Positions 1-64,000 of a DNA stretch of 64,000 nt are shown piece by piece (within the stretch, counting starts at the first letter, position 1; each line of letters starts with the position of its first letter). Below the pieces are notes generated by a model, which was given only the letters and a program-made list of their open reading frames with translations, was not told the origin of the DNA and did not search any database. The DNA is from Simmondsia chinensis (Eukaryota; Streptophyta; Magnoliopsida; Caryophyllales; Simmondsiaceae), in contig JAGTTD010000007.1 of the NCBI GenBank assembly GCA_018398585.1, positions 8,335,320 to 8,399,319 of the forward strand, in the 5' to 3' direction. Made by a program: the position numbers and the translations under genes.

Positions 1-567
1 CCATAGTTTGATTAACTACCTCTATTTGTGCATCAGTCTGTGGATGAAATGCAGTGCTACGCTTCAACATAGTATCCATCATTCCCCATAATGACCTCCA
101 GAAATGGCCTAGGAATCGACTATCTCTATCAGAAATAATCGATGTAGGTAAGCCAAAATGTTTTCAAACATCACTGTCTTCTTGCATGGGACGAGGATCA
201 CCATCTTGCTAAACCGGTCCACTACTACAAACAAGTAGTCATGTCCAGACTTGGTCTTAGGTAATCCTCCAAGAAAATCCATTGATATGCTCTCCCATGG
301 TCGGCTAGGTACCGGCAATGGTAGATACAATCCTAACTTTCTGTTGGAAGGTTTTGAGGTGTTACATAGAACACAATCTCGAATGTATCGAGACACATCA
401 AGATGCATCTTCGGCCAAAAGACATAGCGGCAAAGATTCGATACTGTTTTCTCTACTCCAAAATGTCCGGCTACTTTGGAAGTATAAGCTTCCTGAATCC
501 ACTGCAATCTGTCTCCATCTTCTGGAATGCATAATTGTGTTCCTTTGTACATTAGACCTTCTTTCAT
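1..567 (-). pseudogene. pol: Gypsy-1 integrase, frameshifted, C-terminus off window
   Basis: The segment begins with the integrase zinc-binding region (H in AGHFG, then CVLC) and continues into the catalytic core (SISMDFLGGLP, first D; VVVDRFSKM). Near position 160 the frame changes: the block [10 protein letters not shown] with the second aspartate is read in another frame. Bases 1-60 still encode the end of the core ([14 protein letters not shown], with the catalytic glutamate). Integrase would insert element cDNA into the chromosome. The frameshift and the stop at 568-570 make it non-functional. Confidence 0.9.
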
Positions 568-1395
568 TTAGAACTCACTAGTCTTTCCTTGCTGTAGCTT
601 CGCATAGGCTGAGTTAAAATCGGCATCTGTATCATACCCTTTGATGTACTTGGAATGAGCAATAGGTTGGATATGCATAGCCACCATTAATGCGGAAACT
701 TGTGTCGGTGGTTGTGATAACATATTTGCCAACGTATTAGTCACTCCCTTCTTGTACTTGATCACAATATTGAATTGTTGGCGGTAAGACATCCATTTCA
801 TATGGCGAGCTTGATGCAATTTCAACCGTGTAGTCAAAAACTGAAGAGGCTTATGATCGGAGTGAACCACGACTTCCTTTCCCAACAAGTAAGCTCTCGA
901 GTGCTTCACTACTTGGTGCAATGCATAAAGCTCCTTGTCATAAGTTGGATAGTTCAAAACTGGTCCACTAAACATCTCAGAATGGTATGCAACCGGCTTC
1001 CCATCCTGGAATAAAATGGCCCCCAAGGCGTAGTTAGACGCATCTGCTTCTACCTCAAATGACTTCTGCAGGTTCGGTAATGCTAACACTGGGACCTCAG
1101 TAATTTTCCTTTTCAACAACTGGAAAGATTCTTCATGTTTGTTAGACCATTCAAATTTTTGATTGGCCTTTGTAAGGGAATGTAATGATGCTACAATTTG
1201 TGAGAAGTGTCGAATAAACTTCCGCAAATATTGACATGCACCTATAAAGCTTTGAACTTCAGTCACAAAATGGGGTGTAGGCCATTGAGAAATAACTTGT
1301 ACTTTTTCTAGATCCATTTTCAGTTCTCCTTTACCAATGATGAATCCTAAGTACATCAGATGTTGCTTCCCAAATTCACACTTCTTACCATTCAA
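568..1395 (-). pseudogene. pol: Gypsy-1 RT thumb/connection and RNase H
   Basis: About 275 residues. The N-terminal third is the RT thumb/connection (YLGFIIGKG, then VQSFIGACQYLRKFI). It is followed by gypsy RNase H with VEADASNYALGAIL (first acidic residue), a YDKELYAL glutamate motif and HSDHKPLQFL (a further aspartate). These catalytic positions look preserved. RNase H would remove RNA from the RNA-DNA hybrid. It is in frame with RT upstream and integrase downstream, separated from each by one stop codon. Confidence 0.92.
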
Positions 1396-1410
1396 TTGTA
1401 GTTGATTTCT

Positions 1411-2043
1411 TTAAAGAACCTCGAACACTTGAGCAATGTGAAGAAGATGGTCCTCCCATGTTGCACTGAAGATCAATATGTAATCCAAATAAACGATGAC
1501 AAAATCATCAATGAAAGGGCGAAGTACCTCATTCATCAATCGCATGAAGGTTGCCAGAGCATTACATAATCCGAATGGCATGACTAACCACTCAAAGAGT
1601 CCTTGCTTCGTCTTGAATGCAGTCTTCCAAGTGTCTTCTTCATGGATGCGTACGTGATGGTAACCAGATTTGAGATTAAGCTTGGTAAAGTAACAAGCAC
1701 CATGCAACTGATCCAAGAGATCATCAATCCTTGGCAACGGATACCGATTCTTGATGGTAATCTTGTTGAGTGCCCTATAGCCGATGCACATGTGCCAACC
1801 TCCATCTTTCTTGGGCACGAGTAGCACTAGTGAACTGCATGGTGAGCAGCTAGGCTTAATGACTCCTTGTTCAAGAAGTCCTTGTACCTGTTTCTTGATC
1901 TCTTTAGATTCTATCAGAGAAGTGCGATACAAACCTAAATTTGGTAGAGGTGAATCTCCTACCAATTGGATTTCGTGCTCTACAGCTCTTCTCAGTGGCA
2001 ATCCTTGTATATCCTGAAAAAGATCCTTGAATTCCTTCTGCAA
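1411..2043 (-). pseudogene. pol: Gypsy-1 reverse transcriptase domain
   Basis: The 210-residue segment has gypsy RT blocks in order: a fingers region with LVPKKDGGW, the palm motif normally FTKLDL, here FTKLNL, then FGLCNA and the catalytic box. That box reads YLDY instead of YLDD. Two catalytic aspartates are therefore substituted (D to N and D to Y) and polymerase activity is not expected. It ends at an in-frame TAA, and the RNase H part continues in the same frame. RT would copy element RNA to cDNA from a tRNA primer. Confidence 0.93.
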
Positions 2044-2061
2044 TTTTCCGATATCAGAAGA

Positions 2062-2514
2062 TTATGAAGGTGATAAGGTTATTGCAGACAAAGTCATAGC
2101 TCCAGCACTCTGATCTTTTGGTCGAATCATGAGTAGAACAAATCTTCCACATGAATGAACCAACCTCTTGGCTTGGTTAACTGTCAAAAAGTTGTATGTA
2201 GATTGAGGCTTGCAGGCATTGATGTGGAACTTATTCCCATCCTTCACCAAGCGGTACTTACGAAGCCTCCTGTATTGAATGGCATCACGGTCCCATAAAT
2301 ATGGACTACCCAAGATGACTTGGCATGCATCCAATGGAACCACTTCGCATGTCACCTCATCAATGAAATGATTGGTGATTGCAAATTTGAAGGTACATTG
2401 CTTCGCAATCTGTAAGTCAACGTCCTTCTGAATCCATCCTAATGGGTACGGCTTAGGATGTGGTGTGGTGTCTAAGCCCACTTTCTGAACTAGAGCCTTT
2501 GAAATCAGGTTTTT
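2062..2514 (-). pseudogene. pol: Gypsy-1 aspartic protease domain
   Basis: In the same frame as gag and directly after its terminal stop, this segment continues a retropepsin-like domain: KNLIS just after the stop, then a region ending in VILGSPYLW, the usual second half of gypsy proteases. The active-site aspartate lies at the end of the preceding open segment. Protease would cleave the Gag-Pol polyprotein. It ends at a TAA at 2062-2064, with RT following in frame. With the active-site glycine substituted and a stop inside the domain it should be inactive. Confidence 0.82.
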
Positions 2515-3756
2515 CTAACTTCTAGGGTCAATGATAGCTTGCACAACATTTTGTTTCACCTGAATATTCACATGAAACAACTCTTCACGGCTATGGGAAT
2601 CTACAATATCTGTTGGTTTGGTCATAAGGGCAAGAGTAGCATCAGGTTGCTTCAACTCTGGAAGCTCTTCTGCATGCTGAACAGCTAAGGTGGCCTTTCT
2701 TTCATTCTTCCTCTGGTTGTCTTTCACCTGCTTGGGTCGCAACTCAGGGTGAAGTATCCAGCACTTGTCTGTGGCATGTCTACTGGTTTGACAATGATCA
2801 TAATAGTTCTTCTGTGTTGGACCTTCCTTGTTCTCTTTCCCTTTTTTCTTCCAATTAGATTTACTGCTAGGTTTCTGTTTGTCATCTTTCCTATCAATTC
2901 TTTTGTTTTTGGCCTCAATGGCGATGGCCTTGACAATAGCTTCTTTAATAGTTTCTACGGTGAACAATTTCAGTTCTTTTCGTATGTAGTCGGCAAGGCC
3001 TCCAATATACTTCATGAATACATCGATATCCAAAACCAAAGCTTGGTTATGGAACTCAGTAGTATACTCTTGGATAGTTTGGCCGAACCTTTGTCGAAAT
3101 TGTTGCCACCTATACCACCTTTCTTCTTCGTGGCCAATTGGATAAAATTGTTTTCTCAAGATCATCTTGAATTCCTTCCAAGTTAAGTCCAATACATTGT
3201 GACGTCTTTGGTAAGATCTCCACCATGTAAGGGCATGACTTGTAAGTTTCAAGCTGGCGAATTTGATCTTTTGAGAGTTGGAGTATTTATACACAATGAA
3301 GTAAGTTTCTAAGGTATCTATCCAATTGTCTAACTTTTCTGTATCAACATCCCCTTTATAAATAGGGATATCAACCTTAAAATCAATTTTTAAGGCATCT
3401 ACGGGAGTTGTATTCTTACCCGATGATTCTTCTTTGTTATCCTTTGGTTCAGGATTGTTGTCACCATCGTCTTCTGTCTCCTTGTCCATCCTCTTCTTGA
3501 GCATCCGATGAGTCTCCTGTGAAGTGGATGCACTGGAAGGCTTTCTAGAATTGAAGCCATTAACAAGTTTTGCAATTGATTCTGTCAAAGTTTGAACTTG
3601 TAGTTCGAGTCTGGTGATTCGTTCCTCTCCCCCAGATGTTCCGTCTTTGTTCTCTCCTGTCATATTTCCTCTGTTAGTCCTTGGTTTTCTATGAACCTTT
3701 AAAGGACTTGCAAGTTCTTCTCCCGAAGCTTTGTGTCTGCCGCGAGTCAGGACCAT
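2515..3756 (-). pseudogene. gag: Gypsy-1 gag (capsid/nucleocapsid) plus start of protease
   Basis: The 413-residue open segment starts at an ATG 29 bases inside the primer-binding site. It has a basic N-terminus, an acidic/lysine-rich stretch (about residues 85-120), a retrotrans_gag capsid core (about 130-280, with WIDTLETYF and W-rich motifs) and a basic nucleocapsid region. The zinc knuckle near residues 320-335 has lost its first cysteine (YDHC...H...C). The last residues already carry the protease active-site region (IIDPRS), where the family glycine is replaced, and the frame then meets TAG. Capsid protein would package element RNA in cytoplasmic particles. The frame continues past the stop, so this looks like nonsense decay. 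Confidence 0.9.
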
Positions 3757-3784
3757 AAACCACTGTCACCTTTTCGGATCTATT

Positions 3785-3796
3785 GCTCTGATACCA
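3785..3796 (-). other. Gypsy-1 primer-binding site (initiator tRNA-Met type)
   Basis: On the minus strand this reads TGGTATCAGAGC, complementary to the 3' end of plant initiator tRNA-Met. It lies two bases inside the LTR end, where minus-strand reverse transcription would be primed. Confidence 0.88.
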
Positions 3797-3798
3797 CT

Positions 3799-4216
3799 TG
3801 ATCCAAAACTTTCAGGCTATAGAACTTATAAATTCCTAGTCGATAGGAATAAAGGAGTCGTTACTTCTTTTTAGAGTAGACTTCCTTAATACGAGAGGAA
3901 ACTTATGAGAAATAGAGAAATGAAGGAATGAGCTTGAATTCCTTTGCAAATGTTTTCAATTTTGCTTGATTTCATTTCATTCTAAACTCACGTATATATA
4001 CATGTTTTGGTTTTCCTAAAATAGATACTAAAAATAACAATTGGTTTTTACGCAATTAACTTTGAATGGCTTAAAATCATAAACCAACATAAGTCATCAA
4101 TTGTTAATGGTTGAAAACATTTGTTTTAAACCGTTAAGCTTTTAAATGGTTTTGTTTTTTTTATAATTATTAAGTAATATAATATAATATATTATATTAT
4201 ATTATTTATAAGATCA
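3799..4216 (-). repeat. Gypsy-1 5' LTR (418 bp)
   Basis: The outer limits are set by matching short inverted termini: the plus strand begins TGATC and ends GATCA. The inner end is two bases from the primer-binding site. It contains an AT-rich near-palindrome (about 4171-4206). Immediately to the right the LINE RNase H frame resumes, so 4216 is also an insertion boundary. The partner LTR is outside the window, so identity and the target-site duplication cannot be checked here. Confidence 0.83.
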
Positions 4217-4519
4217 CTTCAGATCCTCCTGGATCATTCCTTATGTCATCCACGATAGTACAAATTTCGCTCGGACATTCATACCGGCCCTAGAGGGTTC
4301 GAATCACAGCTTGATTATCCCCTTCAAGAATAACTTTCTGGCCCCTTTGGAGATTGCATCCCGCAGGCCATCCCGAGCGGCAATAGCTTCAGCAGCCAGA
4401 ATGGACACATTTCCCATTCTTTTAGTACCTGAGGATAGAATACTCCCCTCCCAGTCACGGATTACATAGCCTGCTCCCGCCTCAATTCCTCGTTTTGACC
4501 CATTGAAGTTCACTTTCAC
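4217..4519 (-). pseudogene. LINE-1 C-terminal RNase H domain, cut by Gypsy-1
   Basis: RVT_3-type RNase H. The first block is KVNFNGS, where the family usually has an aspartate at the N, so one catalytic residue is lost. A glutamate block (AAEAIAARDGL) follows, and after a frameshift near 4330 the third block EGDNQ. The frame then has a TAG near 4290 and continues as readable sequence up to the LTR at 4216. The domain would degrade RNA in RNA-DNA hybrids during target-primed reverse transcription. Confidence 0.87.
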
Positions 4520-4540
4520 CCACTCGTGATCCGAGGGCGA

Positions 4541-5032
4541 CTAGGAAACCCAAGTGTTGCCCCTTCTATTGATTGTGGTAGTTCTCGTGGTTACAAAATC
4601 TTCATCCCGCATTTTTCTACACTCCCATTCCAGCACCATGGCGTGGGCTTTGCTGACGGTCTGCTTTGGGTTGGCCCTCTCTCTCCTAAATATAGCAGCA
4701 TTTCTATCCTTCCAGATGTGCCAATAGAGGGCCACAAATCTTTCCAATTCATGATTCCCCTTCCTCGTTCTTTTTTCCTCTGCAATCCTGGATTGGGAGG
4801 GCCGTTGGTTTACCCATTGGGTAATCTTGGCCCGCTCCCACACTGCTTTAGCATGAGGGCAATTGAGCAAAAGATGAGATATGTCTTCTCCTCCCTCCCC
4901 ACACCACGCAAAGTGGGAATCCCAGCCAGGGATTCTCATGGCCATTTGGGAACCTGTGCCCAGGTAGTCATTAAGCACTTGCCACAGAAAAATCTTGATC
5001 TTCCGCTGGATGTTCAGGTCCCAGATCCACAT
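4541..5032 (-). pseudogene. LINE-1 zf-RVT zinc-binding region
   Basis: This 163-residue stretch matches the region between RT and RNase H in plant LINEs: an N-terminal IKIFLWQVLND motif, then CGEGGEDISHLLLNCPHAK with the spaced C...H...C pattern typical of zf-RVT, then VALYWHIWKDRNAAIF. It probably contributes nucleic-acid binding. It is separated from the RT C-terminal part by a short degenerate stretch (5033-5122). Confidence 0.88.
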
Positions 5033-5122
5033 AAACTCCCACCCACTCTTATCATCCTAGTTCAAATTATGAGCCATCCACGTGGCTGATTTCACACTGA
5101 AGGATACTGTGCTTGTGAAACC

Positions 5123-5620
5123 TCAGCATAGATGGTCCTCCATCATGGACTTAGGAATGGGGACTCCCAGGATGTCATTTTGCCGTTCTGGGGGAACGAT
5201 TCTTTCAAGTTTCTCTCTGTTCCATTCCCCGTTTTCAATGAAATCACCCACTTTCAGGGATAAATCGACCCTACCCCGGTCCCCTTCGAATCCATCGATT
5301 AAAGGCCCAGATGAAACCCACCAGTCATACCAAAAGCTGGCCTTGTTCCCATCCCCGATTCTCCATTTCAACCCTTTTCTTAAGATGTGTGTTGAGTCAA
5401 GGATGCCCTTCCAGGCCGGGGAGTCCAAACTCTTCCTCCCGTAGTCGAGGAGGGACATACCCTTAAGATATTTACTCTTCACACATCTTACCCACAAGTA
5501 GTCCTCATCCTTTAGGATTCTCCAACCAAGCTTACAGAGAGAAGCCTGTTTGACTGCCTCCATTTTTCTAAGACCTAGGCCTCCTACCCCTTTGGGTTTA
5601 CAAATGTTGTTCCATGCCAC
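5123..5620 (-). pseudogene. LINE-1 region between RT and zf-RVT
   Basis: 165 residues recognisable as the conserved plant-LINE segment after the RT palm: WNNICKPKGVGGLGLRK, ASLCKLGWRIL, a KWRIGDGNKASFWYDWW motif and PLID. Its biochemical role is not well defined. It lies between RT at 5741 and the zinc region at 5032, with a frame break on each side. Confidence 0.88.
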
Positions 5621-5740
5621 GATATTCAGCCCCTTCCTGCCGTCTTTGTTCCAGAAGAACTGGCGGCTAATTCTATCCCCCCTGCTTGCAGACTGATTTC
5701 AGAAGCTTAAAGCATTGCATAATATGACTCGGCATTGATT

Positions 5741-6634
5741 CTACCGCAGATTGTATGAGGGTATCCCTTCCAGCTTTGAAAGGTTACCCGCCTTCCAACG
5801 GGACACCCTAGTGCCCATCCTCGTAACAAGATCCCCAGCCACCTGAGAAAGGAAGCGCCTTGTGCCAAAGTCACACCCCAGGTATCTTCCCAGTGCATTA
5901 CTGACTGGGATTTCTAGAATGTCCCCTATCCTTTGTTTATGGCCTCTGTCCATATTCTTAGAAACAATAACTAGAGATTTCACCCTATTAACTTTCAACC
6001 CAAAGTCCTCACAGAATTGATCCACCACCCTTTGGAGTCTCTGAACAACCTCGATCTTAGCTTCGCAGAATTGCAGGCAGTCATCTACAAAGAAAAGACA
6101 AGGGATCGGTTTGCATCCTCTCGCTATTCGGATTCCTATTCCTGACTTCTTATCTTTACTTATCTCCTCCAGGTTTGCTGCCAGAACTTCAAGGCAAAGA
6201 ATGGACAAATATGGGGATAAAGGGTCCTCCTGTCTGAGACCCCTCGACGGGGTAAACCATCCCATTGGCTTATCATCAATGAGGACAGAGAAGGATGTGG
6301 AGGTTACACACTCCATCACCCATCCCACCCATTTCTCGTGGAACCCCAGATGTGAAAGAGTTTTTTTTCCCAAAAAGGCCCACTCGACCCTATCGTATGC
6401 CTTTTCCATGTCCAGTTTTGCAGCGGCCCAACCCAATCTTCCCTGCTTCTTCTTGAAACTTGCCATCAACTCATGTGCAATCAGGATATTATCTTGGATT
6501 GCTGTCCCTGGAACAAATGCGGCTTGCCATTGGCTCACTACTTTCGATAGGATTGGTTTTAACCTGTTCGCTAGAATTTTAGCGATGATCTTATACAAGA
6601 CATTACATAGGCTTATGGGCCTAAAGTGATTCAC
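5741..6634 (-). pseudogene. LINE-1 reverse transcriptase domain
   Basis: The 297-residue block has non-LTR RT motifs in order: NHFRPISLCNVLYKIIAK, AFVPGTAIQDNILIAHE, KLDMEKAYDRVEW (first catalytic aspartate), GLRQEDPLSPY (family GLRQGDPLSPY, G to E) and the catalytic box LFFVDD (family FADD). Both aspartates of the box are present. Upstream, the linker continues in another frame. This enzyme would copy LINE RNA at a nicked genomic target. Confidence 0.95.
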
Positions 6635-7137
6635 CGTTTGGGGTGCATCAACTTTAGGAATGAGAGTAATAAAGGTGTGGTTAACTTCCCGAAGGAGAGA
6701 GCCTCCCCTAAGGGTAGATCTGATGGCCTGGGAGATATCTTTTCCAATAACATCCCAGTAGTTCTGATAAGGAGGTTGTTATCCTCCTCTGAGATCTTAT
6801 TTCCTACCACGGATAAAGAGGGAAAATGGGGTCTGGATCCATTGGATCTAAACCTTACCTTAAACTCTCTAATGAAGGTATCTGCTATCTCAACTTTATC
6901 AGTGATGGACATGCCAATATCGTTTTTTAGTTCCATAATCCCTCTTCGCCTTCTCTCAGCAAGTACAGTGGCGTGGAAGAAGCTCGAATTTCTATCACCT
7001 TTGGTGAGCCATTCCTTCCTCCAATATTTCGCCCAATACTTATGATTAACAAACAGGAGTTTCTCCTGTTGCAAGATCAGGCGTTTAAGTTTCCGGTTTA
7101 ATTGGAGGTTGTTAGGACACTCCTCCAACAAGTCCAT
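6635..7137 (-). pseudogene. LINE-1 endonuclease-RT linker
   Basis: 168 residues with the diagnostic WLTKGDRNSSFFHA motif that precedes RT in plant LINEs, then a region with DFFxxEEI-like spacing leading to the RT start. It overlaps the RT open segment slightly in a different frame, showing a frameshift near 6632. The stretch 7138-7332 upstream is degenerate and joins it to the endonuclease. Confidence 0.85.
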
Positions 7138-7332
7138 AATGTCACGAATCTTAGACTCTTTTTTTTCAACCTTGGTCTTTAGATGCCCAAGAGAAAGTTC
7201 TTTGCACTATTTTAGGTTTCTCTTAATGTTCTTAAGTCTGTGGGTAATTTCAAACATTCTGGACCCCTTATGCTTGGTGGCCCAGGCATGCTTGATTAAG
7301 GACCCTGTAGTTTTAAACTTTGCTCAACCTGC

Positions 7333-8069
7333 CTAGAACCGGAATGAGGCTACTTTAGATGGCCCAGATTTGTCTGTGCACAGGAAGATCGGGGTGTGGT
7401 CCGAAACTGGACCAAATCCGTTATAAATGAAAGACTGAGGGAAGAGGCTGGTCCAAGCCGCATTAACCACGGCCCGATCCAGCTTCTCCTGGATAAGGGT
7501 GTCTAACAGACCTGGCCCATGTAAATTTCTAACCTGTCTATGGTAGTTCCACAAGATTAAGACCTGCACAAAACTCATTAAGTCTAGTATACCGTTGAGC
7601 AAGCGGTGGAGAGCCACCTGCTTTATCTGCCGGGCTCATCAATTCGTTGAAGTCACCAATCACACACCATGGGACATCACGGTGGGGAGCCTGGTTAACG
7701 AGAGTGTTCCAGAATCCATCTTTTTCATTTTCTTTTGCCGGGGCATAGATAAAGGAAACAACGCCCTTATTCCTACCTTCCAAATCCGTGACTACAGTGT
7801 GGGCTACCCTATGGTCATGGGTCACAATATCCACCTGGCACCTTGAAGAGTGCCATGCTAGCCATAATCCCCCAACATGATTAACCGTCGGGGGAATACT
7901 GACTTTGGTCAAATCCCAGTCTGGGTAGTACTTTCCTAACTATTTGCTCATTCGTTAATGTTTCTAGGATAGCCATTATGTCCGGCTTAAACTTTCAGAT
8001 AAGGCCCTTCAGTTCCTGATGGGCTGGCCCATGGGCCAAACCACGAATATTCCAGACAAGAATCCTCAT
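7333..8069 (-). pseudogene. LINE-1 apurinic-type endonuclease (EEP fold)
   Basis: The ATG at 8069 begins MRILVWNIRGL, the usual start of plant L1 ORF2, which decides the start. Conserved blocks follow across frame breaks: a short ETLTN block near 7950 after an in-frame TGA, GGLWLAW, FIYAP, GDFNELMSP and SDHTPIFL near 7385-7410. The asparagine, glutamate, aspartate and histidine of the EEP active site can all be placed. It would nick target DNA to start target-primed reverse transcription. At least two stops and one frameshift (near 7540-7615) break it. Confidence 0.9.
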
Positions 8070-8964
8070 AATCACACAAAAAGGATACAGATTGGCTCAA
8101 GAAGCCACCAATATAGCACTAGGCTAATAAACCATTGCCCATAGGCGAAACCATGAGCCCTAAGCTCGTACCAAGAAAGAAAGAAAAAAAATAGAGAAAG
8201 TGGGGAAAGACATACCTGAGAGCTGAAGCTCCAACATGCAACCGCGTCTCTTTCTTCTGGACCCTGTAGAGCCTACTTTCACCCTGAGCTTCTTCTTTAG
8301 GAAGCTTGTGGAGCCCTAAACAACTAAATAAATCCTTGTACACCGTCAACTAAAGCTGACAAATACTCATCGGCCTCCTAAAAACACAAGACCACCACCT
8401 GACCGTAGATGAGAGGTGGCAGCCCCACCATGCACGGCCCGGAGTCATTGAATCAGCACCCCACTCCCCTTTCATACCCCAGACTCAGCAAACCGGACTC
8501 ACCAATGAACCAAGCACCTCTGCACCTCTAAAGATCTCCTCCCGGCAAACCCCTTGCCAGAGCAGCTCCGTCGGAGTCCCGGCCACGCGCTTCCACACCA
8601 CGACTACAAGAACCACTGTAACTGTTCACTTTCTATCTCTCTCCCTCACCGTTTCCCATTTCACAGCCACCCCTAGCCACCAAAGCGTCGACCTCCGTCC
8701 GGCGATGCCAGTGCCAAATCCGCTACACCAAACTCAAGCCCACGCGCCACCACGCGCGACCATTAGGGCCTGGTGTCCTGTACACCTTCTCTCTCTCCCC
8801 CTAACCGTTTCGCTCTTCACAACCATCCCCGGCCACCCAGATGACGGACTCCGTCCGCCGATGCCAGGACTGAAGCCGTAACACCGGAGGACCGTGACGC
8901 GCCACCACGCGCAGCCGAGGACGCCTCTCCATCTTCTCACTCTCTCTCTCTCTCATCTTTTTTC
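8070..8964 (-). other. Region upstream of LINE-1 ORF2 (5' UTR-like, no ORF1 seen)
   Basis: About 890 bp, GC-richer than its surroundings from 8400 on. No gag-like or CCHC-containing frame is present. A short open frame at 8119-8349 has no recognisable domain. On the minus strand a donor-like AG|GTATGT occurs near 8210, so an intron is conceivable. The distal part holds the tandem monomers listed separately. The right limit is where Copia-A LTR similarity begins. Confidence 0.5.
8584..8960 (-). repeat. About 156-bp tandem monomers at the LINE-1 5' end (about 2.4 copies)
   Basis: Three phased occurrences of a CACGCGC/CCACCACGCGC block start near 8584, 8741 and 8896, spaced 157 and 155 bp. Between them lie matching blocks (ACCGTTT at about 8649 and 8805, TCCGTCCG near 8695 and 8851, GATGCCAG). 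The outermost copy is partial and runs into a CT-rich tract (8938-8957). In position they resemble the iterated promoter monomers of some mammalian L1 5' UTRs; promoter function here is inference. Confidence 0.65.
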
Positions 8965-9489
8965 ATAACTCTTTGGACAAACTACTTGGCTTTCCTACCC
9001 GACGATTATCGAGTGCATGTTAACAGTCGGACCGTGTTAATCCTGGAGGACGGCGCCAATGTAGCTGTTTGCACTAGAGCAGCAGCGAAATTATCTTTTA
9101 GGACTATGGTATTTCCCACGGCATGGTATCTTCAATATTCTAATCGACTTTTCTACTTTTCGGTATTATTTGATTGCTGTGTTTAAATAATTTCCACTAA
9201 AATTGTCCATTGCCAATTTTACTGCAATTTTACTGTTTCTTACTATTTATTTCGCTGAAATTGTACTGGAATTTTTGCCCAGATTTTTGGTAATCTTTGC
9301 CGCAATTTTACTACAATTTTTACTAATTGTTTCTACTAGATTTTTACTACTGTTTTTGCTGAATTATTTCTGTTGTTTTACAAGTATTTCGCATCATTAT
9401 TTCGTATAAATAGTTCACTGCATATTCTACTACAACTTGCTGCGACTTTTCTACTAAAAATTGTTGTTTTATTATTGTTTTATCCAACA
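8965..9489 (+). repeat. Copia-A left LTR, 5'-truncated
   Basis: Aligns with 14383-14893 of the right LTR (for example GGACGGC, TATTTCCCAC and TTTTATTATTG blocks) with scattered substitutions, and ends in AACA at 9489. The segment carrying U3 and the TATAAATA of the right copy is missing, so this copy lacks its promoter. Confidence 0.82.
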
Positions 9490-9530
9490 TTGTAAAAGAC
9501 GATTTGTGTTTTACATATCTATATTTAAAC

Positions 9531-10412
9531 ATGACAACCAAATTACCTCTTCTCAACATGTCTAAAGTTGAGCCCCTTGACGGGAAGAATTATAAGAGCT
9601 GGTCTCAAAAATTTTGTTTTACCTGGAACAAGTCAATATAGATTACGTACTTTACGGAAAAAAGGGACCTGAAGGTGAAAATGAGAAAAAGGCGTATGAA
9701 GAAAAATTCACCGCCGATAACTTGAACCTATAGGGGTAATTGGCTGCATTACATGAGTGATGGTCTTTTTGATATTAATGTAAAATTAGATCATCAAAAG
9801 AAATTTAGGATTCCCTACAAAAAAAATATGGGGGTGATTATGTACGGACTAGAAAATATGCAGTTAGTGAGTGGTAGATTTCAAATTCGTAATTACCAAA
9901 GAAAATATTTCAAATTCGTGGACAATAAACCAATAATCGATCAGGTCTACGAATACGAAAACATAGTAACTACTTTCTTGTCAGAAGGCTTTAAAATCTG
10001 TTAAATTACACAAACATATGTTTTGATTGAAAAACTTCTACCTTCTTGGAAGGATTATAGAAACCTACTTATGCATAAGAAAAAGGACCTGACATTAGAG
10101 GAGTTAGTGAACCACTTGAAAATTGAAGAAGAGTATAGGCTCAAGGACAGGAAATACTCATACTCCGACCAATCTAAAGTTAATATTGTTGAAGCTAGGC
10201 CTAGTGCATCTAACAGGTTTAAGAACAAAGGGAAAAGGCATCATTCAAATTTCAAATATGGTGGAAAGATTCAAAAACAAAACAAAAAATTTCTCGGACA
10301 TTGCTATAACTATGGAAAACGTGGACATGTGGCCAAAGATTACAAAAGCAAAAAGAACCAGTCTAAAGACCCAAGCACAAAGCCCACCTTGCAGAAACTG
10401 AGAACATTGTAG
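9531..10412 (+). pseudogene. gag: Copia-A gag
   Basis: Starts at the ATG at 9531 (MSKVEPLDGKNYKSWSQK follows at 9558), typical of copia gag. Open pieces lie at 9753-10004 and 10023-10412, with a stop near 9640 and a frame break between. The C-terminal basic part carries a decayed zinc knuckle HCYNYGKRGHVAKDYK, where the second and fourth zinc-binding cysteines are tyrosines. The product would form the virus-like particle; here it is not producible intact. Confidence 0.85.
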
Positions 10413-10632
10413 CTGTTGTTTCATAGGTGAACCTGGTGAACACTATGACTGAGGGGATAGTAGACACTGGGGTTACCAGGCATATCTGCACAAACCGAAA
10501 CATGTTCCAGGAGTACCAGAAAGTGACTGATGGGGAGGTAGTCTACATGAGCAATCTGCAGCAGCACCTACCCTCGGAAAAGGGAATATTTGTTTAAAAC
10601 TCAATTCTAGAAAATTTCTTACTTTAACAAAT
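10413..10632 (+). pseudogene. pol: Copia-A protease remnant
   Basis: A short region reads TEGIVDTGVTRHIC near 10450, matching the copia protease active-site block (normally D-S-G-A-T-x-H). Serine is threonine here and the residue after glycine is valine. It lies between gag and the GAG-pre-integrase region, where copia protease is expected. Frame breaks surround it. Confidence 0.7.
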
Positions 10633-11524
10633 GTGCTGCATGTGTCTGAAATGCATTGGAATCAGATTTCGAGTATTTTTTTTATTAAAGCTGGTTTGAA
10701 ATTATCATTTAACTCAAATAAATTAGTCCTAACTAGGAATGGAAAATTTGCGGGGAAGGGATTTTGTAACAATGGTCTTTTTGTCCTTGATGCTGTTTGC
10801 ATGAATAATAATGATGGTACCTCTTCTGCTTATCTTGTTGAATCGCTTGACTTATGGCATGCTCGCTTAGGACACATAAATATTGAGTCAATTAGGCGAC
10901 TTAAGAAAATGAATATGATTCCTAACTTCAGTGATACCATCTTTAGTAAGTGTGAAGTATGTGTCAAAGCTAAACATGTTAAAAAACCCTTTAAATCCAT
11001 TGAGAGACAACCTGAACTCCTTGAGCTAGTTCATAGTGACTTAGGAGACTTTAAAAGCTAAATGAGTAGAGGTGGAAAAAAACGCTACATGAGCTTTGTA
11101 GATGATTACTCTACATACTCAATAGTATACCTCCTAAATACTAAAGATGAAGCAGAAAAAATATTTTTAAAATACAAAGCTGAAGTAGAAAATCAACTAG
11201 GAAAGAAAATAAAAAGAGTAAGGTCCGATAGAGGAGAAGAATATGTTCTAACTTCCCTAGAAAAATTTAGTGAGAAAAATGGGATAATACATGAGCGAAG
11301 CCCTTCTTACTGTCCACAATCTAACGGTGTTGCAGAGAGGAAAAATAAAACTTAAAGAACATGATGAATGCTGTGCTTATTAGTTTTGGACTACCTGATA
11401 ACGTGTGGGAAGAGGCGATATTGTCTGCTTGTCATGTGCTAGATAAAGTTCCTCATAAAAAACTACATAAGACCCCATACGAAATGTGTAAAGGTCGTGC
11501 GCCTAATCTGAAATACTTGAAAGT
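10633..11524 (+). pseudogene. pol: Copia-A integrase
   Basis: GAG-pre-integrase is shown by LWHARLGHIN and CEVCVKAK (the HHCC zinc site). The catalytic core has HSDLGDF (first D), a TAA at 11059-11061, FVDDYSTYS, VRSDRGEEY (second D) and SNGVAERKN (the glutamate). After a stop at 11353-11355 the similarity continues to about 11520 in another frame (DNVWEEAI, KTPYEM). It would integrate element cDNA. The DDE residues are all visible, but the frame is broken at least twice. Confidence 0.9.
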
Positions 11525-12916
11525 GTGGGGTGTCTAGCCACGGTTGGATTACATGACTTTAAACGAAGTAAAATTGGACCTAAAACTGTTGATTCTATTT
11601 TTATCGGGTATACTCATCGCAGTGCTGCTTATCGTTTTTTAATCAAGGGATCTAATAATTCATTTGCATGCTGTAGTACCATTAAATCTAGAGATGTTGA
11701 ATTCTTTGAACATACATTTCCCTTGAAATCTAATGATGCACGACCTACAAGTTTTCCTTCTCATACTGTAACTATTAACCATGATCGTACTAATATAGAC
11801 ACTTCTGAAATTAGAAGAAGTAAAAGAGCTAGGAAAGAAACCAACTTTGGACCTAATTTTGTTACTACTTTCCTAACAAAAGATAACTCCATAAATGAAG
11901 AACTAGTAAGTATCTATATGTTAGAGGAAGATCCCAAAACCTATGAAGAGGCTGTGAAATCGATTGATTCGACCTTCTGGAAAGAGGCTATTAATAGCGA
12001 ACTAGAATCAATCCTAAACAATTACATATGGGAAGTGGTAGACCTTTCTAGAGGATGTAAACCAATAGGTTGTAGTTGTGTCTTTAGAAGAAAAATGAAG
12101 GTTGATGAGACAATAGATAAGTTTAAGGCAAGATTAGTGGCTAAATGTTACACCCAGAAAAAAGGGGGTAGACTATTCCGATACTTATTCACCTGTAGCT
12201 AAAATAGCCACAATTAGAACCTTGTTTGCCCTTGCGTCTGTTCATGATTTGGTAGTACATCAAATGGATGTTAAAACAACATTTCTTAATGGTGACCTAG
12301 ACGAAGAGATTTACATGGAACAACCTGAGGGTTTTGCTATCCCTGGTAATGAAAAGAAAGTCTGTAAACTTATAAAATCTCTATACGGTCTCAAACAGGT
12401 ACCTAATAGTGGCATGAGAAATTTAATAGCATGCTAATTGCTAACAATTTTCATGTTAATAATGGTGACTCTTGTGTGTATTTTAAGACTGATTCAAATG
12501 GATGTGTAATAGTTTGTCTATATGTTGATGATATGTTGATTTTTGGCACAAATTTGAATGTTTTCAACGAAAAAAAAAACTTTCTGTGCTCTAAATTTGA
12601 TATGAAAGATCTGGGTGAGGTAGGCGTGATTTTAGGAGTTAAGATTGTGAGAACTCCCGAAGACATAAGCCTAAATCAGTCTTACTATGTTTAGAAGATA
12701 CTTAGAAAGTTTGACATGTTTAATGTTGATCCTGTAAGAACACCTTATGATCCTAGTGTACATTTAACTAAACATAAGTGTATTGCTATGTGCCAATCTG
12801 AGTATGTCAAAATAATTGGTAATGTCATGTTTCTGATGAACTATACTAGACCTAATATTGTATATTCTGTAAGGAGACTCAGCAAATACACACATAATCC
12901 TAATCAAGAGTATTAG
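11525..12916 (+). pseudogene. pol: Copia-A reverse transcriptase
   Basis: RT motifs across three frames: FWKEAINSELESI and KARLVAKCYTQK (11960-12160), a frameshift near 12170, then HQMDVKTTFLNGDLDEEIYM and KSLYGLKQ (12222-12437), a small deletion, and CLYVDDMLIFG near 12515. The catalytic YVDD and the upstream aspartate (MDV) are preserved. A linker upstream (11525-11930) contains RRSKRARKETNFG. The last open piece (12716-12916) holds NYTRPNIVYSV. The enzyme cannot be made as one chain. Confidence 0.92.
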
Positions 12917-13395
12917 AATGCATTAAAAAGATTGCTCAAATATTTGAAAGGAACTATGGATTAGAGACTTCACTATGGAAAGTTTCCCGCTGTTTTAGAA
13001 GGATATTGTGATGCCAATTGGGTATTTGATAATGACGAAATTAACTCCACTAGTGGATATGTGTTCACATTAGCTGGAGGTGCTATATCTTGGAAATCCT
13101 CTAAGCAATCTTGTAATGCTACATCTACTATGGAATCTGAGTTCATTGCTCTCGAGTTAGCAGGTCATGAAGCCGAGTGACTAAGAAGTTTATTAGGAGA
13201 CGTGCCATTGTGGGGGCTTCCAGCTTTATCAATATCATTTCACTGTGACAGTTAAGCTGCAATTGCTGTGCCAAAGAACAAGGTTTATAATGGCAAGAGG
13301 AGACACTGTCCGTAAAGTCTAGAAAGTGGAGTGATATCACTAGACTATGTAAAGTCTGAAAAGAATCTTGCAGACATTGACACAAGGCTTTTGTC
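12917..13395 (+). pseudogene. pol: Copia-A RNase H
   Basis: Similarity continues past a stop at 12914-12916: [50 protein letters not shown] and a VYNGKRRH/VISLDYV region. The acidic residues of copia RNase H (CDANW, ESEF) are present. In-frame stops near 12962, 13178 and 13250 break it. Confidence 0.85.
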
Positions 13396-14048
13396 GTAAA
13401 ATTATTGTAGAAATATCGAGGGGGGTGGGATTAAAAGTCTATACATGAATAACCTGTGATGTATCTAACCTGGTCTTAATAGGTTCAATGTGAAAAGTTA
13501 TAGTTTTATTCAAGGAATGCACTGTGTTTTATGTTGTCCCTCCCTATGGTGTGGCAGTGCGGAGACAGGTCGATAGCCATATCTATGGTGGTATAAGTAA
13601 GGCTTACACTTGATGGACACTGTCCGTATGATACCAAGGGGTGAGGTTAAGTTTGAGCTCTTAATGGACCAATATCCATATGTTTGGTGGTGTGTGGTAA
13701 CACACACTTAATGGGATCCACCTATGTAGGTGTGGGAGTGTGGCCGTTCCCTATGAAGGTTTAAGACTCTCCTTCTAAAACGCCTATGAATATCCAGGAC
13801 CAGTGCATGGTCGATAAAACTGGCCAAACTGCAGGAGTTGCCGAGATATGGAGTTTGGTATGTGTCCAAGTGGAAGACTCTACAACCCCTTGTGAGGTTT
13901 AAGATGAAAGTCACCTTGCAAGATGTTGGTCCTAAACTCGGTTACACTAGGTGATGATTCAAGTCGCGAGACATCGGGCTGAAAAACTGAACTCCCTTTG
14001 CCCAATCTATTCTTATTTTTCTCTTTCGCTTGTATCCTTTGTGGGGAT
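13396..14048 (+). other. Copia-A 3' non-coding region and polypurine tract
   Basis: About 650 bp after the RNase H remnant with no open frame of note. It starts with a G-rich stretch (GAGGGGGGTGGGA near 13419) and ends with TTGTGGGGAT just before the right LTR, where the plus-strand primer is expected. TGTGTGGT-type short repeats occur around 13550-13720, but I see no further coding content. Confidence 0.55.
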
Positions 14049-14893
14049 TGTTGGAAAAATGGTACAAGCTAAACTTAAGTATTATGGGAAAATTACTTCC
14101 CATATTGGAAAATGATGGACAATGTCTAGTTTACATCCCACGTTGGAAAATTGATGGGGAGTGGTGTAGTTTATATAGACCTGTGTAACCTCTCAGTTGA
14201 TAATTAAAAGTTGAGCTTTTATAACAATAGAATCATTTTGAACGTTGAAGCATGAACGTTTCAAGCCATTATACTCGCAGCTGCTTGAGTTTAGTATAAA
14301 TAGAACCTTTGCATGGTACATCATCATCAATCAACAATATTCTTCTTTTCTTCTTCTCTTCGGTCTTTCTTTCTCTCAACATATTTTGGGCAAAGTACTT
14401 GGCTCTCCTATCCGACGATTAACGAATGCATGTTAATAGTTGGATCGTGTTAATCCCGGAGGACGGCCGCCAATACAGCTCTTTGCACCAGAGCAGTGGC
14501 GAAATCATCTTTTAGAACAGTGGTATTTCCCACAGTACGGTATCTTCGATATTCTAATTGACTTTTCCACTTTCTGTATTATTTGATCGTTGTGTTTAGA
14601 TAATTCTCACTATAATTGTCCATTGTCGTTTTACTGCAATTTAATTGTTTCTTACTGTATATTTTGCTACAATTGTATTGGAATTTTCGCCCAAATTTTT
14701 GGTAATCTTTGCCGCAATTTTATTGATTTTTTTTCCTACTGGATTTGTACTGCAAATTTTACTATTGTTTTTGTTGAATTATTTCTATTGTTTTACTATT
14801 ATTTCATGTCGTTATTTTGTATAAATATTTCACTACGTATTCTACTACAACTTGCTCCGAAAAAGTGCTGTTTTATTATTGCTTTATCTAACA
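14049..14893 (+). repeat. Copia-A right LTR (845 bp)
   Basis: Begins TGTTGGAAAA directly after the purine-rich tract and ends AACA, the point where similarity to the left LTR also stops. It carries a TATAAATA at 14295-14302, a plausible core promoter lost from the truncated left copy. Confidence 0.85.
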
Positions 14894-15423
14894 TTTATGT
14901 CATATATCTCTCCGGCCTTTTGTTATTTTTTAATATTTTAAGTATTTTTAAAATATTTCTAAATATTTAAAATTTTTTATAAATATTTTAAAAAGTTTTA
15001 TACATATAAAATATTTCAAATATTTTCTAAATATTTAAAATTTTGTTTAATTATTTACACTTTTTTTGAAGTATTTAATATATTTAAATATTTAAGATAT
15101 TTCGAGACACCCTTAATCAAGTAGGGTGTGCTTAAATATTTTATAAAATACTTAAAATACTTTTTGAAATATATAAAATATTTTTATAATATATAATATT
15201 TTTAGTTATTTAAAATATTTATTAAATATATTAGCTAATTTTTATAATATCTCAAATCCTCCAAATCAAAAAACATTGAAAGACTTTTTCTTCATTTCCT
15301 TATTATGATCTTTGCATTGAGGGGTAGTGCTATGGTTATAATCCCATTTGAGAGGTAGAACATTTGATAGAGTAAATTTTAATGATAAACCAAACAAAAT
15401 TAAAAGGGATGTAATGCCCATTA
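14894..15423. other. AT-rich spacer without gene
   Basis: Very AT-rich DNA with iterated AAATATTTAAAAT-like strings (14930-15260). It has no coding similarity on either strand and separates Copia-A from Copia-B. Confidence 0.7.
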
Positions 15424-15966
15424 TTTTAGGATTGTGTTATGAAAATATGGGTCGAAGCTATCTTGCAACAAAAAATAAAGTTTGAGAGAAACAGGAAATT
15501 GACACATGATATTTACGTGGAAAATTGTGAAACGAATCAAGGGAAAAACCACCGGAAAAAATCGAAGGATTTACTATTAAGGAGATGTTACAACCTCTCT
15601 CTAAATACAAGGAAAATACAACAACAGCTTTCTCTTGAAATAGGAGAATACACTCAAAAGAAGAAGAATAAGTACAGGAGAAACTAATTTTCTATTTTAT
15701 ACAAATTTGGGTTGAAAAATGTATATGTTATTTTTGGATGTTTGGAAACTAAGGAGGGAAGTTTAATTTATAAAAAAAAAAGTTCTTGTATTCCCTTCTA
15801 TAATTTCTCCTTGAATCATGTTACATCCATTATTTTTTTTTTAATAATCCATTTTCTTTTCCTCATTTTCTTGAATGTGTGGCATATTCCTCTCGCGCCC
15901 CCCCCCTCTCCCTCTTTCCTTTGCTTATTTTTGGCAAAAGCCATGTAATATAACTTTACTTCCACA
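15424..15966 (-). repeat. Copia-B 3' LTR
   Basis: Aligns along its length with 20783-21305. On the minus strand it begins TGTGGAAGTAAAG, just after the purine tract AAGTGGGAGAT, and ends at a mutated terminus (TTTTAGG on the plus strand instead of TGTTAGG). A C-run near 15900-15906 falls in a pyrimidine-rich stretch. Confidence 0.85.
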
Positions 15967-16709
15967 ATCTCCCACTTAAAGTCACTTTTGGTAATCTTTC
16001 AATCCTTTCAATACTTGCCAATTTCATGCAGCTTATATTTCCAATAGGCCATAAGAGGATCTATACCATATAAACTTATCAGTGTCGATTAGCCTTGTCA
16101 TGACATCTGCCAGGTTATCTCTGGTGTGAATTTTCTGCATATCCACACTCCCTTCGTCTACTACTTCTTGAACAAAATGATATTAAACTCCTAAGTACAG
16201 GAGAAACTAATTTTCTATTTTATACAAATTTGGGTTGAAAAATGTATATGTTATTTTTGGATGTTTTGAAACTAAGGAGGGAAGCTTAATTTATAAAAAA
16301 AAAGTTCTTGTATTCCCTTCTATAATTTCTCCTTGAATCACGTTATATCTATTATTTTTTTTTAATAATCCACTTTCTTTTCCTCATTTTCTTGAATGTG
16401 TGGCACATTCCCCCCCCCCCCCCCTTCTCTTTCCTTTGCTTATTTTTGGCAAAAGCCATGTAATATAACTTTACCTCCACAATCTCCCACTTAAAGTCAC
16501 TTTTGGTAATCTTTCAATCCTTTCAAAACTCTCCAATTTCATGCAGCTTATATTTCCAATAGGCCATAAGAGGATCTATACCATATAAACTTGTCAGTGT
16601 CGATTAGCCTTGTCATGACATCTGCCAGGTTATCTCTGGTGTAAATTTTTTGCATATCCACACTCCCTTCGTCTACTACTTCTTGAACAAAATGACATTA
16701 AACTCCTAT
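15671..16709 (-). repeat. 523-bp tandem duplication across the LTR/RNase H boundary
   Basis: AGTACAGGAGAAACTAATTT occurs at 15671 and again at 16194. The whole interval between is repeated with few changes: about 296 bp of 3' LTR, the purine tract and about 225 bp of RNase H 3' sequence. The second copy ends at CTCCTA near 16707 and continues into unduplicated RNase H. The event came after formation of the LTR. Confidence 0.88.
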
Positions 16710-17084
16710 GTGCTTTTTCCTGGAATGAAAGGCTGAATTTCTGGCAATGTGCAAGGCACTGTGACTGTCAGAATACACTTGAATCTTCTCTTGCTTATGC
16801 CCAAGTTCTTCCATTAACCTTTGAGTCCAAATTGCTTCCTTGCATGCTTGAGTAGCTGCCATATACTCAACCCCTATCGTAGACAAGGCCACAACAGTCT
16901 GTAACTTGGACACCCAGCTCACTGCTCTTTCTACAAGTGTAAACACATAGTCTATAGTAGATTTACGCTTATCAGGATCACTTGTATAATCTGAATCAAC
17001 ATATCCTTGGACAATAAATTCTTGTCCTCCATAACATGATGCAGCATCTGAGGTTCCTTTGATATATCTTAGGATCCTCTTCAC
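16698..17084 (-). pseudogene. pol: Copia-B RNase H
   Basis: 128 residues: LRYIKGTSDAA, GYVDSDYTSDPDKRKST (first acidic residue in DSD), YVFTLVERAVSW, STIGVEYMAATQACKE (glutamate), VYSDSHSALHIARN (aspartate) and FHSRKKHI. The acidic residues look intact. It would remove RNA template during replication. RT upstream is degenerate, and the C-terminus lies at the duplication breakpoint. Confidence 0.92.
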
Positions 17085-18359
17085 AGCATTTCAATGCTCT
17101 CTACCAGGATTTGCCATGAATCTACAAACCATGCCAATTGCTTGAGCAATATTTGGTCTCATACAAATCATGGCATACATAAGGCTCCCCACTACTGATA
17201 CATACGATATTCAAGACATTTCCATCCTCTCCGCTTCACTTAGGACACATACTTGAGGATAGTTTATAATTGATAGTTAGCGAGGTAGAGATTGGCTTAT
17301 AATCTTGCATGTTGAAGTGCCACAAGATTTTCTTGAGATAGTTCTTTGGTGAAAGCCAAATCGTCCTATCATTTCTGTCTCAGTGAATTTACATCCCTAA
17401 AATCTTGTTTGCTGGTCCCAAGTCCTTCATATCAAACTCCCTAGTCAACTGTGCCTTCAATTCTTGGACTCGATCTTTACTGGGGACTATTATCAGCATA
17501 ATAGCCACATACTTTAGAAAAATAATGAAGTCATTATCACCAAACCTTCTCTAATATGCATAGTGGATTGAACTCAGTCTGTTGTATCTGAGGCTAATTA
17601 TGAAGGAATCAAATCTCTTGTACCAACATCTAGGCACCTGCTTTAGACCGTATAGAGATTTGGTTAACTTGCAAACCAAGTTCTCTTTTCCTTTCTCTTC
17701 AAAACCTTTTCGTTGGAGCTTATATATCTCTTTTTTAAGTTCACCATGAAGAAAATCAATTTTTACATCTAACTGTTCTAGATGTAAATCAAGCCAAGAC
17801 TACTTTGATAGTCATAAGTCTAACAACTGGAGAAAATATCTCATTGAAATCAATACCTTCCTTCTGGCCGTATCCTTGACCACTAGTCTTGCACGGCATC
17901 GCTCCACTTGGTCGTTGATATCTCATTTGATCTTGTAGACCCACTTGTTACCAGTAGCTTTTCGTCCATGTGGAAGTGGAACAAGTTCCCTGGTTTTGAT
18001 TTTGTCCAAAGCTTTAGTTTCTTCCTGCATTTATGTCAGCCACAGGAAAACAACAAGACTATTTAAAGCCTCCTGAAAAGTTGATGGCTCTCCATCTTCT
18101 GCTAGAAGACAATATGCATCATTGCTTGCCATAATATAATATGAGTGCCATGAAGGATTTCTTGTTTGACGTGATGCTTGTCGGACTTCTATCTTAGTGG
18201 CCTCGTTTAGTTCTTGTTCTTCATGCTCTTGTACTACTTCAGAAGAATCTTCCTTTTCTGACTTATCTTCTATTTGTATTATAGTGGTCGCTTTTAAAGT
18301 ACTGCCATTTTCTTTCTAATTTTGCAGTTCACTTTCTCCAAATATCACTTCTCTGTTGA
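17085..18359 (-). pseudogene. pol: Copia-B reverse transcriptase, heavily degraded
   Basis: No long open frame, but codon-level similarity to copia RT is readable on the minus strand in several frames. Near 17480-17530 the catalytic box appears as YVAIMLI instead of YVDDMLI, so both aspartates are lost. YGLKQ-like, KLDVKNAFL-like and VYKIKYK-like remnants appear between 17640 and 17960. RT would have copied the element RNA. Confidence 0.78.
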
Positions 18360-19137
18360 CTATAATCTTGTGGGCAGTAGGATCCCACAGACGATACCCT
18401 TTAACACCGTCAGTATATCCAAGAATATACATTTTCTAGACTTCGGGCCCAACTTTGTTCTTTCTTGGAAATTATACATCACATATGCAGGACACCAAAA
18501 CACACGTAGAGAAGAATAATCTGTTGGCTCACTAGTCCACATCTCTATTGGTGTCTTCAAACCAATTGCCGTTGATGGTGACCGATTTATCACATAGCTA
18601 GCGGTTTTGGCAGCTTCTGCCAAAATGACTTGGCTAGACCTAGAGTCCTCAACATCGCTTTTGTTCTTTCCAAGAGAGTTCTGTTCATTCGCTCTGCTAC
18701 CTCATTTTGTTGAGAGGTATGTGCAACAGTAAATTGTCTTTGAATACCCTCTTGCTTGCAAAATGTGAGAAAATTACCATCTGTATATTCTCCTCCGTTA
18801 TCTGTCCTTAAACACTTGATCTTTTTTCCAAATTCAAGTTCACTCACGCTTTGAAGTCTTTAAATGTTGGAAATACATTTGACTTCTTCTTGATTGGATA
18901 CACCCACAATCTCTCGGAGTAGTCATCAATGAATGATACAAAGTACTTTGCTTCTCCTTGGGATATAACTGGTGACTTCCACACTTCAGAATGAATCAAG
19001 TCTAGAATGTGTGTACTTCTAGTAGTAGATCTTTCAAACTTTAATCTATCTTGTTTACTTGTAACACAGTGCTCATAGAAAGGTAGGTTTATCGATTTGA
19101 GCCCTGGAAGGACTTTACGTTCTAAGAGAATCTTCAA
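18360..19137 (-). pseudogene. pol: Copia-B integrase
   Basis: Three overlapping open pieces. 18844-19137 has CVTSKQ (zinc site), DLIHSEVW (first catalytic position, D to E here) and SFIDDYSERLWVYP. 18590-18847 has LRTDNGGEY (second D), SQQNEVAERMNR (glutamate) and LLERTKAML. 18360-18623 has NRSPSTAIGLKTPIEMW and VFWCPAYVM. Each boundary is a frameshift. The order and motifs match Tnt1-like integrase. Confidence 0.9.
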
Positions 19138-19575
19138 ACCTCATTCCGACATGTGGCCCAATTTGTAATGCCACATTATCGTTGATTCTTCTCGGTCAGC
19201 AGATGCAACAAATGCGTCTGCCACCTCCAACGTATCTCCCAATAGTATGTATAGATTTGCTGCGATCTTTTTTGCTTTCATCACCACAAGTGCTCCTTTT
19301 ATGACCTTCATGATCCCATTTTCAAATTAAGTCTTGCAACCAAAGTCATCTAATTGTCAAATAGACAATAGATTTTTCTTTAATCCCTTCATGTGTCGTA
19401 CCCCTTGAATTGTGCGAATCGTATTATCATACCTTTTCAACTTGATAATACCAAGACCAATTATTTCTAAGGCATGATCATTACCCATGAACATGGATCC
19501 TCCAGACATAGGTTCATATGTGTAAAACCAATTTCTATGAAAGGTCATATGCCATGCTGCTCCTGAATCTGTCAT
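19138..19575 (-). pseudogene. pol: Copia-B protease and GAG-pre-integrase
   Basis: The open piece 19357-19575 begins TDSGAAWHMTFHR, the copia protease active site (DSGA) followed by the conserved WHM, then GSMFMGNDHALEIIGLG and HMKGLKKNLLSI. Between 19138 and 19356 degenerate sequence covers the HHCC approach, including LWHYKLGHMS-like residues near 19145-19170. It would mature the polyprotein. Confidence 0.85.
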
Positions 19576-19711
19576 CCAAACATCAGTGAGCTGCTTTCCG
19601 CCTTTAGAACCACTTGATACTTCGCTATATAGGATTTCTCCATCATCAGAGGTACTAGCAACACATCCCTGAGAAGTTGTTGCTTCAGGAGTCTTCTCTC
19701 CATTCTTCTTG

Positions 19712-20706
19712 TTATACCAATAATCCTTTTTTTACGTGCCCTCTCTTGCCATAGTTGTAGCATTTGTCATTTTTCTTGCTTATTGACTTTGATGTAACAT
19801 TGTTGTGACTCCCACTAGAGCCATGTTTCGTTGATCTTCCTCTCGTCATCGATAGTGCCTCTACTTGCTTTGAGATTTCTGATCTATCTTCCTTGTTCTT
19901 ACGCCTAGATTCCTCTTCTAGAATAGCAGCTACAACATCATCGAAGATTAGGTCTGCAAGTACATTAGTTGTGATGTTGATGATGAGTTGATCATTCGAA
20001 TCGGGTAGACTTTGTAGTAGACGCTCTGCACATTCAGGTGCTGCTATTATGCAACCTAATGTTGTAAGTTGGGAAAATAACATATTCAGATTGTTAATAT
20101 GATTCGTCACCGAAGTGGATTCACTCATTCGAAGAGTGTAGAGTAGCAACAACAATGGACCTCAAGGGCTCCCGCATAAGCGGGGTCTGAGAAGGGTGAA
20201 TGCATACAGTCTTACCCCTTCAGGGTGTAACCCTATCGAGAAGCTATTTCCGAGAACCCCCAACCTTATAGGGTTGGCAATAGGAGGACTTCCCAGGAGG
20301 TTACCCATTCTGGTACTACTCTCGCCCAAACACGCTTAACTTTGGAGTTCTAATGGGATCCGAAAAGTGTAGAGTCTCCTCTTTAAAAATATCTTATTAT
20401 GAAGTGACTTGACCTCGTACAATTTGGTTAATGAATCCGAAATTCTTTGGCTTATTTCTTCTTTGCAACGGACGACAATACTGAATATGCCAATGCTATA
20501 TGCAAGTTGGCAATAATATTGTCATTCATCTCCTTCCATTTGGCATCAATTATCTCTACTAGTTTGTCTCCGATTGCTGCTAAGCAATTTTCCTTCCTCA
20601 AAACTGCCTTCACCTTCAATTTCCACAATGAGAAATTACTCCCATTAAACTTCTCAATTTCGAACTTTGCTACCATTATGTTAATGATAATTGCTCCTTT
20701 ACCCAA
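19712..20706 (-). pseudogene. gag: Copia-B gag, split by a 5S-headed SINE
   Basis: The N-terminal part (20452-20706) has KFEIEKFNGSNFSLWK, typical of Tnt1-like gag. The C-terminal part (19712-20155) has LRMSESTSVTNHINNL, RLLQSLPDS and a knuckle CYNYGKRGHVKKG, in which the second cysteine is tyrosine. The two parts are separated by the SINE and its target-site duplication. Gag codons read continuously across the duplicated 10 bp, so the SINE was added to an existing gag. A frameshift lies upstream of 20376. Confidence 0.88.
20145..20365 (-). mobile_element. SINE with 5S rRNA-derived head and Au-like tail (copy 1)
   Basis: On the minus strand, 20365 to about 20268 matches plant 5S rRNA from about nucleotide 31 onward, including AGTTAAGCGTG, GGGCGAGAGTAGTAC and ACCTCCTGGGAAGTCC, which cover the internal control regions. 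It continues into a tail with GGTTCTCGGAAATAGC, GACTGTATGCATTCACCC and GACCCCGCTTATGCGGGAGC, resembling Au-type plant SINE 3' regions, and ends in TTGTTGTTG. Exact 10-bp duplications AGTGTAGAGT (20135-20144 and 20366-20375) bound it. The first ~30 nt of the 5S head are missing, so it is probably 5'-truncated. Confidence 0.85.
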
Positions 20707-20770
20707 ATCAGATTTTATTATTCATGTGAATAGTTTCGTATATGTGAACAACAACCCGACAAACCCGATA

Positions 20771-20781
20771 CTCTGATACCA
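20771..20781 (-). other. Copia-B primer-binding site
   Basis: On the minus strand it reads TGGTATCAGAG, complementary to the initiator tRNA-Met 3' end, one base inside the LTR end (20783). Confidence 0.88.
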
Positions 20782-20782
20782 T

Positions 20783-21305
20783 TGTTAGGATCGTGTTATG
20801 AAAATATGGGTTGAAGCCGTCTTGCAACGAAAAACAAAGTTTGAGAGAAACGGGAAATTGACACATGATATTTATGTGGAAAACTCGGAAACAAATCAAG
20901 GGAAAAACCATGGGCAAGGATAGAAGGATTTACTATTAAGGAGATGCTACAACAACTCTCTAAATACAAGGAAAACACAACAACAGCTTTTTCTCAAAAT
21001 AAGAGAATACACTTAAAAGGAGAAACTAATTTTCTATTTTATACAAATCTGGTATGAAAAACATATATGTGATTTTTGGATGTTTTGAAACTAAGGAGGG
21101 AGGCTCAATTTACAAGAAAAAAGTTCTTGTATTCCCTCTTGTAATTTCTCCATGAATCACGTTAAGTCCATTATTTTTTTTAATGATCCTCTTTCTTTTC
21201 CTCCTTTTCTTGAATTTGTGGCATATTCTCCCTCTTTCTCTCTCTTTCTCTCTCCTCCTTTTCTTGTTTTTGGCAAAAGCCACCTAATGTGACTTTACCT
21301 TCACA
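20783..21305 (-). repeat. Copia-B 5' LTR (523 bp)
   Basis: The plus strand begins TGTTAGGATCG next to the primer site and ends CTTCACA; both ends match the 3' LTR. A CT-rich stretch (about 21225-21262) and an AT-rich middle are shared. LTR divergence is clearly visible, so the element is not young. Confidence 0.87.
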
Positions 21306-21716
21306 CGTTGTAACCATTAACTGCTCTTCATCCCATACTAAACATGCCCTATAGTGTGCAAAAAAAGATTCATATTAACTCAATTGACATGAAACTTAAA
21401 ATGACCTAATTTGGTTAAGATAACTTGAAACCAAACAGCCTGACACAATCTAAATTTGATGCAAGCTTGGAAGGACCCAACTCGAATGACTTAAATTTAA
21501 AATGACCTGACCCCACTTGAAGTTAATCCAATATAACTCAAAGTCCAAAGTGATCCAATTTGATTGACTTAAAACCCAAGATGACTCAAATCCAAGAAAT
21601 AAACCTACTTGAGTTAAATGTGGTGCAATTAAGCTGACCTATAAATCAAAATGACCAAACCTGATTGACTCAAAACCTTGAGACCAAATAATGATATTGC
21701 AGTTCCATTACAATTC
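21306..21716. repeat. Degenerate TGACTnnAAA-rich repeat, left half (split by Copia-C)
   Basis: Non-coding DNA full of phrases such as AAAATGACC, GACTTAAA and AGATGACTCAAA at loose ~20-30 bp spacing. The same vocabulary fills 27600-28330. The right-hand end AATTCCAATTGAAATTGG continues after Copia-C at 24588, so Copia-C (with AATTC on both sides) inserted into it. It is probably a MITE-like element with AATTGGAATT-rich ends. Confidence 0.55.
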
Positions 21717-22098
21717 TAGTGAAAATATACTACGTATACATGTGTATTTTGTATTTTGTATTTGTTTTAATGTAAATACCTTGAATTTAATTTAGATCTA
21801 GAATTAAATTTAGGGTGGTTAATAGGGCATTTCCTCCTCTCCTTTTGAATAAGTGTAACCGGCCACCCCCCGCTCCCCCCCCCCCCCCCCCCAATCAATG
21901 GCCTCTTCAATTTTGTTTTAATTTTTGCTTTTAATGTTTTATGTTATTTCCTAGTGTAATTAGCCTAGGATTCTTTGCATCCTTTCATCTTCTTTGATGT
22001 ACTTATAAATAGGCTAGATTCTTTTCAATTGAATTCATTCAAATTTTCCTCCTTTTCTTAGAGTTCATTGTTGTTTATTTGTTTGTCAAGTTTTTACA
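21717..22098 (+). repeat. Copia-C 5' LTR
   Basis: Starts TAGTGAAAATA where the right copy has TGTTGAAAATA, and ends TTTTTACA. It has a TATAAATA near 22004-22011 followed by a short leader. A C-rich insertion (about 21867-21892) absent from the right LTR makes it longer. Confidence 0.9.
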
Positions 22099-22110
22099 TG
22101 GTAACAGAGC
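22099..22110 (+). other. Copia-C primer-binding site
   Basis: TGGTAACAGAGC, adjacent to the LTR, differs by one base from the usual initiator tRNA-Met complement TGGTATCAGAGC. Confidence 0.82.
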
Positions 22111-22440
22111 GGGTTGTTGATCCCGATCTCGTGTTTGTCGCACCTTGTCCTCATGAAGAGGAGGTGCATTTGTGTTTGGTGCGCCAAGGGCCTCTCCATA
22201 TGTTGGATCCAATTGGATCGAAGAAGGCGAGGGGTATGTTTGTCACAAACTCACATGCGAGGGGAGTGTTGAAGACTCCACATGTGAGACTTGTGGAATC
22301 CCACATCGGAGTTGAGAGAAAGAAGAGATCACCTTATAAGCCTAGTGAGTTACTCCACCTATAGCCAATTGGTTTTAGGATGGAACCCCACTTGAGCTTA
22401 TATGTGGTTCTCATGTGTTCCACTCCGTGGGTTGGGCCTA
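22111..22440 (+). other. Copia-C leader replacing gag, protease and integrase
   Basis: About 330 bp with an open but unrecognised frame (22068-22364). At 22261 GGGGAGTGTTGAAG resembles the element's own purine tract/LTR start at 24222-24235, followed by sequence unlike its LTR (GTGGAATCCCACATCGG, CACCTTATAAGCC). It looks like a foreign LTR-like piece joined in front of pol, perhaps by template switching. Confidence 0.5.
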
Positions 22441-24050
22441 AAGGCCTGGTGAAATTGAACATGGGTGCTGCTGCACTGGCTAGTTCGGGTAGACCAAGTC
22501 GGGTTCGCTCAATGCCAGCTAAGTATCAAGATTTTATTGTGGATGTTCCTTCTTCTATAGCCCATTCTCGTGCTACCGCTCCTTCAGTTGACTCAGGTAT
22601 GGTTTACCCCTTGTCAAATTTTGTGTCTAATGCACAATTTTCTAACTCTCACTCATCTTTGCTTAAAGCCATCACTTCGAGTGATGAGCCACGATATTTT
22701 TCTCAAGCTATAGGTCATAAACATTGGAGAGATGCAATGGAGAAAGAAATTTCAGTACTTGAACAGAATAGGACGTGGACATTGGAAGAATTACCGCCCG
22801 GGAAACGAGCCATAGACTCCAAGTGGGTCTACAAAATAAAATATAAGTCGGACGGTACCATTAAGGGCTACAAGGCACGTTTGGTTGCCAAAGGATACAC
22901 TCAGATCAAAGGTATCGATTATCATGACACTTTTGCCCCTGTCGCTAAACTTGTCACGGTTAGATGTGTTCTTGCAGTTGCAGCCGCTAGGGATTGGATT
23001 GTGCATCAATTGGATGTTAATAATGCCTTCTTGCATGGTGACTTAGATGAAGAAGTTTATATGAAACTTCCTCAAGGGTTTGGGAAGCAACATGAGGGTA
23101 AGGTTTGTCGTTTGCATAAGTCTCTTTACGGACTTAAACAGGCTTCTCGTAACTGGAACCAGAAGTTTGTTTCTTTTTTGGTTGGCATGGGTTTTGTGCA
23201 ATCAAAGTCAGATTATTCTTTGTTTACATATACTCATGGGTCAGTTTTTACTAGTATACTGGTATATGTTGATGATGTGATCGTAACTGGAAATAACCTA
23301 AGTCACATAAAGGAGGTCAAGGCTTCACTTGATAAGCAGTTTGGGATTAAGAACTTAGGCCCAGTTAAATATTTTCTTGGAATAGAGGTTGCATGCACGA
23401 AGGATGGAATTGTTTTAAATCAAAGAAAATATGCGCTTGACATTTTAAGTGAAACCGGTCTTTTAGGAGCTAAGCCTGCTTCCACGCCTATAGTCCAAAA
23501 CCATCGACTAGCTGATGGGGAAGGGGACCATGTAGAAGATCCGGGACAGTATCGTCGAATAGTAGGAAGACTTCTCTACCTGACCATCACTCGTCCTGAC
23601 ATATGTTATGCCGTTAAAATTCTTAGTCAATTTATGCATGATCCACGGGAACAGCATTTAGAAGGCGCCTATCGTGTCCTTCGCTACATTAAAGGGACAC
23701 CAGGTCAGGGTATTTTTCTACCACGTGCATGTGACTTGTCTCTTCGTGCTTATTGTGATGCTGACTGGGTAGGTTGCCCGACTTCTAGAAGTTCCACTAT
23801 AGGTTTTGTTACATTTTTGGGGAATTCTCCTATCTCATGGCGTTCTAAGAAACAATCCATCATTTCTCGTTCTTCCGCTGAAGCAGAGTATAGGGCCATG
23901 GCTACAGTTACTAGTGAGTTAGTGTGGTTAAGGCGCATACTTCGTGATTTGCAAGTTAGCACTGTCAACCTGCCGTCTTGTTTTGCGATAATCAGGCAGC
24001 ACTTTATATTGCCTCCAATCCTGCGTTTCACGAGAGAACGAAACACATAG
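22380..24050 (+). CDS. pol: Copia-C reverse transcriptase-RNase H open frame (556 aa)
   Basis: The longest open frame in the window. After a linker (about residues 1-110, [14 protein letters not shown]) come [56 protein letters not shown] (catalytic D), [27 protein letters not shown] (intact catalytic box near residue 300), YFLGIEV and RPDICYAV. RNase H follows with [13 protein letters not shown] and [12 protein letters not shown] one-base loss near 23975 shifts the last RNase H block into another frame. The ATG at 22380 is simply the first in frame; in a full element RT would be released from a polyprotein. Confidence in the domain is high, in expression low. Confidence 0.93.
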
Positions 24051-24220
24051 AAATTGATTGCCACTTCGTTCGAGAGAAATTGTTAGCAAAGGAAATTTCC
24101 ACATCTTTTGTTCGGTCTTCGGGTCAAGTAGCGGATATGTTTACAAAAGCACTCGGGTTATCCTCGTTTTCAATCTTTCTTCACAAGTTGGGCATTGTCA
24201 ACTTGCATGCTCCAACTTAA
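23978..24220 (+). pseudogene. pol: Copia-C RNase H C-terminus (after frameshift)
   Basis: Eighty codons in a shifted frame continue the preceding RNase [27 protein letters not shown] with the remaining aspartate and histidine-containing block, then [18 protein letters not shown] and the usual short copia C-terminus. It stops at 24220, in the purine tract before the 3' LTR. Only one base separates this from an uninterrupted pol end. Confidence 0.9.
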
Positions 24221-24227
24221 GGGGGAG

Positions 24228-24587
24228 TGTTGAAAATATACTACGTATACATGTGTATTTTGTATTTTGTATTTGTTTTAATGTAAATACCTTAAATTTA
24301 ATTTAGATCTAGAATTAAATTTAGGGTAGTTAATAGAGCATTTCCTCCTCTCCTTTTGAATAGGTGTAACCGGCCACCCCCCATCAATGGCCTCTTCAAT
24401 TTTGTTTTAATTTTTGCTTTCAATGGTTTATGTTATTTCCTAGTGTAATTAGCCTAGGATTCTTTACATCCTTTCATCTTCTTTGATGTACTTATAAATA
24501 GGCTAGATTCTTTTCAATTGAATTCATTCAAATTTTCCTCCTTTTCTTAGAGTTCATTGTTGTTTATTTGTTTGTCAAGTTTTTACA
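24228..24587 (+). repeat. Copia-C 3' LTR (360 bp)
   Basis: Begins TGTTGAAAATA after AAGGGGGAG and ends TTTTTACA, followed by the AATTC target duplicate. TATAAATA lies at about 24493-24500. Confidence 0.93.
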
Positions 24588-24592
24588 AATTC

Positions 24593-25084
24593 CAATTGAA
24601 ATTGGATTTGGTATTAGAATTAAATAGTCCAATTCAGATTTCAAATGCCAAATAAAGTATATAGGTTTTTAACATGGAAGGACATCATAGTTTATCTATG
24701 GCATTAATTTATGCCTTTCATTTTTAGTTATATCAATTTAGTCTTATATAATTTCTACTACATTTATTTAGTTATATGACAAAGTTAAACTCAAGTCACT
24801 GATATAATTTTTAGCAGTTTGGTCAATTTCACATTAAAGTGACTCAATATGAACCCACTCATTTTCCCGATATAAATCTACCAGTGACCGACTATTAACA
24901 ATTCAGTTGCCAACCTAATATCAATTTTACTTTACAAATAAATTGACACAATAAAAAATGCACGGCTAAATTAACATTATGGACAAAGTACATGCACATA
25001 TGAAATAAATAATTGTATTTTTATTTACGTTTCATAAAATAATAAACTACTGAAATATATAATAAGAAAAGTTATATTAGAGGC
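24593..25084. other. Non-coding stretch
   Basis: The first ~110 bp is the right end of the repeat disrupted by Copia-C (AATTGGATTTGG, GTCCAATTCAG). The rest is AT-rich with no open frame or recognised repeat. Confidence 0.5.
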
Positions 25085-25697
25085 CTGTTGAGCATATCAT
25101 TTTAGAGGGAAATGAATCATATGCTTACCGAAGTCGCTACACTGGAGGAAGTGCATACTTCACTTTTTCAAATGAACCCTCAAAAGGCATCCAAATTGGG
25201 AGGCGTTAGCGCATCTTTGTATTAATGACTTTGGGACATGCTAGGACCAAACAAAAGGCAAGCTATTAATTCCTTTGCTCCACTACGAGAAATCATTAAA
25301 GGAAGTCAATCATACATTCACAGTTCTTGCCGTCACTGCAATACAAATTATGTAATACTAATTAAAAGCTAGTTGTCAAAATGTTGGCTAATTCTTTTCG
25401 CCCTATCTTTATTGAGTTGGGTCTCTTGGTTTAATGTGCATTTGCCTGGGCGGATTAGTTATCACAATTCAAGATAGCATACTCACAGCACATAAAATTA
25501 GGATGCATTTTGACAAAAACAAGGTAAAAAAAGGTCGAGTAGCCGTTAAAGTCAAAGATAGCAATGGTTCAAAGAATTTTAGGATTACACTTTCCAGGTC
25601 AGTTTCTACCATCCCCTCTCTATCATTTGTAAATGATAGTTTGTTATTTTCAATGCATCATTGGATGCATGTAGGGATCTTAAACCCAATTGGATAG
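25085..25697 (+). pseudogene. LINE-2 RT remnant with internal deletion
   Basis: Near 25115-25200 the sequence reads MLTEVATLEEVHTSLFQMNPQKAS, matching the segment just before the palm in plant LINEs (EEV...ALFQM.P.KAPG). At 25460-25540 IQDSILTAHKIRMHFDKNK matches the IQDNILIAHE block, and at 25615-25650 LSFVNDSLLFS matches the catalytic FADDSLLF, with the first aspartate changed to asparagine. The DLSKAYDR block between is missing, so part of the palm is deleted. Confidence 0.8.
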
Positions 25698-26246
25698 GTG
25701 TTGTCTTAAATGGGGTCCATGAGTTAACTTGGGCAAATCCATGATGGTGGTCTTAAAAAAATTTTCTAACATTCTTGAGACACCAAATAAGTAACCCACA
25801 TTTGGCAAATATTTGGGATGCCTTCTTGTAGGTGACTGTCCTAAAAAGAATGTTTTTTCTAAAGTTAGGTATAAAGTATACAATAGGTTAGCTCCATAAA
25901 AATTCAACCTGTCATTGAAAGCGGGTATGCTTGTTTTAATTTACACCAACTAGAATATATACATGCCCATACTATGCAATATTTCAAAATTTATGTGCAT
26001 ATTAGTCAAGACATTGAGAAGGCTAATAGCTCAGGAAACAGGGTGGCCATGTAGGTGGCGTTCTCTATGATTGCAAAGGACATAACTTGTAAACCAAAGG
26101 GTGCGGGTGGTCTAAGGTTACAGCTTATGGTTGCTGTTAAGAAAGCTTTTTTACATAAAATAGGATGGAAAGTGCTTAAAGGACTAAAAAATTTGTGGGT
26201 CCAGGTAGTTGAAGGGAAGCATATCGTGAATTATATAGGGAGCTAA
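25698..26246 (+). pseudogene. LINE-2 post-RT segment
   Basis: YLGCLLVG near 25810 (normally YLGIPL) is followed by KVRYKVYNRLAP and, at 26085-26230, CKPKGAGGLRLQLMVAVKKAFLHKIGWKVLK, equivalent to CKPKGVGGLGLRK of LINE-1. It ends near 26246 with a stop, and the hAT-like element begins 28 bases later. Confidence 0.8.
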
Positions 26247-26399
26247 TTTGAAAAGGCAATCGATGATTGGTGGATAGAGGTGGCTAGTGGGCCGCCAGGC
26301 CTAGCCCGCCCTTCACGCTGGCCGGGCTCGAGCCCCCCAAACCTGGGACCGGGACAAGCCCGACCCATTGGGGGGAGAAACCCCCTAAAATTAAGGTGA

Positions 26400-26485
26400 A
26401 AAACACATGAGGGTGGGAGGATTCAAACCACAGACCCCCCACATGTTAAACAAAGCCCCCACCATATGAGCTACAACCTTTTTTA
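26400..26485 (-). repeat. tRNA-like SINE head inside the hAT-like element
   Basis: On the minus strand, an A-box-like TAGCTCATATGG (26461-26472) and a B box GGTTTGAATCC (26418-26428) have tRNA spacing. A tRNA gene is unlikely because the arms do not pair cleanly; a tRNA-derived SINE head is the better reading. Confidence 0.55.
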
Positions 26486-26679
26486 TGATATATTAGGGTA
26501 AAGAAAATATTAAACTATATATATCTCAAAAAAAGGGGTGACCATCCGTGCCTTATATAGTTTGTTTATAAAAAATATTTTGAGATGTATATGTTTATAA
26601 AAAATATTAAATTAAACACAGAGGCAGTTGTATTAGGTATGGGTATGCCTTATATACTTTGTTTATCCAATAAAATCAA

Positions 26680-26935
26680 AAAAATTGGAGCTTATATGGT
26701 ACTTGGAAAGGCTTACATGTTAGAGGTACGGGGTCGAATCCTATGTCAATTTTGTGTCAAATTATTTGTAAAATACGTTATATTGTATTTTTACCTAAGA
26801 AAATCACAAATAAATTGAAGCTCACATGGTAATGGTAATGGTGTGCTTTATATGTTAGAGGTATGGGATTGAATCCCACTAGTGTCATTTTTGCATCCAA
26901 TTTTTGTGATGTTCAAAAAAAAAAAAAAAAAAAAA
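26680..26935 (+). repeat. Two tRNA-like SINE units in tandem, poly(A)-tailed
   Basis: Unit 1 has an A box at about 26689-26700 (GAGCTTATATGG) and a B box GGGTCGAATCC at 26731-26741. Unit 2 has AGCTCACATGGT (26819-26830) and GGGATTGAATCC (26865-26876), about 130 bp further on, and ends in an A-run (about 26915-26938). They oppose the minus-strand unit to their left. Confidence 0.58.
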
Positions 26936-27276
26936 AAATGGGAGGGGGAGAGAGCCATGAAACCCAGGCTTGGCGCAACCCAGCCCACAGCCACCTCTAC
27001 TGGTGGATAAAGACATACATATTTCCTTTTGGTATGACATTTGTGTTTTCATATTCTCCTACTAAACTTAGTTCACAATATATGCTGCTCTAAGCACTTG
27101 AATGAGAGAAGGTAGCTTCACTCACTAGGGGGAACAGGATACAGAGGAGCTTCCTATGTTTCTTTTGGATCACACTCACACCTAGTTTTAGGAATTCCTA
27201 TTCCATTTTATCTTCAAGAAGATAATTTCTATTTGGGTCTCACAACAGAGGGGAGTTCCTTAGTAAAATTGGCTTC

Positions 27277-27411
27277 TTGTATGACAAAAATAGTCGGTCT
27301 TCTAGACGAATCTGGAACAACCTTCCTCCCAAGATTAAGTTATTCGCTTGGCAACTGATGTATAATGCATTACAAGTGAAAAATGTTTTAGCCTATTTAG
27401 ACATGCATTCA
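27277..27411 (+). pseudogene. LINE-2 zf-RVT, first half
   Basis: IWNNLPPKIKLFAWQLMYNAL matches the IKIFLWQVLND region of LINE-1 and the start of zf-RVT. It stops where a MITE-like element begins. The other half (CSLCFEHEQSLDHLFVQ-type C...H motif) resumes at 28454. Confidence 0.82.
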
Positions 27412-28453
27412 GGTCCTGTTTTCAGCATGGAATTAGAGTTTGGAAGTGGGATTGAAACTAGAATTGGGACTTAGAATTCCAATTCTTTTGTTTAGTTTAC
27501 CTATTGGAATTGGAATTACATTTCTACTACCTAATTTCATGGAATTGGATTTCAACTGAAAAGCATACATCCCAGGTCCTTAAGGTATGGGTAAGGAATT
27601 GTAATTTGGTATTAACTATATTGACCTGAAACCCAAATGACCTCACTTGATTAACTAAAAGCCAAGATGACTCAAAACCTAAAGACTTAGAAACAATATA
27701 GAATTTGACCTGAACCTCGAAATCACCCAACTCGAATAATTGAACTTGGAATAGCTGAAATCAACTTAACTTAATAGCGGAAGTGATGCCACCCGATTGA
27801 CCGAAAACTCTAGATGACTCAAATTTATAAAATGAAATTATTCAACTTGAATGTGATGTAAATAAGTTGAGCCGAAATAAAAAATGACTCAACCAAATTG
27901 ATCCAAAACTTAATGTAATCCAAACTCGAAATGACTTGATCTATCTCAAGCCTGGCATAAGATCACTCGAAATTTTAACTGATATAGCTTGTTTATCCCA
28001 AAACTAAGATGAATCTAGCTTGAAACGACCTAGAGCAACTCAAACCCACTCTATTCTAGCCTGAATTCGTACAAGACCTAACCTAATTGACCGCAAATCC
28101 AAGATGACTTGAACAACAAATGATCCAATGTAATACTCGACTCGATTCTACTCAAAACTCGAAGAACGTGAGGTCAAAGTGAATTATCCCGACCATAAAA
28201 ACTCAAACGCAATGTGAACTGCTCCAATAAAATTTTGTCCGTAGCTGATTCAAAACTCGTAATACTTCAAACTGATTGACTGAAAGGCAGTGATGACTCA
28301 AATCATTATGCCATTATAATTCTGACCTCTAGTTCCTTTAATAAACCAAACAATGGAATTTCAATTCTATAAAATTCCAATTCCACCAAAATTGGAATTA
28401 GAATTGCAATTCCAAAGTCCAATTCCAATTTTATGTGCCCAAACACAGCCTTA
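27412..28453. mobile_element. MITE-like element with AATTGGAATT ends and iterated interior
   Basis: About 1.04 kb with no coding content, splitting LINE-2. The ends are imperfect inverted repeats: left AATTAGAGTTTGG and TATTGGAATTGGAATTAC, right TTGGAATTAGAATTGC and AATTCCAATTTTATG. The interior repeats TGACTCAAA/CCAAGATGACT phrases. Exact ends and target duplication are not certain. The same vocabulary occurs at 21306-21716. Confidence 0.6.
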
Positions 28454-28720
28454 GGGCTTTGTTGCTCATTGTGCTTTGAGCATGAACAAAGTCTGGATCA
28501 TTTGTTTGTACAATATAGCTTTGTCCAGTAGTGTTGACAGTATACTTATGCCCAATGATGGCTCAATCAATGGTAGCTCATGAGTAATTGCAAAAATTCA
28601 GAATGTTGGAGATCAGAAAGCAAGGGAGCAATCACTTCGAGTTCTCAGTCTCATGGTCCATGTGGAAAAATCACAATGAACTATTGTTCCGAGGTTCTTG
28701 ACCTAACCCAAATCATGCTA
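28454..28720 (+). pseudogene. LINE-2 zf-RVT, second half
   Basis: Resumes with a CALCFEHEQSLDHLFVQYSF-like reading in shifted frames (28465-28530), then ANCKNSE and a WKNHNEL-like block near 28665. It is nearly collinear with the better-kept copy at 30180-30480. Confidence 0.7.
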
Positions 28721-29147
28721 GAAGTACACGACACAACCTTAGAATAGAAGTTTCCTTGTAGTGAATAATAACTGTCAAAAATGTTGGTATAATATTGGTG
28801 TATTTTAGACATAAATTGTTTTAGCTTGGGCATGGTGTGTGTTGATACACATATTCCAGAACAAGGCTCATTGGATGGTGTATATCGACGCACAAAAACG
28901 ACACTTATAGAAAGCCTCAGTTCCCAAAAAAGAGGGTCACAGCTTCACCACACAACCCTGTATATTGACACACAACTTTGTTTGTCGATTCATAGGGATA
29001 GTTTAGTCGTTATATGGCACGATTTTTCTATCATCTGGAATATGAATAGGTCTTACACAACTATTGAGTCACGGGATGCTATCTTTTTATGAAAGTTGGT
29101 TTTGCTCAATTCATATATAAAAGAATTGCATTTTAGTAAAAAATGAC
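28721..29147 (+). repeat. LINE-2 downstream region, copy A
   Basis: No coding frame. It contains TTGACACACAACTT, TATCGACGCACAAA and similar phrases, and aligns with 30481-30870. Together with flanking pieces it defines a two-copy duplication. Confidence 0.6.
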
Positions 29148-29760
29148 ATGTCTATATCACATGATGAAAATCACAATGAAAGGGAAGAAATTTCTGATGA
29201 TGCTTTAGAGCTTAAAGGAAGTGAAAATGCAAGAAACATGAGTCCTTTGGATAGGACTTCTATACATTTTTGGTGGAAAAAACTAGGGACAATATGGAAA
29301 TTAAAATTCATATTGTTATGCCATAGAGTAAGATCCTATGATGTTCGATGAGGCTATGAAATCTCTTGATGCCACTTTTGAAAGAAGCACTAAATGATGA
29401 GATGAATTTTCTCATGGGTAATAAAACCTTGATTTGGTGGATCTCTCAATTGAAAGTAAACCCATAGGGTGTAATGGATTTTCAAAATGAAAATGAAAGT
29501 TGATGGAACTATTGATAAGTTGAAAGTCCAATTAATGCTAAATGGTTTACCTAAAAACATCGGATAGAGCATTTATTACTCCAGTCTCTATTTATAATTT
29601 AGAAATTTACTCAATAGATGTGAAAACGACATTCGTAAATGGTGAATTTGAGGAAGAGATGTATATAGAACAACTGAAAGGTTTGTTATTCTAGGTCAAA
29701 CAGGAAAGTTTGTAAACTCATACGATGTATTTATGGGCTAAAACAAGACCCTTAAATAAT
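29148..29760 (+). pseudogene. pol: Copia RT fragment, copy A
   Basis: Reads through several frames: EEISDDALELK, a YDVR/FDEAMKSLDA-like region, SPIRSKP-like, then KMKVDGTIDKLK (RT fingers), then CENDI.KW.I.GRDVY, the decayed equivalent of VKTTFLNGELEEEVY. No catalytic YVDD survives. The same fragment recurs at 32583-34000. Confidence 0.72.
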
Positions 29761-30107
29761 GCCACCGATAGTTTGACCAAATTGTTCTAAACAGGGGATA
29801 AATAAATTGTAGATAAAGATGAGCATACATTTAGTTGAATTTATGGGAAAAAAAAGTTAACTTTTACTCAAATGGTAACCAATCGTTAAAAGTTTGATCA
29901 ATTGATTACTTTGCTTGAATGATTGAGTGAGAACAATACTAGTGCCTTCTCTAATGCCCTACTTGTACCTGACAAGTCATAAAGTGATATGCCACCTCCA
30001 CTACAAGATAGAGAGACGACAAAGCTAGCTCTCACATTTGGTGTCACATTCAAGGTCATAATTCACAAATGGGTAGGCTCTAATGAATTTGGAACATTCA
30101 ATTTCCT
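29761..30107. other. Spacer between the duplicated copies
   Basis: About 350 bp, AT-rich, with no open frame or recognised motif. The LINE-type sequence of copy B begins at about 30108. Confidence 0.45.
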
Positions 30108-30480
30108 CCCAAGATTAAGTTAGTCGCTTGGCAACATGTACAATGCATTACAAATGAAAAAAGTTTTCAAGGCATTGCCTTAGGTACTTGTTTCTTGTTC
30201 TTGAGCATGAACAAAGCTTGGTCATTTGTTTGTATAATGTAGTTTTGCCCAGTAGTGTTGACTGCAGGTTTATGCCCTATGGCAGCTCAGATGGGTGCCA
30301 AGTTAGGGGTCGCTCATGGGTAGTTGCAAAAATTCAGAATGCTAGTGATCCTAAAGCAAGAGAGCAATTGTGTAGATTTCTCACTCTCTTGTGGGCCATG
30401 TGGAAAAATCACATTGAGTTGGTGTTTCAAGGTTATCAACCTAACCCAACAAAAGTCATGTTAGCTACGACCTTAGAATA
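30108..30480 (+). pseudogene. LINE zf-RVT fragment, copy B
   Basis: Starts FPPKIKLVAWQ-like, collinear with 27310-27400 but without the MITE, then FLVLEHEQSLVICLYNVV, SSDGCQVRGRSWVVAKIQNA and FLTLLWAMWKNHIELVFQGY (97 open codons at 30188-30481), the usual zf-RVT/W-rich end of plant LINE ORF2. It keeps the frame better than copy A. Confidence 0.8.
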
Positions 30481-30902
30481 GAATTTGCCTTGTACTGAAT
30501 AATAACCAACAAAAATGATGGCATAATGCTGATGTATTTTCAAAATAAAGTGTTTTGGCTTGAGCATGGTGTGTGTTGACACACAACTTACAGAAAGCTA
30601 CACTGCCTAAAAAAAGAGTTGTGTGTTGACGTACGGCTTCAACATACAACCTTGAATTTTGACACGCAGCTTTAACACGCAGCCTTGTATTTTGACACAT
30701 AAAGTTGACACACAAGGATGGTTTGGCTGTTATTTGGTGTAGTTTTTTATGTCGTTTGAAATACGATTTAGTCTACAGAGTTATCGAGTCACGATATGCT
30801 ATTTTTGATTGTTGTGCTCCATTCCTACACTGAAAGGATCAAATTTCAGTGGAAAATGACATGTCTATGTTATATGATGAAAATCACGATGATAGCGAAG
30901 TG
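30481..30902 (+). repeat. LINE downstream region, copy B
   Basis: Collinear with 28740-29170: GTGTGTTGACACACAAC, CACGATATGCTATTTTTGA-type and AAAATGACATGTCTATGTTATATGATGAAAATCAC phrases. It breaks off at about 30902, where an unrelated 1.7-kb segment intervenes. Confidence 0.62.
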
Positions 30903-32582
30903 ATGTGATTTAAAAGGTTGTTTTAAAACCGTCTACTTGCAAGCGTAGGAGATCATCATATCTAAATCGAGTATACGGGTCATACCCAAAGGGAATCGGT
31001 GTTAAGTCGGATTTAGTGATCAAGGAGCAGTTGAAATCGGGGTTTTGTTAATTTGAATTTGTTAGATAAATTACTAAAACTAAATGTAAACTAAAGTTGC
31101 CAATTGAATTAAGGTTAGTTCAAGGAATGAATTTAAGGTAACTTTACTCGTATCTAGTCATTATATTCTATTATGACAATGATTTAGGAGGCTTAGGCTA
31201 CAAGCACTAAGCCTGGGTTAATATTTAAACTAGGGCTTAGGGTAATAAACTAGTCTAAAGGCATATCCTATCATATAACCCTACTGTAGCATAAGTTATC
31301 TTATTAGCACTACTCAATTACTTTCTTACTCCTAATTTAATATTAAACCTGAATTAATACTTAAGTTAGGGTTTAGGGCAATGAACTAATCTAAAGGCAT
31401 AACCCATCGTATCACCTTAGGTGTAGCATGGATTATCTCAATAGCATTAATAAATTCCTTTAGCACTCCAAATTAAATATTAATTTGTATAAAATATTAT
31501 GTTTAGGGATGGGTACAACCTCAACCCTAACCACGCGTGAAAACAAGATCTGTTATGGTCTAAGCTACAAGCTCATAGACTGACGCTAATGATTTGGAAA
31601 TCTTAAGTTAGGGTTTAGGGTAATGAACTAGTCTAAAAGCATAACCTATCATATCACTCTAGGTGTAGCAATGATTATCTTAATAGCACTAACAAATTTC
31701 TTTAGCACTCCTAATTAAATATTAATTTATATAAAAGATTGTGTTTAGGGTTGGGTACAACCTCAACCCTAATCATGCGTGAAAACAAGTTATATTATGA
31801 TCTAGGCTATAAGCTCATAGACAGACACTAAAGATTTGGAAATCTTAATATGGCTACAAGCTCACACAAAGAAAATCGAAGAACGATCATAAATTCCCCA
31901 CAGGGGTGCGTATATAACATAACAAAACCATTGTTTACAATAAAATATAAATCTGGGATACGAACGGCTACCTGTCCTTCATTACTAAACTAAAGTTTAT
32001 TTTTCCTTGGGAGTTCTAAACATCATGAAATCCAAGAAAGAAAACAATAATGATAAAACTAAGGATTTGAAGACTCTCCAATTTACATTAACGTTGATCC
32101 TTGCTTTAATTCCCCCAGTACTCCGACCACCTGCGCTTTGGCTTTTGAGAACCCCTTGGATCTCGTAGCGACTTCGGGAAGAAGAGGATGAGAGAAGGCA
32201 TGGAAAAATATCTCTAAAAAAGATTAGGTTTTCGATAATTAAAAGCGGCGGCGTGTGCGACATCGGTGTCCGACTTGCGTGATGTGCAGCGCCGCTCTCC
32301 TATCTCGTCAACACACATATATATAAATATAATATTATATTAATGTAATCTAATATATAATATTATAATATATATATATATATATATTAATTATCTACGA
32401 AACCTATTTTGGTTACCGAATTATAACCCGATTGATCATTCTTTTCCACATGTGGTCGGGTTTCTCAAAGTAGTCTTCAATTATGCCTCGATTACGTTTG
32501 ATTCTGCCACTTTTCAACCTTTGTTTGCTCCGTTGCACTTTAAGCCAAAATGTACGTAGATTACAACGAAACACACATGTAA
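30903..32582. repeat. Non-coding insertion (~1.7 kb) with a 241-bp-period repeat
   Basis: No domain recognised. 31227-31845 contains three phased units beginning AAGTTAGGGTTTAGGG (31363 and 31604, period 241 bp; a shorter related unit begins at 31227). After 31900 the sequence is unrelated to the units: a GC-richer piece near 32230-32300 (GCGGCGGCGTGTGCGACATCGG) and a TA microsatellite (about 32370-32390). Copy-B copia sequence resumes at about 32583, so the whole block looks inserted. Confidence 0.6.
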
Positions 32583-32754
32583 AAGCTGAATATTTAGCAG
32601 GAATGAAGAATAAAATATGCAAATATAAGGCACAACAGGAAGAAATCCTTGATAATGCTTTAGAACTTAGAATGAGTAAAAGAGTGAGAAAAAAAATGTC
32701 ATTTAGACCAAACGTGCTTACATTTCTAGTGCAAGAAACTATAGATGATATGTA

Positions 32755-33141
32755 GAGTTATTTATACCAAAGGTCTCTGTACTTTGCCCATTGTGTCAAT
32801 TTAGGCCTTATACTTTTAATTGTGGCAATTTAGTCTTTGTACTACTCATATTGTGTCAATTTGGTCCTTATAATATAATTTATGTTAAAATTTCTTTGAA
32901 ATTTTTAATGATTCGGCCATGGATTCGATTAAATTGAATCCATTGGTGGATTTATAGTGAGTTACTTGCATTTAAAGTGATTGTGCCATTAAAAATTGCG
33001 TCAATAACTTAACTAAAATTTAACCAAGGGACTAAATTGACACAATATGAATTGTGTAGGGACTAAATTGACACTACCAAAAGTACAAGGAATAAATTGA
33101 TATAATAAGAAAAGTACAGGGACCATTGGTGTAAATAGCCC
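32755..33141. mobile_element. Mutator-type MITE, copy 1 (387 bp)
   Basis: Long inverted ends: left GAGTTATTTATACCAAAGGTC, right reversed GGGCTATTTACACCAATGGTC. Both ends continue with CTTTGCCCATTGTGTCAATTTAG-like repeats. The nine-base flanks TGATATGTA and TTATATGTG match at 7 of 9. No coding content. Confidence 0.78.
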
Positions 33142-33276
33142 TTATATGTGTAATCAAACTCCATTGTTGTGCAATAGAGTCAACTTATGATGTTTGATGA
33201 GGCTATGAAGTCTCGTGATGGTTTTTTTGGAAAAAAAAGATAATTAATTATGAGATGGATTCCATTATAAGTAATA

Positions 33277-33661
33277 GGTTATTTACACCAAAGGTCCCTA
33301 TACTTTGCTAATTGTGTCAATTTAGTTCTTCACTATTAATTGTATCAATTTAGTCTCTGTACTTTTTATATTGAGTCAATTAAGTCCTATGATCAAATTA
33401 AAGTTAAATTAATGATGTAATTTTTAACGGTACAATCATGTTACATGCAAGTACTCCACTACAAAAGCACTCATAGACTGAATTTAACCAAACTTGTTGC
33501 CGAATCATGAATAATTTCGTCAAAAACTTAACATAAACTTTATTCTAGGGATCAAATTAACACAATATAAATAATAGAGGGACTAAATTAACATCATTAA
33601 AAGTACAAGGACCAAATTGACACAATGGGTAAAGTACGGGGACCTTTTTCATAAATAACCC
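33277..33661. mobile_element. Mutator-type MITE, copy 2 (385 bp)
   Basis: Starts GGTTATTTACACCAAAGGTCCC and ends with the inverse AAATAACCC. It is bounded by an exact 9-bp duplication TAAGTAATA (33268-33276, 33662-33670), characteristic of Mutator-like transposition. Related to copy 1, 136 bp away. No transposase. Confidence 0.87.
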
Positions 33662-34005
33662 TAAGTAATAGTATTTGGACTTTAGTGGATCTTTCAATTA
33701 GAAGTAAGCAAATAAGGTGTAAATGAATTTTAAAAAATAAAATAAAGTCGCTACAAATATTGATAAGTTCAATGTCCGGTTAATGGCTAAAGAATTTATC
33801 AAAAATCAAGGAATAGACTACTTTGATACATATGCCTTAGTGGCAAAGATATCGACTATTAGGTATTGATTACTCTGGCTTCTATATATATTTTATAGAT
33901 TCACCAAATGAATGTCAAAACGACATTTCTAAATGGTGAATTAGAGGAAGAGGTGTATATGGAACAATAGGAAGGTCTTAACTCTTGCTAGAGCTTATAT
34001 GGAGC

Positions 34006-36002
34006 TGTTAGGAACAATGTCCTGAAATCCAGATTTATTCTGGATATATTGTTTTTAAAATTGAAGTTGCAGTCGTTTTCTAGTTATATTTGTGTATGTG
34101 AGCATTTATACAGCATGTGATTTTCTTTTGGGAGACATCCATGAGATGGGTGTAGTCTCAGATTACAATTTACATATTTGTTCTAAGTGGTTCATGAGAA
34201 TAAGCCACAGATAGACTTGAAACAAATGGTATGGATTGTTGTTTGAAAAACTCGTAGTCGAAGACAAGTTTGGACCACTTATATGTTAAGACTATAACGT
34301 GACACTTTAGATGACTTATCTTGGTCATGTGGATGGAGATCCAAAAGTGTTAGGTTAGTGTGTTTAATAAGATTGGCACACTAAGTTGGACCATGTGGAT
34401 TACTTATTTCTAGACTACTATCGGAAATGAGTGATTCACGTTGTATTGTTTGAACGACTACTCTAAATCTTGAGGGTATTGTGAACTTGTGCATGGAGCA
34501 TTAATTACTTTGGTGTACTATAAGTAAGGTCTAAACGAATGACTGAAATCCCACGTACACTGGGTGGCGGTGTGAAGTGTGACAAGGATCATGTATTCAA
34601 TAGGGAATCTACAGTTTCTTATGAGATACAGGTGTCCCCTTAGTTGATTCGCAAATATTTGAATAGTTCGAAAACTTTGGCCAAAGTATTCCAAGTGTTT
34701 GACATTTTGAATTTATACTGTGAATGTGTTCAAGTATAAATGAATTATTCGGTGAAGGGCGAGTCGGTAACTAATGGAGAAGCTGTGAGAAGAATAATGG
34801 TAGTGGTTATAGTTATCCTTTGTCATGGACATCTAGTGGAGAGGTTGTTGTTATCATTACAGTCTATTAAGGAGATATCGAATAAATAATTTAAGTCTGG
34901 AGTGCAGTGAGATTTTAGTGGAATTAAGTCTCATTAAGTGGTAATTAAATTATTTCATGAGATGATTAATTTAACCCATTTTGAGCTAAATTTAAATTGT
35001 CCCCGAGGTCCTTGCGCAAGCCTCTGTATTTATTGCCATTGAAAAAATATTAAAGAACTCATGAGATAAATTATTTATCCATAAGATGGGTAAATTAATT
35101 TTACCAAACATTATTCATGATATGAATAAAAATTAAAAAAATTATAAAATAAAATATTTTTGAAAATTAAAATTCATAAGATGAATTTGTACATATGAAA
35201 AATAAAGAAAAAAAAAAAAAAAAAAACTGTAAATGCACAACTGCTATCCTTGCCAAACGCAAGTGACCAATCAGCGCGCGACATGTGTCACGCGCTGATG
35301 GTCAGAAGGGATGGATCTGCGCCTTCGGGCGCGGACTAATCTCGTGCCGACACGTGGCACACAATGATAAGCTAAAACACATGTGAACTGTGCAATGAAA
35401 CGCAGTGTTTTAATTGCTTATTTGAACGATACGACGCGTTTTAATTTAAACTGGGCAATTCCCACATCAAAAAATTATAATTTTTCACTCCGGTATATTC
35501 CTATAAATAGAGGTGCTTATTCCGAGGTTTGGCATTCAAGTTGAAATATTTCTTTAGGATTTCTAGAATTGTTTCGGAGACCTAATTGGAGAGAAATTTT
35601 CCGTTGAAATTTTTCTTTCCTCAGTTTAATATTTTTTGGAGCCCACCCTACGGGCAGTTCGAGGTCATTGCGTAGAAGATCGCGTGGTCTCGATTTTCTT
35701 GGTTTTCTTTATTATTGGAGCAATTTCAGGTATGTTCTTCTTTCTTTATTCTTTTTCGCTTTTCTATTTATTTACAATATTCGTTATTATACATGTTTAA
35801 GTTTATGTATTGTTATGAATGTATTAGAGTAAAAGGCCTGTAAATCTAAATTATAAATTTTGATATGTTGATTTAAATTATGAATTTAAGTTAGTAAATT
35901 TAAAATTAGGAATTTTAAATCGACTATAGGTTTAGAGTTATGAATTCTAAACCTGTTCCATTGCATAAACTTTAGGGAGAATTTTTGTAATTCATCCCAA
36001 CA
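34006..36002 (+). repeat. Lone LTR (1997 bp) with partial internal start
   Basis: Starts TGTTAGGAAC and ends CCCAACA, followed by a primer-site-like CGGTATTAGGGC. Promoter-like features fit an LTR: a near-palindrome at 35271-35300 and TATAAATA at 35502-35509. No protein similarity. A hairpin ATCCAGA/TCTGGAT lies near 34040-34058. No partner LTR is seen in the window, so it is a solo or truncated element. The family is not recognised. Confidence 0.7.
35502..35509 (+). promoter_or_regulatory. TATA box of the 2-kb LTR
   Basis: TATAAATA about 500 bp before the LTR end, downstream of the GC-containing palindrome, is a plausible RNA polymerase II core promoter. Confidence 0.5.
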
Positions 36003-36239
36003 ACCGGTATTAGGGCAAAGGGTTTATTGAGATAAACCTATTCTCGGGAACTCTCGCACGTGAGGTGTCACGAAGCGTGACTCTCCGACCGGGGGCTTAG
36101 GTAGTGAGAAGAGTCTCCTACCCTAAGTGCTCTAATAGGTGCCTATTGTTGTGACCATAGTTGAGAACTGTGAACCCAATAGTCGGCATCAGAGTTTATT
36201 TTCCAACAAAATTCATATCCTTTCCCAACAGGAACAACA
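36003..36239 (+). other. Primer-site remnant and short internal segment behind the 2-kb LTR
   Basis: CGGTATTAGGGC (36005-36016) differs from the initiator tRNA-Met complement TGGTATCAGAGC at three positions, all transitions. About 220 bp of leader-like DNA follows, then a 23-base sequence (36240-36262) identical to 33941-33963 in the copia RT fragment left of the LTR. Confidence 0.6.
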
Positions 36240-36262
36240 TTAGAGGAAGAGGTGTATATGGA

Positions 36263-38331
36263 GTGACATTCCAAAATGAAGGTCACAATATGCATGCTAA
36301 CCCCCGGATCACTTTATGATTCGTTTGTCCCTTTTCACGGTATCCTCATAGGTGACCAAATATATTATATGGGCTCAGTCCCACCCCCCTCGATGCTGTC
36401 CACATCTTAACTCTAGCTAGAGCTTATATGTCCTTGAATCATATGATTCATCATCGGCACCATTAGTAACAGATTTGGACTTACCATTCTTATGTTATTT
36501 ATCATACATTTTTTTCGTTCATATCCGATCGTAGTGGTACAAGAAAAATTATATATTAACATGTGATTTGTTTTTGCTTCCTTGCATCATTGGCACTACA
36601 TTGCCTTTGACGCTCGCCAATAATAAACTCACAAGCTGCATTATGGTAACATCCATCATGAACAACGAAGTAATCTCGAGAGGCCACTACCCGACGATTT
36701 TCTCATATATGATGCTGATTTTAATCATATAATACTTCATAATATCTACTTCCAACATCATACTTGATCACAAGAGTTCAAATGAGATGAATTATCATAT
36801 ATTCAAAGCGATAGCGTTAGAGCTACCAAATTGGCTTTGTGATGATCTTTAAAAAATCAATATACTCTTATACATAACACACCAGCTAAATTAGAGAAAT
36901 TGGACACTAGTGTACATTAAATTGTTTGACAATGTTTTTAAACTACCACCACTTATTGAATGACTAAAGTCATTCATAATGCTAATTTCATATGTTGAAT
37001 TCATTTTCTATATTCCTTCTAGACAAACATGCCACTAATCAATGACATTTACATTGGCCCATTATAGAGCTTAGATCTATTATGACCCTTTATTTCTTCG
37101 GTGCAACTTTTCCAAAAAATTTTAGGTTATGGTCTATCTAAATAAGGCAAAGGTAATAACACTATTGTGCAAATAAAGGAAGTACACTAATATCACTTAT
37201 CCTTTATTTTTTTCGTACCAAGCGCTTGGATTTATTCTCTCTCATATAGCAGAGTTGTCAAAAGACATAAAATAATGTTGTATACAGTATATAAAAAAAA
37301 GTATGAATCAAAGTTTTTCTACTATTTGCCTCTTACTCCTTCATAGGTTAGAAAGTGCTATCAATATCATCAATTATTTTTGTGACATTTTCAATGTCCC
37401 CACTATTTTTAGATTTGAAAAGAAATTGACTTTTGTTGAAGAATGCCTCTAAACACTATTTAGTATATAATTAGCGATGAGAACTTTTTTTGTCTTCAGT
37501 ACCAAAGATGGTTTTTGATAGATGCTTTGTTGAATCAATAATACATATATTGGTTTAACAAATCATCATAGCGGAAAAATCAAGTATGAAACAACACTTA
37601 CACCAAACAACCACAGCTATAAACATGCTTCGACTAATACAGTCCAAAACTATTAGCTATCTGTTAAAGCTGGATTAACCATTCTGAAAAATATTGAAAA
37701 GTGCAACTTCACTCATTACAAAAGAATGAAATCTTCCATATAGATTAACAGGACTTCTTGAGTGAAACACAGGATGCCCAATTGCAAAAGAGTCCACCAG
37801 AGTTCCAGCTATAAAACCCGACTACAATACCATTATCACGTTGGCATTTACAACTGCTTAAGTTTCCAACCCAAGACTAAGCACATCTTATCTCATGAAA
37901 TATGAGCTGCCATTTCTTGCCACATTTGAAACAACAAAGTCAATTGGTTCATGCCCCATATCAAGCATAGCCTTAACAGACAAAAATGTCATTCTTGGTA
38001 ACAATAATTGAACTTAAAGTTACACTTTAAACGTACCTTATTCATGAAATAATAGAAAAAAAAAGGTTTATATTAAGTTCAAAAGTATAAAATACTTCTT
38101 TAAGGATTAATTTTTTTCAAACGGAAACTTGATTTCTACAATACTGATGTCCATGAATTGATAATTACTCCCTACACTATTATAAGTTTTAAACATTTTC
38201 TTAGTTTGAAAACAAAGTTCATTTTTTTTTTCAATTAAAACCCATTGTTTTTTTTCCCCTCAAATAAAATGAGTGCTCTCTTTCAAGGAAATTCTTAATT
38301 CAAACTTTCAGTCTTATTCTAGTAGACATAC
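36263..38331. other. Two kilobases without a recognised gene
   Basis: Mostly AT-rich. CTTAACTCTAGCTAGAGCTT (about 36407-36427) repeats a phrase at about 33977-34000. A coding-like island on the minus strand at 37888-37992 is listed separately. I see no element ends or domains. Confidence 0.5.
37888..37992 (-). other. Short coding-like island, unrecognised
   Basis: On the minus strand 34 codons run from ATG (37992) to TAA, with protein-like composition (LDMGHEPIDFVVSNVARNG) unlike the AT-rich surroundings. Upstream bases (TTACCAAG just before) could be an intron acceptor. It might be a host exon remnant; I do not recognise the family. Confidence 0.25.
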
Positions 38332-38726
38332 TGATGCATTTCCCATACGGACCGACATTACTAATACTCATGTAGCGACTTTGGATCGCATTGGAGCGGG
38401 TCGGCTCCTAGGGATACCAGTAGGGTCGAGCGTTGACCTACGAGGAGAGAAGTAGGGGTCCGATGAGGCCAAGCATCTGATGCTAGCCTGGGACAGAATA
38501 GTAATATTGTAGGGGCTCGGTTTATAGTTATATAGTGGTTCTGCCCTAGTAAGCTCTTTATGTGTTGCTTTTCTAGTTTTGCCCTTAGTATATATATATA
38601 TATAAAAGTTGTAGTTGGAGGCTTAAGTTCATGAATGAGATTTTTCCTTGGCTATTTTCTTTCAATTTTTACTGTTTTTCTTTCTATTGTCATTCGATTT
38701 TTATGATTGGATTTGGGTATATGTCA
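38332..38726 (+). repeat. Chromovirus-1 left LTR
   Basis: TGATGCATTTCCC... to GTATATGTCA. It aligns with the right LTR end to end (AGGGGTCCGATGAGGCC, TGATGCTAGCCTGGGACA, CTCTTTATGTGTTGCTTTTC blocks). A TA microsatellite sits near 38590-38603 where the right copy has AAATAAGTAG. Confidence 0.92.
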
Positions 38727-38727
38727 T

Positions 38728-38738
38728 TGGCATCAGAG
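38728..38738 (+). other. Chromovirus-1 primer-binding site
   Basis: TGGCATCAGAG, one base from the LTR end and one mismatch from the initiator tRNA-Met complement. Confidence 0.78.
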
Positions 38739-38766
38739 TCATGGATGCTCGAAACTTTGGGTAATG

Positions 38767-40104
38767 ACGTATTCCCAACGAATCCAAGCTAAGCCACCCG
38801 AAACACCCGCCCCACCACCGCAATCGGCCGCCCTCCCACCCTCTCAACCACCGCCTACACATACAGCCCCATCGCCTACCCGCACGACCCCAAACCCCAG
38901 ATCAGCCATCCCACCTTCCCTGCCCATACCACCCCCACCGATACAACCTATCTTACACACACCACCAACAATTTCCACTTCTCAGCTTCCCCACGACCAC
39001 CCATGACGAAGCACAGCGCGCCATCAACTTCCAATACGCAACGCGCTATCAATGACATCCGGGATGTAATCGCGGGGTCAGCCACACAGGTATCATCCCT
39101 AATCACTTCCTTTGTTAAAAATCGCAACCCTAACCCTAACCCAATCGTCACCTCGACTGGATTCACACCCATACCGAGCTTTCCGCCATTCATCGGTGAC
39201 GCGGCCTCTTTGGTCTACCGGCAAACCCTAGGTCCAGGTCCCAAGTTTACCCCGTTACCCACCTCGGGTTGGGATCGAAATATTGTGTTTGGTACCTACG
39301 GATCTACTGTGGGGCCCTCTAGTTCAGGTCCGGGAAACCCGTATTCGGGACTCACCCACCCACCCTTTCACTTCCCCCACCTCTATTACCGATACCCCCG
39401 CCACCCCAGGCCTCCCTCTTCGATGCTTCCTCACATGGAAGTATTCCGATGTCACTATCCGGCCTTTCTAGCACTGGGAAATATAGGGTTGATCCCATTC
39501 CCGGCCCTAGTTCGCTAAGTTTACCCCCGTAGGCAAACCCACGCCCCCCCGGGGCGGCCTACCCCAATACCCTCACCATCAATTGTCCACCCGTATGGCT
39601 AAACTCGAGTTTCCATGCTTTATGGGTGATGACGTTAAGACTTGGATATACAAACGTGAACAATTTTTCCGCATAGATTGCATCCCTAGCGCATTCAAGC
39701 TTAAAATTCTACAACTCATATGGAGGGGTATGCCCACAAGTGGTTCCAACACTATGTATAAACATTGCCCTTATGTCACTTCGGACGAATTCAAACTCGC
39801 AGCCCTAGACCGCTTTGGAGGAGCTATAGATGACCCTATGTCCGCTTTCTTAGATTTACGAAAAACCACTTCCCTTCGTGAGTACATGAATGCTTTTGAT
39901 AGTTTATATGCCCAAGTCCATTTACAAGAGGATTATGCTATTAGTTGCTTCTTAAATGGACTCCACGAGGACTTAAGGATGTCCGTTCGCTCCTTTAGAC
40001 CTCAAACCCTCCATGATGCCAATACGGCCGAACTTCAAGAGGTCGTTCTTCAAGCCCAATGGCCTACACCTTTTACCCGTAGCACCTTTCCCACCCAACC
40101 TTAG
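38767..40104 (+). pseudogene. gag: Chromovirus-1 gag
   Basis: A proline-rich N-terminal stretch (38767-39003) and a second open segment in another frame (39003-39518) precede the capsid core at 39583-40104: KLEFPCFMGDDVKTWIYKREQFF, FKLAALDRFGG, DLRKTTSLREYMNAFDSL and CFLNGLHEDLRMSVR, the retrotrans_gag signature. The zinc knuckle follows after a break near 40105. Frameshifts separate the three parts. Confidence 0.88.
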
Positions 40105-40189
40105 ACCAACCGACACCCAACCATATTGAATCCACCCCCATCGCAGCTCCAAAACCCTCGATCCCACTCCAGCACACACGCCATACAGT

Positions 40190-40700
40190 CACTAGTGCCG
40201 AAATTGATGAGAAACAAGCTAAGGTTCAGTGTTTCTATTATGATGAACAACATGTTCTGGGGCACAAGTGCACAAACCGTCATAACCGTGGTCAATTTTT
40301 TCTTGTTGAGGTCGACAGGGAGACCTTAGATGAGAGCTTCGACGTAGTGACCAGCACCGAAGTTGAACCCAAGGAATCTCCAATCATTTCTATCCATGCC
40401 CTTCTAGTAGACAACTCCCACCGCACACTACGCGTCCTTGGTTTCTATGGCAAACCTACGCTATACATTTTGCTTGATTCGGGTGCCACACATAATTTTT
40501 TAGATATCGATGTGGCGAAAAGGCTTAAATGTCCAATTTTGACCACCACACCATTCTACATCACTGTGGCCGATAGGGGCCAAATGCCCTCCACTTAAGT
40601 TGTGCAAATTTCCAATGGACAATGCCAAGTACCAATCCGATATGATCCTTATTCCTCTAGGTGGGTGAGACATGGTATTAGGTTGCCCAGGGTTCTCTTT
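40190..40700 (+). pseudogene. pol: Chromovirus-1 zinc knuckle and aspartic protease
   Basis: VQCFYYDEQHVLGHKC near 40220-40275 is a CCHC knuckle with the second cysteine changed to tyrosine. From 40347 an open frame gives LYILLDSGATHNFLDIDVAKRL, an intact DSGA protease active site, then a stop after QMPST (about 40598) and further similarity to 40700. Confidence 0.85.
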
Positions 40701-40815
40701 GGTTGGTCCCTTGTCGTTGGACATGCGAATTAACGGCAACTTCACGTACTTGAGTCACTCTCACACACTCCATGGACTCACGTCCGATCCCATCTGAGAA
40801 ATTTCTGTTTGCACG

Positions 40816-41200
40816 ATGACTAAAACCTTACGAGATAACAAAACTTGGGATTCTTTCCACTACCATTCTTTCCTCGACACCTCAACCTTTTTCTCTGTGG
40901 CGGCGGCCTCTTCTTCTCCCGAACCACCACCTTGCCCTACGACACCTACGTCACAAATTCCACCATGTCTTTCAAGAACCAAACACTCTCCCACCGCCAC
41001 GACCCCATTCCGACCATCGTATTCCCCTTAAGGATGGTACGACCCCGGTTAACCAACGCCCATATAGGTACTCCCTCGACCAAGAAAATGTCACTGAACA
41101 AATTGTGGCCGAATTACTTGAGAAACACAGCATATGCGAGAGCACGAGCCCCTATGCCTCACCCATCGTCCTAGTTAAGAAGAAGGACGGCTCACACCGT
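40816..41200 (+). pseudogene. pol: Chromovirus-1 RT, N-terminal remnant
   Basis: Only the approach to RT and the fingers are left: PYRYS-like residues near 41060, IVAELLEKHSICES and SPYASPIVLVKKKDG (41100-41190). The next codons, after SHRQG, already belong to the RNase H connection. The palm, YxDD box and thumb (several hundred bases in related elements) are deleted without visible scar. Confidence 0.85.
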
Positions 41201-41570
41201 CAAGGCCCCTTGACCGCCTCAAAGAGGCCCTTACTAGCGTCCCCGTCCTTGCCCTATCCGGCTTTAATGACATGTTTGAGATCGAAACCAATGCCTTTGG
41301 TGTCGGGATAGGTGCGGTCCTTTTACAAAAGGGCCATCCCATTGCCTACATTAGCAAAGCCCTGTCCCCATGACACCTGCATAAATTCGTGTATGAAAGT
41401 GAGTTGCTAGCTATCTTCCATGCGGTTAAAAAGTGGAATTAATACTTGATGAACCGACATTTTTGAATCCGCACAGACCAACAAAGTCTTAAACACTTAC
41501 TCAACCAACGCATTTCAACCCCTTTTCAACAACAACGGCTTTCTAAATTAAAGGCAAAGAAAATGTGGTG
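41201..41570 (+). pseudogene. pol: Chromovirus-1 RNase H
   Basis: Follows directly at the deletion: a LKEALTSVPVLAL-like connection, FEIETNAFGVGIGAVL (family usually ETDA, so the first aspartate is N here), PIAYISKALS, YESELLAIFHAVKKW and IRTDQQSLKHLLNQR. The E and later D are present. Frame breaks occur near 41310 and 41440. Confidence 0.85.
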
Positions 41571-42530
41571 GTTGACGCCATATCTCGTGTTACTAGTGGT
41601 GACCTCCTCTCCCTAGCCCTTTCTTCCATATCCACCGATTTTTTGACACGATTACAAGAGGCTTGGCACACTAAACCACACTTTCAACAACTCATACAAG
41701 AAATCATACGTGACCCCCATTCTCATCCCTGCTACACTTGGCACAACAACCAACTATGTTAGAAAGGACAATTTGTGGTAGACCATAACTCTTCCATTAA
41801 GCATGACATTTTAAATTGGATGCATGCCTCACCAACCAGGGGTTATTCTGGCATTCAACCCACACGAAAACGCATAGGCACACTTTTTTTATTAGCGTGG
41901 ACTCAAAAACAATGTGACTACTTTTATTAAACAATGTCCCATTTGCCAAGAATGTAAGTATGATGCATCGGCCTTTCCCAGTTTATTACAATCCCTCCCC
42001 ATACCCGACAGGATTTGGACTAGTACATCCATGGACTTCATAAAAGAAATTCCCAAGTCTTATGGTGAGGATGTTGTTCTTGTCATTGTGGATCACTTGA
42101 GTAAGTATGCTCATTTTCTTACTTTGTCTCACCCTTACTCTGCTATTATCGTTGCTAATATGTTTATGCGAGATGTTTACAGGCTACAAGGTCTCCCTGA
42201 GAAGATCATTTCTGACAGGGATCTTGTTTTGACTAGCAACTTGTGGGATGAACTATATCATTGTCAAGGTGTCGATCTCCGTCGTTCGGCTGCCTATCAC
42301 CCTCAAAACGATGGACAAACGGGGGTACTTTACTGTTTGTTTGGTAAGCTACCTCCATTGCATGTGTTTTGAATATGAAAAAAATTGGTTTGAATGGATA
42401 CCGTTAGCCGAATGGTGGTACAATACTACCTATCATTCCGCTAATTACACTATACCGTGTGCAGTCATTTATGGCCAACCTCCATCGGTACATCTCCCAT
42501 ATTTACCCGAGGGAATCTTCTAATGCTATT
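41571..42530 (+). pseudogene. pol: Chromovirus-1 integrase
   Basis: Zinc region: GYSGIQPTRKRI (the HH part degraded) and CPICQECKYDA. Core: SMDFIKEIPKSYGEDVVLVIVDHLSKYAHF (first D), IISDRDLVLTSNLWDELY (second D), YHPQNDGQT (the glutamate position follows in a shifted frame), then EWWYNTTYHS. A frameshift near 42320 separates the halves. Confidence 0.9.
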
Positions 42531-43146
42531 GTCGACTGTATCTTACGAGCACAGGAAGAAGCAATAAAGGTTCTTAAACATCACCTTCATTGGTCTCAAA
42601 ACCGAATGAAGCAATTAGCGGACCGACATCGTAGTGACTGTAGCTTTAAGTGGGGAGACTGGGTATATTTAAAATTAGACCTCTATAGTCAACACTAGGT
42701 TGAACGCCGGGTGGTCCATAAACTCGCCCCTTGATACTATGGCCCATTTAAGGTCATTGATCGCATTGGTCAAGTGGCTTATAAATTGGACCTGCTGGTG
42801 ACTGCTTCCATACATCCCGTATTCCACGTCTCTCTACTCAAGCCTCACTTTGGTTCGATTCCACTTGCAGCCTTACTATCGACTGCAGCCACCGCAACAA
42901 CCTAAGACCATTCTTCATCGTCGCTTAGCTCGATATCGTAACCACGCTATAACAAAAGTGCTCATTAAATGGAAGGGAACCCCCACAGAGGACATTACCT
43001 GGGAGTTCTTTCACGACATTCGAAAGAAATACCCGACATTCGACCTTTGTGAACAAGGGTCTTCTGGGGAGGAGAGCATTGATGCATTCCCCATACGGGC
43101 CGACATTACCGATACTCATGTAGCAACTCTAGATCGCATTGGATAG
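42531..43146 (+). pseudogene. pol: Chromovirus-1 integrase C-terminus and chromodomain
   Basis: QNRMKQLADRHRSDCSFKWGDWVYLKL and HPVFHVSLLK are the usual gypsy C-terminal blocks. They are followed by VLIKWKGTPTEDITWEFFHDIRKKYPTF, a chromodomain (VLIKWKG...TWE core). The reading frame runs into the right LTR, whose first bases follow the last chromodomain codons. The chromodomain would tether integration to histone-marked chromatin. Confidence 0.88.
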
Positions 43147-43473
43147 CCCGGCTCCCAAGGGTACCAATAGGGTTGAGTGTTGGCCTACGAGGAGAAAGAG
43201 GGGTCCGATGAGGCCCAAGTGTCTGATGCTAGCCTGGGACAAAGTAGTAATTCTGCAGGAGCTCAGTTTACACTTATACAGTGGTTTTTTCCTAGTGAGC
43301 TCTTTATGTGTTGCTTTTCCTGTTTTGCCCTTAGTACATAAATAAGTAGTAATTGGAGGCTTGAGTTCATGAATGAGATTTTTCCTTTCCTCCCTTAACT
43401 ATTTTCTTGCAATTTTTACTGTTTTTCTTTCTATTGTCATTCCATTTTTGTGATTGGATTTGGGTATAAATCA
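43080..43473 (+). repeat. Chromovirus-1 right LTR
   Basis: TGATGCATTCCCC to TATAAATCA, 394 bp, matching the left LTR with moderate divergence. No separate purine tract of length is visible; GGGGAGGAGAGCAT directly precedes it. Confidence 0.9.
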
Positions 43474-44351
43474 CGTGTACTTAGCTCCAAGCCTTTGTAT
43501 GCATTTTCCATTGGGACGATAACATAGCTAGCATTATAATGGATGGGCCAATGCATTAAAACAATAATTTGGGACCAAGAAAATATCACTATGTATTGAT
43601 GTTGAGATTAAACCTTGAAGATACATTAGGTTACGGTATTGCCTTTAGGTTTATATTGAGCGTTGAAATTGAATTTTGACCTTTAGAATTATTATCATTA
43701 TCAAAATTTAAATTTTTAAATTTATCTTTGTAAGCTAAGAAACCGTCTTAAAATTGTTGGAACAAATGCAAAGAAAATCATATAAAATATATAAAGTAGA
43801 CTGCTATTACATGAAATACACGTAAATCACAAAATTCCAAAATATAATAGTTGAGCGAGGCGCGGATCACACTCTCTTTAAGGTGGTTTCATGCCCCCAT
43901 CGAATCAAAGCCGATGCAGCAGGTATCGGAGCTCTGCCTTCAGGATACAACGCCAAATTACAAGTGACACTTTCTTGGTCTGCACAACCTTGAAAGTTAG
44001 AATCCCCATAACATCTTACTTAGCCAAAACTTACGTAAAAGCGATTTTTATTATTGTTAAGTAAAATAAAATATAGATCAAAGGACCCTTTTCATTATTT
44101 TTTTTTCCTTACATATAGTGTGGGCTTAACAATTTGTGTATCCTATATATCATAAGTTCCCTCACCCTCAAAAGCCTTGAAACCTATAATTCTAAATTTT
44201 TAGGCTTCCATGTGAATTTAAAAACTATTAAAAAAAGAATAAATTACTTTATTCATTAACTACCCATTTCTTAAATTAAATACCCACCACTCCTATTTTT
44301 TAGCCATAATGCATAGGATAGTTAGACTAAAGGGGTAAATTGACCCACTAA
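43474..44351. other. Stretch without recognised gene
   Basis: AT-rich apart from a coding-like island on the minus strand (43867-44013, listed separately). No repeats with clear ends. Confidence 0.5.
43867..44013 (-). other. Coding-like island of 48 codons, unrecognised
   Basis: On the minus strand 48 codons without a stop have protein-like composition (SNFQGCADQESVTC, ALYPEGRAPIPAAS, IRWGHETTLKRV) and higher GC than the surroundings. No ATG begins it, and AAGTAAG-like bases just before could be splice-related. It may be a host exon remnant or the end of an undetected element. I cannot assign a family. Confidence 0.3.
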
Positions 44352-44836
44352 GGGTTTATTTAGAATTATTGTGAAAAAAATATTTATTTTAAAAGCACTT
44401 TCTCTGAAAATATTTATGTAAAAAGTGTTATTTTGAAGGAGCAGTTTGGGTTTGGCTCAACCAGTCAGAAGCACTTATTTTATTATTGTTAGTGTTTGGC
44501 TAGTGTTTAAGAAAAGTGCTTTTATTGGTCAAATTACCGAAAAGGACCAAATTGGTTAGGTAGAAGGTTAACATTTTGAAAGAAAATAGGGTATGACGTA
44601 ATTTTAATGTTTGAGTATGGGTATTTTTGTCCTAAAAATTTTAAATTTTTGATTCTGCTTCTGCTTATAATCAGAAGCACCAAATTTCTGTTTCTTCTTA
44701 TAAGTAGAAAAATAGCTTTTGCTTTTAATAAAATGTGCTTTTTGATATTTGCCAAACACCTACCATATTCCAGAAAAGTGCTTTTTCCAGAAAAAAAGCA
44801 CTTATTTTCCCAGAATAAGCAATCCCAAATAAGCCC
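44352..44836. mobile_element. MITE, Harbinger-like candidate (485 bp)
   Basis: Starts GGGTTTATTTAGAATTATT and ends with the inverse AATCCCAAATAAGCCC, flanked by TAA on both sides (44349-44351, 44837-44839). The interior repeats AAAAGTGCTTTT and AGAAGCAC phrases in both orientations. No transposase. The three-base TAA duplication suggests PIF/Harbinger, but hAT cannot be excluded. Confidence 0.65.
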
Positions 44837-44839
44837 TAA

Positions 44840-45884
44840 GTCCTAACCGTATGAAACATGGAGACATTTGAGAGGATACAAGAAACCAATTCACCGATCA
44901 AATGGGTACAATTAAGTTTTTATTCACTCATTATAAGTCGAGAAGAGAGAGAGAAAATGTGACATGGATGATGATAACTTCATGCTTGGCTTTTGATGAA
45001 AGAGAGTTTGAGATCATGTACTATGTCACTGTAATTACAAGTTATTAGGTAAATATCGTGGAATCCTTTTATACTTTAACACTTCATTCTATCATCGATC
45101 ATCCAACTTGGCCTATCTTTTCTCTAATTTGCTTTTTGACTATCCTTCTGTAAATATATTTGACTTATCTACCATATATATGTTTCTTAAATCAAGTATT
45201 GCAAAAGTTTAAGTTGTTACTTCAAGATATAAGTTGGCTCACTGCATGCATTATGTTTCAAGTTGTTGCTTTTTTTGTAATTAAAATGCATTTTAAATTG
45301 AGATTAATATATAAATAGACTTCTTTTTCCTTTTTTTGGCTTATAAGAACGCATGGCCTAAGTATTGAATTTTAACACTTCAACAAAAAGAAAGTATAAT
45401 TCAAATCAAATAACATTTTTATTAAAACAATTAAAAAAGCCATGAAGAAGTTGGGAAAAAAAAAATTTCAATGAAAACACCTCCTTCAAAAAACTTTTCC
45501 TCCCAATCTACTCATTCTATAATATTTTTGATACATAGTTCTAAAGTGAAATAGAAAACCCTAATACCAAATTTCATAAAAAGAATGTATTGATTTCTTT
45601 CTGGTCAAACTATAATAAAACAGAAAAAAAAAAAAAAAACCAAAGAGAAAAAGTATGTAAATGAAAAATATCTTTTAAGAGAAAATATTAAAAGAGATCA
45701 TTAAGGTAATACTATATTTTTATAATCTAATGACTTTTTGCCATGTGAATATGTATATAAATTGATACTTATTAAGAACAATTAGTATTTTTTAAATTAA
45801 AGAGAAACATGAGTTAAGAAAAATAGTTACATTAATAATTTCATTTCCTGTAAATTATTTACAAAAATAACATGACTAACCAAT
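44840..45884. other. AT-rich spacer
   Basis: About 1 kb without open frames of note or recognised repeats. A/T homopolymer runs occur near 45456-45470 and 45622-45640. Confidence 0.55.
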
Positions 45885-46147
45885 TGATACATCTTGAGAA
45901 TTGATAGAGAATTAGGGTTAGAGAAGAGAATTAGAGAAAAAGAAAGAGATTAGGGTTAGCAAGGGGAAAGGAAGTCAAGAACACACAAAGAGGGAGAAAA
46001 GAAGAAGAGAGAGAGAAGAGAGAGTGATTTTTATTGGATACTTAAAATGAACACATACATTGTCTTTTATACCTCTAACATCATTAAGAGCCTACTCAAC
46101 TGTAATTGTATTCTAATGACATTTAAGTCCCCTTATTACATGTATCA
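45885..46147 (-). repeat. Chromovirus-2 3' LTR
   Basis: The plus strand runs from TGATACATCTTGAG to TGTATCA and aligns with 48146-48404, including ATTAGGGTTAGA, purine-rich and GTGATTTTTATTGGAT blocks. Beside it on the plus strand is a C-rich stretch (46148-46193) equal to the expanded polypurine tract. Confidence 0.92.
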
Positions 46148-46199
46148 TCCCCTCCCCCCGCCCCTCGCCCCCCCCCCCCCCCCCCCCCCCCCACCCAAA

Positions 46200-46520
46200 A
46201 AAAAAAAATTTTGAAGTTCCTTGCCCACAAGGAAAAAAAATTGAGAAACGAAGGCAAAACTCTGAATAATCTTCCCATGTCGCTTCTCAATAGCACAGTC
46301 CCTCCGATGAACGAGTAGCTGGGTGGTGGCTACGTTGCATCGTTTAACGAGACGACGGTCCGAGATAGCTACGAGTTCCCCACAAGAATGCATCTCCTGC
46401 ATTGCAGGGGGGCTGCCTGGCGTGACCATCCCGACAGGTCTCTGAAGGAGCAAAGTAGAACGAGTGAGGATGGCCACGCAATATACAGTGCTTCCCTTGC
46501 TATTAAAACCCTATTTGCAA
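46200..46520 (-). pseudogene. pol: Chromovirus-2 integrase C-terminal/chromodomain remnant
   Basis: Minus-strand reading includes SDRRLVKRCNVATTQLLVHRRDCAIE, the chromodomain start of the type ILxRRxVKR...QVLVxW. Then, after a one-base shift, it gives the equivalent of DATWEDYxEFxxRFP. The upstream side joins protease sequence at about 46520-46660, marking the deletion. Confidence 0.75.
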
Positions 46521-46874
46521 ACATTCAAAGTCCCGGACAATCGATCCCAAGGTAAACAGCCATTGGATGCCCAGAAACATATCACAACCACCTAAAGCAA
46601 GTAACAAAACATCACCTGAATACTCATGTCCTTGAGCACTCCATTGGAACCCTCGGCACGTTTCAAAACATGAGAGCTAGCTACCATTAGCCACCATCAC
46701 TAACATAGGCAAAATGGAAGAAGTAACATAGCCCAACCAAAATGTCGTACCCAAATCAAGAAAGTTATGTGTACTACCGTCATCCACAAGGATGTGTAGT
46801 GGATGACGATGATAAAATCTTATAAGGCTTATTGTGTTATAAGAAGATACACCTGCCAAAGCATTGCAAGAAAA
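46521..46874 (-). pseudogene. pol: Chromovirus-2 aspartic protease remnant
   Basis: The open piece 46677-46859 reads SLIRFYHRHPLHILVDDGSTHNFLDLGT, the protease active site with DDGST in place of the usual DSGST, then VMVANG. Degenerate sequence (46521-46676) may cover its C-terminus before the deletion point. Confidence 0.8.
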
Positions 46875-48089
46875 CTAAGGTACATCACCCGCGGTGGGTT
46901 CTCCCGGATCAATTAGTAAGCCATCGGGTTCATCATCCTCGGAATCATCAACGGAACCCGTAATAAGTAGTAACTGAGGGTTTTTGACTTTGCAAAACTT
47001 CATTTGACCTGGAGTGAAGACTTCATTACAGAAAAAATTGAGACCGTTCTCCCTACGGTCCTCGATTTTAGCAGCCGATAAAGTATGGCCCTCACGAAGA
47101 AGAGGTCTAGATCTGGTACTAGACTCCCCAGCAAGACGTAACACCGACCCCGATGAACTCAAGGTAATGTGTGCTAGAGTACGAAAAGAGGCAGAACGAT
47201 TGGGCCCAGTGGATCCTAGACATGTAGTGGCCTGGAAACGGGCTTCGTGTATGCGGGACAATTTCATAGCCTAATGTAATTTTGGGGTTGTAACATTAAA
47301 ACCGGATAATGAGCAGAGTCTTTTAGTCCTGTGACAAAACATGAGACCAAGTAATACTACGTCAAGCTCAAACAAGGAACAAGTTGTTCAAATCGGGATT
47401 GATAATCGAGAATGCTGCCCGTTTGTTGTAATTTCATCAAATAGGCCATTGGATTCTCATACACATCTCCAAATCAATGAGTCAAGAAGCGTGAATAATA
47501 CGACCAAGAAACCTCCTCAATCGGTACTGTTAGGGTTTTGAGATATGCCTGATGCCATTCAAGAGCATCATCCTCAAGATGCATCGATGCGAGTTTAATT
47601 TTTGTTGAGTTCGGTGTGTTGTCAATTTTAAAAAATTGTTTGGATTTCCATATCCAATTCTTGATACCATCACCCCCCGAAAATCATAGAAAATCAATTT
47701 TAGACAGACGAGTATTGAAGTGATAATGAGATGTAGTTGTCAAATTCATACCAGAGGCCGGAATCAAGGTGGTTACCAGTGCAATGGGCAGTGGCACTGG
47801 TGGATCGACAGGACGAGAGAGGATACTGGAGGTGGAATGGGTCTGATTAGCACGCATTTCATGTAAGAGGTCCATCACCTTTGTTTGCACGATCTTAATC
47901 GAAGCCACATCCGTCTAGACTTCGGCGACTTGAGCTTGAACTCCAGTGACTGTATTGGACATTAACTTCTGTCGATCCTCATACACAGTGAATCATTCAT
48001 CAAGCTGTTGCAGAATTCGAACCTCTGTTTCGTCCAGACGAGACTCGAATCGGTAAAATTTGGACATGCTTCGAGTATTGTCAGCCATA
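46875..48089 (-). pseudogene. gag: Chromovirus-2 gag
   Basis: Starts at an ATG at 48089 (MADNTRSMSKFYRFESRLDE), the usual start of this gag type. It continues through open pieces 47684-47908 and, with frame breaks, a capsid core readable at 47390-47680 (DGIKNWIWKS, FLKIDNTP-like, LEDDALEWHQAY). It ends at 46875-47267 with FCNEVFTPG, a knuckle of the type FCxxKxxPxHKC whose later H and C are lost. Confidence 0.85.
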
Positions 48090-48116
48090 ATCAACAATTA
48101 TGCAGCACGACCCTAG

Positions 48117-48127
48117 AATCTGATACC
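48117..48127 (-). other. Chromovirus-2 primer-binding site
   Basis: The minus strand reads TGGTATCAGAT, 10 of 11 to the initiator tRNA-Met complement. It lies 18 bases inside the LTR end, farther than in the neighbours. Confidence 0.7.
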
Positions 48128-48145
48128 AAATGATGCATCAATTAG

Positions 48146-48404
48146 TGATACGTCCTGAGAATTGATAGAGAATTAGGGTTAGATAAGAGAATTAGAGAAT
48201 GGAAGGGAGATTAGGGTTAGAAAGGGGAAGAGAAGTCGAGAACATAGAGAGAAAAGAAGAAGAGAGAGAGGAGAGAGAAAGTGATTTTTATTGGATGCTT
48301 AAAATGAATACATACATTGCCTTTTATACCTCTAACATCATTAAAAGCCCACTGAAATCTAATTGTATTCTAATGACATTTAAGTCCCCTTATTCCATGG
48401 ATCA
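48146..48404 (-). repeat. Chromovirus-2 5' LTR
   Basis: TGATACGTCCTGAG to CCATGGATCA on the plus strand, 259 bp, followed by CCAAT. Close match to the 3' LTR. Confidence 0.92.
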
Positions 48405-48409
48405 CCAAT

Positions 48410-49082
48410 GTAAAGGTTGGAGAAATAATCTATGATACAAGATACTTTCCAAATAAACTGGCGTTGTATATTATATTTTGATTTATTTAATATTATTCAC
48501 TTTCGAAATTAGATTATTGTAAACACCATCTGCATCACACGGGGACAAACTAGTTCATTTTTATAATCAAGAGTTTATCATGAACTCAAAGCACAATTTT
48601 TGCATTTACTTTCCAATTTATTACTAAAACGGTGCATATAATAGAATGCATAAACATGAACGATCAATGATTATTCCTACATTCATTTCTTAGTAAAAGC
48701 TCGAGCTATTCAATAGTCAGAACATCAAATTAAATATTTAGAAATAAGAAACAAATGCTTTTAAATTGGTATAAAACTTCAAAGTTTATGAATACATAAA
48801 AAAATGTTTTTTTTAGTATTTAATAAAATTTACTGACAATTTTAAAAACATAAATAACAACATCATAATCATATTGATGATTTTCAAAATCATGTTTGAA
48901 AAAGTAATTTTTATAAAAATATCCACAATACCAAACACAAGTAAAGATTTGCAGTTAACAGCTATCCTTAGACAAAGGAAAGTGAAAATTATTTTTTTCA
49001 TGAGGTCAAGCTTACCCCATTAAGGTTTACATCAGGAATGGTTACTCCCAAAATTTTGACCCCATACCATACATGCTCGTAG
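48410..49082. other. Non-coding spacer
   Basis: AT-rich, no long open frame, no recognised repeat. It ends in ATGCTCGTAG (49073-49082), probably the left target duplicate of SINE copy 2. Confidence 0.55.
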
Positions 49083-49247
49083 AACTCCAAAGAATAGTAC
49101 CAACACGCAAGCACCGAACCTCTTTAGAACTTCAAAGTTAAATATGCTTGGGCAAGAGTAGTACCAAGATCGGTGACCTCCTGGGAAGTCCTCATGTTGC
49201 ACCCCTCAGGTTGGGGGTTCTCGGAAATAGCCTCTCTTCAAGGTAAC
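49083..49247 (+). mobile_element. 5S-headed SINE, copy 2, left part
   Basis: 49087-49205 matches plant 5S rRNA nearly end to end: ACCAACAC, AGAACTTCAAAGTTAA, TTGGGCAAGAGTAGTACC and GACCTCCTGGGAAGTCCTC. It continues as GGTTGGGGGTTCTCGGAAAT and AGCCTCTC, the same tail start as copy 1. At 49248 Athila interrupts it; the tail goes on at 59285. ATGCTCGTAG before it and ATGCCTGTAG at 59389-59398 are probable target duplicates (8 of 10). Confidence 0.82.
49087..49205 (+). pseudogene. 5S rRNA-like sequence (SINE head)
   Basis: About 119 nt alignable to plant 5S rRNA over its full length, with changes in the 5' third and in the control region (ATATGCTTGGG for CGTGCTTGGG). It is single rather than in a tandem array and is joined to a SINE tail, so it is not a working 5S rRNA gene. 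Confidence 0.78.
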
Positions 49248-50717
49248 TGATGCATCTCATATTTACGCATCTATTAATTGTTATTTAAATTATTTTGCAC
49301 CAGTTTAATTATAGTTATATATTCATTTTGGCAATTTTTATGTTTTATAGGTTCGAAGATTAAAGTTCCACGAATTGTCAAATTTGGTGCAAATAAGATA
49401 AATTCGATGTGTAAACAATTAAATCATGTCAATCGAGATTCGGGACAAGAACATATAAGCCCAAACCCGTACCGGGCCCATCACGTAGGCCTATCATCTC
49501 TAGCCCAACCAGCTTCGGTCCAGCCCTGTTCATCACCCTCAAGCCCATCGGCACTAGCAGCCCAGCTCTGCGTTTTGGCCCAACCCAACCTTACTGTCAT
49601 CCTCCAGCTCATCTTCCCAGCCCAACCGACCCCAGCCCAGCATTAGCGTTCTCTTCACAGGCCCAGCTTCACCCGTGCTGGCCCATCATTATCTCACTCC
49701 AGTACAGCCCAACAGTCACTGACACCCCAGGCCGGTCATCGTCAGCCCAGACCGTAGGGTTTTGAGGAGCAATAGCAGCAGCATCGTGGAAAGAATTTAA
49801 ATTCATCAAGGGTGCTGTATTTTTTTTGTTCTGGATGGCACCGCCTCTTGCTCTTTCACAAATTTCTCCGTCTTTCTTTGTTCATTAGTTTAGTTTTTTG
49901 TTAAATTGGAAGGGGAGCAAAATTAGCATGAAGACCGACATGAGTTCGTTCATATCCTCCTTCACCGGTTCATCCTTGATGGAGAGCTAACTTGCTCTCT
50001 GGGGTTAGATGAAGTCTTAGCATTTACTTTTGTTTACTTTTAATTCAGATTAATTTGATTGTTTACATGAATAGCTTGGTTGAGATAAATACTTTGAAGT
50101 ATTATATTTTTATCGTTTATTCAATTGATATGATTATTAAGTTTGTAACCTTTTATCGTTGATGTTGATATTATAAATTAATTCTTTATGCTTGTAGCCT
50201 TAGGATTAATTAATCAAGCAATAGTATTAATCGACTTGTTAATTAAAGCCTATCGTCCCTATGCTTTAGTTAGATGGGGTCAATACGTAATAATTAACAA
50301 TACATTAGATAGAACATATTTTCCTTATGCTTTAGTTAGATAGGGTCAATACGCGATACTAATAACATTATCTTAGTAGGTTGAAGCTTGTATAATCCAC
50401 TACCCATTGTGACAATCAATAATCCCAAGTTAAAATTTAACGCAAAAATAATTGGTTAATGATGGATTCGAAACCCTGGGTTCCAATTTAATACACTTTT
50501 CAGCATAGAAGTATATTGCCTTAGTTTAATTTTCGTTTCTTTAGATTAATTAACACAAAAATCTCTCAGTTTTATTTAAATTAATTTAGATCATAGAATA
50601 ATTTCACGCACTCTGAGTCCCTGTGGTTTGACACTCTCTTGCTCTATACTATAATTTAGGTGTGTTTAGTAGATAGGGTTAAATATTAAATTTTGATAGA
50701 CGTAAAAAAACACATCA
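49248..50717 (+). repeat. Athila left LTR
   Basis: 1470 bp, near-identical in layout to the right LTR. Includes a C-rich segment (49460-49740, CCCAACC/CAGCCC repeats), ATTAGTTTAGTTTTT and two copies of a TTATGCTTTAGTTAGATNGGGTCAATACG phrase (50258 and 50327). Confidence 0.95.
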
Positions 50718-50723
50718 AGATTT

Positions 50724-50738
50724 TGGCACTGTTGCCAG
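50724..50738 (+). other. Athila primer-binding site (tRNA-Asp type)
   Basis: TGGCACTGTTGCCAG, six bases after the LTR. Athila elements typically carry TGGCGCCGTTGCCGG, so three changes are visible. Confidence 0.78.
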
Positions 50739-51020
50739 GGATTAGGCAACGTTCGTGATTTTATTTTTGTGATTCTCTTTGGTTTTTAATTTTTTTAAAT
50801 TGTTTTTAATTTTTATTGTCTCTTTCTTAAAAAAAAACATAAAAAATATATAAAATATTTTCTTTACTTTTCTTAAAAGGTTATTTATTTATTTATTTGT
50901 AAAGCATTATTCATCTTGTGATTTTCGTGTATAGGTACATTTTAGGATAGTTTATTATTTGTTCTTTTTTTTTTGTTAGTTTTAATTTGAGTTTGACTTG
51001 CTTCTCGTGGTTGTTTATTC

Positions 51021-52704
51021 ATGCACGGTCACCGCTCTTTGTCTCTTGACCTTACTAGATTCGACCCTGAAATTGAAAGGACCTTAAGAGACTTTAGAGC
51101 CCAACACCGTGCACAACCGCAATGGCTGATGAACAACAACCACGTCCCCTTATGGAGTATTTTACTCCCACCACATACACCTCACCTTCATGCATTAGAT
51201 TGCTACCGGTAGCCCATCAGTTCGAGCTTAAGCCACACAAATGCTTCCTTCATTCCTCGGCTTGGGTAATGAGAACCCGTACACACACTTGGACAGTTTC
51301 ATGGGGGTTTGTGCAACCTTTAGGATTCCTAACATTAGTGATGATGCCATATTACTTCGCCTTTTTCCTTTCTCTTTGAAGGATAAGGCTAAGTATTGGT
51401 TAGGCACCTTACCTAGTGGGACGATTAGTACTTGGACTCAAATGCAACAAGAATTTCTTAAGAAATTCTATTCCCATTAGTAAGACTAACACTGCTAGGA
51501 GAGCCCTTAACACTTTCGCCCGGCTCCCTACCGAGGAGTTTCACAAGAGTTGGGATAGGTTTAGGGAACTCTTACGAGCTTGTCCACATCATGCTATCCC
51601 TAAATAACAACTAGTCCAAAATTTCTATTATGGGTTAAATGAAAAGAGTCAACAAACTATTGATGCCTCATGTGGTGGTCAGTTCCTTAGGAAGAATGAG
51701 GATGAGGCGTGGGAATTGTTTGAATATTTGAATGAGAACTCACAACAAAATGTTGCACATGCACGTTTAAATGCTGCTAGGTTAAATAGAGGAGAAGTAC
51801 ATGAACTTGCTCACACTTCCATCTTAGATAAGAAAGTAGACTCTCTTGCCTCATTTGCGGAGCAGCTTACTTCCTTATTTAAGATGACCTTGACTCCCTC
51901 TACTATGCCTAATGTGTCTAATGTTCAAAACATGCATAGTATCTATTCTTCATGCTCTAGTGTCTCTCATTCTACACAAGATCTGCTTCACCTTTTGTTG
52001 AGTGGTCGGAGGAACAGGTTAATGCAGCCCAAGGATTCTCGAGGAACGATCCATACTCGAACACATAAAATCCGGGCTGGAGAAACCATCCAAACTTCTC
52101 CTGGGGGCAAGGAGGAGAAGGACAATTCGTGCCACAACAACACAATCCACGACCTCAACAATCTGGTATGCCACAACCTCTCGGTTTTCAACCGCAAGGG
52201 TATGCTTCTAACTACTCTCAACCTTCTAATTTGAGCTCCAATTCCAATTTTGAAGAGAAGGTCTTGAGTGCGCTGAAAGGTTTGGAAGCTAATTCCCAAC
52301 TCCTCCACTCCCATACACAATCGATCTCAAAGCTAGAAACCCAAATAGGTCAAATAGCTAAAACTTTGAGTAGGAGAGATGAGGGAAGGCTCCCTAGCCA
52401 AACCATAGAGAATCATAGGAACTGTGTGAGGCAAGACAATTATCCTCCCCATCATGAACAAGCAAAATCTATTGCAATGTTAAGAAGTGGGAAGGAGGTT
52501 GACGATGGGGTGAGTGCTGAGAGTGAAGTACCCATAAGTGGCGAGAGAGAAGAAAAGAGTGAGGAAAGAGAGAAGGAGACTGATAAGGTCATGCACTCTT
52601 CTTCCACTCCTAAGGCCTCTGATCTTCCTTCCTCATATGTACCTAGAGTGCCCTTCCCCCAAACTTTAGTTACACCACATCCAAATGGGAAGGACAAGAA
52701 GTAG
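51021..52704 (+). pseudogene. gag: Athila gag
   Basis: Successive open pieces in changing frames: an N-terminal start MADEQQPRPLMEYF (51122), a capsid core with NPYTHLDSFMGVC, LRLFPFSLKDKAKYWLGTLPSGTISTW and FLKKFY (51241-51480), WDRFRELLRACPHH (51540-51600), and a long C-terminal part with LSALKGLEANSQLLHSHTQSI and IAMLRSGKEVDDG (52240-52510). The LKGLE...LRSGK layout is typical of Athila. No CCHC knuckle is seen. Three or more frameshifts. Confidence 0.9.
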
Positions 52705-52713
52705 GAAGACATT

Positions 52714-53340
52714 TTGGAGACTTTTAGGCAAGTAAAGATAAACATTCCCCTTCTTGACGTAATTAAACAGATCTTGGCCTATGCGAAGTTTATTAAGGAC
52801 CTTCTGAACCAAAAAAGGCAATCTAGAGCACATCTGCCTAAAAAATTATTTTTAGCCGAGCAAGTGAGCTCTATTATGAAGTGTGAAATTCTAATTAAGT
52901 ACGCAGACCCTGGTGTCCCCACCATCTCTTGTTCACTTGGAGACTACCCTATTGATAAAACTTTACTGGACTTAGGAGCGAGTGTCAACATTATTCCGTA
53001 CTCGGTTTATGAGAAATTAGGTCTGGGAGAGTTGCAACCCACCATGGTGACCTTACAGTTAGCAGATAAATCAACTAGGATCCCCCGTGGTGAGCTGATT
53101 GACGTGTTAGTGAGAGTAGACAGAGCCTTGTTTTCTGCTGATTTCCTCGTGCTTGATATGGAACATTCTAGTCACTAGAAAAAGCATGTCCCTGTCATTC
53201 TAGGTCGGCCTTTCCTAGCGACGGCCAATGCTACCACTAATTGTAGATCTAGGGTAATGGATGTTACTTTTGCAAACATGACTAGGTTGAACATTTTTAA
53301 GGCTTCGTTGTAATCCACTAGTGAGGATGAGCTGGAGTGT
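52714..53340 (+). pseudogene. pol: Athila aspartic protease
   Basis: NIPLLDVIKQILAYAKFIKDL leads into the protease: CSLGDYPIDKTLLDLGASVNIIP, the DLGASVN active-site version used by Athila, then LGELQPTMVTLQLADKS, FLVLDMEH and, past a TAG at 53176-53178, VILGRPFLATANA. Active-site residues look intact; the C-terminal part is cut by the stop. Confidence 0.9.
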
Positions 53341-53346
53341 TTCTGG

Positions 53347-54616
53347 GTGGATGTTATTGATGATTTGGTTGACCAAACACTCGCCTCTGTCCTAGTTAGT
53401 GATTCCCTTGATCGAGCACTAGTATACTATTGTTCTAATGATGTTGAGATTGAAAATGATGTTAGAGAGATGAATGATTTGCTTGAGTTGAGGGCCCCCT
53501 CAGAGACTTGTCATTGGTTGTCAAAAATAGAAGCCTTACCTACGCTTTCGGATTCCCCTGCCTTGCCGTCCATAGTTTCACCACCCAAACTTGAACTTAA
53601 GTCGTTACCATCTACTCTTAAGTATGCTTTCTTAGGACCCGATGAGACTTTACCTGTGATTATCTCTTCTCAGTTGCCTGGGGAACACGAGGATGCATTG
53701 ATGATAGTACTTAGTGATCATAAGAGTGCCATTGGGTGGTCTGTTGCTGATTTGAAGGGTATAGACCCTTCCATTTGCATGCATATGATTTTTCTTAATG
53801 AGAGTGCTAGACCCACTAGAGAGATGCAAAGGAGATTAAACCTTAACATGAAGGAAGTGGTAAAGAAAGAGATTGTGAAATTGCTTGATGCGGGTATCAT
53901 TTACCCAATTTCTGATAATAGGTGGGTTAGCCCTATTCAGGTAGTCCCAAAGAAGTCGGGCATTACTGTGGTTCGGAGTAGTGATGAAGAGTTAGTGCCT
54001 ACTAGAGAGACCACCGGCTGGAAAGTGTGTATTAACTATAAGAAGCTTAACTTTGCCACTAGGAAGGACTATTTTCCTCTACAATTCATTGACCAGATTT
54101 TAGAGAGGCTAGCTGGTCATAGCTTTTACTGTTTTCTTGATGGATATTCAGGATAAAACTGGGTACCCAGAGGATCAGGAAAAAATGACTTTTACGTGCC
54201 CCTTTGGCACATTTACCTACCGTAGGATGCCATTTGGTTTATGTAATGCGCTCGCTACATTCTAGAGATGCATGATGTCTATCTTCTCTGGCATAGTAGA
54301 TAGATTTCTTGAGGTTTTCATGGATGATTTCTCTATTTTTGGACCTTCGTTTGATGAATGTTTGCATAATTTAAGGCTTGTGCTAAAAAGATGTGAAGAG
54401 ACCAATCTTGTTTTGAGTTGGGAGAAGAGTCACTTTATGGTTCAAGAGGGGATTGTATTGAGTCATAGAGTGTCCAAGAAGGGTATTGAAGTTGATAAGG
54501 CTAAGGTAGATCTGATTGCAAACTTACCCCCTCCCTCAAATGTGAAGCAAGTTAGATCCTTTCTAGGTCATATGCAGGTTTCTATAGGAGATTCATTAAG
54601 GACTTTGAGAAGTTAG
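53347..54616 (+). pseudogene. pol: Athila reverse transcriptase
   Basis: VKKEIVKLLDAGIIYPISDNRWVSP, VPKKSG, GWKVCINYKKLN and FIDQILERLAGHSFYCFLDGYSG (catalytic D) are in one frame (53347-54156). A shift and short loss follow, then FTCPFGTFTYRRMPFGLCNA in another frame, with a TAG at about 54262 where related elements have glutamine, then FMDDFSIFG (catalytic box intact) and FLGHMQ. The catalytic residues are present though the chain is broken. Confidence 0.92.
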
Positions 54617-55130
54617 CCAAACCATTGACTAGCTTGCTAGTTAAAGAAATATCATTTGAGTTTGATGAGTCTTGCTTAGAAGCTTTCCAAAAGCTTAGAT
54701 CATTACTTGTGTCGGCCCCTATTATGCAGCCACCTGATTATTCTCTCCTTTTGAAATTAGATGTGATGCTTCTGATTTTGCTATAGGTGCCGTCCTAGGT
54801 CAAAGAGTGAACAAAGTGCCTCATGTCATTTACTGTGCTAGTAAAACTCTTAATGATGCTCAACGCCATTACACCACCACTAAAAAGGAGTTGCTAGCTG
54901 TTGTGTTTGCTCTTGACGAGTTTCGTTCCTATCTTTTGAGGTCAAAAGTCATTATCTGTCCTGACCATGCTGCATTGAAATATTTGCTCTCAAAGAAAGA
55001 AATGAAACCTAGGCTCATTAGTTGGATTCTTCTACTTCAAGAGTTTAACATTGAGATTAGAGATAAGAAAGGTGCAGAGAATGTGGTAGTTGACCATCTC
55101 TCTAGGATTTTCTTTGAGCATCATGATCCA
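54617..55130 (+). pseudogene. pol: Athila RNase H
   Basis: FEFDESCLEAFQKLR, a degraded [14 protein letters not shown] (near 54770), then in one frame [38 protein letters not shown] (glutamate) and [15 protein letters not shown] (aspartate). The first aspartate block is in a different frame. After it comes the link to integrase (VVDHLSR). Confidence 0.9.
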
Positions 55131-56575
55131 TCTATTTCAATGCATGACTCTTTTCCCAATGAGCAACTTTTTGTTGTCTCCCATTCACGCGGCCCTTGGT
55201 TTGCAGATATTGTTAACTTTCTCGCCACGGGTACGATTCCATCTACTTGGTCTAAGCATGAAAAAGATAGGTTTTATTCTCAGGTAAAGTACTTTTATTG
55301 GGATGACCCTGACTTGTTTAAACATTATGCGGATCAGGTACTTCGTAGGTGTGTTCCAGAGTATGAATATCATAGCATTTTATCTTTTTGTCACTCATTT
55401 GCATGTGGAGGACACTTTGGGGGTCGTAGGACTGCTACAAAAGTCCTACAATGTGGTTTTTATTGGCCTACTCTGTTTAAGGATGCTCACGAGTTTTGTC
55501 TTGCATGTGAGCATTGTCAGCGCACATATGCATTGACACGTCAAGACATGATGCCTTTAAACCCCATTTTGATTGTGGAAATATTTGATGTTTGGTGTAT
55601 TGACTTCATGGGTCCGTTTCCCCCGTCCTTTGGGTTTGTTTACATACTCGTAGGGGTTGACTATGTGTCTAACTGGATTAAAGCTATACCTAATAGGACC
55701 AATGACCACAAGGTGGTCGTACAATTTGTCAGAGACCACATCTTTAGTTGTTTTGGTACCCTAGAGCACTCATTAGTGATGGTGGTAGTCACTTTATTCA
55801 CAGGTCATTTGAGGCACTTCTTAGGAAGTACTCGGTGCATCATAAGATTGCTGGCCCATACCACCCCAAAACTAGTGGTCAAGTAGAGCTTTCAAATCGT
55901 GAGATTAAGTCTATACTTGAGAAAACGGTTCATCCTAATAGGAAAGATTGGTCTCTTAGGTTGAATGATGCTCTTTGGGCTTACCGCACTGCCTATAAGA
56001 CTCCACTTGGTGTGACACCCTATAGGTTAGTCTTTGGTAAGGCGTGCCATTTACCGGTTGAGTTAGAACACCGTGCTTATTGGGCCACCAGGGCTTTGAA
56101 TTTTGACTTAAACCAAGCTAGATCTAACCAAAAACTTCAATTGTGTGAACTTGAGGAGTTGAGAAATGAAGCTTATGAGAATGCAAAGATTTATAAAGCT
56201 AAAACCAAGGCTTTTCATGATAAACATATTTTGAGGAAAACATTTGTTCCTGATCAAAAGGTTTGGCTTTTTAATTTTAAATTGCGTCTTTTTCCTTATA
56301 AGTTGAGGTCTAAGTGGGATGGTCCTTTTCTGGTTAAGCAGGTGTACCCCTCGGGTGCTATTGAGATATGCCACCCAAAAGATGGTCGTGCATTCACTGT
56401 AAATGGTCAAAGGCTTAAACCTATAGTTGAGTTGGATGGCATTGTTGATCGACAGGTTATTGAAGCCGTCTCTTTGGTGGACACCATAATTGGTACTTCA
56501 TCTTTGCTGGACTCATTGTGTCCGGCTGAAGGCGTAAAATTTAGCGCTCCTAGGAGGCAGCCTAGGTTTTGTTAA
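55131..56575 (+). pseudogene. pol: Athila integrase
   Basis: Zinc site: [18 protein letters not shown] and [10 protein letters not shown]. Core: [13 protein letters not shown] (first D), a frame change at about 55750, [11 protein letters not shown] (second D) and [14 protein letters not shown] (glutamate). Then WRTALKTPLG-like [36 protein letters not shown] and [10 protein letters not shown], the usual Athila C-terminus. Two frames, otherwise well kept. Confidence 0.93.
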
Positions 56576-57805
56576 TTCTTGTTTTTAGTTTAGTTTTTAA
56601 ATTAATTAGTTTCTTGGAGACTTATTTTCTCTCTTTTCAGGTTCATGTCCCAAGTTGAAGATGTCATATATAGATGTTCACGCCACCTTGTCAGGTTGTA
56701 TTGCTCTATCTCACCTATTTCTTGTGTTTTAATGATTTATGTTGTCGCATTGAGGACAATGCATGGTTTAGGTATGGAGGTGAGGCTCATTTGTATGTGT
56801 TCATTTTTTTGGTCAAATTTTTATAATTTTGAACATCTTTTGTGCATTTCGAGTGTGCATTATAACCGTTTAGCCAAGTTTTTCTTGATCGACGCGTATG
56901 TTAGGATGATAGTGAGATTAGCTGTCTTTTTTGTGCTCTTAATTCCATGAAATTAAATTATTCTACTTTATACTTGTTAGTGAGTATTGTCGATCAGTGT
57001 TGATATTAATAGGTTCTACTCATGCGGCTCACATATTCACTATGCATTGGACTTTCGTGTTGTGGAAAATCTGAAAATTTTGAGTAAACAACCCTATATA
57101 TCTTGAGTTTTGCAAGCCTGCCATATTGGCTTATCCTAATCCTTGCCTTTGATGTAATGAAAAGTACTGGTTGGTCAATGTCAATTGTAATATTGAAGTA
57201 AGTGTTATTAAAAAAAAAATTCCAAAAATGGATAGAAAATAAAGAGGAGACAAAAAAAAATGAAAAGAAAAAATAATAGAAGAAAAAAGGGGTTTCCTCC
57301 AAAAGAAAAAGGAAAAAGAAAAAGTGAAAATTAGTGTACCTTCATGATAAAAATGTCCTTCTTTTATCCTATACTGAGGTCAGAATGTTGTAAAATGGTA
57401 ACTCATATACCACTTAAAATTTCTCTATGTATAGGCATGTGTTTAGGTGATTCAATGGTGTAGGTGCACAAAACCTTTATATATTTGGTTGGAAGCGAGA
57501 ATATGAGGAGATTCTGTGACATGAAATCCTAATTACTTTCACTTATGCGCTTAAATTACTTGAGTAGTTCCTATTAGTTGATACAAGGTCAATAAAATTC
57601 TATGATGAGTTTTGAAGTTTAATCATCTAAATTTATGTAATTGGAGAATGCTCTAGATGATTTAATCTTGTCTTGAATCGTAATATAGGTGTTAATCTCG
57701 AAAAACTTGGTAAAGATTGGTATAGTTGGAGTAGTTGGTCACTTGAGTCGTTATGTCTATTCTATGTTTTGCTCGAGGACTAGCAAAGTTTAGGTGTGGG
57801 GATGT
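56576..57805 (+). other. Athila 3' non-coding region and polypurine tract
   Basis: About 1.2 kb. A 101-codon frame at 56645-56950 has no recognised domain. 57200-57330 is strongly purine-rich. No env-like ORF with clear transmembrane or signal sequence is seen, though some Athila elements carry one here. It ends with TTTAGGTGTGGGGATGT beside the right LTR, a good polypurine tract. Confidence 0.65.
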
Positions 57806-59279
57806 TGATGCGTCTCATATTTACGCATCTATTAATTGCTATTTAAATTTTTTTTTACCTGTTTAATTATAGTTATATATTCATTTTGGCAAATTTTATG
57901 TTTTATAGGTTTGAAGATTAAAGTACCGAGAATTGTCAAATTTGGTGCAAATAAGATAAATTCGATGCGTAAACAATTAAATCAAGCCAATCGAGATTAG
58001 GGACAAGAACATATAGGCCCAAACTTGTATCGGGCCCATCACGCAGGCCCATCATCTCCAAGCCAACCAGCTTCGGTCCAGCCCTGTTCATCACCCTCAA
58101 GCCCACCGACACCAGCAGCCCAGCTCTGCGTTTTGGCCCAGCCCAACCTCACTGTCATCCTCCAGCCCATCTTCCCAGCCCAACCGACCCCAGCCCAGCA
58201 TCAGTGTCCTCTTCACAGGCCCAGCTTCATCCGCGTCTGGCCCATCGTTATCTCACTCCAGTACAGCCCAATAGCCACCGACACCTCAAGCCCGTCATCG
58301 TCAGCCCAGACCGTAGGGTTTTGAGGAGCAATAGCAGCAGCACAATGGAGAGTATTTAAATTCATCAAGGGTTCTGTATTTTGGTTGTTCTAGACAGCAC
58401 CGCCTCTTGCTCTTTCTCAAATTTCTCTGTCTTTCTTTGTTTATTAGTTTAGTTTTTCGTTAAATTGGAAGGGGAGCAAAATTAGCGTGAAAACCGACAT
58501 GAGTTCATTCATCTCCTCCTTCACCGGTTCATCCTTGATGGAGAGCTAACTTACCCTCTGGGTTTAGATGAAGCCTTAGCCTTTACTTTTGTTTACTTTT
58601 AATTCGGGTTAATTTGATTGTTTACATGAATTACTTGGTTGAGATAAATACTTTGAAGTATTATATTTTTATCGTTTATTCAATTGATATGATTATTGAG
58701 TTTGTAACCTTTTATCGGTGATGTTGATATTATAAATTAATTCTTTGTGCTTGTAGCCTTAGGATTAATTAATCAAGCAATAGTATTAATCAACTTGTTA
58801 ATTAAAGCCTATCGTCGCTATGCTTTAGTTAGATGGGGCCAATACGTAATAATTAACAATACATTAGGTAAAACCTGTTTTCCTTATGATTTAGTTAGAT
58901 AGGGTCAATACGCGATACTAATAACATTATCATAGTAGGTTGAAGCTTGTACCCTAATCCACTACCCATTGTGACAATCAATAATCCCAAGTTAAAAGTT
59001 AACGCAAAAATAATTGGTTAATGATGAATTCGAAACCCTAGGTTCCAATTTAATACACTTTTCAGCATAGAAGTAGATTGCCTTAGTTTAATTTTCGTTT
59101 CTTTAGATTAATTAACACAAAAATCTCTCAGTTTTATTTAAATTAATTTAGATCATAGAATAATTTCACGCACTCTTAGTCCCTGTGGCTCGACACCCTC
59201 TTGCTCTATACTATAATTTAGGTGTGTTTAGTAGACAGGGTTAAATATTAAATTTTGATAGACGTAAAAAAATACATTA
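57806..59279 (+). repeat. Athila right LTR
   Basis: 1474 bp matching the left LTR. It ends CATTA where the left ends CATCA. GTAAC follows directly. Confidence 0.95.
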
Positions 59280-59284
59280 GTAAC

Positions 59285-59388
59285 AACCTGAAAGAGGAAG
59301 GCTGCATACATCCACCCCCCCCCCCCCCCTCCCCCGATGCTGCTTAGGCGGAAGCCCTTGGGGCACTGGGAATGTCGCTTTACTATAA
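59285..59388 (+). mobile_element. 5S-headed SINE, copy 2, right part
   Basis: Continues the tail interrupted at 49247: AACCTGAAAGAGGAAGGCTGCATACATCCACCC aligned with copy 1 CCCTGAAGGGGTAAGACTGTATGCATTCACCC, a C-run (about 59311-59335), then CTTAGGCGGAAGCCCTTGGGGCACTGGG, close to the end of Au-type SINEs. ATGCCTGTAG follows. Confidence 0.82.
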
Positions 59389-59413
59389 ATGCCTGTAGGT
59401 TTAAACTCCTAGT

Positions 59414-59954
59414 TAGGGGGTGGCAAAATTTGACACGACACAAACAAGACACGGAGATTGTGGGTTTGGGTAGTGGATTTCGAAGCCAGGTTAAATTTGG
59501 GTCAATCCATTTAACTCGTTTAGGTAATTGGGTTAAATTCGGGTTTGACCCATGTAACTCATTTTTAACATTATTTAGTTATATTAGGCTTTTGAGTTGC
59601 ATACTACTGTTATATATATTTTTGGGAGTTAAGATAATTTGAACTATATTTAATAATATTAATTTGATAGTTTATTCAACATTTATAAATACAAGTATTA
59701 TTTATTACCAGTATCAACTATGAAATGCATTATTAACATGTTTGTAGTTTAAAAACTAACATTTAATTAAAAAATTCACCAAGATAATTAAATGGATAAC
59801 CCACCAGCTACCCATTTAATAATTAGGTTCGGTAAGGGTTAAGAGTACCTCTTCTATTTAATAAACAAGTTGGGTTCGGGTTGACCCCATTTCTATGACC
59901 CCTCGCATAACACAAACATGAATACAATACGACATAACACATTTTCCACCCTTA
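59414..59954. mobile_element. hAT-like MITE (541 bp)
   Basis: Exact 8-bp duplication CTCCTAGT (59406-59413, 59955-59962). The ends TAGGGGGTGGCAAAA and, reversed, TAAGGGTGGAAAAT are typical hAT inverted repeats. The inside has GGGTTNGGGTT-like phrases in both orientations and is AT-rich. No transposase. Confidence 0.85.
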
Positions 59955-60094
59955 CTCCTAGTAAAATAGTAGTTGGTTTTTTTTTCTTTTTTTTTTTAAT
60001 TTAATAAGAGAACGAATAAGTACAGTTTTATTAGTTCCAATTTCTTTATTTTTCATGTTAAAAAGTTTTGAATCGAACACTGGGAGTGGAGGTG

Positions 60095-60160
60095 ATAAGA
60101 TTTGAATCCAAAACTCTTTACTTGGAAAGTCGGGATAAAAACCACTGGACCACCACCATT
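60095..60160 (-). repeat. tRNA-like SINE head remnant
   Basis: On the minus strand: A box TGGTCCAGTGGT (60141-60152) and B box GGATTCAAATC (60099-60109) at tRNA spacing. Arms do not form a clean cloverleaf, so a SINE fragment is likelier than a tRNA gene. Confidence 0.55.
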
Positions 60161-60253
60161 AATTTAAAGCCAATTTGTGTATAAAGTCATTCCATTGTCA
60201 AACATAGCATTATTAATTACTTTTCTTTAAACTAATAATAACTATTTATATTT

Positions 60254-61341
60254 AGGGTAAAATATGGAAAGATCCCCTTCACTCTACAATTAAACACAAC
60301 ACATTTCCTAAATTTTAAATTTCATAAAATAGTCATATGAACTTTAAGATTAAATATAACATACCCCCTGCACTTTAATTTCATAACGTAGCCCCCTGAA
60401 CTTTGTTCTTATACACAACACATCCCTTAAACTTTGCAATTAAATACAATACACGCTCTATACTTTTAATTTCAAAAAATATCCCTTAAACTTTGTTATT
60501 ATACACAACTTACTCCCTAGCTTTATTACTAAATGAAACCCATCCCTTAGACAATAACAAATTTCAAATTAAAAAAATTTACGAAATGAAAGAATTTAAA
60601 ACAAATTAAGAAAAAAATGGAAATTTTTGAACAAATATAATAATAATTTTTTAACTTTGAAAAAAAAATATTAATAAATTTTAAATTAAAAAATGTATCA
60701 AATAAAAAATAATGGATTTTAATCTTTTATGCAAAAGATATAGATTTTATACTTTTAGGCTAAAAATTGGAGTTTTATATTTTTAAACAAAAGATAAGAA
60801 GATTTTTTAAAATTCATATAACATAATTTTATAATTAATTATAGTAATAATATTATAAACTTAGAAGATAATAAAATATTTTTTAAAATTTCCATAAAAA
60901 TACTATAAGATCAAATATAATAATTTTTTAAAAATATAAATTTTAAAATTAGATTAATAAATTTAAAATTAAAAAATTATGAAATGAAATATTTGTTAAT
61001 AAATTGTGAAAAAAATTTCAAATATTAAAAAACTAAAGTTAAAAATATTATTATATTTTTCAAACTTTTCCAAAAATTATTTTCTCATAATTTATTTCAA
61101 ATTTTTTTAATTTTTTTAATTTCAAATTTATTAATGTCTAGGAGGTTTTATGTTTAGTAACAAAGTTGGTGGTAAGTTGTATGCAATAATAAAGTTCAAG
61201 GACTTAATTAAAAGTGCAAAGAGTGTATTGTATTTAATTGTAAAGTTTATGGGGCTATTCTATAAAATTGAAACTATACAGGGTTTATTATTTTTAATTG
61301 TAAAGTTTAGGTGTGAAAGAAGTATTTTGGGGACATACTGA
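60254..61341. mobile_element. Long inverted-repeat element with iterated arms (about 1.09 kb)
   Basis: The left arm (60254-60550) repeats a unit of the type CCTGAACTTTGNNATTAAATACAA at about 50-60 bp spacing. The right arm (61130-61341) carries its reverse complement (TTGTATTTAATTGTAAAGTTNANG). The middle is extremely AT-rich. It resembles a Mutator-type MITE; exact ends and target duplication are uncertain. No transposase. Confidence 0.6.
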
Positions 61342-61509
61342 ACTGGGTTGTTAAGATTGTATTATATAGTGTAGAATACATGAGAATATTACAGGAATAT
61401 GCCTAGAGAATATTCCAACAAATCTATCATGATCATAATTGTATCTATCATAATCGTAATGAAATGTATTATATTAATACGTCGCCCAATCTAAACGGGA
61501 GGTACCGAC

Positions 61510-62110
61510 ATGAAGATTGGCTTTGTGGTAGTGGAAGTGGTCAGTGGACAATCCTTTGGTAAATATACTAGCCATCTATTTGGTAGTAAGAGTGAAACGA
61601 ACCTCGACGGCACCCTTAGCTATTTTCTCTCGAACGTAGTGAAAATCAACATCGACATGTTTACTATGATCGTTGGAAATGGGATTGGAAACCAAGTAAG
61701 TAGCAGAGACATTATCATAGTAAATGAGAACTGGCCCAGAATGTCGAAGGCCAAGGTCAAGCATAAGATACCTAATCCAATCACATTCGTCAACTACTCA
61801 AGCGACAAAGTAGTATTCAAATTCAGTGGTGGACTTGGTTGCAGTATGCTTCTTCTTTGCCCGCCAAGAGATGAGATTAGGACCAAGGAAGAGAGCGAAG
61901 GATGTGGTGGAATGTTAGGACACCCACCCCAGTCAGCATCTACAAAGTGATGATGGTCAAGCAAGAACTAGAGTGATGGTGAGGCCGTAGTCAGAGTGTG
62001 CTTTAGGTACTGGAGAATGCGATTCACTATCAACCAATGAGAGGTCCTGGGGGCATGCATAAACTTAGATACACTGTTAACAGCATAACATATTTCAAGA
62101 CGAGTCATGG
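61510..62110 (-). pseudogene. pol: Copia-D RNase H
   Basis: In pieces: LRYLK-like and ADWGGC-like residues near 61900-62030, LISWRAKKK-like near 61850, then LDLGLRHSGPVLIYYDNVSATYLVSNPISNDHSKHVDVDFHYVRE (61576-61764), with the last aspartate block as YDNVSATYL. Stops and shifts throughout. Confidence 0.85.
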
Positions 62111-62117
62111 TTAAATA

Positions 62118-62753
62118 CTAAAGAGCAGATATCGTACTTCTGTACTTAGTAGAATCTGCAAGGAGATTCCCCTCAGTTAATGATAGCTGAGCTCGGGCCG
62201 AAAGTGGTGTCTGAATAGGTTTAGCATCAAGCATGTTATGGTTGGTTAGCAAGTTGAGTATGTACTTGTGTTGAGGTAGAAATAGACCATCACAAGTGCG
62301 TTTGGCTTCGATGCCAAGAAAATAATGTAATGAGCCAAGATCTTTCTTGGCAAATTGTGTGGACAATGTGTCAATAAAGTGATGCAAGAGAGGAGAGTGA
62401 GAGCCTGTAAGAATGATGCCGGCAACGTAAAGTAAAAGACAGACTAGGCTAGTAGGTGATCGGTGTATGAACAAGGAAGGATCAGCCTTACTACAATGGG
62501 AACCAAGACCATAGAGAAATGAATTAAACCTATGAAACCAAGCTTGAGGAGTCTGTTTGAGTCCATACATAGCCTTGCGAAGATGACACACATGATTAGG
62601 ATTTTTTGGATGTATGAACCCTTAAGGCTGTTTCATATTGACTTCTTCAGTGAGGTGTCCATGTAAAAAAGTATTTTTGACATCAAGTTGGTGAATAGAC
62701 CACGAGTTCGTGATAGCTAGGGCCAAAATGAATCATATAGTGGTGGGTTTAAC
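62118..62753 (-). pseudogene. pol: Copia-D reverse transcriptase, main part
   Basis: [24 protein letters not shown] near 62640-62700, HLRKAMYGLKQTPQAWFHRF, SKADPSLFIH, then LLLYVAGIILTG (catalytic YVDD changed to YVAG), DLGSLHYFLGIEAKRT, LDAKPIQTPLS. Both catalytic aspartates of the box are gone. A TAA interrupts near 62623. Confidence 0.9.
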
Positions 62754-63678
62754 CAAGGTTGTCAAAATCGAGATTCTATGTAGGATCGGTGGGGGGTTCT
62801 CAGGATTGGGATCGTAGAATTGGATCGAGAATAGTAAGATTCTACTTTATGTGTAAAACAATAACTTGTATCCACTAAAATCGCATTATAACCCTCAAAT
62901 ATATAATAAAGAACATCAAAAAGTGCAAAAAAATTAGTTTCATAATACATTAGAAACCCATAAGTACGAAATTGTTAGAGGTACATCATACAAACATACA
63001 CTCAAACTAGCAACACTACAAAACTAATATCTGAAATCAAGTAATCAACAATTCAACACAAATTTTCAAATGGGTATTTAGATAAACGAAGCAAAATGTT
63101 TTTTTTAAAAAAAAAAATAGAAATTAAACAAAGCAAAATAAAACCAAGCTTAAAACAAACAAAATGAAAATCAAAACAATTACCCAAGTAACTCAATAAT
63201 ATACTAGAAGAATAAGAAATTAAATAAAAATTAGGGATATACCAAAAAAGAAAATGAGTTATGGTTATGTGTGGCCCGTTGGTCGATGTTGGAACTTGGC
63301 TGGTGGCTGGGGCAGTTGATCGGTGTCGTGGCTGTTTAGGGGGCTGCCCGTAAAGAGCGTGGAGTTAGGTTAAGGGGAAAGGGGAGGGGAGGGGAGGGGA
63401 GGGAAGGGAACCACGAGATTTGAGAGAAAAAGGGCGACTAAGGAGAGAGAGGGGGAGGGTGTTTAAAAAAGGTAAATTTAAAAATGTTTTGCTTTTCTTT
63501 TTTTTTTTAATTTCACTCAATAGGATCGGTTAGAATCGGCGATCCTATCTATTCTACACCAATCATATGTGATTTTTTTGCGATTCTACTTTCTTACGAG
63601 TTTTTACACGATCCGAATCGGTTGGGAAAAAGTGGGATCTTACGATCCTACGATCCGACTTGCGATTTTGATAACCAT
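62754..63678. mobile_element. Mutator-type MITE (925 bp) in Copia-D
   Basis: Exact 9-bp duplication GGGTTTAAC (62745-62753, 63679-63687). Ends: left CAAGGTTGTCAAAATCG, right reversed ATGGTTATCAAAATCG. Further inside, GATCGGnnGATTCTAnnnGATC-like phrases occur in opposing orientation. It contains a G-rich tract (63373-63411). No open frame for a transposase. Confidence 0.88.
63373..63411 (+). promoter_or_regulatory. G-run tract with quadruplex potential
   Basis: Seven runs of three or four G separated by one to three A, satisfying the common four-G-run pattern several times over. Whether it folds or has a role is unknown; a polypurine microsatellite inside a MITE is the plain alternative. Confidence 0.6.
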
Positions 63679-63712
63679 GGGTTTAACAACAAGATTGAAT
63701 GTTTCAAAATAA

Positions 63713-64000
63713 TCAAGGCCCCTCATTTTGATGAAAACCTTGAGCTACTGACCCAGCTTTGAAGCGCTCAACAGAACTATCAGCTTTATATTTGGCTTTG
63801 TACTTCCAAGTACTACCAACCACATTTTTGTTAGGGAAGGGAGGGACAAGGTCCCAAGTTTGGTTTTGTATGAGGGCATTGAATTCCTTGGCCATCGCTT
63901 CTTGCCATTTCGGTTCTTCATAGCATGTGAATAACATGTAGGTTCCTGAACAATTGTGATGGAAGAAAGGGAGAGGACGTGTTTGGACTTATGGATTCCA
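63713..64000 (-). pseudogene. pol: Copia-D RT N-terminal region
   Basis: EEPKWQEAMAKEFNALIQNQTWDLVP, VVGSTWKYKAKYKADSSVERFKAGSVAQGF: the copia RT fingers (usually [26 protein letters not shown]). It continues as DYFETFNLVVKP up to the MITE duplication. Upstream residues to 64000 look like the integrase-RT linker. Confidence 0.88.

Follow-up and report, generated by a model that had tools for sequence, protein, structure and literature searches.

The window analyzed here, a 64-kb stretch of Simmondsia chinensis DNA, contains an ORF (19712–20155, minus strand) encoding the 3′ part of a copia gag that is interrupted by a short composite element on the same strand. This element, hereafter copy 1, measures 216 bp (20145–20360, minus strand) and consists of a 5S rRNA match and a tail enclosed by a target-site duplication of 15 bp. 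The low-coordinate copy of the duplication, CGAAGAGTGTAGAGT, lies at 20130–20144 and the high-coordinate copy, CGAAAAGTGTAGAGT, at 20361–20375 (both read on the plus strand); they are identical at 14 of 15 positions. The initial annotation had placed the element at 20145–20365 within an exact 10-bp duplication inside copia gag. The gag site proved correct, whereas the duplication is longer, at 15 bp with one mismatch, the 10 bp lying within it, and it moves the high-coordinate limit of the element to 20360.

When copy 1 and one copy of the duplication were removed, flank frame 0 of the rebuilt empty site was open throughout and read as copia gag. The 3′ gag piece (PF14223 on 19712–20143) lies directly behind the insertion, and its first residue corresponds to position 88 of the Retrotran_gag_2 profile (PF14223, E = 3.4e-13). 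Thus, a foreign element entered copia gag and left a long duplication, in the manner of non-LTR elements. The 41-amino acid gag piece on the other side of copy 1 gave no Pfam match, being too short or decayed, and there are stops in the gag frame further upstream of it, indicating that the copia element around copy 1 is itself decayed. Elsewhere in the window, two adjacent copies of ∼520 bp (15669–16711) are 94.9% identical and overlap sequence matching the copia LTR region at 20785–21305 (15426–15966 at 83% and 16199–16481 at 85%); we read them as an LTR end of the same copia element, either rearranged or in tandem.

Rfam cmscan of the window reported 5S rRNA (RF00001) at 20272–20382 on the minus strand with 47.0 bits, compared with a gathering score of 38. 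By our reading, the first ∼26 positions of the model fall on flanking sequence, and good agreement starts from GATCCCAT. The head of copy 1 (20271–20360, minus strand) therefore corresponds to 5S rRNA nucleotides ∼31–119, with box A, the intermediate element (IE), and box C. As the reference for the head, we used a presumed plant 5S sequence with presumed limits of the three boxes. Over nucleotides 31–119, 79 of 89 positions of copy 1 are identical to this reference, with 11/11 for box A, 6/6 for IE, and 9/11 for box C. These data agree with the 5S rRNA stretch, including the internal promoter region, that had been proposed for the minus strand. Nucleotides 1–30 of the 5S rRNA are absent from copy 1, which would fit incomplete reverse transcription.

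The 126-nt tail of copy 1 (20145–20270, minus strand) was delimited from the sequence, from its likeness to the tail of a second copy described below, and from its likeness to a presumed TS/RTE-type 3′ end. Behind the end of the 5S match, a few variable bases are followed by a 24-nt linker, AGGTTGGGGGTTCTCGGAAATAGC (20243–20266, minus strand), and by sequence with a predicted CCCCGC/GCGGG hairpin that runs to the terminal TTGTTGTTGCT. Copy 1 is short and non-coding, with a Pol III-type head and a LINE-type tail between target duplications, as is general for SINEs.

A second copy, overlooked in the initial annotation, was found 29 kb from copy 1 on the opposite (plus) strand, where it is split by a gypsy-type LTR retrotransposon. 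Its 5′ piece (49077–49247) carries the 5S head (RF00001 at 49098–49198, 46.6 bits; 5S end at ∼49205) and the linker (49208–49231), which is identical to that of copy 1. Both copies thus exceed the Rfam gathering score and contain the promoter boxes of a SINE3-type head as judged against the reference 5S sequence, to which copy 2 is identical at 8/11 positions in box A, 5/6 in IE, and 9/11 in box C. The head of copy 2 is 84% identical to copy 1 over 116 nt (E = 2.5e-30), a match that spans 5S and linker and breaks off at 49248, where the LTR retrotransposon starts.

The LTR retrotransposon (49248–59279, plus strand) was recognized by its LTRs and by its RNase H and integrase domains. The LTRs (49248–50717 and 57806–59279) are 93.5% identical over 1472 columns; the 5′ LTR terminates in CA and the 3′ LTR in TA. 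A 5-bp duplication, GTAAC, flanks the element at 49243–49247 and 59280–59284. Directly behind the second GTAAC, the SINE tail resumes in order at 59285 and continues to ∼59380, forming the 3′ piece of copy 2 (59285–59380, plus strand). Its local alignment to the tail of copy 1 scored 24.5, with a maximum of 15.5 among 5000 letter shuffles; when the expanded C run in this piece was masked, the score was 19.5 and the shuffle maximum 13.5. Because GTAAC stands on both sides of the LTR element and the tail resumes behind it, copy 2 is a SINE that was later split by the LTR element. The C run itself (15 residues, 59315–59329) is absent from copy 1 and is likely a later expansion. The gypsy-type element, with its 1.47-kb LTRs at 93.5% identity, gives a minimum age for copy 2.

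Copy 2 has a probable target-site duplication of its own. On the 5′ side, TACCATACATGC (49065–49076, plus strand) has a TTTT run 8–11 nt upstream, and on the 3′ side, TACTATAAATGC (59381–59392, plus strand) adjoins the tail end. The two are identical at 10 of 12 positions, a level that 47 of 4000 random pairs reached, and the 5′ end of copy 2 is uncertain insofar as the start at 49077 rests on this weak duplication. Just 5′ of the 5S head, the 13 nt TAGAACTCCAAAG (49080–49092) are identical to part of the 5S sequence of copy 1. This likeness hints at a dimeric head, with further 5S sequence in front of copy 2, but that reading was rejected: the similarity of 48961–49094 to the reference 5S sequence is at chance level, its score being reached by 1679 of 3000 shuffles and 464 of 942 window stretches.

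The two copies have the same order, from 5S through the 24-nt linker to the same tail, with the same 5S-to-tail junction. In the best aligned block, 135 of 170 positions are identical (the alignment contains one surplus base at the join), and both differ from the reference 5S sequence at nucleotides 39, 48–49, and 79. Comparison of the flanks of copy 1 and copy 2 gave no match, and copy 2 holds 5S sequence 5′ of the point at which copy 1 starts. Given the unmatched flanks, the opposite strands, the additional 5S sequence of copy 2, and the shared junction, linker, and 5S differences, the two loci require a minimum of two retropositions from a single composite source. An alternative would be a one-off chimera that does not replicate as a family, produced when reverse transcriptase switched templates from 5S rRNA to the RNA of a LINE or SINE; comparable chimeras of other small RNAs are known. 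A junction, a linker, and 5S differences common to two independent insertions make this very unlikely as an account of the copies, and such a chimera could instead have been the origin of the SINE source gene. Two unrelated sites with a common junction therefore indicate a retroposed family, the evidence for which consists of two dispersed copies, both from one 64-kb window. The recurrence of the junction in an independent copy lends support to the earlier proposal that the element belongs to a chimeric SINE family of plants that has a 5S head and inserts by target-primed reverse transcription.

We also looked for further members. A profile built from copies 1 and 2 was searched with nhmmer (--max); because of its origin, its E-values for these two copies prove nothing. 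A candidate third copy at 2628–2691 (E = 0.005) was taken as a chance match, with no recognizable 5S on reading and none in Rfam. Outside the window, a distant blastn search for SINE relatives in plasmids and phages gave no match, nor did a search for four SINE sequence patterns in viral contigs. Three stretches of genome contigs that matched a single pattern were attributed to chance, as Rfam found no 5S in them. These searches covered bacteria, archaea, phages, viruses, and plasmids and have no bearing on the spread of the family in plants.

In plants, the retrotransposon known to carry 5S promoter sequence is Cassandra, a TRIM, and the two units might therefore be solo LTRs or fragments of it or of some other LTR element whose LTRs include a 5S promoter. 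Cassandra is described as an LTR element with a PBS and a PPT and with its 5S core in the middle of the LTR (PMC10853983). In contrast, no LTR pair surrounds either unit here. The only 5S matches at the Rfam cut-off in the 64 kb are the two described above, 29 kb apart and on opposite strands, so that no pair of 5S-bearing LTRs encloses a unit, which argues against Cassandra. Copy 1 starts within the 5S sequence, lacks TG...CA ends, and ends in TTG repeats, its limits being set by the 15-bp duplication, and in both copies a SINE-type tail follows the 5S sequence. We consider a Cassandra-like origin extremely improbable, as the initial annotation had argued. That annotation had also named two contrary outcomes beforehand, a 5S sequence and tail joined once only and an enclosing LTR pair; neither was seen within the window.

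The tail bears on the type of SINE and on its putative LINE partner. For comparison, we used a presumed TS/RTE-type tail. The tail of copy 1 aligns with this reference from GGAAA to TTGTTGTTG, and none of 3000 shuffles or 1259 window stretches scored as high; the TTG repeats of TTGTTGTTG are then followed by CT. Copy 2 aligns over the first 68–72 of the 101 nt of the reference only, the last part lying in the C run, and its 3′ end, AATGTCGCTT, is a degenerate TTG repeat at best. Its score was matched by 1 of 1256 window stretches when the whole copy was used and by 0 of 1259 with the tail alone.

The tail had been described as Au-like, which holds in part only. The tail carries a GACCCC...GGG hairpin block that may resemble the conserved 37-bp 3′ Angio-domain of the Au/Angio-SINE superfamily, as judged against a presumed domain sequence. 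The body of the tail may be Au-like. The 3′ end, however, is TTG of the TS/RTE type and not the T2–5 of Au. Au SINEs also have tRNA heads, unlike the 5S-headed copies found here, and ARAGORN found no tRNA genes in the window, a search that would miss a decayed tRNA head. The TS SINE of tobacco has a tRNA head as well, and it differs in this respect from the copies described here.

Ohshima (2013) reports that Au SINEs end in (T)2–5, that TTG repeats form the ends of tobacco TS and of plant RTE LINEs, that TS has ∼100 nt in common with its LINE partner, RTE-1_STu, and that (A)n ends occur in 224 of 233 plant L1 families. The SINE described here would resemble TS in having ∼100 nt at its 3′ end that close with TTG repeats and may be shared with an RTE LINE; the sequence likeness is to the presumed reference tail. 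A second clue comes from the target sites. According to PMC13295347, RTE insertions in legumes have a duplication that begins with TA and is preceded, ∼10 nt upstream, by a T-run (the Tn-TA signature). A T5 run (sense; 20385–20389, minus strand) lies 10–14 nt upstream of the copy 1 duplication, and both copies have a run of at least four T residues 7–15 nt upstream of the duplication, as do 5.9% of window positions. The duplication starts with TA in copy 2 only; that of copy 1 starts with A after G. With two sites, and a range of −15 to −7 chosen after looking at both, the spacing gives modest support for RTE. The same paper describes legume RTE-associated SINEs that end in Tn and whose LINEs end in (GTT)n; a TTG end is therefore not a rule for RTE-dependent plant SINEs, and ends alone do not fix the LINE partner. 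Taken together, the TTG end and the T-run that precedes both duplications by ∼10 nt suggest a LINE partner of the RTE clade, as in TS SINEs.

No RTE LINE was identified within the 64-kb window. ORFs resembling a LINE remnant occupy 4541–7912 on the minus strand, with a PF00078 reverse transcriptase domain on 5741–6634; by our reading, this remnant may be L1-like. Its presence would suit mobilization of the SINE by a LINE outside the RTE clade, such as one of the L1 clade. The SINE terminates in TTG instead of the A(n) expected of L1, Ohshima (2013) ties TTG to TS and plant RTE, and the T-run spacing resembles that of RTE insertions, leaving an L1-type or other partner as an unlikely alternative to RTE.

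Our results make it highly probable that the two copies represent a plant SINE family with a 5S rRNA-derived head, of SINE3 type with a type 1 Pol III promoter, and a TS/RTE-type 3′ tail. Neither copy 1 nor copy 2 contains an internal T4 run, and from this and the promoter boxes we infer that Pol III would transcribe the SINE from its internal 5S promoter, the RNA continuing through the tail for want of an internal TTTT terminator. From the tail and the target sites, an RTE-clade LINE would then be expected to recognize the TTG-ending 3′ part of the SINE RNA and to insert a copy by target-primed reverse transcription, producing a long target duplication.

Among known systems, the closest analogue in design is Ped-1 of the springhare, which combines a 5S rRNA head with a partner of the RTE clade (BovB; PMC3747384). 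Ped-1 comes from a mammal, no likeness of the tails is expected, and the same design was presumably reached independently. The SINE3 class as a whole (zebrafish, Lepidoptera, and fruit bats; AfuSINE3 of Aspergillus) also has a head derived from 5S in which box A, IE, and box C are present; its described hosts are animals and fungi, and the comparison with the copies reported here covers the head.

5S-headed SINEs are described from fish, mammals, Lepidoptera, and Aspergillus; for plants, a 2022 review derives SINEs from tRNAs and a 2023 guide calls nearly all of them tRNA-derived. In the accessible portions of open-licence PMC texts, including the best 15 of 215 matches in one listing, we found no 5S-headed SINE of plants. 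The consulted passages of PMC10886601, PMC10853983, PMC9033089, PMC3747384, PMC11490119, PMC5063351, PMC8010984, PMC13295347, PMC6387171, and PMC10741241 contain none, and those of the Cassandra and TRIMp3 papers make no mention of a plant SINE3. Whether the copies belong to the first SINE family of plants with a 5S head (SINE3 type), arisen independently when a TS/RTE-type SINE swapped its tRNA head for 5S and convergent with Ped-1, we regard as an evenly balanced question.

If this is true, the SINE would represent a plant RTE-type tail whose head was exchanged, and elements of the sort proposed to have supplied Cassandra LTRs with their 5S promoter would exist in plants. Kojima (2024) mentions a speculation in which Cassandra originated through the entry of a SINE3 into an LTR, and Maiwald (2024) cites, for animals, promoter acquisition by SINEs. 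A SINE3 lineage in plants would make the SINE3-to-Cassandra idea testable.
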